This document shows positions 1-64,000 of a DNA stretch of 64,000 nucleotides, in pieces; the first letter of the stretch is position 1; each line of letters starts with the position of its first letter. The stretch is from Dastarcus helophoroides. Its lineage: Eukaryota; Arthropoda; Insecta; Coleoptera; Bothrideridae. Below the pieces are notes generated by a model. It made no database searches and was not told the DNA's origin. It saw nothing but the letters and a program-made list of their open reading frames with translations. The stretch lies in assembly GCA_028583605.1 (NCBI GenBank), contig CM053326.1, positions 30,425,431 to 30,489,430 on the forward strand, written 5' to 3'. A program made the position numbers and the translations under genes.

Positions 1-10
1 CGTTCGCCTA

Positions 11-266
11 TCACTGGACTAACGTCTCGAGACCTGAATTACAATCGGCTTTATCTAAGGCAGCCACCGACTTCTGTTTGTTGCTGAAATCTTGCTGCTT
101 GCGGCGATGGTAACCCCATTTCACACCATACAAAGCGATTGTTATTATCAACACTAACATTAAACAAACACTTTGCTTTGAAGAAAGCTGACAAAAAAAT
201 CGCCAATTACCATTTTCATGTGTAATATTGACATTTCCAAAAAATTTAATTTGGAGCTGGAGCATT
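11..266 (-). CDS. Candidate last exon of a single-pass membrane protein
   Basis: An open frame on the minus strand ends at TGA (11-13). Read from 266 downward it encodes about 84 residues: a polar N-terminal half, a hydrophobic stretch (VCLMLVLIITIALYGVKW) that fits a membrane helix, then a basic stop-transfer run (HRRK) and a short polar tail ending ETLVQ. A tttag acceptor-like site sits just upstream (267-271), so I place an exon start at 266. The frame itself stays open to 316, but there it enters the terminus of the hAT element at 296, so the upstream Met is unlikely to be native. If the exon is real, that element lies in the preceding intron. I do not recognise the protein; it could be a chance frame. 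Confidence 0.3.
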
Positions 267-320
267 CTAAACGCACCAACCAAGTGGCAAAGAAGTAGGA
301 ATGCAACATCCTTCAAAGAA

Positions 321-404
321 GCATCGATGTTTGAACATCGATATTTTTTTCAATAAAACATCGATGTCTCAAACATCGATATTCGATAACGATACATCGA
401 TGCT
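321..404. repeat. Left subterminal CATCGATG palindromes
   Basis: Several copies of CATCGATGTTTGAACATCGA-like palindromes sit directly inside the left terminus of the hAT element. hAT transposases commonly bind short subterminal repeats, so these may be binding sites; that role is inferred. Confidence 0.6.
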
Positions 405-479
405 ATTCCAATTTTTCTTAAATATCTAATTTTGGGTTTAAGAAGTCAAAACTACAAAGGCGTAGAAAGGACTATAAGG

Positions 480-2912
480 ACATCTATTTAAAATAAATCT
501 TTTTAAAAATTTCAAGTTTAAGGTTAGTATTTCGACTTTTTTCTAAAAATTTTGAAATTAAAATTGAAATTTCGACTTTAATAATCTAGAGATATCGACT
601 TTAATCTCAAAATTTCGACCTTTTTCTCGAAAATTGGACGTTTTTCTCGAAATTTCGCCTCCCAATCTCGAAATTTAGACTTTTTTATAGAAATTCCGAG
701 ATTAATAAAGTTAAAATTTCGACTTTAATATCGAAATTTCGACTACAGATAAAATTGAAATTTTTGAGTTTTGAGAAAAAAGTGGAAATTTCGACGTTAA
801 TCTTAGAATTTTGAGAAAAAAGTGGATATTTTGAGATAAAGTCGAAATTTCGAGAAAACACTCGAAATTTCGCCACTAAACTCTTAAGTTTCTAAAATAT
901 ATTTTTTTTAATTTATCACCTTTCTATGCCAAATTTATTTAATTATGTGTTATGGAATGACAATTATTTCCCTTCCGAATTGAAACATATGTTTTTGAAA
1001 TAAAAATTTCTTTAGGCGCGTTGAGCTATTTTGGATAAGATTTCACATGTATCCAACATTCTCAACTGTTTAGATACGAGTTGGTTGGTTGTAAGTTTTC
1101 ATTTCTGTTGGCAATCTTCAAAACTCCCAAAATTTTTAATTTTTTTCCCTCCAAATTTTGGCTTCAAACTCAAAATCTGCGTTTGTTCAACCAAAGATTG
1201 GGTTTAGAGAAAGAGATTTTCAAAAAAAATAGACATTTACAAAATACAGTCTAAAATAGAAGAAGAACTTTAACATTGAAAAGTAAAATTCCAAATTTTA
1301 ACAATTTTCACTTTAATCTCAAATATTTATAAAACATGCTCGAATTTTCAATAAAAAATCAACTCCGGATTTAAAGAAAAAAGTTGAAATCTCGGGAAAA
1401 ACTGTAATTTATGAAAATATAATTTGGTTTAATAGTAAATTTTGAAAAATAAATGAATATTAAAAAGGTGGGAAATTTTGAAAAATAAATTAAAATTTTG
1501 CAAAACTTCGAAAATTTTATAAAAAGACTATTTGGAAAAATAATGAAATTTTTATAAAAAATTAAAATTTTCAAAAAAATTTAGGTTTTTCAAAAAAGTC
1601 GAAATTTTTATAAAATTAGTTTTAAAAAAGACTAAATTTTGCAAATATCCCAAACTTACAAAGGTCGGAATTTTTAAAATAAGTGAGGTTTTGAAAAAAC
1701 ATCAAATTTTAGAAATTTTGACCGAAGAGTTCAAAATTTATAAAAAAAATTTCACATAATTTTAAATTTTCCAAAGAGTAGAAATTTGTACAGACAAAAT
1801 TTGAATTAAAATTTTAATATTCGAAAATTATTGAAATTTTCATAAAAATTAAATATTTTCAATAAAAATAGATTTCCAAAAATATGGAAATTAGGAAAAT
1901 TCGATATTTTCAAAAGAGTTGAAATTTTGAAAAACTGTAAAAAATTTGTAGACAAAATTGAAAATGATTTGAAAAAGTCAAAATTTCCATAAAAAAGGTG
2001 AACTTTTTGAAGTTGCACTAATTTAATTTGAAAATAACTTATAATTTAAAAAAAATAAAGCTTTTCAGAAAAGGTTGAAATTTTGAAAAATAATCGTAAT
2101 TTTAAAAAGAAAAAAACTTTAAAATGGGGTCAAAAATTGAAAAAGTCAAAATTTTATAGAAAAATTGGAAAATTTCAGAAGATGCCCAAATCTTCAAGAA
2201 AAATTAAAATTCCTTTATTAAATACCAAAAAACCGAAAAGTCATTCTAATTTAAATTAAAAATATCAATTCTGGAAGCCGGAATTTTTAGAAAATAAAAA
2301 AAATCGAAATTTTGGGAAATAGCTAAGAATTTCAAAAATAAGTAAAATTTTGAAAGAATTTTGGAATTTAAAAAAAATTGGTATTTTCAAATAAGTTAAG
2401 ATTTGGAAATAACATCAAAATTTTCAATAAAATTAATCTAATATTTAAAAAAATGCCAAAATATTCAAAAAAATAAAGTTTTTAATAAAAAGCGAAATGT
2501 TTAGAAAATTATAATTTTAAAAAATTAAATGTTAAAAGAAGAAATTTAAATGTTGAAATTTTCATTAAATTTAAATTTTTAAAACAATTCAAGCATTTCA
2601 AAATAATGGTCAAAATTTTGAAAATAACTCTGAACATTTTAAAAAGTCAGTTAGATTTTTTTAAAATGTTAAACTTTAAAAATGTCGGATTTTAGAAAAA
2701 GCGAAGCTTTGACAATATATCGAATTTAAAATTTTTTGAAGTGTTACTAACTTTCATAAAAAAAGTCAAAATGTTTAAAAAAATTTGAATTTTTTTAAAA
2801 AACGAATTTTTCAAAAAATTTCAAATTTTCGAAAAAATTGAAATTTTGGAAAACAAACGAAGTTTGGGAAAATATCAAAATTTTTAACAATCGAAATTTT
2901 AAAAAATATCGA
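480..2912. repeat. Degenerate TCGAAATTTCGA minisatellite
   Basis: Imperfect units of about 18-20 bp in which TCGAAATTT or TTTTGAAAAAGTC recurs. The block is T-rich on the + strand up to about 690 and A-rich from about 700. Open frames here encode repeats rich in Asn, Phe, Lys and Ile and are by-products of the repeat. I see no gene. Confidence 0.75.
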
Positions 2913-3028
2913 CATCTTCATAATACGACATTGTTGGCGATGGCCATAGTTTCTCTATGGACCAATAGGTGGTAGTACTAAGAGTCACACGCTTGACGTC
3001 TGTGAATTCTTTAGTACTTACTTGTCGG

Positions 3029-3126
3029 AACATTTGTTAGCATTCGAGTTGGATATACCAAATTGACGAGAGCTAACAAGATCGAAACCGGTCTTTGGTT
3101 TCCAAACTTCGAATCTAATGAATGTT
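3029..3126 (+). ncRNA. Hammerhead ribozyme, copy 1 (degraded core)
   Basis: The order is stem I 5' strand ending ACCAAA (3057-3062), core TTGACGA (3063-3069), stem II GAGCT/AGATC around AACA, GAAA (3084-3087), a tiny stem III in ACCGGT (3087-3092), cleavage triplet GTC (3091-3093), then TTTGGT (3094-3099), which pairs back to ACCAAA. Stem I continues outward through ATTCGA/TCGAAT and AACATTTGTTAG/CTAATGAATGTT. GTC is the classic hammerhead triplet. Two defects stand out: the invariant first core C is T (3063), and stem II has a G-A mismatch, so this copy is probably weak or dead. Confidence 0.78.
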
Positions 3127-3405
3127 CAAACCTATTGGTCTGTGCATTATAGAATCCTTGTCTTCTGGGCACTCTCCTAGAGAGCAACCGCTTCGCTAGG
3201 TGGCAGTGTTTCAACTGTTGGTAGTTCAGCTACCTATGATTCACTATACACGCCTGGAGGGCTGCATGAATTTGTAGTCTAGGTTGCATTCTTCTTGCAT
3301 ACGACATTGTTGGCGATGGCCATAGTTTCTCTATGGACCAATAGGTGGTAGTACTAAAGAGTCACTCGCTTGACGCCTGTGATTGTTTTAGTACTTACTT
3401 GTCGG

Positions 3406-3503
3406 AACATTTATTAGCATTCGAGTTGGATATACCAAACTGACGAGATCTAACAAGATCGAAACCGGTATTTGGTTTCCAAACTTCGAATCTAATAAAT
3501 GTT
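3406..3503 (+). ncRNA. Hammerhead ribozyme, copy 2 (intact core)
   Basis: All conserved core positions are present: CTGACGA (3440-3446), stem II GATCT/AGATC (3447-3451 with 3456-3460) with loop AACA, GAAA (3461-3464) and triplet GTA (3468-3470), with cleavage predicted after 3470. Stem I pairs ACCAAA (3434-3439) with TTTGGT (3471-3476). After a small internal loop it continues as TTGGA/TCCAA, ATTCGA/TCGAAT and a perfect 12-bp AACATTTATTAG/CTAATAAATGTT. Stem III is only A-C/G-U within the self-complementary ACCGGT, a geometry known from newt satellite hammerheads that work best as dimers. A covariance-model match would settle the call. Confidence 0.85.
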
Positions 3504-3544
3504 CAAACCTATTGGTCTGTGCATTATAGAATCCTTGTCTTCTG

Positions 3545-3614
3545 GGAACTCTCCTAGAGAGCAACCGCTTCGCTAGGTAGGAACTCTCCTAGAGAGAAAC
3601 CGCTTCGCTAGGTG
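3545..3614 (+). repeat. 35-bp tandem duplication inside unit 2
   Basis: GGAACTCTCCTAGAGAG plus the following CTTCGCTAGGT segment occurs twice with a 35-bp period (3545 and 3580). Unit 1 has it once. It explains why unit 2 is longer. The copies differ at two positions. Confidence 0.9.
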
Positions 3615-3722
3615 GCAGTGTTTCAACTGTTGGTAGTTCAGCTACCTATGATTCACTATATACGCCTGAAGGGCTGCTTGATTTTGTAGTTTAGGTTGCA
3701 TTCTACTTGCATCTTCATAATA

Positions 3723-4500
3723 AGTTAAAACTTTTAATAAAAAGTTAAGATATTTAAAATTGTGCATATTTTGCAAATTTCGAAGTTTAAAAAAGTTTTT
3801 AAAACCAAAGATTACTTTCGAAGATTAAAATTACGCCTCAAATTTTGAGAAAAAATTACAACTTTCGAGAAAAACCCAAAATTTATAAAAATAAAATTGA
3901 AAATTTTGTACAATACAAAATTTTAGGAAAACTTTCGAGATTTTGCGAAAAATCTGAAGTTACAAAAATATGCAGTTTTCACGTAAAGCACAGCACAGCT
4001 ATTCACTTTTTTTACTTAAAAATTGACGACTTCTAGAAAATTTGTGATTTGGAAATTCGAGTCAAAATTTTGAGAACTCTGTTTTGGTTTTGATTTGGAA
4101 AGTTTTGTTTTTGTCTCAAAAATTGTTTTATTTCTAAAAATGATCATCTTTTTTCTAAAAATTTGGACTTTTTTTCATTATTTTTAAATTAAAATACGAA
4201 ATATAAAAATTAAAAGTTCAAAAAATTTAGAAAAAAAAGTTGTCCTAAAGGAACTGAAAATTTGAGGTTTAAACTAGAAATTTTACCAAAGATAAGAATT
4301 TTCTTTTTAACCGAAAATTTGAAAGAACAAATACTAAATAAATAATAAATATTTGTGAACTGAAAATTGAAATTTTAACAAATGTAGTTAAAGTTTTCAA
4401 AGTTAATACTCGTAAAATTTTTCTTAAAATTTTCATTTTTCGTTCAAAATTTAGCCTTTTTTATAGATTGCAAAATTAAAATAGCTAAACAGTGGATTTT
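3723..4500. repeat. Minisatellite, right part of the hAT element
   Basis: The same degenerate minisatellite as on the left of the ribozyme dimer, mostly A-rich to about 4060 and then T-rich patches near 4080-4170 and 4390-4470. No gene seen. Confidence 0.6.
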
Positions 4501-4637
4501 CAAAAAAGTGTTTAGTATACCTGCGGCATACAAATTTGGCAACAATTTGTTAAATATGCACTGCTGCCATCGCGTGACTATTTACGAAATTGTGTTGTCA
4601 ATTCTATGCAACAGATGAAGCTAATTCTGTGGCGATG

Positions 4638-4764
4638 TCATTCATCGATTTTTCAAACATCGTTAATAAACTAAACGATGTATCAATATTTTTCATGCGT
4701 TACCATCGATGTTGAAACATCAGTGTTTATAGGCGATACATCGATGGTTTGACAACATCGAACT
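4638..4764. repeat. Right subterminal CATCGATG palindromes
   Basis: ATCGATTTTTCAAACATCG, CCATCGATGTTGAAACATC and GATACATCGATGG mirror the left subterminal repeats and lie just inside the right terminus of the hAT element. Confidence 0.6.
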
Positions 4765-4780
4765 ATCGTTTGCATCCCTA

Positions 4781-7700
4781 CAAAGAAATTAATCACTAAT
4801 TTTAAACTTAGAGAATCCAAAAGACACAATATTGGATTTTGTAGAAATAGAAATGCTTTATGCAGCTGTTGATATCAACTTTTTTTTTCAGACATTTTAC
4901 AATTATAGTAAATATTTTCAAAAAAGATCAGAATCACTAGAAAAAAATCGGTGTATACGCTAAATGGCAAATCGAGATATTGAAAAACTAGAGATTTCTA
5001 GTCTCGAAAATGTTATTAAAACCAAAAAGTCCACACCGTTATCGCTGGTTTAATGTTTTAAATTTAAAATTCGGCTTTTTTCGAAATTTCAACTTTTATC
5101 TCGAAATTTCGACATTAACTCCAGACAAGAAAAAGTCGAAAACTCGACTATCTATTTCTCTCGAAATTTCTAGCCTTCAACCAAAATTTTGGTTTTTGAG
5201 TTTATCCTGATAATTTCCCAGAATTTCTGTTCTAAAATTTGACTTAAAATTTTGAATATCGCCTTTAAACCTAAATCTTTGTAAAATAAGTCAAAAGTTA
5301 GAGTTAAAACTGGAAATAGAGTAAACTGTTCTTTGTTAAAATATCGCATTTTTGGTCGACATTTTTGATTCAAACTCAAAAGATTATTTTTCGTTTTTTT
5401 TAATAACAAGGTCGAGATCTATATCAACATTTTTCTGAAAAAATTGAAATTTGGATTCTAAATTTTAGATGTCTACAAATTTTTCGAAAACAGTAAGTAA
5501 AGATAAAAATATTTTTCTTCTAAATTTGGGATTTAATGTCAACACTTTGACTTTAATCTAGAAATGTTGAATTTTATGTCAACATTTTGATTTCACTCTT
5601 GATGTGTCAATTTTAAATTCAGCATATCCAATTTTTGTACAAAATTTTGATTTAAAAGTAAAAAATATTGTTTGATGTTAAACACAAAAAATTGGAAAAG
5701 ATCGAAATTTCTAAAAAATATTAATTCCAGCTTAAACTTAAAAATTTTGCAAATAAGTTGAGATTTTGAGCAAAAAGTGAAAATTTATATCAACTGAATT
5801 TTCTAATCTAAAATAGGGAGTTTCAAAAAAGTCAAAGTGGTGAAAAAAAAACATGAAAACTCAAGAAGAAGCGTAAACATTACTAAACCAAATCACCTAT
5901 AGAAAAATGAGCTACTTTTCGAATTATCGAGTTTCAAAATTCAGTTTAAATCTAGTTGTAGCAAAAGTGCAGAATTCGAAATTTGTAGGTAAATTTCGAA
6001 GTTTTATACACAATTTCAAAAGTAAGATTTAAATTTTTAAAAGGGTCGAAATTTAAGTCGAAACTTCCAAAAAAGACAAAATAAAAACAAATAAATGCTT
6101 AACACTTTAACATTTTCAGAAAAAGTAGATCTTTTAAAAATATTAAAATTAAAAATGAAAAAGCATGTCACGTAAAAAAACGAAATTTTGAAAAAGAGCT
6201 GTGGAATTTTTCAGTAATGAAAAGTTTGAATCAAGTTTTAGGAGAGTTGAAATTTTCAAAATTACGTAACACTGTAATAAAGTTAGAAATCTGAAAGGGT
6301 GGAAATTTTGAAACATCTAAATTTTCAAAAAATAAAAATTAAAAAGCCAAAACCTCATTTTTTTCAATTTTTCAAAAGGAATAAATTTCATTAAAAACAT
6401 CGAAAATTTTGGGATTTCCAAAAAATTGAAAATATTTAGAAAAGGCCAAAGAATTAGAAATTTCCAGAAATAAGACGAAATTTTGAAATTAAAATCAAAA
6501 TCAAGTCATGAGAAAGTCAAAATTTTGAAAAAAGTCAACTTGTGAAGTAATCTAATTCTAGTAGACTAGTTTGAAACTAGTCAACCTTTTATAAGAGGCG
6601 ACATTTTCAAAATTACCATACGTAAAATTTTGAAAAAAGTTTAAACTTTGCCAAAAATAGTAATTCTGAATCAACTAAATTAAAAGAAGAACAAAATTTA
6701 AAAAGCCGAAAAGTCAAATTTTTTTAGTGTTTCAGAAAAGTCAAATTTCTTTTAAAAAGTAGAAAATTATGGAATTTCAGAAAGATTTGAAATATTCGAA
6801 AAAGTTAAAATAATAAACGTTTGAGAAATAGGCGAAATTTTGAAAATAAAGTCAGAATAAGTTAAAACTTGTTAAAAAGTCAAAGCTTTAAAAAAGGTCG
6901 AATTGAAATAAGACAAAATTTCCAATTACGTTGTCAAAATGTCAAAATATCCAAAATGTCAAAAAGTCAAAATTTCCAAAATGTCAAAAATTTAAGGAAA
7001 TTTTGAAATTTTAAAAAAGTAGTGATTTTCAAAGTCAAAATTTTGAGTCAAAGTCAAATTTCTGAACAAGGTAGAAATTTTCAAATAGCCGAAATTTTCC
7101 AAAAATTCGAAATTTTTAAATCTATTTTTTTCAGATATTTATAAACTTTAAAAAAAAATCAAATTTCTTTTAAAAAGTCGAAAATTATGGGATTTCAGAA
7201 AGATTTAAAATATTCGAAGGAGTTAAAAAAACAACAAACGTTTGAGAAATAGGTGAAATTTTGAAAATAAAGTCAAAATATTTGGAGTAAGTAAAAACTT
7301 GTAAAAAAGTCCAATCTTTAAAAAAACCCGAATTGAAAAAAAGTCAAAATTTCCAATTACATTGTCAAAAAGTCAAAATTTCCAAAATTTTAAAAAAAAT
7401 TAAGGAAATATTAAAATTTTGAGAAATTCGTAATTTTCGAATTCAAAATTTTGAGAAAAGTCGAAATTCTGTAAAAAAGTAGACATTTTCAAATAGTCAA
7501 AATTTTCCAAAAATCCGAAATTTTTAAATCTATTTTTTTCAAATATTCATAATTTTCAAACAAGTAGAATTTGCCAAAAAATATTTAAATAGGTTTGAAA
7601 TTTGCAAAACGTTCAAAAAAACGTTATCTTAAAAGCGTCGAAACTTTCAAAAAGTCAGTATATAGAAGAGTCGCAATTCTGAAATGAAAAAATTGGAAGT

Positions 7701-8066
7701 TGTGAAATTGTCGAAATTTTCCAAAAATTGTACATTTATCAACCAAGTTTTTTTCAACAGTTTTATTTTTTTAATATTTTTTTTAATCCGAAATATTTTC
7801 AAGGTTTTAGAAGAGTTGCAATTTTCAAAATAAAGTATAATTTTGAGAAAGTTAAACCTTTGGAAAAGTATAAATTTTGAAACGTCAAAATTTTCGAAAA
7901 AGCCGAAATTTAAACATCCAAAAAGATAAAATTTGTTTAAAATATTTCACAAAATGTCAAATTTCCTAAAAAAGTTGAAGATTTTTGAACTTCAAAATGA
8001 GTCAAACTATTTAAGATAAGTAAAAATAATCAAAATTTTGAGGAATAAACGAAATATCGAAAATAC
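4781..8066. repeat. Degenerate minisatellite block
   Basis: After about 200 bp of plain AT-rich sequence, the minisatellite resumes: T-rich to about 5230, then increasingly A-rich with units such as AAAGTCAAAATTTCCAAAAT. Two partly homologous stretches (about 6720-7130 and 7130-7540) share GTCGAAAATTATGG and nearby motifs, indicating local duplication. No gene seen. Confidence 0.7.
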
Positions 8067-8402
8067 TGTAACGAAATGTAAATTGTAGAATTTAGTGCAT
8101 AAGAAAAGTTTCTAGAAAGATCTGATAAGGGGAAAGCGGCCGCGATAACGAAGCAAAAGGCAGATAAGCGTTCCCGAAATTTCGGAAAACGATAAGCCTT
8201 ATCTGCCGGATTGTTCTAGAACCTGGAGGCCAAAACTATATAAAGCGGCCAGCTCTCCCTCGAGTAAGTCAGTAATTAGTGAGTTAGTAGTTAGAAGTAC
8301 ATAAGTCAGTTATTGTGCAGTTGTAGTGATCCGAGTTTAGTTTGGTAATAAAGTGGGTATTATGCAATGTGTTAATCAATTCGAACCAATAAGCCTGCAA
8401 CA
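8067..8402 (+). mobile_element. Solo LTR, family 1, forward
   Basis: The copy runs from TGTAAC to GCAACA and shares blocks along its length with the reverse copy at 14570-14944, such as a GATAAGCCTTATCTGCC block, a TATA region, a CTCGAG-TCAGT region and AATAAAGTGGG. It has LTR anatomy: TATATAA (8237-8243), an arthropod TCAGT initiator at 8269-8273 and AATAAA (8347-8352). No internal retroelement or second LTR in the same direction is present, so it is a solo LTR. The flanks show no clear duplication. The superfamily is probably Ty3/gypsy, judged from the 4-bp duplication of the sister copy. Confidence 0.75.
8237..8273 (+). promoter_or_regulatory. LTR core promoter: TATA box and TCAGT initiator
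   Basis: TATATAA at 8237 is followed about 32 bp later by TCAGT, the usual arthropod core-promoter spacing. It could still drive chance transcription from this solo LTR. Confidence 0.55.
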
Positions 8403-10020
8403 GTCAAAATATTTGAAAAAAATTAAATCTGTAAAAAAAAATCGAATTGAAAAACAAGCATAATTTTCAATGAAAGACCCACTGACAAAAATTCGAAATT
8501 CACAAAAATGTCAAAACTCTTATAGAGTCGAAATTTTTAAGAAAAAGACCTTAATTTTCAGTCAAAATTTTAAAAATAGCCGAAATTTGGAAAAGGTTGA
8601 AATTTTGAAATGTTGAAATTTACCAAATATTCGAAATATTAAAATCGGAATTTTCAAAATGAATATTTAAAAAGTCTCATATTTTCAAAACGTTAAAAAT
8701 GCAGTAATCTCAAAAGATTAGAAATTTTCAAAAAGTCATGATCTGCGCCGTCACAATTTTAAAAAAGTCGAAATTCTAAAAAAAGGGTATTATAAATTTT
8801 GAACTAGCTAAAATTTTCCAAAAGTTGGAAGTTTATCAACCAAGTTTTTTCAAACATTTATTAATTTTTGAATATTATTTTTAAAAAAGCCGAAATTTTT
8901 TCCAAGTTTTTGAAGAGTCGCAATTTCCAAAATTAAATGTAGGTATAATTTTTAGAAAATTAGAACTTTGAAAAAGTACAAATTTTGAAACATCAAGATT
9001 TTTGAAAAAACCGACATTTAAAAATCCAAAAAAGTTAAAATTTTCGGTAAATATTTCTCAAATTTCTCAAATTTCTTAAAAAAGTAGAAGAATTTTGAAT
9101 TTTAGAATGAGTCTCAAGAAAAGTGGATACAATCGAAATTTTAAGAAATTAACGAAATATCGAAAATTAGGTCATAATGTTTGGAAAAAGTGAAAACAGT
9201 AAAAAAAATTCGAATTAAAAAAAAACTTAATTTTCAATGAAGGACAAATTCTCAAAATTCACAAAAATGTCAAAACTGTTAGAAAAAGTAAAAATTTTGA
9301 AAAAAAAGTTATAATTTTCAGCCTAAATGTTAAAAATAGCCAACATTTTGAAAAAGGCAGAAATTTTTAGATGGTCAAAATTTACCAAAAATTCGAAATT
9401 TTTAGGTAAAGTTGAAATTTTCAAAAAAAGTCGAAATTTTCAAGAAATCGGAATTTTCAAAGACTAAATATTAAAAAAGTCTTAAAACTTTTAAAACTTT
9501 AAAAATGCAGTAATCTTAAAAGCTTAGAAATTTTCTAAAAGTCGTGATCTGCAAAGCGAAAATTTTAAAAAGAGTCGATATTCTAAATAGGAAATATTAT
9601 AAATTTTGAACTAGTCAAAATTTTCCATAAATTCTAAACTTTTTAAGCAAATTTTTTTAAAAGTTTATATTTTTCGAACAAATTTCTTGAGAAAAATCCA
9701 AATTTAGAAATAAACGGAATTTTCATCCAAATATTTACAAAATTTCGAAATTTTCAAAACGTTAAAACATTCGTAATCCTAAAAGTGTTGCAATTCTCAA
9801 TAATTCTTTCGGAAGATTTGAAAGGAGAGAGTGGAAAAGTCAAAATGTCAAAAAATATCTAACCTTTCAAGTTAACATTTTAGAAAATGTCGAAATTTTG
9901 AAAAAAAAGAATATTTTTGAAGGTATTCCAAAAAAGAAGAATTTTTTCAGTGGAAATTATCAAAAGAGCCTAATTTCTGAAAAAAGTCAAAATTTTACAA
10001 TAGTTTAAATTATCGAATTG
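8403..10020. repeat. Degenerate minisatellite block, A-rich
   Basis: Continues the block interrupted by the solo LTR, almost wholly A-rich on the + strand. Segments near 8780-9110 and 7680-8030 resemble each other (both contain AACCAAGTTTTTTTCAA-like motifs and the phrase that follows), a sign of segmental duplication. No gene seen. Confidence 0.65.
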
Positions 10021-12096
10021 TATAAATATTTACAATTCGCCCATGTGAGTAATACATCAAACATGGAAAATAGCCCCAAACGTCAATGATATTTATTGCA
10101 GCTTACTGTTAAGGGATACAAAGCCTTCAATGTCCTTTAATCTGGCAAATTTGAGTTAGAATCTAGCGAGTAATTCATTATTATGGTAAAGTTTGCAACA
10201 GCGTTCCGCTGTTTACTCGTTTCTGGTCAAGAGGAGCGCTCCAGACTGTCCGAAGTGTCCTCAATGGGTTCATAACAAATGCCGACCGCAAGTTTGTTGC
10301 AGATAGCGCCCTCTTATCCTTTCATTTGCAAATACCTTCATTCCGGAATGTATATTGCTTCAGCGGAGCCAACCACTTTATTTTACCGACGCTGCAATTA
10401 CATTACTCGAAAAACTTTGTCCTTTATTAGACTTTGAATGCCAGAATGAAATTATTCGAGCTTGGGCGAGAGCGCACCTTTGTCCTGCGGCCTCGAACGG
10501 CCATTCGGTGGTGTTGCAGTTATGAGAAATCCAAATGGCCATTCGCTATTGAAATTATTAGATTTCTAGAACTACTCACACTAGTAAAATCATTGCTAAA
10601 TTTCAACAATGTAGCAGCAACGTTTTTTACTACTTGCTCATGATTGTAAACGAATTGCCAATTTGGTCATCAAAACGGCATTATTGAATGTTGCGGTGGG
10701 ACGTTACATCTCCGTAACATTTTTAACGATTCACTGGAGAGTATTTAAGGGCCCATAACGGTACCCCATCAGAAAATCGAAACAATCGCATCCCATTTTC
10801 CCCGATGGCGTTTATAGCGCTGTAAAATAATTCAGCGATGATTGCGGGATATTCAGTCTGGACGTGACCTTTTCGACGAGAGGCCTTTAAGCTGTTACGT
10901 CCACTAAATAAAATTAGCAACTCAAAATGAAACCCAACAGGTCGCCGTAACGCAATTTCGCTTTCCAACAAAACACTAATTTTATTAGAGCCGCTCGAAT
11001 ATTGACATTTTAATGAAAATTTAATTTCAGCGCACGAAAAATCGAGCTTAGTTTCATCTAATATGGAAATTGCAGACATCAAAGGCGCACGGTCAGGTTT
11101 TCGCGCGGAATTATATAATTACTAATCAGGCTAACGGGGCGCTTCCGAGCGGATAATTGAATATAAAGATTAAAGTAATACTGGTCTTTCGATTGCTTGA
11201 TTAGAATAGCCCTTTAAATGCAACATTTCTTCATCAAAGTAACGCAAATTGTTCTCCGTGGTATAATATCAGTTTTATACTGTAAGTACGCTAAAAACGA
11301 TATTATTTATTAAGCCATTTCGGTAAAATTATAATTTCATACGTTACCGGTTTGCTAATGAATATTTTAGTAGGTATGAGTTGCTAATAAAGGCTAGTTC
11401 TAACCTCACCTCAGGTGAAAATTTAAGTTTCTGGCTGGATAGGAACTGTTACCACCAATAAGGTCTATAAATTATGCATTGCAACTGATTTTGCTTTGAA
11501 AATGACCCAAATAATGACTAAATTTCACCTAGAAAAGCGACATAACAGCCTGGAGAAATGCTTAATAATGTAACACTCTAAGCATTGAAAGACTAATAAA
11601 AACAATTTTTTTCTGTAACTGGAAAAAAGGTCGACACTTAATGTATCTTGACAGTTTATAAAATGTGACTTTTAATGAATGTCACTTTTGCTCTGGAAAA
11701 TAGTATTTTATGTATCTAGTAGTAAAAGCAGTACATTCTCGGACGACGATTTAAATTGTGGTAAAGGCGTTAGCAGAGGCTAACAAACATTGTTGTATCG
11801 TTTCCTGTTTTAATTTAAAAAGTTTAGTATTAATGCATATTTTAAGCCCTTTGGTCTTTTCTTGCATGAAGTGATATTTTAGAAATTTTTCTAACACATT
11901 CCGAAATGTTGTCATATCTTATCGTATTATTTAGATTTCTCCCGTATGGTACAAAGTTCTAAATAAGGTTATTGAAGTTTAGGGTTTCGAATCCTGAAAA
12001 ATAAATTCATAAAATGTGATAAGAGAGTCAGTTGCTTCGAATTAAGGTCTCCTTCTCTCCATCAAATGATTTGGTAGTTTTCAAGTTCAAAAGAGG
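10021..12096. other. Non-repetitive island without a recognised gene
   Basis: The minisatellite stops near 10020. From about 10200 to 11200 the sequence is of mixed composition and clearly less AT-rich. A minus-strand open frame of 119 codons (10723-11082) and a plus-strand one (10434-10643) lie here, but neither shows a recognisable domain and I do not call them genes. From 11200 to 12096 the sequence is plain AT-rich. The island could hold conserved non-coding elements. Confidence 0.45.
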
Positions 12097-12098
12097 TA

Positions 12099-12139
12099 GC
12101 GGAGACCGAAGAGAGTTGTGACAGAGGAGAGTTGTGACA
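12099..12139 (+). repeat. Left TIR and first GAGTTGTGACA pair
   Basis: The TIR contains AGAGTTGTGACA, repeated at once as GAGAGTTGTGACA (12127-12139). Likely transposase binding sites, by analogy with other Tc1/mariner and pogo elements. Confidence 0.75.
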
Positions 12140-12294
12140 TAGTCGATTTTTCGGAACCTACAACTGCCAGCGAGCGAGCTCGCAACAGAGTACTTTTGTT
12201 ATTTTCGAGACTCGCTATGTGACGCAGTACGCGAAAACAGTGCACGGAAAGCGGCTGTGAGTGTACAACATTCGTACACAAAAAATTGTAAAAT

Positions 12295-12594
12295 GTAAGT
12301 TTTTTATCAAAATTTTGATTGCATATATATCGTTACGTATTATGTTTGCATTGTTATGATATTTTTTCCCAAATGCTTTGGTCTTTCAAGTTTCTAGTGT
12401 TGTGTTATTTTTTTTTATTGACATCTTATTTTGGAACTAAAAATTATTATTCTAACCTACTCACGATTTTTTACACCTAGGCGAGTTGTGACAGCATGTC
12501 ACAACTCCCCTACTATTCTTAGTAATTGTAGCAAAGGTATGTTATTTGCTCTGTGGTGTAATATTGCGTAGTAAATTATTATTTTTCGTTTTAG
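12295..12594 (+). other. Candidate 5' leader intron of the transposase
   Basis: A GTAAGT donor (12295-12300) and a TTTTCGTTTTAG acceptor (ending 12594) enclose 300 bp just before the ATG at 12596. The intron holds an inverted pair of binding-site motifs, GAGTTGTGACA and TGTCACAACTC, at 12483-12508. Splicing is inferred from these signals only. Confidence 0.4.
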
Positions 12595-12595
12595 A

Positions 12596-14446
12596 ATGCC
12601 AAATAAATACAAACGAAAGACTGATAGGGGTATGAGTAGTGCCGAAATTTATGAATTGGCCTTTGAAGAAGTCACATTGAGAGGTAAAAGTCTTAGAGAT
12701 GCCGCATCTTCTTACAATCTCAACTATATGTCATTGCAAAGATATATTAAGAAGAAAAAATCATATCAAGCTAATTTAACAAGCGAAGCTCCATCTGCAG
12801 GTTATATTAGCTCGACGGTTTTTACAAAAGAAGAAGAAAATATTCTATGTCAGTATTTATTGACATGTGCAGCGACTAATTATGGGTTTACAACAAAAGA
12901 GACATGAAGTTTAGCGCATTTATTATCGAAAAAATATAACAAAAATTTCCACAGTCATGGGAAGAAAATAAGAAAGCAGGAGAAGTGTGGCTTAAACGAT
13001 TTTTGCAACGACATCTCGATTTATCTTTAAGGTTGCCACAAGCCACAAGCAGAGCCCGCGCCACGAGCTTTAGTAAAACGAATGTGGCTGCTTTTTTTGA
13101 TAATTACATGGGTGTCTTAAGCAAATATAAACTTAACGCAAAAGATATTTGGAATGTCGATGAGACGGCAATAACTACTGTTCAGAAGCCTGATAGAATA
13201 ATAGCACGACGTGGAGAAAAACAGGTCAGTGCAAAGACATCGGCCGAAAGAGGAACCTTAGTCACATTGGCTTTGGCTGGAAACGCTGTAGGTAATTACA
13301 AACCACCTATGTTTATATTTCCTTGAAAAAGTTTTCAAGAACATTTCATTCGTGATAGCCCAGTTGATTCAGTAAAAACAGCTAACGGATCTAGATGGAT
13401 GCAGGAGGATGATTTTCACTTCTTCCTTGAGCATTTCAAAAATCATGTTAGGCCATCAAAAGAGCAAAAAGTTCTGTTGCTCTTGGATAATCATTTATCT
13501 CACATGGCTTTAAAAAATATTGAGTTCTGCAGAGACAACGGCATAATTTTGCTTACCTTCCCTCCACATTGCACCCACAAGCTGCAACCAATAGATCGTG
13601 CTATCTTTGGGCTTCCAAAGAAAGCTATTTATTCAGCTTGTGATAATTGGATGCGCTCAAAAGCTGGGAAGGTTATGAGCATTTATGATATTTCATCTAT
13701 AACTAAATCGGGATTTGACGTAGCGATCACTGCAAAAATTATCAGTGGTGATTTTTCTACAACAGGAATATGGCCTGTTAATACATGTATCTTCGGAGAA
13801 GGTGATTTTCTGCCTAGTCAAGTCACTGATCGTATTTTGCCCAATCAAAAAACGAATCAATTGTCAAGTGTTCCACAAATCCCGGGAAACCCAGAAGGAA
13901 GAACTCCTAATCCCACAAGGACCGTTGCTCAAAGTCTCTCTACAGATCAAGACATGAAATCTTCCAGCAGTTCATGTATTATGAACGTCGAAGAGCCCGT
14001 TGCCTCCACGTCTACAGCCCGTAGTTCTCTTGCAACCACTTCCAACGTGTTTTCACCAGAGTCACTTAGGCCGCTGCCCAAAGGTCCACCAAGAAAAAAG
14101 AACCAACCGAATAGATCAAATCTGCTGTACTGATACACCTACCAAAAATAAAATTGCTGTCAAAGAAGCGAGTAAAAAGATTAAAACTGCAAAAAACGCG
14201 TTTTAAGCAAAAAAAAAGCCCAAAAAATTAAAGAAGATTAATAAAAAGAGTAAAGTTGGTGATGAAGAAGATGAAGCCGAACAAGATACAGAGAATGATT
14301 GTTTTTGTTTGTGTTGCCTTGAGACCTTTTCCAACAGCAAATCCGAAGAAAAGTGGGTTCAGTGCCTTGAATGCAAAGGTTGGGCTCACGAAGCTTGCAC
14401 TGGGGGCGAGCTTCAATACGGCTGCCATAATTGTTTATCAAATTAA
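12596..14446 (+). pseudogene. pogo/Tigger transposase with C-terminal PHD-like finger
   Basis: The ATG at 12596 opens a helix-turn-helix (psq-type) region: SLRDAASSYNLNYMSLQRYI at about residues 35-55. The DDE domain follows: NVDET (first Asp codon 13159), LLLDNHLSH (second Asp 13486) and QPIDRAIFG (third Asp 13594), with 35 residues between the last two. The C-terminus returns to the first frame and encodes a Cys/His finger, C-x-C-x2-C then W-x2-C-x2-C-x2-W-x-H-x2-C and C-x2-C, resembling a PHD finger, before TAA at 14444. The lesions are a TGA at 12905, a 1-base deletion near 12950, a TGA at 13324, a frameshift near 14115 and a TAA at 14204. It is not functional. Tigger-like proteins with such fingers occur in other invertebrates. 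Confidence 0.88.
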
Positions 14447-14569
14447 ATTTTATCTTTATAACTAATTATTATATTATTTTAATACGTCCAAATATGCCAA
14501 ATAATAATTATAGTGTTGTGTTCAAAAGAAATGAGTTATTTATTTATCGATAACATAATAGTATTATAT

Positions 14570-14944
14570 TGTTACGGGCTTATCGGTTCGAATTGATTAC
14601 ACTTATCGAATAAGACCCACTTTATTACTAAATTAACTCGGCACACTTCAACAGAACAGTAACTCACTACTCATTTACTAATTGCTAACCCACTAATTAC
14701 ACTGACTCTAACTGACTGACTCGAGGAAAAGCTGACCGCCTTTTTATAGTTTTGGCCCCCGGCTTCCAGAATTTTCGGCAGATAAGGCTTATTGAATGCC
14801 AACATTTCTGGAACGCTTATCTGCCGTTTGTTTCGTTATCGCGATCGCTTTCCCCTTATCAGAAGCTTCTAGAAACTTTTTTTTATTTACTAAATTCTAC
14901 AATTCTAGTCTAAATTCTATTACATCTATTTACATTGCGTTACA
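14570..14944 (-). mobile_element. Solo LTR, family 1, reverse
   Basis: Read on the minus strand it runs TGTAAC to GTAACA, 375 bp, with TATAAAAA (14741-14748), a TCAGT-rich initiator region and AATAAA (14621-14626). It is flanked by ATAT on both sides (14566-14569 and 14945-14948), a 4-bp target duplication typical of Ty3/gypsy elements. It has inserted into the pogo element and is therefore younger than it. The forward relative at 8067-8402 lies in the opposite direction, so the two are not ends of one provirus. Confidence 0.85.
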
Positions 14945-14978
14945 ATATTTTACTACCAAATAGTTAAAATACATGGGT

Positions 14979-15175
14979 GTCACAACTTACCTCGGTATTA
15001 GAAGAGTTGTGACACGGGAAGTAGTCTCTATTTTTGTAAATTTTCTGAGAAACCTTAATACTTTCATTAATTTCGATTACTATTTCTAAAAGAGTATGAA
15101 TTGAGATTTAGAATCTTTCTTGACTGAGATATAATAATTAAAGTAAAAATTGTCACAACTCTCCTCGGTCTCCCC
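14979..15175 (+). repeat. Right subterminal sites and TIR of the pogo element
   Basis: TGTCACAACTT (near 14979), AGAGTTGTGACAC (near 15003) and the terminal TGTCACAACTCTCC (15151-15164) give the right end an array matching the left one. Confidence 0.7.
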
Positions 15176-15177
15176 TA

Positions 15178-15517
15178 AGCAATAGCACCAGGGAACTACT
15201 TGGCACTCTTTCATATGAATTAAGAAGCTGTCGTCATCGACTGCTGTCCCCATTTTTCCATCAGAGGGCTACAAGATTTAGAGGAGTTTGATTAGTTCCT
15301 TCTGGTTTATGAAACCTAGTATCGTAACGTCGCTTTTATTTCAAGTTGCGCAAAGTAAGCTGCTACTGACACCACGAAGTTGAACCTGTAATATGCAGTG
15401 CTAGTCTGTAACTTTGAATAAATTCAGTAAATCAAAGACAGTTGTTTTCGGAAATATGCTCGGACACTTCGATTAATATTTTAATTTGCGTTCTTTTTAA
15501 TCTAAATAAAATGTATA
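15178..15517. other. Unique spacer between two transposons
   Basis: About 340 bp of mixed composition with no gene, repeat or regulatory signal that I recognise. It separates the pogo element from the DD41D element and may be original host sequence. Confidence 0.4.
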
Positions 15518-16507
15518 CAGCGTGTCCCAAATTTAAGATATGACGTCTATTTTTTTCTTGACTATTCTTAAAGGGTATATCAAGTTACACATGTGTACCG
15601 AATTTCAATTTTTTATTCCTTGTCATTTAAAAGATATTTACAAATTTAGTAACTAATTCGAAAAATCAAGAAATCTGATTTAATTCAATACAATTTTCAT
15701 AAAGTTTAAAAATCGCGCATTAGAAGATATTCGTTTGATATTTTTTACAAAACTGGATTGACGTCTTATTACAATCTTATGAAAAAAGTTAATAAAAACA
15801 AATAAGAAGAGTAGTATCATATTGATCGAAGAGACTATTAGTTTGTCGCTTAGTGAGAAACCACCATCTATTAAAAAATCGACCAAATTGCCGTACTAAC
15901 TGAAACCCACAAGATTGAAATTTTAATAATGATTCGCTATGGACATGGAACAAGAACACAAAATGAAGTTATTCGTTATTTGGGGAGAAGTATCCTGATG
16001 TATCACCTATATCGCAAAGTACCGTAAGCAAAATTAAAAAACAGTTTAAAAAAAATGGCCATTTAAGAAAAGGAAGTAATTCGCGTTAGAATGCGCTCAA
16101 TGAAGATGTCAAAATTAATGTACTTCTCTCTGTCCAAGAAAATCCTCATGTCCATAGTAGCCAGACAGTTAGGAAACTTAAAATTAGCCAGTCTTCAGTT
16201 GCAAGAATTTTGAAAATGCAAATATTTCATCCTTATAAAATGACAATCCTCCATGAACTCTTAGAAGATGATCCGGATAGAAGACTCCAGTTTTGCGAAC
16301 AAATGATGGATCTAATGGAAAGAAGTGTTCTAAGCATAGGAAATATCCTGCTTTCAGATGAATCAACGTTTATGTTAAATGGTGGGCTAAATCGTCAAAA
16401 TTGTCGTTACTGGGCAGACAACAACCCACACTGGATAAGGAAAGGCCACACTCAACATCCAAAGAAAGTCAATGTTTGGACAGGGATTGTTATTCATCGA
16501 GTTATAG

Positions 16508-17243
16508 CAGGGCTACGAATCGTTATTTTTTTCGTTCCGGTTTTCGGTTTTCGTTTCAGCAAAAAAATTATATCGGTTCAGTTCCGGTTTTCTTTCAGAC
16601 AAAAATAACGGTTTTTCGGTTTTCGATTCAGTTCCGGGTGACCCATTTTTTTGATTTTTTAAAGGTTTTTCGTATTTTAAATTGATTTTCGAACATAATT
16701 TAACAACTGTTATGTCTTTGTTTTTCTTTAATATTACAACATTTAACTGCCCTGATCTTGCCTAAAAAAAGGAAAATATTTGTTATTTTTCAAATTAAAA
16801 AATTTCAAGCTGAAATCCTGAATTTTGAGTTCAAATTTCAAGCAAAACCTGAACTTCACAAAACGCTAAATCTCATTTTCGGGTTTAGAAATTTTAAATT
16901 TTAAATTATTGTTCATTGTAGACTTATTGATCGGAAACATTATCATTATTAATTTCATTTAACATTTCTGCGTAAAATATTTCCAAACTGGGTTGCAGAA
17001 ATGTTAAATTTAAGTTTAAACTCGGAATTTTCATAAAAATCTTAAATTATATACTCAAGAGTTCTGGAATATACGAAATTTGACGATTGAAATCGAAAAT
17101 TTGAGAGACTTTTCTTTCATCATTTTGGTATTTGGCGAAGTTTTGACTTTGATTCGCTTTTTCTAACAGAGCGAATTTTTGCTGTTTTGACCTCCTTTTC
17201 TTAAACTTTGGATTAAAAAGGTCAATTTAAAAAAAATAAATGA

Positions 17244-17292
<49 letters not shown>

Positions 17293-19915
17293 GAAAAGTT
17301 TTAAATTGAGATTTTGATCAAACGGTCAAAATTTCGACAAAAGAACTTCAAAATTTAACAGAAGAGTTTTTAAAATTTATACCTTAATTTAGAGATATTG
17401 ACCTTAAACCTTAAACCATTCGATTTTTTTTTCTGAAAATGTTGCTGAAAACTTTAAAATTTCTAAAAAAAGTAAAATTTTTCAGAAAGTTGTGGCGAGT
17501 ATATTTGCTTTCTTTCGATATTTTAATTTTTTCTTTTGAAGTTTCAGATTTAAACTTGTATGTACTTTATATTATTAATTTTTTCTCTAAAATTTCGACT
17601 TTAAATAAAATTTGGTCTTTCTTTAGCAAGTATAACCATTTTTATCGAGATGTCGAATTTTATTCTTTAGTTCTAGACATTTTTCTCGAAATTTTGAGTT
17701 AACACTAGGACTATAAGTTTAAGTTTGGAATTTTCGACTTTTACCTCGAAAACTCAAAATTTTAAGGACTTGAAACTGTGTGTTTAATTTTGAAAGATTG
17801 TTAATCATAAATTTAGTTAGTTTTTCTTCAAAATTTTAACTTTTTTCAAGAATGTCAATTTTTCTCTTTAAATTTGAATATTTCCTCGAAATTTTAAATC
17901 AGGATTCAAAATAAAACAACGTAAAATATTCAAATTCAAATTAGCACTTTTGCATTTGAAATCTAACTTCTGCTAATATTTTTGGGAACAATTCGAAATG
18001 TTTAAGTTAAACAACAATAACGAGCAATAACAAGCAATAAATAATCCACAAAAAAATGCAATTTCAGTGATTTCTAAATTTTCATTTTCTGTAGAAAAAT
18101 TGAAATATCAAGATCAACGACCAATATTCTGAAAAAAAAAACGCGAATTTCAATGTTAAAGACGAAATTGTAGAAAAAAATTAAGCTATAGCTGAAAAGT
18201 TCGTGAAGAGATTTAACATTTTGAGAATCGATTTTGAACACAAAAGTTTAAGGAGCAAAGGGCCGAACTTTCGAGTTAATACCGGAAGTTTCGCGAAAAC
18301 AATTAATATTTAAAAAAACACACAATTTTGACTTCTAAATTCTAAACAAGCTGAAAAAAATATCGCAATTTCTAGGCTATGTAAAGTCGAAATCTTGAGA
18401 AAAAAATCAAAGTTTTCAGATCAAAAATTCATAACTATTTAACTTTATTAACGCTAAAAACGCAACAAAATTTAAAAATTCCACAAGGTTTTCGATAGAT
18501 ATTTGCTAACACCGGACCAGGTTTCGCATTACTGCCTCATCGGCGGTCATACCAGCAATTTGTGTAGCCGTTATTATGCTAACAAGCTCTATGGATCACC
18601 GATTCCTACGAATATTCCGTCTAATCCAAATTCTCGTCCAAAGCTTCAAGTAGAAGTGTGTTAAGAAGATCAAGCTGCTCATTCATAAGTGTAAATTGAC
18701 TAGATTCTAAATATTTGTGAATTTCTATGGCTTCCATTAAGTTTTTTAGTGTTATTGCAAATATGTAATACTTCTACTATGTTCACGCATCTCAATTTAT
18801 GTTTTGTTTTTAATAGATGCTTTGCAAAATATTAAAGAATTCCAGAAAGTAAGGGTTGCAAATGTCAATTATTAGAATAAAAATTACTATTTTAGCGTAA
18901 ACAAAATCGTTGGAGGTTTAAATTAGACATTTTCTAAGATGTCACCATTTACTCTAAAAATGTCGACCCCAATTTCAAGATCCCAGCTTTGAGTTAGAAT
19001 ATAGTGTTGTATTATACCTGAAATTTGTAACATGAAATTTAAAAATTTCAGGGTTAAATTTGTAATAACGAGATTGCAGCGTAAATTTTAAGAAAAAAAT
19101 CATATTTTGGAATTTTACAAAGTTTTAGGAAGTCGGTAGTGTATAAAATCGTAGGAATTTAAATTTGGTGTTTCGAAATGAATTGAAATGCTAAAAAAGA
19201 TAAAATTTGAAAAAAAAATTGGCGAAAAATTGAAAATTTGACCAGTACCTTCAAAAAATAGAGATATCAAATTAGGAAAGGAAAATCGAAGTTATAAGAA
19301 AAAAAGTAACTTTGAAGTTTTCTAAAAAAAAGTTAAAATTTTCTTGAAAAACTGAAAAAATGTAAGGAAAGCCCAGTTTCCCTAGCTTTAATGAAAAACA
19401 CGATGCTGCTTTATTCTAAAGTTACAACGAAGGATATATATTTTTTTTTACTTTAAGCACAAAATTTTAAGTAGAAGAAAAGAAATATTTTGAGTAATTT
19501 CTAAATGAAAGTGGAGATTTGAAGAAAAAGTCTAAAATCTTAAAAAAAAGATTTATTTAAAACTGCGAGATTTTAGCGAAAATTTACAATTTTAATTTGG
19601 TTTGAAATTTTGAGAATAAGGTCAATATTTTTTAGAAAATGTGGAAATTATTAGTTTCTTATGTAATTTTTAAATAGAAATGAGAAATTGAAAGTAAAAT
19701 CCTAATTTTGAGATCAAGGTTGCACGGATTTGTGTAAAATTTTAAAAAAGAAATCAAAATCTCTAAAAAAAATCCAAACTGAAGGGTACAATATAGCTAT
19801 TTTAAGTACCTAAACTCAACGAACCGAAATAAACCGATATTTTTTTTCGGTTTCACTCACAACAACTGTTTTTTTCGGTTTCCGGTTTTCGGTTCAGTTC
19901 CGGTTCGAGACCCTG
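16508..19915. mobile_element. hAT-type element with minisatellite interior
   Basis: The termini are CAGGGCTACGAATCG at the left and CAGGGTCTCGAACCG (reverse-complemented) at the right. The flanks AGTTATAG (16500-16507) and AATTATAG (19916-19923) form an 8-bp target duplication with one mismatch. It cuts the DD41D transposase frame cleanly. Subterminal GGTTTTCGGTTCAGTTCCGG-like repeats occur at both ends in the same orientation. The interior is the degenerate minisatellite, T-rich to about 17900 and A-rich from about 18060. No transposase seen. About 18500-18800 is less repetitive and may be older captured sequence. Confidence 0.82.
17246..17292. repeat. (AT)n microsatellite
   Basis: An uninterrupted dinucleotide run of more than 20 repeats, inside the T-rich half of the hAT element. 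Confidence 0.95.
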
Positions 19916-20456
19916 AATTATAGGACCAATTTATTTTCAAGAAAATCTCAATGGGGCAGGATATTTAGGATTCTGGCAAGAAAAGCTGATTCCTGATATA
20001 CCTATTTTATTTCCTGATCCGGTCAAAGCTGATGTCCCGAATAGAAACATCTGGTTTCAACAAGACAGTGCCCCTCCTTATTTTGCCAGACCTGTCCATG
20101 AGTATCTCGATGATGTATTTCCAGGCAGATGGATTGGTAGAAGAGGACCTTTTGAATGGCCATCTAGGTCTCCGGATATAACACCTATGGACTATTTCTC
20201 ATGGGGGTATTTGAAGAGCAAAGTTTTTAAAACCAAACCTGCAAATATTGAAGAGTTGAAAGGACGAGTAAGACAGGAATGTTTAAAACAAGTTTCCGTT
20301 TCATTTAGGGTATTGTTAGTTAGTAAATGGACAACAATTTCAACATTTATTGAAGAAATATTATTGAGTTAAATTAAATTCAATTAAATCAAAAGTTAAT
20401 ATTTGTTAAATATTTTTTAATTGACAAGAAATTAAAAAAAATGAAATTAGCAAATT

Positions 20457-21240
20457 TCATAAATTGTCTAATATTTTTCATAAATATTTTGATTTACCAC
20501 AATTCTTAAGATCGCAACATTTTCTTAAAAATAATTTTTCTACAATTTTCTAATTTTTTTCGAACTTCAACATTTTTCAGTTCCAGTTTTTCTCTAAAAG
20601 GCGTTATAATGTTTTATTAAAACACTGCTGTTGTAGAGTTTTTAGTTTTCTCCCCAAATTTTGATTTAATGTTGACTTGGTTCATTTTCTTCCTCAAAGT
20701 TTCCATTTTTTTTTTCTAACCTGCCTCTATTCTCTAACAAACGTCTTCCTAATTGACATTTTTTTTTAAATTTCGATTTTTTTCTGAAATGTTTTTACGG
20801 AAATTATATTTCTCCGAATTTTGGCATTTTTCAAGAAATTTCGATATTTCTTTTTATCGCGAAATGACTTTTTCCTAAAAAAAATATTGCTATGTAGTGC
20901 CAGTTAAATTAAATTGTTATTCAACACAGTAAACTTATTCGTATGATCACTATCTTGGAGCGTCCCATTTATTTAAATCAGTGGTTCTCTAACATTCAAC
21001 TTCTAGAGAAGTCTGTAATCAACAACTCCGTACGAGTTATTCGACGTCCGCCCATTCTTCACTGTCATTCTTATACTAGAAGTGAATTAGGTTATACAGT
21101 TACGGTTACTCATAACTTATTAAATAAATACTAAATAGTTTGTTACAATATCTATAAATAATTATTACAAATATTTTTATTTTAGCTTCCCAAACCTAAT
21201 CAATAATGATCCAAAAATGAAGAAAATCTATACAAAGAAC
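20457..21240. other. T-rich minisatellite remnant and short unique stretch
   Basis: 20500-20890 is T-rich minisatellite of the common type. 20900-21240 is non-repetitive with no recognised gene. It follows the truncated right end of the DD41D transposon. Confidence 0.4.
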
Positions 21241-24200
21241 CAGTGGCGGCTCGTAGCCAAAACTAATGAAGGTGGTGCTTAGCGTTTTTAAATTTAAAAG
21301 TTTTATATATCTTTGAAACCTTGACAATGAAAACTTTTGATAATGTCGTGTTTTTTTGAAAGGTTGGATTTTTTTCCAAATTTCGACTATATTGCAAAAT
21401 TTAGATTTTGTTCTTGTAATCTCGACCTTATTTTATTTTTAAATATTGACTTTTCTGATAAAGTGTGAATACTCTTTAAAAATGTCCGTATTTTCCTAAA
21501 TATTTAGACTTTTGGGTGTTCTATTTTTTTTGTAATTTTTTTTGAAAATTAATTATTATATTTTTTTAAATTTTTACCATTTGAAAATTCTTACTTTTTC
21601 TGAAAATGTAAATTTTTTCAAAACTGGACTTTTGACTTTTTAAATTTTCAACTTTTTTCTAAATTTCATTTTTGTTTATAATTTTTGTCTGAAAAATTAT
21701 AATTTTCTTATTGAAAATTATGATTCTTCATAATCTCGACTGGTTTTTATTTAAATGTCAACTATTTTTCAAAATTTCGACTTTTTTTGCAAAGTTTCGA
21801 TTATTTTTTGATTTTTTTGTTGAAAATTTCGCTACTTCTTAATTTTTGGAATTCTTCCAAAATTTTGATTTTTTTAAAATAATTGTTTGAAATTTTATAA
21901 AATGTTTGACATTTTTTCAAAATTTTAATTTTTTTGACCCAAAAATTCAACTTCTTAAAAAAATGCTCCATTTCGATTCAAAATTTTAACTACCAAAAAT
22001 TTAAACTTTTTCCAAAATTTTAACTTCTTAATATTTCTATTTTTGAAAACCTCGATCTATCTGATAATCTTCACTTATTTTCAATATTCCAGTTTCGAAA
22101 ATTTTGGTTTATATTGAAAACTTGAGTGCAAATTTCCCAACTATTCAAAACTTAAACTTTTTTCACATTTCGAATTATTTCGTAAATTCGATAAAAATTC
22201 TCAAATCTTTTGCAAATTTTGAGATTTTTTTTATTTGGACTATAAAATTTCGACCTTTTCTTCTTGAAAATTTCTTCTTATGCAAAATTTTGACTTCTTT
22301 TGGAAATTTGAAAGATTTTAAAAATTTTTGCCTTGTCAACAAATTTCGACTTTCTTTATTGAAAATGTTAACCTTTTCTTCAATCTTCATTTTTTTTAAA
22401 TATTCGACTTTTTATTTTAATTCCCACTTTGGTAAAAATTCCGGCCTTTTTCAAATGTTCGAATTTTTCAAAATTTTGGTCATTTTCAAAATTTAAAATT
22501 TTTGGAAAACTTAAAAATTTTGACAACATTTTTATTTCAACTGTTCTCAAAATTTTGACACTTTTTCAAACTGTCGATCCTTTATTTGAAAATTATGATT
22601 TTTTTTTAAGTTTGACATTTCTTAAAACTTTGCATTGAAATGTTCGTCTAATATTTCGTAAAATTTCGACTCCATTTCAAAACTTCGTTTTTTGACTTTT
22701 TTTTTGAAAAGTTTAAACTTTTTTAAAAATGGTATTTAAACATTTTGTTAAACATTTCCAAATAAATCTTCGACTTAAAAGAAAAGATTCTTTTTAAACT
22801 TAAACTATTGAAAATTTCGACTTTTTTCAAAATTTTACCTTTTCAAAATTTCAACTTTTTTGATAATTACTAATTTTTCGATAATTTTGAGTTTCTCTCA
22901 ATGATTAAAAAAATCAGCTTCTTTGAAAATTTAATTAAAATCTCTGCAATTTATTTTAAATGTCGATATTATTGCAAAAATTTGAAATTTTTTTTCGAAA
23001 TCCATATTCTCTTTTAATTTTTTTAAAATTTCCATTTTTTAAAAAAAATTCAACTTTTCTGATAACTTTAGCTTCATTTTTGAAAAGTGATAATGTTTTA
23101 CTTTTTAAATTTAGATTTTTTGAGAAAAATTTTAAAATGACACTAGAATTTAAAAAATTAATATTTAAAATTTCTATTTTTAAAATTGTGTAAAGTTTTG
23201 AAACAAATTTTCAAAAAAAACTTGCATTTTATGTACAAATAAATTGCCAAAATTTGAATTTTAATCACAAAAAATTGGCTTCAAACTGGAATATTTAATT
23301 TTTGAAATTTCTCTGGAACTTAAAATTACTAAAAAAAAATTAAATTAGAGCAGTAAATTGTTAATGAATACTTTTCAACATTTTGATTCATTGTAATTTC
23401 GAAATTTTGAGACTCTTCTAAAAATGTTGACTTTTTTTCTCAAATATTTTAATAATTTTCACTTTAAAAGTCGAAATTATACACAATTAATTTATTTCAA
23501 AAAAAATTGTTTTTCTTTAATTCCGAAAGTATTATTTTTTTTTAATGTGTACAAATAAGAACTTTCAACTTTTTCTAGAAAAATGATTTGCTTTCTCTTG
23601 AAATTTTGAGTTTAATCTTTAAATTTCGATTTTTTTTATCGAAATTTGAATTTTAAATTCGAACTTGAGAATTTTAAGAATAAATTTAACATTTCTAATA
23701 AATTGGAAATTCCGATTCAGAATTGCGTAGAAGTAATTTTTTAGAGAAATATCAAATTGTAAAAAGGGTTAAAATATACAAGGGTCATTTTTCCTTGAAA
23801 TGTCAATATTTTTTCAAAGTTTTCTTATTTTTATGCAGATTTAAAATTTATTTTCCCTAAATTTATATTTAAAATTTTCAGTTTCTTATCAAAATCACAA
23901 AATAAAATGAACTTTAAAATATTAAAATTTCGTTAAATAACTTTTAAATTTTCAAAACAAATTAGAGAGAAATCAAAATTTCTACAAGAAAAAATATTTT
24001 AAAGACAAAATCTCCTGAAAAAGTCAAAATTTCTAAAAAAATTCTCTGTATAAAATGTTTAGAGAAAAACACAAACTTCATAGGATAAAAAGCAAAATTT
24101 CTTAGAGAAAAAATCGAAATTTGAAAACAAAAATCAATATACTTTATTTTTACAAAAAGGTCGAAATTTTTTGTTTTTTCCAAAATATTGAAATTATTAT

Positions 24201-24576
24201 AGAGCTTTCAGGATTTTTCCCAAACATTTTTTATCAAAACTAGAAAAAAAAAAGTTTAAATTGTCTAAAGTGTGGTGAAAAAACTTGACATTTTTAAAGC
24301 AAATTAGAGAAACATAAAGAAAAATCTGGAGAGGTTGGATTTTCTAGAAGAAATTTTAGGAACAATACTTTTAGGAAAAATGGAAATTTCGAAAAAATTC
24401 TTTTTAGAAAATATTTAGGAAAAATGGAAACTTTGCAGAAATAAATCAAAATTTCCTAAAATTTCTCTACAAAAATATTGTGTAATGAAAAGTGTTCAGA
24501 AAATACTGAGAAAAAAACTCGTAAGCGAAATTGGGGGTGCTGCAGTTCCACAGTGCCTATACGCCAGCCGCCACTG
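21241..24576. mobile_element. CAGTGGCGGCT-ended element filled with minisatellite
   Basis: The left terminus CAGTGGCGGCTCGTAGCC and the right terminus CAGTGGCGGCTGGCGTATAG (reverse-complemented) bound 3.3 kb. Termini of this kind are widespread in animal DNA transposons, many classed as hAT. No transposase is present. I could not match 8 bp of flank (CAAAGAAC against AAAATAAT), so the class is provisional. The interior is minisatellite, T-rich to about 23700 and A-rich from about 23940, the same arrangement as in the 16508-19915 element. Confidence 0.65.
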
Positions 24577-26800
24577 AAAATAATATTTTCAATTTCAGGT
24601 CAACTCTGCTAAAGAATTGCTTTCGACAACAGAACTCAAATAACAGACACTGCAGTCCTGTTGCAGAGGGGTCGTTTCTGGAATTATCTTTCTGATTGCG
24701 TCACATACAGCTCAATATAAACCACATAAAATGAAAAATAGGGTCGTTTTGATCAGCAATTGTAATGTTAGGAAATACGACTGAATTTAAAAACATATTT
24801 CATAATGAATTGTGCTGCATAATTACGACGTTATAAAATAAGACCGTTCCAATTGGCAATAAAAGAAAAGCACATTATACTTAGGAAAATTCGCCTATAT
24901 TCTCCTTGCATGCAACTGAAAATTAAATTGTGTACTTTTCGTTTAGCGCGATGAAGCCGGAGGATCTTATCTGCTTCTTAGCTTATGAATAAAAGATTAG
25001 AAATAACGATGATATCGTGCTCTTTTTTTTATATTCCTTTTGGATTATGCCCTCAAAAGTTCTACCTGCGCAATTATATTCCTTTCGAGTGTAGGTAACA
25101 TCCAACTTTTAAGATTTTATTACGAAAATTGTCCTAGAGAGAAAATTACATTTCCAATTCATGAAACCATTTCTCGCCCAGTTATGGTTGATTTTTGGCT
25201 CAATTGTACACCTACCGTCTTAAATAGTATTCAAGTTGTAACGATGCAGGGCGTCCACGATTTCGAAGACCTATTTCGATTGAAACATTCTAAAGTATGG
25301 CTTCTGCTTGATTTTTTTAATATGTTTAAATATTTTGAGTGTAAATATGAAACTAGACAATGAAAGTCGAAATTTGAAGTTTAAAAAAAAATTAAACACT
25401 TATAGGGACTGTCAACAGAAGTGAAATCCTAACACTAGGAAATAATACTGTTTTTTTTTTAAATTTCAAATTAATTATTTTATATCAGTAATAAAACTTC
25501 AGCGCCCGTGCTCTAGTGTTTCTAGAGAATCGGTCAAACTCTCGTCATCAATTAGGCGAATCGCTCTTCAGTTCGGGAAAAAAAACCTTGTGGTACGTTG
25601 AAGTCACCGAGAAAGTGGCTCAGCGCGCCTGAAGAAGTTTTGACTTTAAAAATGTATAATTACATCCTTGACATTTAAAATTTTTGTTTTTGTCTCTAGG
25701 GCTTAATTCGTGGCTTGGGGCAACTTTCACCTTGACCAAACACAAACATTATTTTGCATAGGTTCTAACGAATTTCTAAAGTACATTGGTAAAACGGATA
25801 GTTATGTAACAATCTCCTTTAATGAACATCTTGGAGTGGTACCATATTATATAAACTACATCTTTGGCAGGAGTTTAAAATGAATATAAAACTTCTTTCT
25901 TTTGCGCCAAGTTTAAAATGAAAGTAGTTATAAGCGGCCGCCCTAATATGATTACGCATCACCATCAAACGCGATCTTTCCTTTGGATGTGAGTCCGTGT
26001 TCAGGGAATGGAAGCTTAATATTAATATTAGGCTCGTCGGGTAACATGAGTGGAAAATTCAAATTTCATTAGCGAATTCCACGGGCATGCAACAGAGAAG
26101 CGGCGGCAGCGGCGTCTTGGAGGTCATCCAGGAGCAACCCCGACCGAGTTATTAATTAATCTGCGAACGAAATGATTACCAGTGTAATCGGTTGAGAGGC
26201 TCCGGCTGTATTAATTAGTAGAAGCATCTAATACATTTCTGTCTAATAACACCAACTAAACTTACTTACAAGTGTAGATCAGTATGAGCTTTCATAATTA
26301 ATTTCGTCGAGGATGTTCTGCTCCACTAGCAAATTTTAATAACGTACTTCACCGCGGAGAATTATTACCGAGGTGCATCATTAATTCTATAACGGGGAAA
26401 ATCACGCATGTCGTTATAAATAAGGACAAGTGGCTTATTAAGACGAAAAGCTACCAGCCAACTCAATTTCAGACCTTTACTTTTGGATGAATATTACTTT
26501 CCAAGAGAAGCAAGAAGCTTCTTTAGTTTTTTCACAAGATGGCTCTTGCCTTTTATATCTTCTTTGCACAAAATTGTTATTTAAAGCGATTTTATAATTT
26601 TGAAATTGATTTGGGTGGGAGAGCGTTTTTCTTGGTCTGCCTATTGCTTTTGGTGTTTTTTGCCCAAATTCCTAGTTTGTATATTTAGACTTTTTTAGTA
26701 TTTTAACTAAATTATCAAACTAAATACACCACAAATTGTATAAATGCATAAACGAATAAAAAAGAGAGAAATTTGTGGAGATAATGCCTTCTCATCAGTG
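24577..26800. other. Non-repetitive island with a conserved-element-like core
   Basis: Free of the minisatellite. A 107-codon open frame at 25040-25363 shows no domain I know. From about 25960 to 26480 the base composition is balanced and there are repeated homeodomain-type cores (TTAATTAA, ATTAATTA, TAATTA) and a GC-rich tract near 26100. That is the texture of a developmental enhancer, but conservation cannot be judged from one sequence. Confidence 0.4.
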
Positions 26801-27124
26801 TTACTACTAGACTTTTTGAAAAGTCATGTTTCTCTTTAAATCTCAATTCAATAAAATGTTGATAGCTTAAAAAAATGACGTAGGTTTTTCTCCAAATTTC
26901 GACTTTTTTTCCCCTCTTTAATTAAAATCTCGACGAAGAATTGTTTTATAAAATTATTAAACTTTTTCCAAAATATATCGAATGTGTTCAAATATCATTT
27001 TCGTGATTTTGACTGTATGCTCAAAAAATGTTTATTGAATTTTCGGCTGATTTTCCCAAAATTTCAATTTTTAAAAAACGTTTTTTTTTATTTTGATACT
27101 TTTCGAGTATTACCAAAAATGAGG
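26801..27124. repeat. T-rich minisatellite left of the LINE
   Basis: Same minisatellite as at 29331 onward. The RTE-like element appears to have inserted into one continuous T-rich block. Confidence 0.55.
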
Positions 27125-27130
27125 TAAAAT

Positions 27131-29130
27131 GTGCACCACTCCCAAGGATCAAGACCAAAAGTGATTGAAAAATTAAACTTAGAATCCTTTGAGAATGACG
27201 TATCAAAAAACCTATATCAGCGAAGGCTAAATCAAAAAGTTGACAAGAACACGATTCTGAAAATGACAGTGACAGTGTTGAAACACCATGGGAAAAGATC
27301 CAACGAAAATTAAGGCAACTGCTGAAGAGACCGTAGGAAACGAGAAAAGTAAAGTATGATGGGAAACAAAAGAAACCTTGGTTCCGCGAGGTAACTAAAA
27401 ACCTAGCAAAAAAAGGACAATTCTATCTCCAGTATAGAAGCAAGGTGATAACGTACGACGAATACAAACAGAGTAAACAATGCAATACAAAATATAAAAC
27501 GTGAACACTGGGAGAAATTCTCAACTGACGTGGAGCACAACTCTTATGAAGCACAAAAACAAGTTTGGAATAAGCTGAGGAGTCGAAAAAGACTAGTTAA
27601 CTAATATGTACAAATCGCCAAAATTAAACCGGGAGAATGGGAAGCACATTGTAAAAACCTATACGATAGCACAAACACAGAAAACAATAAAGAACAAAGC
27701 AAATAACACTTAGAGAACGAACAAAGACCAGGGGAAGACACAAAACTTTATAATTACAAAAGAACAAACCAAAAAACATCAAATGGTAGGCAAAATAAAA
27801 AAAGAAAATCACCAGGCTCTGACGAAATAGCACACAAATTGATGAAATATGGGGGAAATCCACTCATGAACGAATTACCAGCTCTTTGCAACAAAATAAT
27901 GGACACTAAAAAGGCACCGACAATCTGAAAAAATAGCATGACAATACCCATTTTCAAAAAAGGAGAGAAATCCCTCCCAAAAATTTACCGTGGCATTACT
28001 CTATTAAGCACCATTTAAAAACTGTTACCAAAATCTTGGTAACGGAGATAACAAAAACAGGAATTCGTGAATTAAGAACAGCAAGGGTTCAGACAAAACA
28101 GATCCACAAACGATGGAACCTTTATACTGCGGCAAATAGCCGAGAAAAATATTGAATACAACAATCCAGCTTTTAGGTGCTTTGTGGATCTGACACAAGC
28201 ATTTGACAGAGTAAGACCCACAGATGTCCTCGCGCTACTAAAATAAAATGGAAATAGACAATAAAATAATAGTTATCCTCAAAGAGCTGAACACGAAGAC
28301 CATAATGACAATGGAAGGTAGGCAATGAAACGACGCAGAAAATACTAGTTGTAGACGGAATAAGACAGGAAGACAGCCTTAGCCAAATTCTTTATAATTT
28401 AATTATGGCAAGGTAATCGGCGAGATACAAACAATCGGTAAAAGATACCGAATGGGTAAGAAAGCTATTAAGGTAGTTTGCTATGCCGACGACATAGCCC
28501 TGATATCAAAGAAAGAAGATGACCTGCAAAGAATGCTATATAAAATGGAACAAGTGTCAAAGAAATGTAACATGATCATATCCGTGTCCGAAACCGAAGC
28601 CTTAACTATCTCTAAGAAACCTAGACACTGCAAACTGGCCATCTGTAACCAAAGTGTAGAACAAGTAATACGTTTAAACACTTGGGAGATAACATTACCA
28701 GGAACAGAAATATCAAAGAGGAAGTAAAAGATCAAGTGACAAAAGCAACCTTAATATCAGGATTTTCACGAGATATTATTTGGAGGAACAAATACATCTC
28801 CATTAACGCTAAAAGTAAAATTTATAAAACATGCGTAAGACCAGTAATGACTTGTGCAGCAGAGACTAGAGCAGAATCGACCCCTACTAAACGCCTTCTA
28901 AGAATAGCCAAAATGGGAACTCTTCGAGGCAATTACGGATCATACACTACAAGACAGGAAACTTAACGATGAAATAAGACAAGCATGCCAAATACAGGAT
29001 GTAGCGAGATGGATACGAAAAAGAAGAAGAGAGTGTAAGGACCACGCCGATAGAATGGCAAACGACAGATTACCTAAGATTGCTAAAATCTGAAAACCAA
29101 ACACTTCCAGATCACCAGGAAGACCCCCAA
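27131..29130 (+). pseudogene. Reverse transcriptase of the RTE-like LINE, broken
   Basis: Recognisable pieces in order: PWFREVTKNLAKKG linker (27380 region), SDEIAHKLMKYGGNPL and IPIFKKGEK.LPKIYRGITLL (27820-28010), QQGFRQNRSTNDGTFILRQI (28080-28140), RT motif A FVDLTQAFDRV (Asp codon near 28187), motif C YADDIALIS (28482 onward), then KIYKTCVRPVMTCAAET and a C-terminal basic segment ending SPGRPPKR (about 29115-29135). Both catalytic Asp regions survive, but many stops and frameshifts break the frame. The C-terminal W-x-H-x2-R-M-type region plus GRP-x-KR is common in RTE-like LINEs. The clade assignment is tentative. Confidence 0.8.
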
Positions 29131-29232
29131 AGCGATAATATGAGAGCTGGACGTCCACATGATAGGAACAAGAGTAACAGACGGAATAACAGAAGCTACA
29201 AAAAGAAAAGGACACACGTCCTAACCTAAAAA

Positions 29233-29325
29233 GAAGAAGAAGAAGAAGAAGAAGAAGAAGAAGACGGCGAATAAGAAGAAGAAGACCAATAAGGAGGAGG
29301 AGAAGAAAAAGAAGAATTAGAAGAA
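29233..29325 (+). repeat. (GAA)n tail microsatellite
   Basis: A purine-only tract of GAA repeats with GAG and GAT variants at the 3' end of the LINE, probably its tail, later expanded. Confidence 0.85.
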
Positions 29326-29330
29326 GATAC

Positions 29331-32300
29331 TTTTCTAAAGTTTTTGATAAATTGCGTTTTTGACTAAAAAATTTTCGGGCGAGTTTTCCGCTCTAATTTC
29401 GGAAGTTTTTTAGAATTTTTTTTATTTTGCTTGAAATATAAAGTTTTCGTTCCAAATTTCAATTTAATAAAATTTTGACTGCTCTAAAAATACTGTTTTG
29501 TAGAAATTTTCTGTTATTTCTTGAAATTTTCACTTCTTTCTCTAAAATCAGACTTTTCCCTGAATAATTTTAAAATTGCCAATTTTTAAAAAAAAATGCT
29601 TTATCAAAATTGCATTCTTTTTTCGTAGTTATATCGATTTTTTCTCGAAAGTATCCCTAAATTTGTTATCAAAATTGGGTTTCTCTTTCAAAACTTCCAA
29701 ATTTTTTGCGAAACGACTTCTTCGTTGAGATTCTTACTCTTCTTTAAACAACATTTAATATGTTGTTAAATGTGTCCTAACATGCCTTTACGCTTCCTAA
29801 TTTCCACTTATGCTCTAAAAAAATGTTTATAGAATTTAGAAGTCTTTTCTCAAAATTGCAATTTAACAATATGGTTTTTTTAGATTTCTTACACTTTTAT
29901 GGACATTTCGAATACTTTTTAAATTTTTTTTATTAAAAAATGTTGGTTCAAGTTTTTTTCCGTATATTTATTCGACATTTTTCTTTAAATTGTATTTTTT
30001 TTTTCTCAGATTTCGAGTTTTCTACCAATTTTTTTATCCAAAATTTTGAACTTTGTCTAAAAAGCCGTTTTAAAAATCTGGGATGTTTAGCAAAATTTCA
30101 AACGTTTTTGCCAAATTTTATTTTCCTGCAAGAAATTTTTGATTTCCTACATAACCTTTTTCTTGAAAATCTGATTTTTTTGCGAAATTCATTTATTACT
30201 TTTCTGTTCAAAAATAAACAAAAATTTTGAGTTTTTTCTTCAAATGTTAACAAATTGAACATTTTTTCAAACTTCTTTTTTATAGAAATCTTTACTTATT
30301 CTTGAAATTTTGATTTTACTTCAAAGAGTTCTTAAGAAACATTTGACTTTTTTCTCCATATATGCCTTATTTTGTCTCCTATTTTTTGAAATTATCGACC
30401 TTTCTCTCAAGAAACCGTTTTTGCTAAAAATTTTTTCTTTTCCTATTCTTTTTGATTATTTTAGCTAAATTTCTATTTTTCTCTTAAAAAGATTTTTTTC
30501 TTAAAAATTTGAGCTTTTATTCCTTTTGCCATTTTTCCCGAAATTTAAATTTTTGCATGTTTAACAAATATTATATGAATCAATTTCGAGTTTTTTTTAA
30601 ATATTTTTGCATAGAAAAAACAAACCTTCATGAAAATATTGTTTTAATATTTTACCTTTACTTTTTAAAACCCCAATTTTTCTCTGAAAAATTTATTTTT
30701 TCTCAAACAGTTTACTTTTTGCTTTCACATTTTTAATCGCAATTTGCGCACAATTAAAATTTAAGAAATGGGGCTATTTCCAGCCAACAAACTTAAAATT
30801 TTCTTAAAAAACACTTTGAAAAGCATTCTAAATTTCGAGATAAAAATCGAAGTTGTCAGAAAGTAGATGAAAGTTTCTTAAATAACTGACAATCTTTAAA
30901 GAGCATAACACAACTAATTCTAAGAAAACAGTTGATTATTATAACAAACTTGGCTTAAGATAAAAGTCGAAATTTCACTAAAATAATTCAAAATTTTTAG
31001 AAAAAAGTGGTAAAGAAAACAATATTTTTGTTAAAAAACTTTAGGAAAATTAAAATTTTTGAAAACAAAGTCTAGATTGTTAAAAAACACGAAAAACAAA
31101 ATTGTTTTAAAGAAAAACTTACATATCCTTCATACATTTCGTGGAGAGAAGAATTTCTAGTCAAAATTTTAAAAAAGTCAAAATTAATTTGAAATAGTTT
31201 TACAATAAAAATTCAAAATTTAGAAAAATTTTATTTTAACGGCTTTTTCCAGAAAAATATCAAAATTTTAAGTAAAACACATTTTTCTCCAAAACATTTG
31301 TTTCTTAATAATTTTGAGGTTTTGATCCAAATTTTGACCTTTTTCATAAAATTTAAACTTTTGCATCTAAAAAATAATGTGTAAATAAATTTCGAGTTTT
31401 TTTTTAATATTGAATTTTCTGCATAGAAACAACCAATTCTCGTGAAAATATTTTTTTATTTTTCTTGTTTGTACTTTTTAAAAACTCGACCTTTTTCTTA
31501 AAAATTTGTTTTTTCTCGAAGAATTTACTTTTTCTTTTGACTTTTTTAATCGCAATTGGTTCACAGTCACAATATAAAGAAAGGAGCACAATTTCCAGAA
31601 AAAAAATACAAAATTTTCATAAAAAAGCTTTGAAATTATAAACTTCGAGGAAAAAAATCGAAGTTGTCAGAAAGTAGACTGAAAGTTTTCTTATACACTG
31701 ACAATCTCTGAAAAGCATAACACAATTAATTCTAAGAAAACAGTTGATTATTATAACAAACTCGTTTTGAGATAAAAGTCGAAGTTTCATTAAAACAATT
31801 CGAAATTTTCAGAAAAAAGTGGTAGAGAAAAGTCAAAATTGTTTAAAAAAAACCTTTAGGGAAAATGAAAATTTAAAAAAAAAGTCCAAATTGTTCAAAA
31901 ACACTAAAAGCAAAATTATTTTGAGGAAAAACTTACATATTTTTAAAACATTTCTTGGGGAGAACTAACATTTTTGGGCCAAAATTTGAAAAAAGTCAAA
32001 AATAATTTGGAATAAAAATTTACAGAAATTTAGATTAGCTATCTTTTTCAGAAAAAAATCAAAACGCTAAGAAAAACCTTAAAATTTTTGTCAAAAATTA
32101 ATTTAAAGTAAAGAAAGAAGGAATAAAAATATTTTGCAGAAAACTAACAAAGAATCAGAATTTCAAGAGGAGACAATTTCCTAAAATAATTATTTTCAAA
32201 AATAATTCCTAAAAAACAATCTCTGTTAAAATAATTGCAAAAATATTACGAGAAGAAAGTGGAAAAAAAAAGAAAGTGACATTTCTGTATACCTAGAAAA

Positions 32301-32570
32301 TATTTTTAAAAAAACGAGACTCTTTTCTTAGAAGTATGGAGTTTTCTTTAAATCTTTTCCGAAATTTGGAGCCTTCCTCTTTCCACTATTTATGAAATAT
32401 CCCCTTTTTTCTAAAAAAAAGTTCAAGATCGTTTTCCTAGAAATCTCTATTTTTCTGAGTTTTCCATTCAAAATTGTAGAGAAAATAAGAATAAAATGTT
32501 CTATAAGATAATATGTTCTGCAAAAATATAAAGAAAAGTTGAAGATTTTCAAAAAATTTACCTTTTTTTA
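29331..32570. repeat. Degenerate minisatellite with T-to-A blocks
   Basis: T-rich from 29331 to about 30740, A-rich to about 31240, T-rich to about 31560, A-rich to about 32330, then mixed. The alternation comes from the internal duplication described separately. No gene seen; open frames here are repeat by-products. Confidence 0.65.
30530..32155 (+). repeat. Tandem duplication of an approximately 812-bp segment
   Basis: Two adjacent copies with an offset of about 811-813 bp. Shared landmarks are AGTTGTCAGAAAGTAGA (30851 and 31662), CAGTTGATTATTATAACAAA, and ACTTACATAT (31118 and 31931). Each copy has a T-rich half followed by an A-rich half. The copies have diverged substantially. Confidence 0.8.
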
Positions 32571-32574
32571 TGGA

Positions 32575-32765
32575 ACGGATGGTCCTTGGTTATCTTCTTA
32601 TCTTCAAACATTGAAATACAAAACTTGTCCCCTGAAACTAAGAAAGATTAGAAAACACAACAAAGATTGCTCTAACACGTTTCGACGGCCAAGCTATCAT
32701 CTTCAGAGAGGTACGATATCTTTCCCATCTCTCGTCATTTGTCTCTGGCTGCTCGTTTTCATCGG
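32575..32765. repeat. Single arm of a palindromic MITE
   Basis: Contains CTTGTCCCCTGAAACTAAG, AGATTGCTCTAACACGTTTC and GGCCAAGCTATCATCTTC, the same order as the left arm of the hairpin at 35108-35360. Only one arm is present, so this is a half copy or a deletion product. Confidence 0.65.
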
Positions 32766-33351
32766 TAAGAATTCGATTTTTTTCTAAAACTTCTTTTAAA
32801 TAAGTATTTGAAGTTTTTTATTAAATTTTAAATTTTTGAAAAACAAACTTTAAATTTTCTAGATTTATAAAAATTTTAACTTTTGTTCAAACATTTTTTG
32901 GATAGAATTTTAGTGCTTTTCCTTAAAATATCAGCTTCTTTCATGAAAATTTGATTTTCTTGATAAAATCTCGAGTTTTATCTAAAATCAGGTTAATTAA
33001 AATTACTCGTTTTTTTTGGAATTTGAACTTTTCTTTTCAAAATTTTAACAGTTCTGTTAAATAATTAAAGAAATTTCGAGAAATTCTCATATTTTTTTCT
33101 TGCCAAAAATCAAAAGGTTAAGGATAAGCCTAGAAGTGTCCATAGATAGTACTTTTAAAAAACAATTCAAAATTTTGCGAAACAAATCGAAATTTGAAAA
33201 AACAACGTGACCACTGTTTTAATGTTTTTCTGCATAAAATGAAACTCACAATTTCTTTAGCAAATTTCACTATTTTAAAAAGTTAAAAATGTCAGTTTTT
33301 TCATAACTTTACTTTTAGAAAATTTCGACATTCCTGTAAAAAAAATGTGCA
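32766..33351. repeat. Mixed minisatellite stretch
   Basis: AT-rich sequence with scattered AATTTCGA-type motifs; no gene or defined element seen. Confidence 0.4.
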
Positions 33352-33778
33352 CATGGTAAGTCTTATTAAATGGACACCCCTTTTATTTTCATTATTCCTT
33401 GTCATTTTAGAATATTTTGAAATGCAGTTATACATAGTGTTATTTGAATTTTTTTAATTTTCTGCAAAAAAAGGTATTTCGGGGTATGCATACAGGGTAA
33501 ATCAATGTCAAGTTTGTTTTTTCTAATAGAACACTCTATATATTTTAACATATTTTGATTTGGCTAGCAGAATCCAAATATGCAAAAATATATAAGGTGT
33601 TCCATAAGAAAAAACAAACGTGACATTGATTCACCCTGAAGACATACACCAAAATACATTTTTTATAGATAAAATAAAAAATACAGAAAAAACTTTGTAG
33701 GATTGCATTTTCAAATCTTCAAAATAGTCGACAATAACAAAAATAAAGGGGGGGGCCCATTTAATAAGACTAACCCTG
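33352..33778. mobile_element. Long-palindrome MITE (mariner-like ends)
   Basis: The right end, reverse-complemented, reads CAGGGTTAGTCTTATTAAA after TA, and the left end reads CATGGTAAGTCTTATTAAA. Arms of about 140 bp each are inverted copies along their whole length (for example a GAAATGCAGTTATAC region against AAAATGCAATCCTAC). A second inverted-repeat element occupies the centre. TA flanks and CAGGGT ends fit a Tc1/mariner-derived MITE. Confidence 0.8.
33493..33638. mobile_element. Inner MITE nested at the hairpin centre
   Basis: Ends CAGGGTAAATCAATGTCAAG and, inverted, CAGGGTGAATCAATGTCACG, followed on both sides by GTTTGTTTTTTCT. It is 146 bp, with TA at the left and AA at the right, and lies exactly at the tip of the larger palindrome. 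Confidence 0.8.
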
Positions 33779-34010
33779 TACAGATGTCCGCAAATTTCAG
33801 CAACAACTCCTAACAAGAAATTTAGGACCATATGTTTATTATTCTTTTTTCTCAAATTTTCAAAGAAATCTCAAGTTATTTGTGACAACAAATTTTTAAA
33901 ATTTTGAATTTTTTTTTAATTTACGTATTTTTGAAAATTTGAATTTTCGCTAATAGAATTTTGTATAAAAATTTCTAGTTTTTTCAAGAGGTTGGCGAAA
34001 TTACTCAATA
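33779..34010. repeat. Minisatellite remnant
   Basis: AT-rich minisatellite-like sequence closing the block; nothing else seen. Confidence 0.4.
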
Positions 34011-34715
34011 CAAAAAATTTTGACCGCACGAAGTTCTGGCGCATCCACCAATTGGAGAGATATCATACCAGTTCTAAAGATGGCCTTTTATGAATGTGGC
34101 AGCTTGACAACTTCTTGCTTTCACCACCACCAACATTAATAACGATGCTAAAAATACGTCGGGTTCAGGGCTTCCATATTTTCGGAATTTTCCGTCAAGA
34201 AAATAGACAAACTAGCGCTACTTTGCATATTTTCATTTCAGTGTGTCGACTAGCTTCAAGACGTTACATTTCACCGACAGGGGAAACGTAATTTATGGAA
34301 GAATGAACAATTAACGCAAGGTTTTAATTACAACTGAAAGTGGAAAGTTTACTTTTGAGGCGGTGAATAATTGTAGTGTAAAGTAATGTCTAAATTTGCA
34401 TAACAAGCGCTATGCTGCCGTCTATATGTTTAAACGTGTAGTTACTTATAATTTAATTCCGATATTACGCTGTCTCTGTGTTTAATCTGGCTTATTATAG
34501 CGTGCTGTTTACTTTATATTGCACCAACTGCAGCCATTTTGCGCCAGATTTACTACTCAAATTGTCACTGCCGCCGGATACGCTAAAGGGGTTCCAGCTA
34601 CATAGGTGAAACCGTCAAAATGTACGACTGTTTCTACGGCTGTTGCTCCAGTGTGCCTTAAACGTAAAATTTTCATTTCCCTACAAAGAGTTTTCTACGG
34701 ATTTGGTCTCAAAGG
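34011..34715. other. Non-repetitive island
   Basis: Mixed composition, no recognised gene. A 65-codon frame (34094-34291) is too short and featureless to call. It abruptly borders minisatellite on both sides. Confidence 0.4.
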
Positions 34716-36530
34716 TTTTCTCCAAATTTCAGGTTTTAACTAATTAGGTAATTTTAAATTGACGAGAAAATAACAATATATCATAGTTCTTATTTTTCAA
34801 TTTTGAAATGAAACTTAATATTTTAAAAGTATAGTCTAATATTCAAGATTATATTTATATAAATTTTAAAATGAAAGTTAATAATTTGAAGAATCGAAAT
34901 TTCCACAAAAATGTAGAAATTTAAATTTTAATTTTAAAATTATTGCTTTTAAATTTGAAATATCTAATTTTTAAAATTTCTAAATTTAATAAAAACTTCG
35001 ACAAAGGGACCTTTCACATTCGTTTTTTTTTTTTGTTTACTTTTACATTTCATCCATTTTTTTTTCTTTTGGTGGAACGTTCTGGTCCTTAGTTATCTTT
35101 AAAAATTGATACACAATTCTTGTCCGCTGAAACCAAGAAAGATTAAAAGACACGCCAACAGTTGCTCTAATGCGTTTAGATAGCCAAGCTATCATCTTCA
35201 AAGAGGTACTGAGTATCTCTTTCTTCAGAGAGCTATCATATCATCAGATACTAATTGTGCGTATCTCTCGAAAGATGATAGCTTGGCTATCGAAACGTCT
35301 TAGAGCAACTGTTGTGTTTTATTAACCTTTCTTAGTTTCCTAGGATCAGATTTGTATATCTATTTATCATCTATTTTGTCGATGTTAAAGTCGAAATTTT
35401 CAAACTTTTTTCAACTATGTGGTTGAATTATTTTCCGTAATTGCAATATTTTTTAAAAAATTATATTAAATATTTCCAATACTTTTTGAAAATTGGCATT
35501 TGAAGCTTGTCATTTTCAAATTTTTCCTAACATTTTTAATATAATATCGAGTTTATAGAATAGCTGAAGGCACTCTTAAGCACCAAAATTCAAAATTAAA
35601 GTGTAAAATTTGTCAGGTGAAAATTTAGAGAGAAAATGTGATATTTTAACTTTTCAGTCAACTTTTTTCTTGCCGTTTGAGGTTAAAAAAGTCCAAATTC
35701 AAAACTGACAGTTTAATATTAAAGTTGGAGTTAAAAATGAACCAAATAAAGCCAAAATTGTAAAAAATGTTGAAATTTTAACTTTTAAAATCAAATCTAC
35801 AAGTTTTAATTTTAAGGTTATAGTCTCAATCTTTAGATTAGGCGACAGGATTTAGAAAATGTCAAAATTTTCGGAAATGTAAACATTTTTAATTCAAATT
35901 TAAAATTTTACTTTAAAAATTTCAATACTTGTGTCACTATAATTGAGCAAAGTGAATTTTTGATACTTAAAAAAACAAAAATTTAAGAAAGTTCGAGAAA
36001 TAAATCGAAATTGTAAATGTAACCTTGACAAATGTTTGATCAAATTTCAGTTCGAAAGTCAAAATTTCGAGAAATAAGTAAATATTTTAGATTTCTAAAA
36101 AACTATTTTTAAAAATCTCGACTTTTTTTTCAAAGTTTCGGACATTTTAAACAATTTTCCAATACTTTTTTAAAATTACCAATAAACGAGAACGTTGGAT
36201 CAAGCCTCAAAAAAAATGTACAAAATCTCAAGAAAAAGTCGTGACTTCAAAACTAAACTTGCAACTTTTATTTTTTCAGAAAATTTTATTTCTAAGTCAA
36301 AATTCGAAAAAATAGGTGTCTTTTATACATTTCCATAATTCTTTTCCAAGAATTTTCTTTCCTAATTTCAGGAAACAAATCGAAATTTTAAATTTGTTTT
36401 CCAAAATTTTCGTCTGAAAGTTAAAATAATGTCTATAATGTGTAATTTTTCAAATTTATAAAAAAACCTTTTTCAAGTGTCGATTTTTTTGACATTTCAG
36501 CGTTTACAAAAAACTAATCATTTCATCGAA
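34716..36530. repeat. Minisatellite block around a MITE
   Basis: Degenerate units with AAATTTTAAAATT and GTCGAAATTT cores of mixed polarity. It contains the palindromic MITE at 35108-35360. No gene seen. Confidence 0.5.
35108..35360. mobile_element. Palindromic MITE with GATAGC-AGCTATC hairpins
   Basis: The two arms of about 95 bp are inverted copies: GATACACAATTCTTGTCC at the left against GATATACAAATCTGATCC (inverted) at the right, both followed by CAACAGTTGCTCTAA and ATAGCCAAGCTATCATCTT. A spacer of about 60 bp separates them. Each arm contains a smaller palindrome, GATAGCTTGGCTATC. A half copy lies at 32575-32765. No obvious target duplication. Confidence 0.8.
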
Positions 36531-37600
36531 TAAAACACATGAGAATCTAGTATAAGTAGAGTTATCATTTTTTGTCTTTAGCTACTAAAAGTGCAAAGTA
36601 AAAATTGAAGGTTTCACCAACAAATTCGCTGTTTAAATGAACCGAAACGTCGATGGAATCTGGATTCGATTAAATACATTCGGACGGAGCTTAAGGTTGC
36701 AAACATTCCCCAAAGATGATAGAAAAAGATAACGCCCGAGTAGGCCTCCAGGATTATTTTAATGCAGTGTTTTAAATGGAAGGGAGAAAACGATGATATA
36801 AATTTATGTGCCTTATCGGACTTTACTTTCGGTCGATGTGGTTCTTATTTTGAAGTATGAAAACTTTGACGTTTAATTCTAATTTACTGGCGCAAACTTT
36901 CTGAAACGTTTTGCGGATTTTTTGATTAAAATTTTAATTACGCCGCCTCCTCCTCCCTCTTAATAAAAATTTATTGCCCGCGATTCTTTCGCGTGAACGG
37001 GCCCTTAACCTTTCAGGTAATATATCCGGCTATGTGTCGTTATTGCGATAAATACCGCCGCCTGGGATCTAAAAAGAGAGACATCCTGAAATCGCCTTAA
37101 AAACAGTTTAAAATAAAGCCGATAGTTTGTGACGAAAGTAAACTAGAAGTTTCCTGCATCGGAGGGCCAATTGAGGCAGAAACAATATTCTAGCATGCGA
37201 CTAGAATTTATTTCAGCTGGAACTGTTCTCGTTCTTTGATAGAATCCAAGGAGACGGAGATATTTGTGTACTAAAGGGATTCTTATTACGAACTCCCCTT
37301 CTGATCTGGACTGATAAAAAGCTCATCTCAGTTAAATGTTTGTTGTGCTCAAATCAAATCCTACCGTCCATTACGGATTTCTTGTTTTTATTCGGACTTT
37401 GCCGTTTTGCTGCTCTGGCCTAAAGTCAATTATCCGGAAAGCTTTATGGTTTTTGTCTGTCATAATGAATTTATTTTCATTGTTCCTATTAAAACTAATC
37501 CTAATTTATTTTTTAGGAACCTTAATAATAAAACTAAATTTTTATCAAAGAAAAATGCAATAAAACTTTTACAAACGAAACGGAAAACAAATCTTAAATT
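36531..37600. other. Non-repetitive island, enhancer-like texture
   Basis: Balanced composition, with GCCGCCTCCTCCTCC next to AATTACG motifs, TAATTTACTGG and a GC-rich CGCGTGAACGGGCCC stretch near 36990. Short open frames at 37336-37619 overlap in two frames and show no domain. No gene called. Confidence 0.4.
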
Positions 37601-40600
37601 TTTTTGTGATAAATTTTGAAAATCACATGTTATTCTGATCGATGATAAAATAAAACAAAACTAGAAAATTTAGGATTCAAAACATATTAAAATTTTCAAT
37701 TTTATTTTCTATTCATGGGTAAAAACTTTAACTGGAATAAGTTCAAGAAAACTAAGCCAATATTTTTTCTAATTTTTCGTCGAAATCTGAAGTTCAAATT
37801 TAAAATTTTCCTGGAAATCTTGACTAAAGTAGAATTGTTTGATTAAAAATATCCCTTGTTCAAGAACTGTTTACGATAATGTCAAAATTATTAGTTAAAG
37901 TTATGAGAAAGAAGCAAACATATTAGGATTAAAATCGAAATTTCGAAACTAAAGTCATATTTTGGATAAAAGCTCTAAATATAGGGGGAAAATGAATTTC
38001 CTAATTAAATTATTTTGAAAAATAGTGAATCTTAAATTTGTTCAAAGAACTTAGGATTTCAAACATAAAAATTCCTGAAAGAACCTAAGAGAGCCTAAGA
38101 AAAAAAGACACTAAGATTAAAAGTTTTATTATTGTAAGTATTATTGTTTTTTTTTAAAGATAATCTAGAAATTTTGATTTACATTTCAGGATTCTGACTT
38201 TTCTGCTCGTAAATTAGACTTTTTCTAGGCAGTATTTAAATTATATTGTCACTTTTTGAGTACATTGAATTTACACCAGAGGATTTCAACTTTCAAGTTG
38301 CAAATTTTGAGTAAAAATTAAAATTTTTAAATTGAAACTAGATTTTGACGAAAATTAGAAATTCCCTAAGACAACTAAAAATTTTCAAAATATGCTTCGT
38401 TGAAGCTTTCAGGTAATTCTTCGCGATGTTTCAATTATTTTCTCAGAATTTCCAGTTTAAAAGTGAAATTTCCAATTTTTTGATATTTTTTCAGACCTTT
38501 GCACAATTTTTTTTTATAAACTTAGAGGCGTTTTTCCAAATTGTGATTTTAATTTCAAAATTTCGATTTTCACTTTGAAATTTCGTTTTTTTCTCATAAT
38601 TTTGAGTTTACTAAAGCAATTTTGACATTTACTAGAAATGTATTAACAAGTTGTGTTTAAATGTAACAATTCGATTTTTTTACAATCGAAGGTCAAAACA
38701 AAAAATTAAATTTAAACTTCAAATTTGAAAAATAATGAAAAAACTTGAAAAAAATTGAAATTTTCTAAAAAGAAACTTTATTTTGAGTATGTTCTTGAAA
38801 TATCAATTTCTCTCTTGAAATTGCCAGCCTTAAAATTTAGCATTATTTGAATTTATTTTGAAATATTCATTTTTTCTTAAATTCAGAGTTTTTTTTATTT
38901 AAAATTTTAAAATTTCGATTTTTATCTCAAAATTTTAATTTTCATCTCGAGATTTGATTTTTCTTATAATTTTAATCTTACTAAGACTATTTTGACATTA
39001 ACTAAACGATTTTTGAACTATTTGAGTAAAAATTTAAAAATTTAATTTTACAGTCGAAATTTGACAAATCGTTTTATTTATTATAAATTTTAGATTTAAA
39101 GAAACACCTAAATATCCCTCCAAAGATTAAAGTTTGCGGACAAAAAAGCTTTTCTTTTGAGTTCTGGAAATTTTCATTTTCCTTTCGACATTTCTAGCTG
39201 AAGCTTAAAATGTAACAACAATTAGCTTTTTTCCTGATATTTTAATTGCTTTCCAAAAATTCAGAGTTTTTTTCTTCGAATTTTGATTTAAACCTTAAAA
39301 TTGTGCTTTTCATCTCAAAACCATAAGTTTGAATTTAAATTAAAAAAAAAGCACCTTACGAATTACAATTTTTCTAATATATTAAAAATTTAAAATCACA
39401 TCAACTTTGGACAAAAATTTAAAAAATCCAAATACCCCTTTTTCGAAATTAAAGTGATGTTTAAATTTTCCTGGAAAATTTTTCATTTTTTCCCAAATTT
39501 TGATCTAAATCAAGGAATATCCATTTTTTATGAAATTTCGATTTTTTTCTTACTTCGAGGTTATCTCTTTCAATTTGAATTTTTTTCCAACATGTTGGCA
39601 CTTGTCCAGGATATTTGACTCTTTTTCTCAAAATTTCCATCTCAACCGTATAATTTCGGAATTATAAGTATTTTAGGCAAAATTTTGGGTACAAAGTCAA
39701 ATGTTTGTTCAACTGCAACTACAATATTTCTTTTTGAAAATTCTGACGTTTTTATCAAAATTCCACTCCAAAAATTCTTAAATTTTTAAAATTGATTCTC
39801 TTTTTAGATTTCGACTTTTCCAAAATTCTCTACCTTTTTTGAAGTTTGGATTTTTATTAAAAATTTCCTTAAAATTTCGACTTTATTCGAATATTTGGAG
39901 TTATTTAAATCGCGACATTTTCTTAAAATCGCGATTTTTTTGAAATTTTGCACTATTTTGCCAAATTTTTTTGATACTTTCACTGCTTTTTAAGATTTTC
40001 GATTTTTTTTAATTTCAACTTATTTCAAAGTGTCCACTTCTCTGCAGCTTTTTTAGCTTTTGATTTTTAAAATCTTCAAAATTTTTTCAAAATTCCAATC
40101 TTTCTGAAAATATTCAATCAAAAATATTAGACTCTTTAAAAAAATAACACAACTTTTTTTTTTTAATGTAAGCTAACAAAATATTTTGCTTCTCAACATT
40201 TTTACTTTTCTAATTTATTTGAAAGTTTAGGGATTTTTTGAAAATTTTCATTTTTCTTCAATATTTAAGCTCTTCGAAAATTTCGGCTTTTTTTTGAAAA
40301 TTTAACTGCAAATAGCTTCACCTTTTCAATTTCTACATTTCTTTCAAAATTTTGATTATTTTTGAAATTCGGATTAGTTTTCAAAATTTCAACTTTTCTA
40401 AATGTTTTTTTGAATATTTGTTCATTTAATTAAAATCTTTCAAAATGTTGAGATATTTTTCAACAGTCTGATTTTTTTAAATCCTATTGTTCAATGAAAA
40501 TTTCGAAATCTGACTTTTTAAATGTCCACTATTTTAAAAACTTCGCCTTTATCTGAAAATATCGATTTTTTAAATCGACTCGTTAAAATTTTGGATTATT

Positions 40601-42470
40601 TTGCAAAAGTTCGTTGCATTTTAAAGTTTTTGAATTATTTCGAAAATTTAAAGTTTTTTCAGAATGTCAATTTTTTTTTCAACATTTTCACTTTTTTCTT
40701 GAAAACTTCGTCATTTTTTTCTCTTAATTAAATTTTTTCTTAAGATTTGTGACTTTTCAACTTTTTTGTCAAAGTTTTAACTAACAAAAATTTCGAAATT
40801 TTTGCTTATTTTAAGCTGTTTTCGAAATTGGGGCTTTTCAAAAAGTTAAGGTTTTTGGGAAATTTCACTAAAAATTCATTTTTTTTTAATCTCGACATTT
40901 CATAATCTCGAATATTTTTTTTTAAATTTTAGACTTAAAAATTTAAACTTTTTTTTTTAAAAATTTGGCATTTTTTTAAAATGTTGATTTTTTTAAAAAT
41001 CCTAAACTTTTTTGAAAATTTAACTTTCTATGAAAGCATCGATATTTTTCAAAATTTTCAATTTTTTGGAAATTTTGACTGTCGAGAATTTTATTATTTA
41101 TTTTGAAATTTCAACTTAATTTGAAATTTTCATAAAAATTAATTTTCATAAAACTCAAAATTTTCTGAAAAATTGAAGTTTTCAAAAGTATCTAAATTTA
41201 ATTTTTAAATAAGTGATGAAAGGGTCAAACGTCAATAAAGTGAAATTTGGAAACAAATAAAAATTTTTCGAGGGCAGTTAATCTTGAAAAAAGCACGCAA
41301 TTTAAAAAAACTAAATTTTCAAAAAACAAAATAACACCAAAATGTTCATCATTTTGAAAAATAGATGAGTTTGCAAATAATTTCACAATTTTTAAAAAAG
41401 CCAAATTTTCCAAAAACATAAAAATTTGAAAATAAACTAGAAATTTTAAAGAAAATTTTGAGAAATGTCGAAAAATTATAAAAAGTTAAAATGTTCAAAA
41501 ATATCAGTCGAAATTCTAAAGAAAAAATATTTGTATAAATTTAAAAAAATAAAAATATTGAAAATTAGTTACAAAACTCAAAAACCAGCGATCTTCGAAA
41601 TATGAGTGTCACAATATTAAAAAAAAATTGACGAAATGGGGGAATTTTCAGAAATATTCTAAATTAAAAAAATGTTTCAAAAAATATTTTAAAAAAATTT
41701 ACAAATTTTCAAAAAGGTCAAAATTTGGAAAAATAGATAAATTTGAAAAAAGGTCAGAATTTTTAAAAGGCCCTTTTTTAAAAAAATACCATTTTGAAAA
41801 AAAATGCGAAAATTTACACACACACTTAAATTTTTCAAACAGATGGGAGGTTTTCAAAAAGAAAAGTCGAAAAAAAGTTTGAAAAAATCCAAATTTGCCA
41901 AAAAGGTCGACATTTTTTTTAACTTTAATTAAAAAATGGAATACTGAATAATGGGGGTTTGCAAAGAAATTCTAAACTAAAAATGCCAGGAACTAAAAAA
42001 AACAAGCGAAAATTTGAAAAAATGTCGAAATCCTCAATAAAGTTGAGAAGTTGAAATGTTCGAAAGGATCAAACCTTTCAAAAATCGAGGTCGACATTTT
42101 AAAAAAGTTGTAAGTTTGAAAAACATCGACATTTGAGAAAAGGCCAAAAACCATAAAAAAGTGCAAATTCTAAAAAAAGAAATCCTGATTATGGAATAAA
42201 ATCGTAAAAATATATCAACGTTTTAAAAAGCTTGACATTTTCGAACAAAAACTGAACATTTTGTAAATAGATACAATTTTCGAAGTTTATTTAAAAAAAA
42301 ACGTAGTTTTAAACAGAAGCAACATTTTTTTATTAAATGTCATATTTTGAAAGTCAGCATTTTAAAAAAAAAGTTGATAACTTAGAATAAGTAAAAATTT
42401 GTCTTAAAAAGTTTTGAAAAAGGCGAAATTATGAGAGGCGAACCTCGCTGGTTGAGTCCTGCTGTATATA
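37601..42470. repeat. Long minisatellite block, T-rich then A-rich
   Basis: Mixed to about 39400, strongly T-rich (CGACTTTTT, TTCAAAATTT) to about 41130, then A-rich to about 42430. With the hAT-like terminus at 43640 this is probably another minisatellite-filled hAT element whose left end I could not find. The last 35 bp before the foldback (42436-42470) are unique. Confidence 0.6.
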
Positions 42471-43524
42471 CAGGTTATAACAAATTCGCTTCTCACTACA
42501 AGGATCTCGGAAGATAGTAAGAGATACAGAATCGGTTAAATTGGGGCAAAGTTGCAGCAATTTGGCGATCAGAAATACGCCATTGAGAAATCAAAAATAT
42601 ATCTTGCAATTTTTCAGATTTTTGAAAAAAAAATTTGGAAGAGTAACCGAAAACCTAAAAAAGCTTATTAATTGGCGTTTTTTATCTTTTACAAAATGGC
42701 ATGAAGGGTTTTTTTATTAGACGTTTCGTCTTCTCATCATCAAGTACGTTATTTTAAATAGGGACATAGAATTTTTATTGCATCTTTGTATTGCTTTTGA
42801 ATTTCCGAATTTATTGATGTATGTGGCTAAACGTTTCGTAACTTTAAACTATCATCAAGGAAAAATCACTCTTTTCAGATTAACGTTACTCTATTATTTT
42901 TTCATAATAAATAATTATTATTAGCAATGAAATTATAAAAACTTAATTCGTTAGTTAGAACACAAGGTAATAGCACAATAAATAGATTTTAACAAAAAAC
43001 AATAGACATAATCATAAATAACTGACCACCAAAAATAATGATTAAGGACTACGAATAAAGCGACAATGGATATTTAAAATAACAAATAAAAAAGTAACTG
43101 TCACATTTTGCTTGTCATATTTTATTACATTTTTGTTATCTATTATTCAAAAATAAAGAAAAAAGGTGTTTTTTCTTGATGATAGTTTACAGTTACGAAA
43201 CATTTAGTAACATAAAAGTTTGATACATCAGTGAAGTCAAACAGTCAAAAGCTATACAAAGATGCAATAAAAATAACAGGTCCATACTTAAAATAACGTA
43301 CAATAAAAAAGTGTTTTCGATTACTCTTCAAATAAGGCCAAAAAAAAACGAAAATTCAAAATTTTACTTTTTTTTTAAATCTCAGGAACAGCAAGAGATC
43401 TTTTGATTTCTCGACGGCATATACCTGGTCTCTAAGTTGTGCAACTATGCCACAATTTAACCGATGCTGTATCTCTTATCGTTTTTGAGATCCCTGTAGT
43501 GAGAAGCGAATCTGTTGCAACCTG
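42471..43524. mobile_element. 1.05-kb foldback element
   Basis: Ends CAGGTTATAACAAATTCGCT and CAGGTTGCAACAGATTCGCT (inverted), each next to TATATA. The arms run several hundred bp: both carry CTTCTCACTACA, AGAGATACAG.ATCGGTTAAATT and, further in, a CTTGATGATAG...GTTACGAAAC motif (minus strand near 42830-42855, plus strand 43175-43205). The central roughly 300 bp is not paired. TA or TATATA target duplication. No protein. Confidence 0.82.
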
Positions 43525-43640
43525 TATATATTACACTGAATATCGAATAAATTTACCGATGTATCGAAACATATTGATGTGTCTTTTTCCATACATCAAT
43601 TGAATAAGTATCGAAATTTTAACGATTTTGTGCATCCCTA
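43525..43640. mobile_element. Right terminus of a hAT element (TAGGGATGCA)
   Basis: Reverse-complemented, it begins TAGGGATGCACAAAATCG, followed by subterminal GATGTATCGAAACATATTGA motifs, the family of the 296-4780 element. The matching left end was not found; the flank after it is GCTGAAAG. Confidence 0.6.
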
Positions 43641-44301
43641 GCTGAAAGCCGATCTTGTGTCTTTTTCACACATAAAAATAGTCAACAACATTACAAGTAG
43701 TTTGTTACTGATTCACTCTTAACTATACGAGTTAATTATGTTACGTTATTTACGTAAGATCTAATATTATTATTTATTTAAAGATAAATATTATGCAATG
43801 CAAATGGCTGCTCTAATATAAAAGCATAAGCCGACGACAGTTGACAGGTGAAATGAAAGATGGGAATTCCCTGAATCGTAAACATGAAGAGAATGTAGTA
43901 TTATCAGGTTTTGTTTACTATTTACAGTTGGCAGCACTTGTGGCACTGCTACGAGATTTCGACAATGTGAAAGAAAGGAAAGAAACATTCATTGAAGTGA
44001 ATGAGACAGATATCAGTGCGATAACTAGTACGCAAGAAAGCAAGGAGTGGAGTTTTATAATGCGCGACGAAGGCGCGAAATTCAAATGAAAATTAGAATT
44101 AGTAATGAGGCCCCTGCAAGAGCGAGGCCCTAGGCGGTTACCCTGTTCGCCACCCCAAAAGACAACCCCTCCACCCTCTCACTCAGTCACTCCCCCACTC
44201 TCTTCCCTCCTTTTTGCTTCTTTCGTGTTACTTCAAAAATCATTTACTTATTTTATGTACTTTGTATTCATATTCAGCAGATTCCAAAAATATGTTAATA
44301 T
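43641..44301. other. Island with open frame and hAT-like debris
   Basis: An 82-codon plus frame (43841-44089) precedes GAGGCCCCTGCAAGAGCGAG and GGCCCTAGGCGGTTACC (44105-44140), which resemble the terminal region of ZMYM1-type hAT transposons. The frame could be host, transposase remnant or chance; no domain is evident. Confidence 0.35.
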
Positions 44302-44480
44302 ACAGGATGTTCCATTTAAAAATCAAATATTTATATCATTTTTGACGAAAGTCTTAGTAGTAAAAATATCAGTTTTATGTCAAAAATTGATGTTTCATGG
44401 GTAGATTGAGTGTAGCAGGTTTAAAGGTTTTATCCTGAAAAAAAAAGGGTGTATCATAAGTCTGTTATATCCGATATAAT
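44302..44480. mobile_element. Mariner-like terminus fragment
   Basis: TATACAGGATGTTCCATTT is the usual form of a Tc1/mariner inverted terminus and matches the right end of the MITE at 60594-60682. The opposite end is unclear, so the right boundary is a guess. Confidence 0.35.
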
Positions 44481-46450
44481 GTGCACATGTTTAGCTCTGT
44501 AAGCTTCTTTAATTATTGAACTTATTTCAAAAGACCAAATTATTGTTTAAAATCGAGAATTAATTGAAAAATAAAGTGTAATGGTAAAAATTATATGGAA
44601 ATCAACTAACATTGATAACGTATTTTTGACAAAAAATTTAGTATAAAATCTTAGTCCGCGTCGAATTTTGAAATCGACGGATAAATTTGTCGAAAATTAA
44701 TAGAATCCAGTCGGCTGTGCAAATACGCGAAACGGGCGCATATGAAACGGGCAGTCGTGTTGAGAAGTGACGGAAATAAATCACGACGGTATATGCGAAA
44801 TGAGTATATTTTTCATGTTTGTCGTTGCAATCTGCGTCAGGTAATTGAGCGGCCAGTCATGACGTGATAGAGAGCTTAACTCGTGTCGTCATCCGTCCAT
44901 TTTATATGACGCAGCTCAATGAAATACAACCGCCCCATAAATTACCGAAGAAGACTTTTTTAAACCACCATTAGGGATATTTGTTCATACCATTTGTTAC
45001 CATTTTAAATTTATTTGTTTTTCCGGCCCGAAAAGCCGATAAATTATATTTGAGGGGTGCAATCAAGCCGAATAGGGAAAATTTAACTTTCCTGTATGTT
45101 TTAGATTAGACCAATGTTTCACAACTAATATTTTATGTTTTAAAATGATTTAACAATTTCCAATTTCTCACACGCAAAAGTTGAAAGAAAAAACAACACA
45201 ATCCTAAAGCACTGAACAATGTGTGTTATAATTAGGTTCAAAAAAGGATGGAAATTGATAAATAATTGAGCGATACGTATTTTACCAGCAGGACTAGCAT
45301 TTTCCACCATATTAATCTAAATTAATTAGCAAAAGAAGCGAAATAAATTAGCAAAAGATCAAAACTGTATTAGAAAACATCCACAATTAAAGCAAAGATT
45401 TAAATTGATTATTTATATAACATTTTGAATAAAATAAAAATAAAAAATTACAATATTTAAATTTTTTTAATTTCAATTATTAAATACATGAAGCAAATGT
45501 TGTGCTAATTTTTGAATTTTATAAAAATAAACCAAAAAAAAAAGGTTTAGGAAAAAATAATCAATTAATAAAACTGGGATCGGCAACTCGGCAACCGCGG
45601 GCCTCATAAGCGTTACCGCGGCCCGCGTTTCCAAAGCTAAAATGGGGGATTAGGTTAGTGACCCATTAAGGATGTAGAACATTACGTACAAATCTTTATT
45701 TTGAACGAAAACGTGACAGAGTATACTAAATTGTTTAATTAAATTTTGATTTTCCATTTAAGTTCAGAATCAAAGAGTAGAAATAAAGAAGTTTACTTCA
45801 GTTGGTTTCTCATTAAAATTTTTCAATAATCCCCCAAATCTAGGAATCATTTTACCTAGAGGCAGAAATTAAAAATAAAATGTCCGGGATTTAATCAAGA
45901 ATATTTGTTCGTAATCGCTTCTCCTGCGCCATTTTCGTGTATAATCAAAGCTAAAATTTAATTAAACTTTGACTGTAGTCCCGAGAGGTAAGAAAGAGGT
46001 ATATTGCAGCGTTAATTCCCACCCCATTCTCAATTTTAAACCGATTAAGAAAACGTTAACCCAAAGTAGAGGCAGAAATTGGAGAGAAACCATTCACTTT
46101 TATCATATTTAGCTTTTATTAAACGCATACGTACAACGTTCCTTTCTTTTAGGCGGCTTCTTTGGGATCCATTTCGCTAACGTCTGGAAAACAATCCTCC
46201 GGAAACGATAACTTTGAAACATTTAACAAGTTTCCTGCCGAAATTTTATGGTAATATAAAACCTCGAAAGGCAAAAACAAGTTTAATTGGGCCGTAATTG
46301 CCCGAATCCGTTCCGAAAACTTCAACTGCAAAAACAACTGTAATGATTAAAATTGGTTTAATTGGTGTATTAGCATACCGCGAAAGTTTTCTCAATTAAA
46401 TATCTTATAATTAAACATTATGGAACTGGATGATATATTTTTATATCTAA
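44481..46450. other. Islands with possible conserved elements
   Basis: 44640-45080 has balanced composition with CATTTTATATGACGCAG, TCATGACGTGA and CCCATAAATTA motifs, again enhancer-like. Around 45573-45650, GATCGGCAACTCGGCAACCG and GCGGGCC/GGCCCGC resemble a worn hAT terminus. 45840-46400 is moderately balanced; a 62-codon minus frame (46149-46337) has no recognisable domain. No gene called. Confidence 0.35.
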
Positions 46451-46653
46451 GGGTGCTTTACACTAGACACTTTATTCCGTACATTTCTCTCTGACAAAAA
46501 ATATATTTCCTCACCGTCATAAGTGTCAGCTGTCCTGAGAGAAACTCTCTCCTCCCAACTGTGTAGGTAAGTCTCGGATAACTTCTCTCCAGATAGTTGA
46601 CACTTACGTCAGAGAGAAATATACGGAATAAAGGGTCTAATCTAAACGCACCC
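46451..46653. mobile_element. PIF/Harbinger-like MITE
   Basis: Inverted ends GGGTGCTTTACACTAGACAC and GGGTGCGTTTAGATTAGACC, both continuing into CTTTATTCCGTA and TTTCTCTCTGAC. TAA flanks both sides (46448-46450 and 46654-46656), the 3-bp TWA duplication of PIF/Harbinger. It is 203 bp and non-coding. Confidence 0.85.
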
Positions 46654-46764
46654 TAAGGTACGGAAATACAGTCACAGAATTTGGCACAGAATGTGACTCT
46701 TATCGTTTGAAGTAGTTCTCTTAGACTACTTTCAATACTTATAATTAGTAAGTATTAATAAATG

Positions 46765-46889
46765 TCCTGGTGCATTCACCGTGAGTGAACGCGCTTGATG
46801 GGGCTAGAATTTTTACGTTTTTTTTTTATTAAAAGAATGTAAAAACCCTAACCCTTTCAAGCGCGTTCATTTATGGTGGATGCGCCGGA
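46765..46889. mobile_element. Small hairpin MITE
   Basis: A 125-bp near-perfect palindrome: TCCTGGTGCATTCACCGTGA at the left and TCCGGCGCATCCACCATAAA (inverted) at the right, both leading into TGAACGCGCTTGA. The centre is an A/T run. Class unknown; the flanks show no clear duplication. Confidence 0.75.
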
Positions 46890-47132
46890 CCAAAGAGATT
46901 TCCTTTTAAGGGACCGTAACCTGTTCCAGCAAAAAACTGGCAGTTTATTTAAATTTTCCATGCATTTTATATTTTATTACACTAGAATTGGCAGTTTTCT
47001 TTAAAAAAACATGTTGATTATAGTTATCTTTGTGGCGCCATTGCCGTCAGGGTTAATGTGCTTGTGAGTTAGCAGTTTTTAATAAAATATGCTTACAATT
47101 ACTTCAACAAAAAATACCTTCAAATTCTGGAT

Positions 47133-48081
47133 CAGGCGTGGGCAACTTTTTTCACTAACGCCAACGGACCAGATAAAATTTTCGTATAATAACGGGAGCC
47201 AAAGTAGATCAAAAATTTTTGATTTTTGCTAGTTGTTTGAAAAATTACAATGCTTATATCAAGGTATACCTTTTTTTTTTATTTTTATTTAATTCTCAAA
47301 AATCTCAAAAATGCAACTTCCTTCGACACCTGATTTTATCTAGGACGAATTTTTGTCGAAATTTGGCTTTTTTCTTAAAGTTTCGACTTTCCTTTCAAAA
47401 TTCGTCTTTTTCTCAAAGTTTTAATTTTTCTAGAAATTCGGCCATCTCCGAAAATAGACTTTTTTAAATCTAAATTCCCTAAATTTTTTTTTTAATTTTG
47501 TCATTATTCCAAAATTTTTCTCCCAAAATTGATTTTAACAGAATTTATATTTCTGCAATTTTCAACTTTTTTTGAAAATTGGTCTTTTTATCGAAAAGTC
47601 GACTATTTTTCTCAATTATTAAGTAAGATAAATCCCCATAATTGAACCTTTTTTTAATAAACTTCCTCTGAGGAAGTTTTTTTGACAATTTGTCTAAATT
47701 CGACATTTTCAAAATTGGACTACTTTTTAAGATTGCAGTTTATTCTCGAAATACATCTTATTTTCGAACACAAGATCCGACCCACATATTATTTAAAATG
47801 TTAAATCTTTCTTTTATATTAGGTAACTGAGCTAATTCAGAAGAAATCCATAAGAGTCCTAAAGTGAAAACAAAATTAGGCAGGCCTAAAGACTGCTGAC
47901 AGAAGTAAAAACTTAAAATTAGGAAATAAAAGTAGTTTTTCTCTAATTTTCAAATTAATTGCCTCAAAAATCCTCCTTTGTTGAAATTTAATCTCTTTTT
48001 CAAAACTTGTCCTCCTCGACTTTTGCCTAAAAGTTCGTCTTTTACCAAAATTTTGACTGTTCGTCAATATTTGTCATTTTT
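47133..48081. mobile_element. hAT-like left terminus followed by minisatellite
   Basis: CAGGCGTGGGCAACTTTTTT has the CAG.GGTGGGCAA form of many hAT termini, followed by a CGCCAACGGACC subterminal sequence. Right after it, T-rich minisatellite begins (about 47220-48080). This repeats the pattern of a hAT end bordering minisatellite. The right end of the element is not located; it may lie beyond several later insertions. Confidence 0.55.
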
Positions 48082-48364
48082 TAGGGTTTCGTACCTCAGT
48101 AGGAAAAAACGAAACCCTTATAATCTCATTATCGTGTCCGTCCGTCTATCACAAAGAGGTTTTCCTCGAACTATATAATGCAGAAGTTTGAAATACCGTC
48201 AGCCAACAATTTAAAAAAATATTTTTATATAAAATGGAAGATTAATTTGATCTCCCAAAAATCAACTTTTAGTTACATCTCGTGAGGTATCATTTATAAG
48301 AGCTACCTCTAAGGATCTTAAAATATTATTTTTTTATAATTTTCGGTTTAATGGTCCTAAAGTA

Positions 48365-50659
48365 GGGGAAAGGGGGGTAGATTTAACCTTGGGGCACATC
48401 CAACATGCCCTTTTAAAGGGCACCCTGATTTAAATTTAGTTTCGTAAGGTTCCTATATAGCTTTTCATACGTAAGAACACTCACCAGGAAAGTTACATTT
48501 CTCTACATGTTCATTTTTAATGTTTAAACAAAATTGAGCAAAAATCAGATTTTAAGTTGTTTTTTGATTTTCAATTTTTTTCAGACGATTTCTCTAAATT
48601 TGATCTGTAACGGGCTGCATTCGATATATGTTAAATGGTAGATTGTTAATATTTATAGTACCCCAAGCGTAAAATTATAAACAGTGGAAAAAAAAAATTC
48701 AAAAATTTTATATGGGGCAGATTCGACCAACGTTGGATGGGACAATTTTAACCACTAGCTTAGTGTGTTCTAACAATCTTAGCGTGGTTTCTGTGCCCTA
48801 ATATAACTTTTTCTTTTACCGGAGTATTATATTATTTACGATGATTATAAATTATGGAAAAAAAATTGATTTTGAAGTTTGATGAGTTTACGCTTAAAAA
48901 TCCAATTAAAGATGTTTTGCTTCGCTAAAAACATATAAAATTCTGTGTAGAAAAAGAATTAAATAAAATTAATTCAAATGTTAAATTAAATTTTTATGCC
49001 AAAATACTCCAACAAGGAAAGTACCCGAGGTGTACCCCACCGACTTTTTTCATTTTGTGATATGTTATAGTACATAACAAAATATTGGACACGTATTTTT
49101 TTTAAATGCTAACTCGGCGATTTAAGTGGTGAAACCGCCCCTTAAAGTTAACCCCAAAAAAACAGTTTTTCTTTAATAACTCAAGAATTAATTAGAATTT
49201 TTTGATGAAACAAACGCTTTATTATTTCTCATGAAAAAGCACTCCTAAAAACATATTGGTTATGTTAAAAAGTTGCAATCTCTAATTTTTATGGGGGTGA
49301 GTTTCATTTTTTTTCTTATATATCAACTTTTAAACAACTGAATTTTTTCAAATTTAACAATTTTATTAAGAAAACTAAAAAATAAAATTGACCTGTCTTG
49401 GGGTTTTGCAAAAAAATCTTTGAAAGGGGTGATTTACCCCTTAAATTAATTTTTTTGTGTACAGTGATATGGAAAGTAAAACACAACATACGTTTTCAAT
49501 TTTATTTCTATAATGATTATTTTGACATATATTTTGCATTAACAGTGAAATAACGTAACACCCCTATTTTTATTACCCTTGGAGAACCCCATGGATTTGT
49601 TCATTATTAGATTTCGAATCAAAACATTTATTTTTTACCTTTAACTTATATTTTATTGATATTTCATCAAAATAATGTATCAACAATTTTTTTAGATGCT
49701 AAATTTGTGATTTAGGTGGTGTATTCCTCACCCCCTAAAGATAACCCCCAAAAACAGTTTTTCTTTAATATCTCAAGGATAAATTGGAATTTTTCGGTAA
49801 AACCATTGTTACGTTATTTCCCATAAGAATGTGCTTCTAAAAACGTATCAGTTATGCCAAAGGGTTGCAACCCCTAATTATTTACTGAACAAAGTCTCGA
49901 AACATTATATTGTGCAGAAAAAAATCTACATTTGCCGATCATTTCAGACAATGTAGCAGTATTATTAAGAAAATTAAAAACCAAAGTTGATCTCCTCCAG
50001 TTTTGGATTAAATACATAACGTGAGGTCCAAAAGAAAAACTGTTTTTGGGGTTAACTTTAAGGGGTGGTTCACCACTTAAATCGCCGAGATAGCATCTAA
50101 AAAAAATACGTGTCCAATATTTTGTTATGCAATATAACATATCACAAAATGAAAAAAATCGGTGGGGTACACCTCGGGTACTTTCCTTGTAAGTTACATA
50201 TATCCGTTGGTCAGTGACATATCATCAGCTGACCAAGGCAACACAGTTTTATAGTTCTAAAGTCCAAATTCTGCAGAAAATGTCTTTTTTTTTAAGGTTA
50301 ACCGCACATATTACAATGGTTACTAACACCAACGTTATTGTCTTTGGGTATTGTTTTGAATCTTACTTCAAACTTGTTTCGCCAATTTTTTATTTCACTT
50401 GCAAAATACATAATGAACTTATTTAAGTAGAAAACCCATTTTTGTTTGACTGTATAAAAAATATGTATTTATATCTCATGGTTAAAATTACCCCATCATT
50501 TGGTTGAATGTACTTTGCTAGTGGAGCAGTTTGAACCATTTCTAAGGTTTTTTTAAACGCTGATTGCTGGTATTAAAATTACTTTTAAATCACTAAAAGT
50601 TAGTCATTCTTGTAAATGGCACATTGAATAAAAAATGGTTGATTCTGCCTTCTTTCCCC
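48365..50659. mobile_element. Middle nested element (GGGGAAAG ends)
   Basis: Both ends read TA then GGGGAAAG (48363 onward; inverted before TA at 50660-50661). Further inside, inverted arms share an ATGGGACAATTTTAACCA / ATGGGGTAATTTTAACCA block. The TA duplication suggests a Tc1/mariner-type non-autonomous element. It is itself interrupted by 49012-50190. Confidence 0.65.
49012..50190. mobile_element. Innermost foldback (ACAAGGAAAGTACCC ends)
   Basis: Perfect terminal inverted repeats ACAAGGAAAGTACCCGAGG continue as arms of about 170 bp through ACCCCACCGA and the CGGCGATTTAAGTGGTG region. Inside, a segment near 49080-49300 is repeated directly at about 49680-49890 (AACAGTTTTTCTTTAATA in both). 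No target duplication is certain. Non-coding. Confidence 0.78.
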
Positions 50660-51284
50660 TACAGCTCAAAATGTGACGAAAGATAAAATTTAGATTTTAA
50701 TAAAGTTAGTAGATATTGGCACACATATTATCGAAAAACTGCAATTTTTTTTTATATCGTAATAATTGTTTAGAAAAAATATTTTATGGAAAAATAGGTG
50801 CTTGCATTCCAAGATTTTTTACCACATAATAAATAAAAAACTCAATTTAGCTGAAGGCAGATCAAATTTGTCTCTTACACTGTTTAATTTACCTAGATAA
50901 ATATTTTCGGAGTTAGAACTAGTCCACGCAACGTAGTAATTGCAGTCGTAATCGAACATTTAAGCGAGATCCGATGCTATCTCATAAGCTGTGTTAGTCA
51001 TGGACTTATTACAAATTTCGAATGAATGCTTTTGGTCTGAGACATCATCAACACTGTTATCAGTTCCATAAATATTTGGATTGATTATAGAAAAAAAGAA
51101 GTGTATATTTGAAAATAGATATTTTTTTTGTTTTTCCATTTATTTTAACAAAAGAAAATTTGGATAAAAATTCAAATTCATTGAGTAAAATTGATGAAGT
51201 TTGGTCTGTTGATTGTTCGCTGTAGTAATTGGTACGGAACCCTAATTGTGAGAATACGACTTGCTCTTGGCTCAGTTATTTTAA

Positions 51285-51779
51285 GTTCAACTTCATTATA
51301 AGTGAGATATTAGAAGACCACATATTTTTTTTTAATTTAGGCTTTTTCTGGAAACTGAGAAATTTTTCTCCAATCTGACTCTTTTAAATTGGTCTTTTTT
51401 TTCAAAATTTTAACTTCATTCCCAAAAATCAATTTTTTCCCCAGTTTGATATTTTGATGCAAAATCTGACATTTTTTTAAAACGTTGAACCTTTCTGGCA
51501 AAATTTGCCTTTTTTTTCTTCATTATTTTTACTAAAATTTGGTTTTTTTCCGGAAATGTTGACTTTTATGTTAAATTTGAACATTTTTTGTTTTTAGAAA
51601 TTTTAATTTAAATTCGTAGTTCGTCTTTTTGTAATTTTTTATTTTTTTCTCGAATTTAAATTCAAATTTTATTACAAGGTTAAACTTTTCTGCCACAATT
51701 TACCCTTCTGTATTTCTGCAAGCAATTTCTTTATGAAAATTCGTTTTTTATAGAGATTTTCAGCTTTCCTTCTCAATAT
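51285..51779. repeat. T-rich minisatellite
   Basis: The common minisatellite, T-rich on the + strand; probably continuous with 47220-48080 before the nested elements came in. No gene seen. Confidence 0.5.
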
Positions 51780-51806
51780 TTCCATATTTGAATTGTCAGG
51801 GCTATA

Positions 51807-53644
51807 CCGGGTGTTTTTTTTTTTTAGTTGGGAGGTTACCTTTATATGGAGTATCACTTATTATAAATGCAAAATAATTTTGTCGATATGGCTAATCGAA
51901 GCTAAACTACCTTTCAAAAATATTTTCAACTTCCTCCCGCTTCCGGTTATGCCGGAAGTAGACATTAACTTTCTTATTTTAAATGGCAACCCCCAAATTT
52001 TATATTTTATTTGGATTTTACTTTAGAAAAATAAGGTGAGTTTATGTATACATGTTTATTGCTATCTTTGGTAGTTTTTAAGATATTTCAATTTTTCGGA
52101 AAGAACTGACAGAAAAGAGGGTTATTTTGACTCTTTGTATATTTTTTATTATTTGCAATAAAAACATGAAATTTAGGTTGAAGTCATGGAATATTATGAA
52201 AAATAAATTAACGTAATTAAGTTTTACATTTATTACACAGGGTGATGGAAATTTTATGATCTTTATTGTTTATGTTTTATTCAAAAAAACTCTGTTTTTT
52301 TAAATAAGAACTATGTGTTTTTTAAACATTTTTGAATTCCTCACGTAAAAAGAAGAAAAAAGTTAAATAACTAATTTTTTAAAATTCTGCACCGTTACAG
52401 AGATATAATGCAAAATAAAAAAATATATATATATCTTTTTTTTTCTAGTAGCAACTTGGATAGTAGGACAACAAGATTTTCAAAATAAAAACCTAACCAC
52501 AAGGCCTAAAAATTTTAGCCTAAATAACATTTAAAAGATAACCGTACAAGACGAATAAGTTTTTGGCTAATTGTTAGAATACTTATTGAAAAATGTTTAG
52601 GGAGCCACGAATGTAAGTTTGTAAAAATGGTTTGTTAAACAGACTTCTCATTTTTGGAGTATTAAAAATCAACAACAAATGTTCAAGAAAATTCGTCATT
52701 TAAATGTTATGCTATCAGATTGAAACTCAGGATTTTTAGGCGTTAAATTTTACAAAAAAAATCAAAATGTAAATTTTTTAGTGATTTTTTTACTACCGCA
52801 TGACAAGCATATTGCTAGGAACAATCGGATGTGCTTAAAAACGTTACTCAATTCAAAATCTTAAAATATGCCTTTAAATGTATTGAAACAGAAGATCGCC
52901 CTTGTTGTTCTTGATGTAAATTTTTTGTCAACTATTTTTGTTTCCTATTACTTATTATAATTAATTCTTTAAGCTTTTATTGTCCTACAGTTAATTTCCT
53001 ACTTGAACAAAAAAGAGATATTTGATTCTTTTTATTTTGAGATTTATGTAAAATACCTCTGTAGCGGCACAAAATTTTAAAAAATAAGTTATATAACTTT
53101 TTTCTTCTTTTTATGTGAAGAATCCAAAAATGATTAAAAAAGATATAGCTCCCATTTAAAAAAACAGAGTTTTTTCGAATAAAACAAAAACAGCAAAGAT
53201 TATAAAATTTCCATCAGCCTGTATAATAAATGCAAAATCTGTTTACGTTATTATAGTCTTTATAATATTTCGTAACTTCAATTTAAATTTCATGTTTTTA
53301 CTGCAAATAATTAAAAAAGATACAAAGAGTCAAAATAACCCTTTTTTTCTGTCATTTTTTTCGAAAAATTGCTTTAAAACTCTCAAAGGTAGCGATAAAC
53401 ATGTATACATAAACTCACCTTATTTTTTTACGTAAAATCCAAATAAAATATAAAATTTGTGGGTTGCTATTTAAAATAAGAAAGTTGATGTCTACTTCCG
53501 ATATAATCGGTAGTGGGGGGAAGTTGAAAATATTTTTAGAAGATAGTTTAACCCCGATTAGCCCCATCGACAAAATCAGTTTGCCTTTATAATAAGTAGT
53601 ACTTCATATAAAGGTAACTTCCCAACTAAAAAAAAAACACCCGG
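51807..53644. mobile_element. 1.84-kb foldback inside the LINE
   Basis: Ends CCGGGTGTTTTTTT and the inverse, followed by AGTTGGGAGGTTACC (left) and AGTTGGGAAGTTACC (right). Arms of roughly 600-650 bp are inverted copies, for example CATGTTTATTGCTATCTTTG (left) against CATGTTTATCGCTACCTTTG (right, inverted). The core of about 500 bp is unpaired. TATA flanks both sides, giving a TA or TATA duplication; removal restores GGCTATAAACAAC of the LINE. Short open frames inside overlap on both strands and are not genes. Confidence 0.9.
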
Positions 53645-53648
53645 TATA

Positions 53649-56420
53649 AACAACAAGGCTAATATTGCCTTACTAATTCATGATTGGAAGCCTGACATCG
53701 TGTTTCTGAGTGAGACACACGTATCATCTGAAATTGAGTTATGCGAACTGAAAATAGATTGGAACAATCTACTAGTAATAACAGCAGAACAGGAAGAGTT
53801 ATAGCTTTAATTAAATATGATATTAGATATAAAGTTAAATCTGTAGAGTGTGTTCATAATTATGTATGGTTGCTGTCTCTAAAGTTGTCTAATATGGTGT
53901 TAAGTACTTGTTGTCTGTACTGTACCATCCACCCCAAAGGGATAATGCTAGATTTGTAAAATTTCTTAATAAATATCTGGATCAGGTAAATGAATTTAAT
54001 GGTGCTAATATAATAGTGGAAGACTTTAATTTTGATTTACTGAAACACACCATTTATCGAAACAGCATAAGCAATGACATACACACTAATGGAATGACCC
54101 AAATAGTGAAAACACCTACCAGAATAGTTTCGAGCAGCCAGACATTGATTGATTATGTAGTAACTAATGACAAACATCTTCAACATAGAGTACATCTAAC
54201 ATCTAAAATTACTGACCATTCCATCGTGTCAATTACTCTAAATCGACAAAAAGAACAAACTACTGATATCATAAAATATCAAAGATCATTTAAAAATTAT
54301 AATCGTGATAAGTTACAACAAGAACTAAAGAACATTAATTGGAAAAATAGTATCTCTGATGTGAGTACATTAGCTAATTCCGTTGTCACAGATATCAGGA
54401 AACATCTTAGACAGTATGTGCCCCAGAGTCAAAATTTTCCAGAAACAAAAATACATAGGATAAAAAATGGAGATTAGAGAATTGATGCAGGAAAAGGATG
54501 TATCATATAAGAGGGCGATTATAGATAAATGCGAAGAAACATAGAATGAATCTAAGGCCAAAAGAAATAACATTGTTAATAAAATAAGAATGAAGAAGGG
54601 AACATATTTCACTGAAACAATAGACTTAAATAAAAATAATATAAAAGAACTATGGAGAAACCTAAATACTCTTGTACCAAGAAAAAACAAACAATGCCGG
54701 ACGTAATTTATTTTGAAACAGAATTGGTCGAGCAAGAAAAAGGACATAGCACACAAATTTAACAGATACTTCGTTGACATCATTGAGAGCATTATCCAAA
54801 ATATACTGCAAACAGCTAATGTCAAATCCAATATTACCAGGACCCACATACCTAACAACGTGTTTTCTAATTTTGAAACAATATCCATGACGAAAATGAA
54901 ATAAATACTAAAAAGTCTAAAAAATATGGGAAGTGGTGAAAGTGGCATATCGAAACAAATTCTTGGTGATGTCTCCTATGCTGCTGGAGATCGTCTATTA
55001 GACATCCTAAACTCAACTGTTACGAGTGGTCTCTTCCCAGATTCGTGGAAACTGTCAACAGTAATTCCTGTTCCCAAGGTGCAAAATACTAAGTGCCACA
55101 GGGAGTTCCGGCCAATCAACACGGTCCCCATATATAAAAAACTATTGAAATTGTGTGCAAAAGAACAGCCTACTTAAGTATTGTGTTAATAATAACATCA
55201 TTGTTCCCAATCAATCAGGTCTTCGCGAAAACCACTCATGTGATTCGGTTGTAGTCGGTATCTGTGATGATTTTATTAGGGCTATAGACTGTAATAATTT
55301 TGTTTTAGCTGCATTTTTAGGTTTCAAAAGAGTCTTTGAAACAGTAGATGGGCAAATATTAATAAAAAATTAGAACATTTAGGAGTAAGGCATAATGTTT
55401 TAAAGTGATTTAAATCTTACCTATGTAATAGGAGTCCAACGTGTAATGTATAAAAATTCTATGACTGAAGCTGTAAATGTACCGCAAGGTACCGGTGTAC
55501 CGCAAGGAACCGTTTTGGGTACCATTATTATTCTTATTGTACATGAATGATATGGTAAAAGTGACTTACAAATGTAAACTTATTTTGTTTGCGGACGACA
55601 CGATGCTCTATATAGAAGGAAAAAACCTGCATCAAATGAAAGCAGATTTGAACAAGGATCTGAACAATTTATTTAATTGGCTCTGTTACAATAAATTAAG
55701 TCTAAGTGTAGGTTAATCTAAATTTTGCTTATTCGGCAAGAGGTCAAGAATAAGTTCTGTAAATATTAGAAATATACAAATTACTGTAAATGGAGAAAAC
55801 ATTTCTTATGATAAAGAAATCAAATATTTGTTATAGATTTCAACTCGAAGTTTTGTGCCCATGCGGATTATGTTATGAGAAAATGCTCTAAAAAAGTTTG
55901 ATTTATAACTAGAATAGGCAGGAAACTGTCAATGCATACAAAGTTATTGCTTTACAAAACTATTGCACTTCCACATCTGCAGTACCATTCAACTTTATTG
56001 CTTAATTTGTCACCATATAAAATAAGCCAGCTGGAAAAAATCCAAAACAGAGTAATGAGACAGATTTTAAATTCTAATCGATATATTCCAATTAAATCGA
56101 TGTTGAGTGTTCCAAATATGTTGTCTGTTATATAGAGAGTTATATTTTAAGTAAATCTATTTATATTTAAAATGAAACAAAAGCTGTTGCCACAATATAT
56201 CTGATAAATTAAAAGTTTTTAATGATGTACATAATTATAATACTAGAAACTGTACAGATTTTATATTATTAGATTGATGTAATACCACAAGATGCTAAAC
56301 TCCGTCCTATACAGAGGTTTCATTGAGTTTAACAATCTGCCTACAAATATTAAAAAATGTGAACATTTGAATCATTTCAGAAAGATTTTGAAGCAAAATT
56401 TTAAGTAAATAGTAGTGTTT
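53649..56420 (+). pseudogene. Endonuclease/reverse transcriptase of the LINE, broken
   Basis: Endonuclease pieces: KPDIVFLSETHVSS (53690 region), then from 53908 LYHPPQRD, VEDFNFDLL (family GDFN), TRIVSSSQTLIDYVV and ITDHSIVSI with the catalytic DH pair. RT pieces from 54926: SGISKQILGD, FPDSWKLSTVIPVPK, FRPINTVPIYKKLLK, QSGLRENHSCDSVV, motif A as FLGFKRVFETVD, where the catalytic Asp is replaced by Gly, VPQGTVLG, motif C LFADDTMLY (55590 region), and a thumb region LYKTIALPHLQYHS (55950 region). Remnants of the C-terminal YNTRN and FNNLP motifs follow near 56230-56350. Many stops and frameshifts; inactive. Confidence 0.82.
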
Positions 56421-56520
56421 ATCATCTCTCATCCTGCTTATTTTTTAAAATATTATTATTGTTTTTGTATTTTCATGTAGCACTGATGCTAAATAAAGTA
56501 CATTATTATTATTATTATTT

Positions 56521-57089
56521 AACTTTTTTTGAGTTCGAAATTTCTTCTCAAAATTTAAATTTCACTAAGAAAGTTTGTTTTTTTTAAATCTCGTTTTTCC
56601 CTGAAAATTTGGAGATTTTTTTTATTAATGCAAGTATTTTTAATAGGGCTTTTTCTTGAATTCGCCAAATTTCAATGTCTTCTCTTATTTTTTTCTTTCT
56701 TAAAATTTTTATTTCTTTCCTCAAATTTGACGTTTTTCTCAAATTTTGACTTTCTATTAAAAAAATACATGTTTCTTAAATGCTATCTTTTTAACTTAAA
56801 TATAATCTTCTAGAATGTTCATTTTTCGTTTAATTATATAGTAAAATCCTGAAATGTTTAGTAAAAAAAAAGTTAGAACTTGCGATTCGAGAATTTAAAA
56901 TTTTACTCAAAAATAAAAAACTTCTGGAAGATTCGAAATTTTGAGATTAAATTAAAAAATTTGAGAAAACTTTTAGAGTAAAATTAATTTTTTTCTTTTT
57001 TACTTCTGCTTCAAATTTATCCTCTCTCAAAAATGTTTAGTTTTTTCTCTGTAAATTTCGAGTTAGCCAAATCCGACAATGGAATAATC
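56521..57089. repeat. T-rich minisatellite right of the LINE
   Basis: Same minisatellite as left of the LINE, mostly T-rich with an A-rich patch near 56860-56980. No gene seen. Confidence 0.5.
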
Positions 57090-57091
57090 CA

Positions 57092-57435
57092 ATATGGTGT
57101 CCATAAGACAACAAAAGTTGCCATAATTTTCTCAGAACTTATTTAACACCAAAAAGCAATGAGCCACACCACAGGAAAGCTTTTTGGAGGTCAAACAAAA
57201 ATAATTTAGGTTTTTGTCAATCGAACTACAAATAAAGAAGTTGCAGAAGATTTTAAAAAATGACACTTTTCACTTTTTTGTTAATAAACTCTAAACAAGG
57301 TCGTATTAATTTGTTTTCTTGATGGTATGGTAATAAGCATAAAATTCCGCGCTACTTTGACCATTTAACCGGCTTTCTATCTCCACTAATAACGAAGTTA
57401 CCCATGTTATCCCACTTCCACTGGGACACACTGCT
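57092..57435. mobile_element. Mariner-like MITE remnant
   Basis: The left ATATGGTGTCCATAAGAC and right GGGACACACTGCTG approximate inverted GGTGTCCC-type ends. The right part has a CTCCACTAATAACGAAGTTA block that recurs, diverged, before the terminus at 60391 (TCTTTAATAGTAACAAAGTTA). Non-coding. Confidence 0.45.
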
Positions 57436-58500
57436 GCATGTGCATATATTTCACTATTTTTGAACAATTCTGCCTTTTTTATTTAACCATTTTGTAAATT
57501 TTGAAAAATTTAATTTTCACGAAACTTTAGACTTTTTTCCGTAATTTGAACAGTTTTAGAGAATTAAAGTTTTTCTCACAATGCTGAGACCCTTTTTAAA
57601 AATTATTTCGGAACTTTTTTGACAAATTCAAATTTTTTGAAAGTTCTACTTTTTGAAAATTTTGACTTTTTGAAAATATCGACAGTTTAAAATGTTCTTA
57701 CCCAAAATTTTGACAGGTTTTTTTTTAGATTTTCTATTTTTTTAAGAACTTTGACTTATATTTTGGAAAATTCCTTCTTTATTTTTAAATTCGATTTATT
57801 TGATTTTTCATTTTTATTATTAAAAAGTTATATTCAAAATTTCCGTTTTTTTTAATTTCCCCTCTTTTACAAAATTATGACTTTTCCAAACTTCGGGCTT
57901 ATTTTAAAAATGTTGATTATTTTTGAAAATGTTTATTTATTTCAAAATTTTTGACTTCTCCCAAGTCTGACTTTTTAAAAATATCAATTTTTTATAAAAT
58001 GGTTGTTATTGAATTTTTTAGTTTTTGTTGATTTACAGTTTTGATTTCTTCGAAAATTGCGATAATTTTGAAAATTAATTTTTGAATTTTAGTTATACTG
58101 GAAACATTTTTCGAGATTTAATGAATACTTGCTAAAAATACTATTTTCTTACGTCGCCGTCGACATTTACTGCATGAAAAATGAAATGGTTTTAACTGAA
58201 ACCTTCCAGAAAAAATTAAAATTTTAGTAAAAAAAATTGAAATTCCTAAAAAATAGAAATATAAATTTTGTCCAAAAGGAAAATTCTTGAATTTATCTCT
58301 GAAGTTTCAGAGAATAACTCAAAACTTAAGAATATTCCAGAAATCAGATAAAATTTTCAAAAATGTTCTTATTTCGAAAAAAAATCGAAATTTGAGAAGG
58401 AAGTCAAAATTTTAAGTGGAAAAAAATCAAAATTTCTGTTTTCAAGTTCTAAATTTTAGAATAACGTAATAAATTCCAAATTTTAAATAGAAATCCGAAA
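57436..58500. repeat. Minisatellite, T-rich then A-rich
   Basis: T-rich to about 58130, A-rich from about 58190, the same polarity order as in the defined minisatellite elements. No gene seen. Confidence 0.55.
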
Positions 58501-59400
58501 ACAGCTATCTTTGATAGTTTTGAAGATATTCTAATTTTTCGAAAAAAAATGACAGAAAAGAGGGCTAATTTGACTCCTTATATCATTTTTAATATTTGCA
58601 GAAAAGGAATAAACTTTTGGTTGAAGACATGGAATATTGTGAAGACTATAATGGTGTAATCAGGTTTTACATTTATTATACAGGGTGACAAGAATTTGAT
58701 GATATTTATTGTTTTTGTTTTATTTAAAAAATTCTGGTTTTTTAAATACAAATTATTTGTTTTTTAATTATTTTTGGCTAATTTGACTCTTTGTATCATT
58801 TTTAATATTTGCAGAAAAGGAATAAACTTTGGGTTGAAGTCATGAAATATTATGAAGACTATAATGGTGTAATCAGGTTTTACATTTATTATACAGGGTG
58901 ACAAAAATTTTATGATCTTTATTGTTTTTGTTTTATTCAAAAAATTCAGGTTTTTTAAATACGAATTATATGTTTGTTTAATTATTTTTGGATTCTATAC
59001 ATAAAAAGGAGAAAAAAGTTAACTTACTTATTTTTTAAAATTTTGTACCGTTGCAGAAGGTATTTTACATAAAACTTAAAATAAAAAGAATGAAACATAT
59101 CTTTTTTTCAAGCAGAAAATTAGCTGTAGGCAATGAAAGCTTTAGGAATTAATCATAATTAGCAATAGGAAAATGAAATAAGTGACAAAAAAATTACAAC
59201 AAGAATAACAGTGACGGTCTGTTTCAATAAATTTAAAGGCGAATGTGAAGATTTTGAATTGAGTAAACTTTTTAAGCACATTCGATCGTTCCTAGCAATA
59301 TTCTTGTCATGCAGTAGTCGTTGCAAAAACGTACTCCTTAACAGTTTCCCATAGAAGAATTCTAATGCTTTTTAAATAGAATAGCCTGTATATTTTATGT
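58501..59400. mobile_element. Truncated second copy of the 1.84-kb foldback
   Basis: Matches the arm and core of the element at 51807-53644: AGCTATCTTTGATAGTTTT, GACAGAAAAGAGGG, ATACAGGGTGACA, then core sequence in the inverted sense (CACATTCGATCGTTCCTAGC). It lacks about 260 bp of the outer left arm and the far arm. It contains a 213-bp tandem duplication (GGCTAATTTGACTC at 58563 and 58776). Confidence 0.75.
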
Positions 59401-59639
59401 TTTTATAAAAGGTAACGGCATTTAGAATTTAAAAAAATATTATAAATTTTTTGCTAAGATCATTAGTAACTAAGCTATGAGCTCCTCAAATTCGTTTTAG
59501 TCTTAAGGTAAGGCGGGGAGTAGTTTCATTTAGAATCTTTGGACATCTCATTTTATGAATTTTCCCTGAATGATGAAAGATATGTGAAAATTATGCAAAA
59601 CATCTAAGATAATAATTTCTTAGATAAATGGATTTATTA

Positions 59640-60391
59640 AGTAGGCAACACAGTCACATTTCAGCAGCATTGAGCTCCTCCGTGTAATGTTAGAAAAACC
59701 AGTTATCTTCTAAGACATATGAATTTGAATTAATGGAGTTATTAAATAGCATCCAAGGTTACCTGATTTGACTCCAATTGAGTTTTTCTGGTGGGATTAT
59801 CTTAAATATCGTGTTTATACATAGCGAGACGATAATGTAAATAACCTAAAGAATATAGGCAGTTCGAGAAGAAGTTGTTAAAAATGAGATAGTAGAACTA
59901 TGATAAAAAGTATTAATGCTGTGCTGGAATGAGCAGAGAAATGTATTGAAGAGCGAAGAGACATTTTCAAACAACTTCTGAAGGCGAAATTAGCGGTTTT
60001 AAAACATTTTTATTAGGATTGAATAATAATTAAATGATGTTTTCTGTTTCTTAATACTTGCTCTAATATATAATAATATAATTTCACATTAATTTTCGAT
60101 TTCTTATGATGTACGTTTAAGTCCTTATAACTCCGTTATTATTTACCTTAGGAAAAAATTCGCAAAAATATTTTTATTCTTAATATCATAAAAACATAAT
60201 GTACACAAAGTGTTTCATTTAAAAAATTGTGACTTTGTCAAAAATCGCAAAAACTGGATGTTCAGTTGTTTTTCCCACTACGTCATCTTATTCAGCATAA
60301 AAGGCTGTACTAGTTTGCCAATTTAACCAATTTTGTATCTTTAATAGTAACAAAGTTAGCAATGCTGTAGATTTAATTTGGAATCACCTTG
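59640..60391 (+). pseudogene. Tc1/mariner transposase remnant and 3' end
   Basis: PDLTPIEFFWWDYLKYRVY is encoded at 59762 onward, the conserved third-acidic-residue block of Tc1/mariner transposases, here with Glu. KCIEERRDIFKQLL follows near 59940. Earlier parts are unreadable. The end, GGAATCACCTTG followed by TA (60392), resembles the GGGACACCCTG termini of the family. This differs from the DD41D element, which has Asp at that position. Confidence 0.65.
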
Positions 60392-60593
60392 TATACATAC
60401 TGAAGATCTCTATTAACATGTGAAAATCCGACCTCAATATCTCAAATATGCCAGGAGTTACGAAGAGCCTTTAGCCAACCAGTTTTTTTATAACAAGACC
60501 CTTCTAGATTGAAGGCAATTTTAAATAACCTAATACCAATATAATATCAATTTGATCAGCCAGGATGAGACTTTTCAACAATACCACAATATA

Positions 60594-60682
60594 CTGGGTA
60601 TTCCATTAAAAACAAAACCTAATTTTAAATTTAAGATTTAGTGAAAACCTATTATCCATCGTCAAACCAATGGAACATCCTG
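60594..60682. mobile_element. 89-bp mariner-like MITE
   Basis: Ends CTGGGTATTCCATTAAAAAC and, inverted, CAGGATGTTCCATTGGTTTG, each next to TA (60592-60593 and 60683-60684). Non-coding. Confidence 0.65.
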
Positions 60683-62540
60683 TATTAGGATTTCATACGT
60701 TAAATTAAACAATGTTATTTTGCAACCTAATGGCTTATTGTCTACCCTCGGTAATTTGAATTACTTTCTAAAAGTAAAATAACTAAACCCGAGGATTATA
60801 ATTTGGGGATAACCTGAGCCCTCGCATGAAGTAATCGAGATATCCCCAATAAACTGCACACATGGAAAATGAGCGAACAGATGAAAAATGTCTTTATTGC
60901 CTGGTGGAAAGTGCAATTTCGGCAGTTTTTCATAGTGGGGCGTACGCGATACGACGCCTTTGGGCCAATAAAGCCGGGCCTGGTTTAAGGCACCGAAAGG
61001 AACGTCGAGATACCGGCAAGCTATGATGCTATGAGTTTTAATCCTCGATTCATATGCAAATGGGGTTTATTGCTAGTTCCGAGTTTATTAGTAGCAAGAG
61101 AGAAGCTGTATGTATGCTAATCTGTCACCCAGCTAGGACCCGTCCATGCTTCGTTAACTTCGCATCCTCGTCTAAGTGTTTTCCTGCCTCACCTTGCCTT
61201 GGAAGCACCCACGCCTCGGCAATTTCCCCAAAAACGCTACGTGGCCAGAGGAATCAGAAAACTTTCTTAGCTAGTCAGAATCGTGAATTAATAACATGAT
61301 TATAAGTAGAAAGCCCTCTATTTCCTCCTCGGATACGTATGCACCTTTAGCTGAAGCAATGACAAAAGTAACATATTCCCGAACGGCGTTTTTCATTTAT
61401 ACGCATAAAGACGTCTGGAAAAGTCAGTTTCTGGCATGTCAAGTTGTAATGTGAAAGTGGATGTGGACGGAAATTGATTTTTATTTAGTGGTAAAGAGTA
61501 ATTGTGAAGAAGTTTATTGAACGGGATCCTGTTGCGATTCAATCGCGAAATTCCACAATGTTACTGCAATGCGGAGCTGCAGACGTAGATACAATCTCCC
61601 GCTATTGAAGCTTTTACTTGAAAATGTCGATCTCCGATTGCAGTTCGCTCGTTCTATGGACGCGGATATTTCGGTTTTGTTGGGAAATCGACAGCAATGA
61701 AAGCAGTAAGTGCATTTTCGGAACCAGCTTTTTTACAATTAACAACGCTCTATTACGACTCGTTTTGTGCGCAATGCTTGAATTAGCATCAAGATGTTCT
61801 GAATTCTAAAAAAAAATGGTTATATTCCGTAGAAGCCAGTCAATAACCCTCAAAGTTTGAAGTAACATTTTAGCGATACCTTCTTAAATAAAAGTAGGGA
61901 CGAGAATGTCAGCTGGGACAGATAGAACGTTTGAGTAACCATCGGCCATATATATCTAATAGAAATCCCTTGCTTGTGACATTCCTTCGATCCCTTTTAT
62001 TCTCGGACCTACACAAAACACCACTATCCTGCTAATGCACGTTGCATTCTTCGGCTCGAGCTTTTTAATACTTGTTATTGGACGTTAAAACGATTTGACA
62101 ATTTTTCAAGTAACTTTCAAAGCTTATTTTAATTAGTTATATGAATCAAAGCTCCAATCGGTTTTTTTTAGCGAACACACTGCATACGTTCATTGAAATT
62201 TGTTGAAATCTGGAAAAAAACGAAATTTTTCAACAAAGAAACAGACACCCGTTTTTTTCATGTAGTTTTGAAGGTTTTGTCAAAAATTGGAAATTAATTT
62301 ATATGTAATTTATTTTTTTAATTTGGATGCTTAAACCTGATTTCTCAATAACCTTACTTTTACCATATTTGCGAAAACTTTTAGAGGGCGACATTTGCAA
62401 TCCATTGAAGAAGCGCATGCTAAGTTTTAAATTTAAAAAAGGATTCGAAATCTTGATTCAGGTCAGCGTTTTTTAATCGACACAAAAGCTGGATGTTTTG
62501 TTTATAACATCGATTAGACGATATTTTACTTCTTCAGCAT
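60683..62540. other. Non-repetitive island, enhancer-like
   Basis: The longest stretch here without minisatellite. 60780-61080 has balanced composition, TCATATGCAAATG (a POU octamer ATGCAAAT), CCAATAAAGCC and several GATA-like cores. Open frames at 61054-61299 and 61618-61809 lack domains and start signals I trust. No gene called; conserved non-coding sequence is the likeliest content. Confidence 0.4.
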
Positions 62541-63180
62541 CGATATTACAACATTAATTCTCCCAATATCCATCCTTTTTACTTCATCTTACTGTACTTT
62601 TTGAATAATTTCGAGACGATACATCAGCCCAAGGTTTAAACGAGACTACGTTTATTACGAAGTAGACGTCTACCGAATAAGATGAAAAGTGAAACAGTTG
62701 ATAAAGTCGATGTTCGGCTCGGGATAATGCAGCGGCCCCATAAAATGAAGGGTTGAAAGTCGCAGTGAGTGGCAGGAAATAAATCGACAAAGTAAACACT
62801 GCCTTCGAATATTTGACTTGAACGGGGAGAATTCGAATAAGAACCAACTAAAACAGGCTCTAATAGAAATCACAGAGCTTCAGACGGATCCATTTTAAGC
62901 GAAACAAAGTTTCCGGTTCCGGCCTCATTTACGCGAACCACTTTGCCACTTTTTTCAAACAGTTGTTATCTGTACGATCTTTTCGGAAAAAGTGATGTGG
63001 CAGTATTGTTCCGAAAAATTGTTAAAAGTATGTGAATAGTTTCTCAATATGTTCATTGCTATTGTTTTAATTCCGAAATAAGTAAAACAAGTTCATGAAG
63101 TAAATTGTTAAACCTGCGGAAAGATGGTGCATGCGCGGGGATATTTACTTGGCATTTTTCGTATCCTTATTTAACAATTT
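62541..63180. other. Unique sequence, no gene recognised
   Basis: Mixed composition; two overlapping minus-strand frames (62584-62873) share the same DNA in different registers and show no domain. Confidence 0.35.
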
Positions 63181-64000
63181 AATTTCTCTCAGATTTTTAT
63201 GCTATTATAGATTAAAAATTAATATTTTATAACCCCCTTTTCATCTTCGCTACTAAAAAACTCAACTAATGCAAACTCAAAATCACGTTTTTTAGTAAAA
63301 ATGATAGAAATCTAAAGCAAAATTTCGGTCATTTTCTAGATACAAAAAATTCAGATTTTAAGTTTAACTTCGATTAACCTCACAAAGTTGGATGTCTTAT
63401 ATTAATTTCAAATTTTCTTGAAACTTTTGGCTTCGAGTAAAATTTTGAAATTAAATTATAAAACTTCGGAAAAATATTATGGGCCCAGAACCCGAATTAA
63501 CCCTCAAACCTATTTAAATGCTATTATACCCTTCTCATACAAATATACCTGCTGACATAATCAGGAACTTTTTATATCATATAAAATATAACAATAACTA
63601 CAATATGTTTATTACTTTGACTTATTGTAAACTTGCACTTCAGTTTTGATGTTTATAGAAATTTATTTTATCTTAACTTCACACAAAATTTTGAGATAAC
63701 ATCTAAACATGTCAAATTTTTTTAAACAAACTCCACGTTTTCCTTGTAATATTGTCTTGAATTGAGTAGAGATTTGGTAAAAGTGTTTAATATTTCAAAT
63801 TTAAAATCAAATTTTTCACTAACAATCTTTAAGGAAAATTTGAGTGTAACAACGAAATTTTAGAATTAAAGCTAAACCTTCCTTTCTACATTTGCAATTT
63901 CAAACATTTTTCATCAAAATTTTGAATTTTAGTTCAAAGTTTTGAGTGAAAAGTCAATATTTTAGAAAGAAAAATTTCAATCTACTGAATTGAAATACAG
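63181..64000. repeat. Minisatellite-like AT-rich tail of the window
   Basis: AT-rich with AAATTTTGA motifs, weaker than elsewhere; the block continues beyond the window. Confidence 0.4.

Follow-up and report, generated by a model that had tools for sequence, protein, structure and literature searches.

A non-coding element of about 780 bases, composed of two units arranged head to tail, occupies positions 2926-3709 of the window, by which we mean the whole 64-kb stretch of DNA analysed here (Table 1). The coordinates, the dimer and the flanking repeats given in the preliminary description were all confirmed. For the flanking direct repeats, for which it had allowed 10-13 bp, we found 13 of 13 bases to be identical (2913-2925 and 3710-3722). 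Its two units of 377-nt type were indeed a tandem pair, with unit 1 at 376 nt, but unit 2 proved longer (408 nt). The exact 13-bp repeat stands at both outer ends of the element and is absent between the units. Among 20,000 random pairs of one left-flank and one right-flank point, 18 gave an exact match of at least 13 bp within ±4 nt, which puts the chance of such a repeat at about 0.001.

In the unit alignment the two copies abut directly, with no internal-region residue between them, and differ by 17 substitutions over 372 aligned positions (8 of 17 being transitions) and by 40 gap columns, 35 of which stem from the extra tandem copy in unit 2. These differences reflect either divergence after insertion or a dimer built from two different units. 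The GC content is 43.1% in unit 1 and 42.4% in unit 2, versus 18.6% in the left flank (1250-2912) and 26.2% in the right flank (3723-5400). No open reading frame longer than 72 aa that overlaps the element was listed. In a BLAST search of the element against the window the units matched each other (E 5e-153) and the best match elsewhere had an E-value of 1.9, so that no second copy was found within the 64 kb.

Table 1. Coordinates of the dimeric element, its flanking repeats and its hammerhead parts, in positions of the window.
Feature	Position	Strand	Remark
Left target duplication copy (CATCTTCATAATA)	2913..2925	.	Exact match to 3710-3722
Unit 1, 376 nt	2926..3301	+	Direct repeat with unit 2
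Unit 1 stem I, 5' half	3028..3062	+	Pairs with 3' half of unit 1, or of unit 2 (paired form)
Unit 1 core UUGACGA (damaged), stem II with G.A mismatch, GAAA, helix III	3063..3092	+	HH9 28.0 bits
Unit 1 palindromic helix III ACCGGU	3087-3092	+	Layout
Unit 1 predicted cleavage after C3093 (GUC)	3093	+	Predicted from layout
Unit 1 stem I, 3' half	3094..3127	+	Fold
Unit 2, 408 nt	3302..3709	+	Direct repeat with unit 1; circular fold z -8.7 (60 shuffles)
Unit 2 stem I, 5' half	3405..3439	+	Fold
Unit 2 core CUGACGA (intact), stem II GAUC/GAUC, loop UAACAA, GAAA, helix III	3440..3469	+	HH9 34.4 bits
Unit 2 palindromic helix III ACCGGU	3464-3469	+	Layout
Unit 2 predicted cleavage after A3470 (GUA)	3470	+	Predicted from layout
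Unit 2 stem I, 3' half	3471..3504	+	Fold
35-bp tandem duplication, unit 2 only	3545..3613	+	Tandem Repeats Finder, 97% matches; absent from unit 1
Right target duplication copy (CATCTTCATAATA)	3710..3722	.	Exact match to 2913-2925

Each unit displays the parts of a type I hammerhead in order. The core, stem II, GAAA, a short helix III and U-H follow one another between the two halves of stem I. A hammerhead fold with the core CTGACGA had been ascribed to both units; we found the layout in both and this core in unit 2, but unit 1 reads UUGACGA and its core is damaged. Stem I of unit 2 forms 31 pairs (3405-3439 with 3471-3504) with small internal loops and two additional pairs farther out, and the 31-33 pairs found in both units agree with the stem I of about 33 nt noted earlier. 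According to PMC11167929, active hammerheads have the first core C paired with a G of the core, and in a Penelope hammerhead a change of either the C or the G kills cutting and the double change partly rescues it. By analogy, the C-to-U change in the unit 1 core would be harmful, and this copy of the element is probably decaying because that core is damaged.

The comparison with Rfam hammerhead models, put forward earlier as a check, gave HH9 matches in both units (unit 2: 3422-3493, 34.4 bits, E 9.8e-7; unit 1: 3045-3116, 28.0 bits, E 1.1e-4; 911-base search), but both scored below the HH9 gathering score of 52, and no Rfam match reached its gathering score. When the full 64 kb was scanned with Rfam, the hammerhead E-values were 6.9e-5 and 0.0078, and the same scan returned, at 46.8 kb, two microRNA matches that are probably spurious (E 1.3e-4 and 3.6e-4). 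Because the latter reach similar E-values, the Rfam score alone is not decisive. The matches at 46755-46896 are to unrelated microRNA precursor families, on both strands and all under gathering scores; this stretch is probably a long inverted repeat that illustrates the false-positive level of the scan.

A hammerhead descriptor, composed after the sequence was seen and tolerating one mismatch in stem II and a helix III without a loop, matched the window at the two units only, both on the + strand; these two matches are not independent, the units being copies. When the element was shuffled 3000 times the descriptor found no match, and among 200 shuffled versions of the window 4 contained one. 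In folding, the segment 3408-3512 was better than 200 of 200 shuffles (z -6.6), and the circular folds had z -6.4 for unit 1 and -8.7 for unit 2 (60 shuffles each). In the circular folds 69% of the bases of unit 1 and 72% of those of unit 2 are paired, and the + strand folds better than the - strand (-125.4 versus -99.4 kcal/mol for unit 1; -142.6 versus -118.6 kcal/mol for unit 2). Nine of the 17 substitutions fall on bases that are paired when unit 2 is folded as a circle; 5 of them preserve the pair and 4 disrupt it, and this pattern is no evidence of compensation.

Several other features of the window were recorded. The stretches 1250-2900 and 4000-9500 have a very high AT content and resemble a degenerate minisatellite whose period is about 18-20 bp (AAATTTTCGAAAA type); within them a 408-bp tandem pair lies at 6736-7552. 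Another head-to-tail dimer, with a 213-bp unit (2.0 copies, 93% matches), occupies 58563-58991; it had no hammerhead descriptor match, and no flanking repeat was seen by eye. About 1 kb at 42500-43480 has ends that are roughly inverted by eye. It contains three motifs of TTGATGA...ACGAAAC type, one on the + strand and two on the -, that recall minimal Penelope-type hammerheads, but the Rfam scan, taken up to E 3, found no hammerhead in this stretch. At 12575-14130 lies a broken DNA transposon, Tigger/pogo-like, in which Pfam identified a DDE_1 domain (PF03184, E 4.9e-14). The nearest named relatives of its transposase piece (13327-14130) are from insects, with 85% over 44% of the query for Melitaea cinxia and 84% over 23% of the query for a Leptinotarsa protein; fish, Hydra, spider and crustacean proteins are also among the matches listed, and we take the host to be probably an insect. 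By eye, two mariner-like transposase halves at 16090-16605 and 19917-20369 stand about 3.3 kb apart, as if interrupted by an insertion, and neither half had a Pfam match at 0.001. A non-LTR retrotransposon endonuclease fragment (PF14529, 24.6 bits versus a cut-off of 27.4) was found at 53893-54474, and inspection by eye picked out reverse-transcriptase-like pieces around 28.0-29.0 kb and 54.9-56.1 kb.

Relatives of the element were sought in several sequence collections, and none was found in those covered. A core pattern of 18 specified bases had 7 exact matches in GTDB contigs, all titled bacterial, which we rejected as relatives, each having just 19-21 bases in common with the element; the same pattern had 0 matches in viral contigs. 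A second pattern gave 0 matches, and the 10 matches of a third were likewise rejected: their alignments were at most 27 bases long, and the 70 bases inspected by eye for each showed no core. Neither a distant blastn search of the element against phages nor a protein database search with the antisense 72-aa ORF of unit 1 gave a match. Viral, phage and prokaryote collections are hardly expected to contain an animal element, and misses in them are weakly informative.

The helix III sequence found in both units (GAAACCGGU) contains the loopless palindrome ACCGGU, which the Rfam HH9 model aligns only with its loop deleted. In a single motif one A-U pair is closable, over a CCGG loop; between two copies six pairs form. 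When the core bases were held open, the fold of two segments chose a double hammerhead unprompted, and the core-open fold of the full dimer paired 3087-3092 with 3464-3469 and formed two stems I that cross, with 31 pairs in each. Opening the core cost 3.6 (unit 2) and 4.7 (unit 1) kcal/mol in the monomer, linear or circular. For two isolated segments the total was 0.3 kcal/mol with unit 2 taken twice and 2.9 kcal/mol with unit 1 and unit 2, and for both cores of the full-length dimer it was 4.9 kcal/mol (unit 2 twice) and 5.6 kcal/mol (native locus). Under an energy model that leaves out tertiary contacts and the non-canonical core, these values suggest a dimer advantage in opening the core that is clear for isolated unit-2 segments and modest per core at full length.

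We give about even chances to the ribozyme working as a paired (dimer) form. Newt and viroid motifs with such a helix III are described as cutting as tandem dimers, with helix III elongated (PMC6155905), and one literature search for a palindromic double hammerhead listed no paper. In the paired form, the core of unit 2 is predicted to serve the site after 3093 and that of unit 1 the site after 3470; because only the unit 2 core is intact, the native dimer would then be cut after 3093. Acting singly, unit 2 is predicted to cut after 3470. Given the unequal quality of the two cores, one mapped cut (3093 or 3470) would separate the paired from the single mode. Absence of cutting at 3470 would be a weak test of the element itself, because its helix III suggests paired action.

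The ends of the insertion were compared with the unit junction. The junction reads TTG-CATA-CGAC, the left end ATA-CGAC and the right end TTG-CAT, and on the circle the start and the end of the insert coincide to within -4 to +2 nt, that is, after two whole laps. With independent start and stop, 7 of 376 positions would fit, or about 2%; this figure was worked out post hoc on a single insertion. The ends of the insert are far from the predicted cleavage site, which is 168 nt into the 376-nt unit, and a ribozyme-cut linear monomer used as template should have placed the ends at the cleavage site, unlike those observed. Unequal exchange between units would not account for the missing fraction, because it shifts the count by whole units only. 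The insert and its ends are compatible with a circular or tandem RNA whose reverse transcription began at an internal point; a Penelope-like enzyme that favours AT-rich targets has been shown to start internally in vitro (PMC11167929). That reverse transcription started and stopped at one fixed point, ending on its return there, would be a simple account but is somewhat doubtful. The two-lap insert with its clean target duplication provides a start-stop point against which other copies can be compared.

The best-supported reading of the sequence is that a metazoan non-LTR retrozyme, a known kind, was inserted here as a dimer, and we consider this very probable. All of the testable retrozyme features were observed, namely tandem units, a type I hammerhead, a target duplication, low GC, no ORF and a self-paired RNA, and the target duplication of 13 bp exceeds the 4 bp typical of LTR retrozymes. 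A metazoan retrozyme had been proposed from the outset; the tandem units, the type I hammerhead, the 13-bp duplication and a GC content under 45% bear this out, and the damaged core of unit 1 does not. The observation was right and the element well recognised, but its standing as a new lineage was set too high. We attach an appreciable, though less than even, probability to a retrozyme of the ordinary invertebrate type, with each hammerhead cutting singly, helix III merely weak and the copies not pairing. Such single action would agree with the efficient monomer cutting described for assayed invertebrate retrozymes (PMC7229834), with the HH9 geometry of the core, stem II and stem I internal loop, and with the modest dimer advantage in full-length RNA; it is harder to reconcile with a helix III that lacks loop bases and aligns to Rfam only by a loop deletion, with the six pairs that the palindrome provides between copies, and with a monomer fold that hides the core by 3.6-4.7 kcal/mol.

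Three further explanations were considered. Penelope-like elements occur in tandem, their hammerheads are of type I with helix III reduced or absent, and they favour AT-rich targets (PMC11167929, PMC6155905, PMC7761336); the locus might be a remnant of one, with two tandem pseudo-LTRs and its reading frame lost. This is improbable: the ORFs that overlap the element do not exceed 72 aa, so there is no reverse transcriptase or GIY-YIG frame, the units abut with no residue of an internal region, and the hammerhead loop sizes equal those of the canonical HH9 model and not of the minimal motif. An exact repeat at the outer ends that is absent between the units argues against the view that structured non-coding DNA was simply duplicated in tandem and resembles a hammerhead by chance, as do the absence of descriptor matches in the 3000 element shuffles, the z scores of both circular folds and a base composition that differs from the flanks. 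Although the Rfam scores lie under the curated cut-off, tandem repeats are many in the window and some descriptor match occurred in 4 of its 200 shuffles, we regard this explanation as very improbable. Lower still do we place a reverse-transcribed DNA copy of an infectious viroid-like circular RNA that is not a resident element. Its size, self-pairing and hammerhead would be similar to those of viroid-like RNAs, and no other copy lies in the window; against this, the - strand has no descriptor match, the + strand folds better, and integrated tandem copies with target duplications are described as the usual state of retrozymes (PMC7229834, PMC4918200).

For a metazoan retrozyme, we infer a life cycle from the dimer, the duplication, the hammerhead layout, the palindrome and the whole laps, all read from the sequence, and from computed folding energies. 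The tandem copy would be transcribed, and neighbouring hammerheads would pair through the ACCGGU palindrome into a shared helix III of six pairs and cut each other's strand, yielding monomers of about 377 nt. A host RNA ligase would circularise the monomer; in the circle, with no helix III and the core inactively paired, the RNA would tend to stay closed. At a nicked target rich in AT, a borrowed reverse transcriptase (Penelope-like or LINE) would then start at an internal point of the RNA, be it circular or tandem, copy two laps and leave the 13-bp target duplication. The combined proposal of a copy-number-gated ribozyme, in which the tandem is cut by a palindromic double hammerhead and the circle hides its core, with whole-lap insertions from one start/stop point, is tentative and more doubtful than likely. 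What merits testing at this locus is its dimer gate and its whole-lap insertion. How circles escape self-cutting and which reverse transcriptase copies them are presented as unsettled in PMC7229834, and the locus makes both questions, circle stability and reverse transcriptase, concrete.

Among known systems, Rfam Hammerhead_HH9 (RF02275) is the best-scoring model of its clan and resembles unit 2 in a four-pair stem II, a six-nt loop and a similar stem I internal loop; it differs in its helix III loop, which is absent here, and in a gathering score of 52 against 34.4 and 28.0 bits. Plant LTR retrozymes are described as hammerhead-bearing, non-autonomous elements with a circular RNA intermediate and a dimeric genomic form (PMC4918200), and the layout here is similar. 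They have type III hammerheads, 4-bp duplications and LTRs with a primer-binding site (PMC4918200), none of which we saw here; the type I order and the 13-bp duplication do not fit a plant-type LTR retrozyme. The hammerheads of Penelope-like elements, as characterised in PMC11167929, are alike in being type I, with a short or missing helix III, tandem copies and AT-rich targets; the present element differs in having no reverse transcriptase frame, canonical HH9 loop sizes and a long stem I.

Satellite retrozymes of newt and axolotl (HHR_Amex1), compared here by description, are alike in a one-pair helix III capped by a palindromic tetraloop. Newt hammerheads reportedly cut as tandem dimers (work ascribed to Forster, 1988, in PMC6155905). 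By the same description, these satellites comprise about 60,000 motifs and are amphibian, whereas here we see an isolated dimer insertion in an insect-like host.

Retrozymes are reported from many phyla, including insects and crustaceans (PMC7229834), as well as from a tick, and those of Nematostella have 15-bp target duplications (PMC4918200). Coral, mussel and axolotl retrozymes have been assayed (PMC7229834). The invertebrate motifs described in that paper have a stable helix III and cut as monomers, whereas helix III here is a loopless palindrome. Metazoan retrozymes are characterised there as tandem units of about 170-400 nt with GC below 50%, a type I hammerhead, duplications longer than 4 bp and no ORF (PMC7229834), and the present element is like them in its tandem units, GC content, type I hammerhead, duplication, lack of an ORF and stable self-paired RNA.
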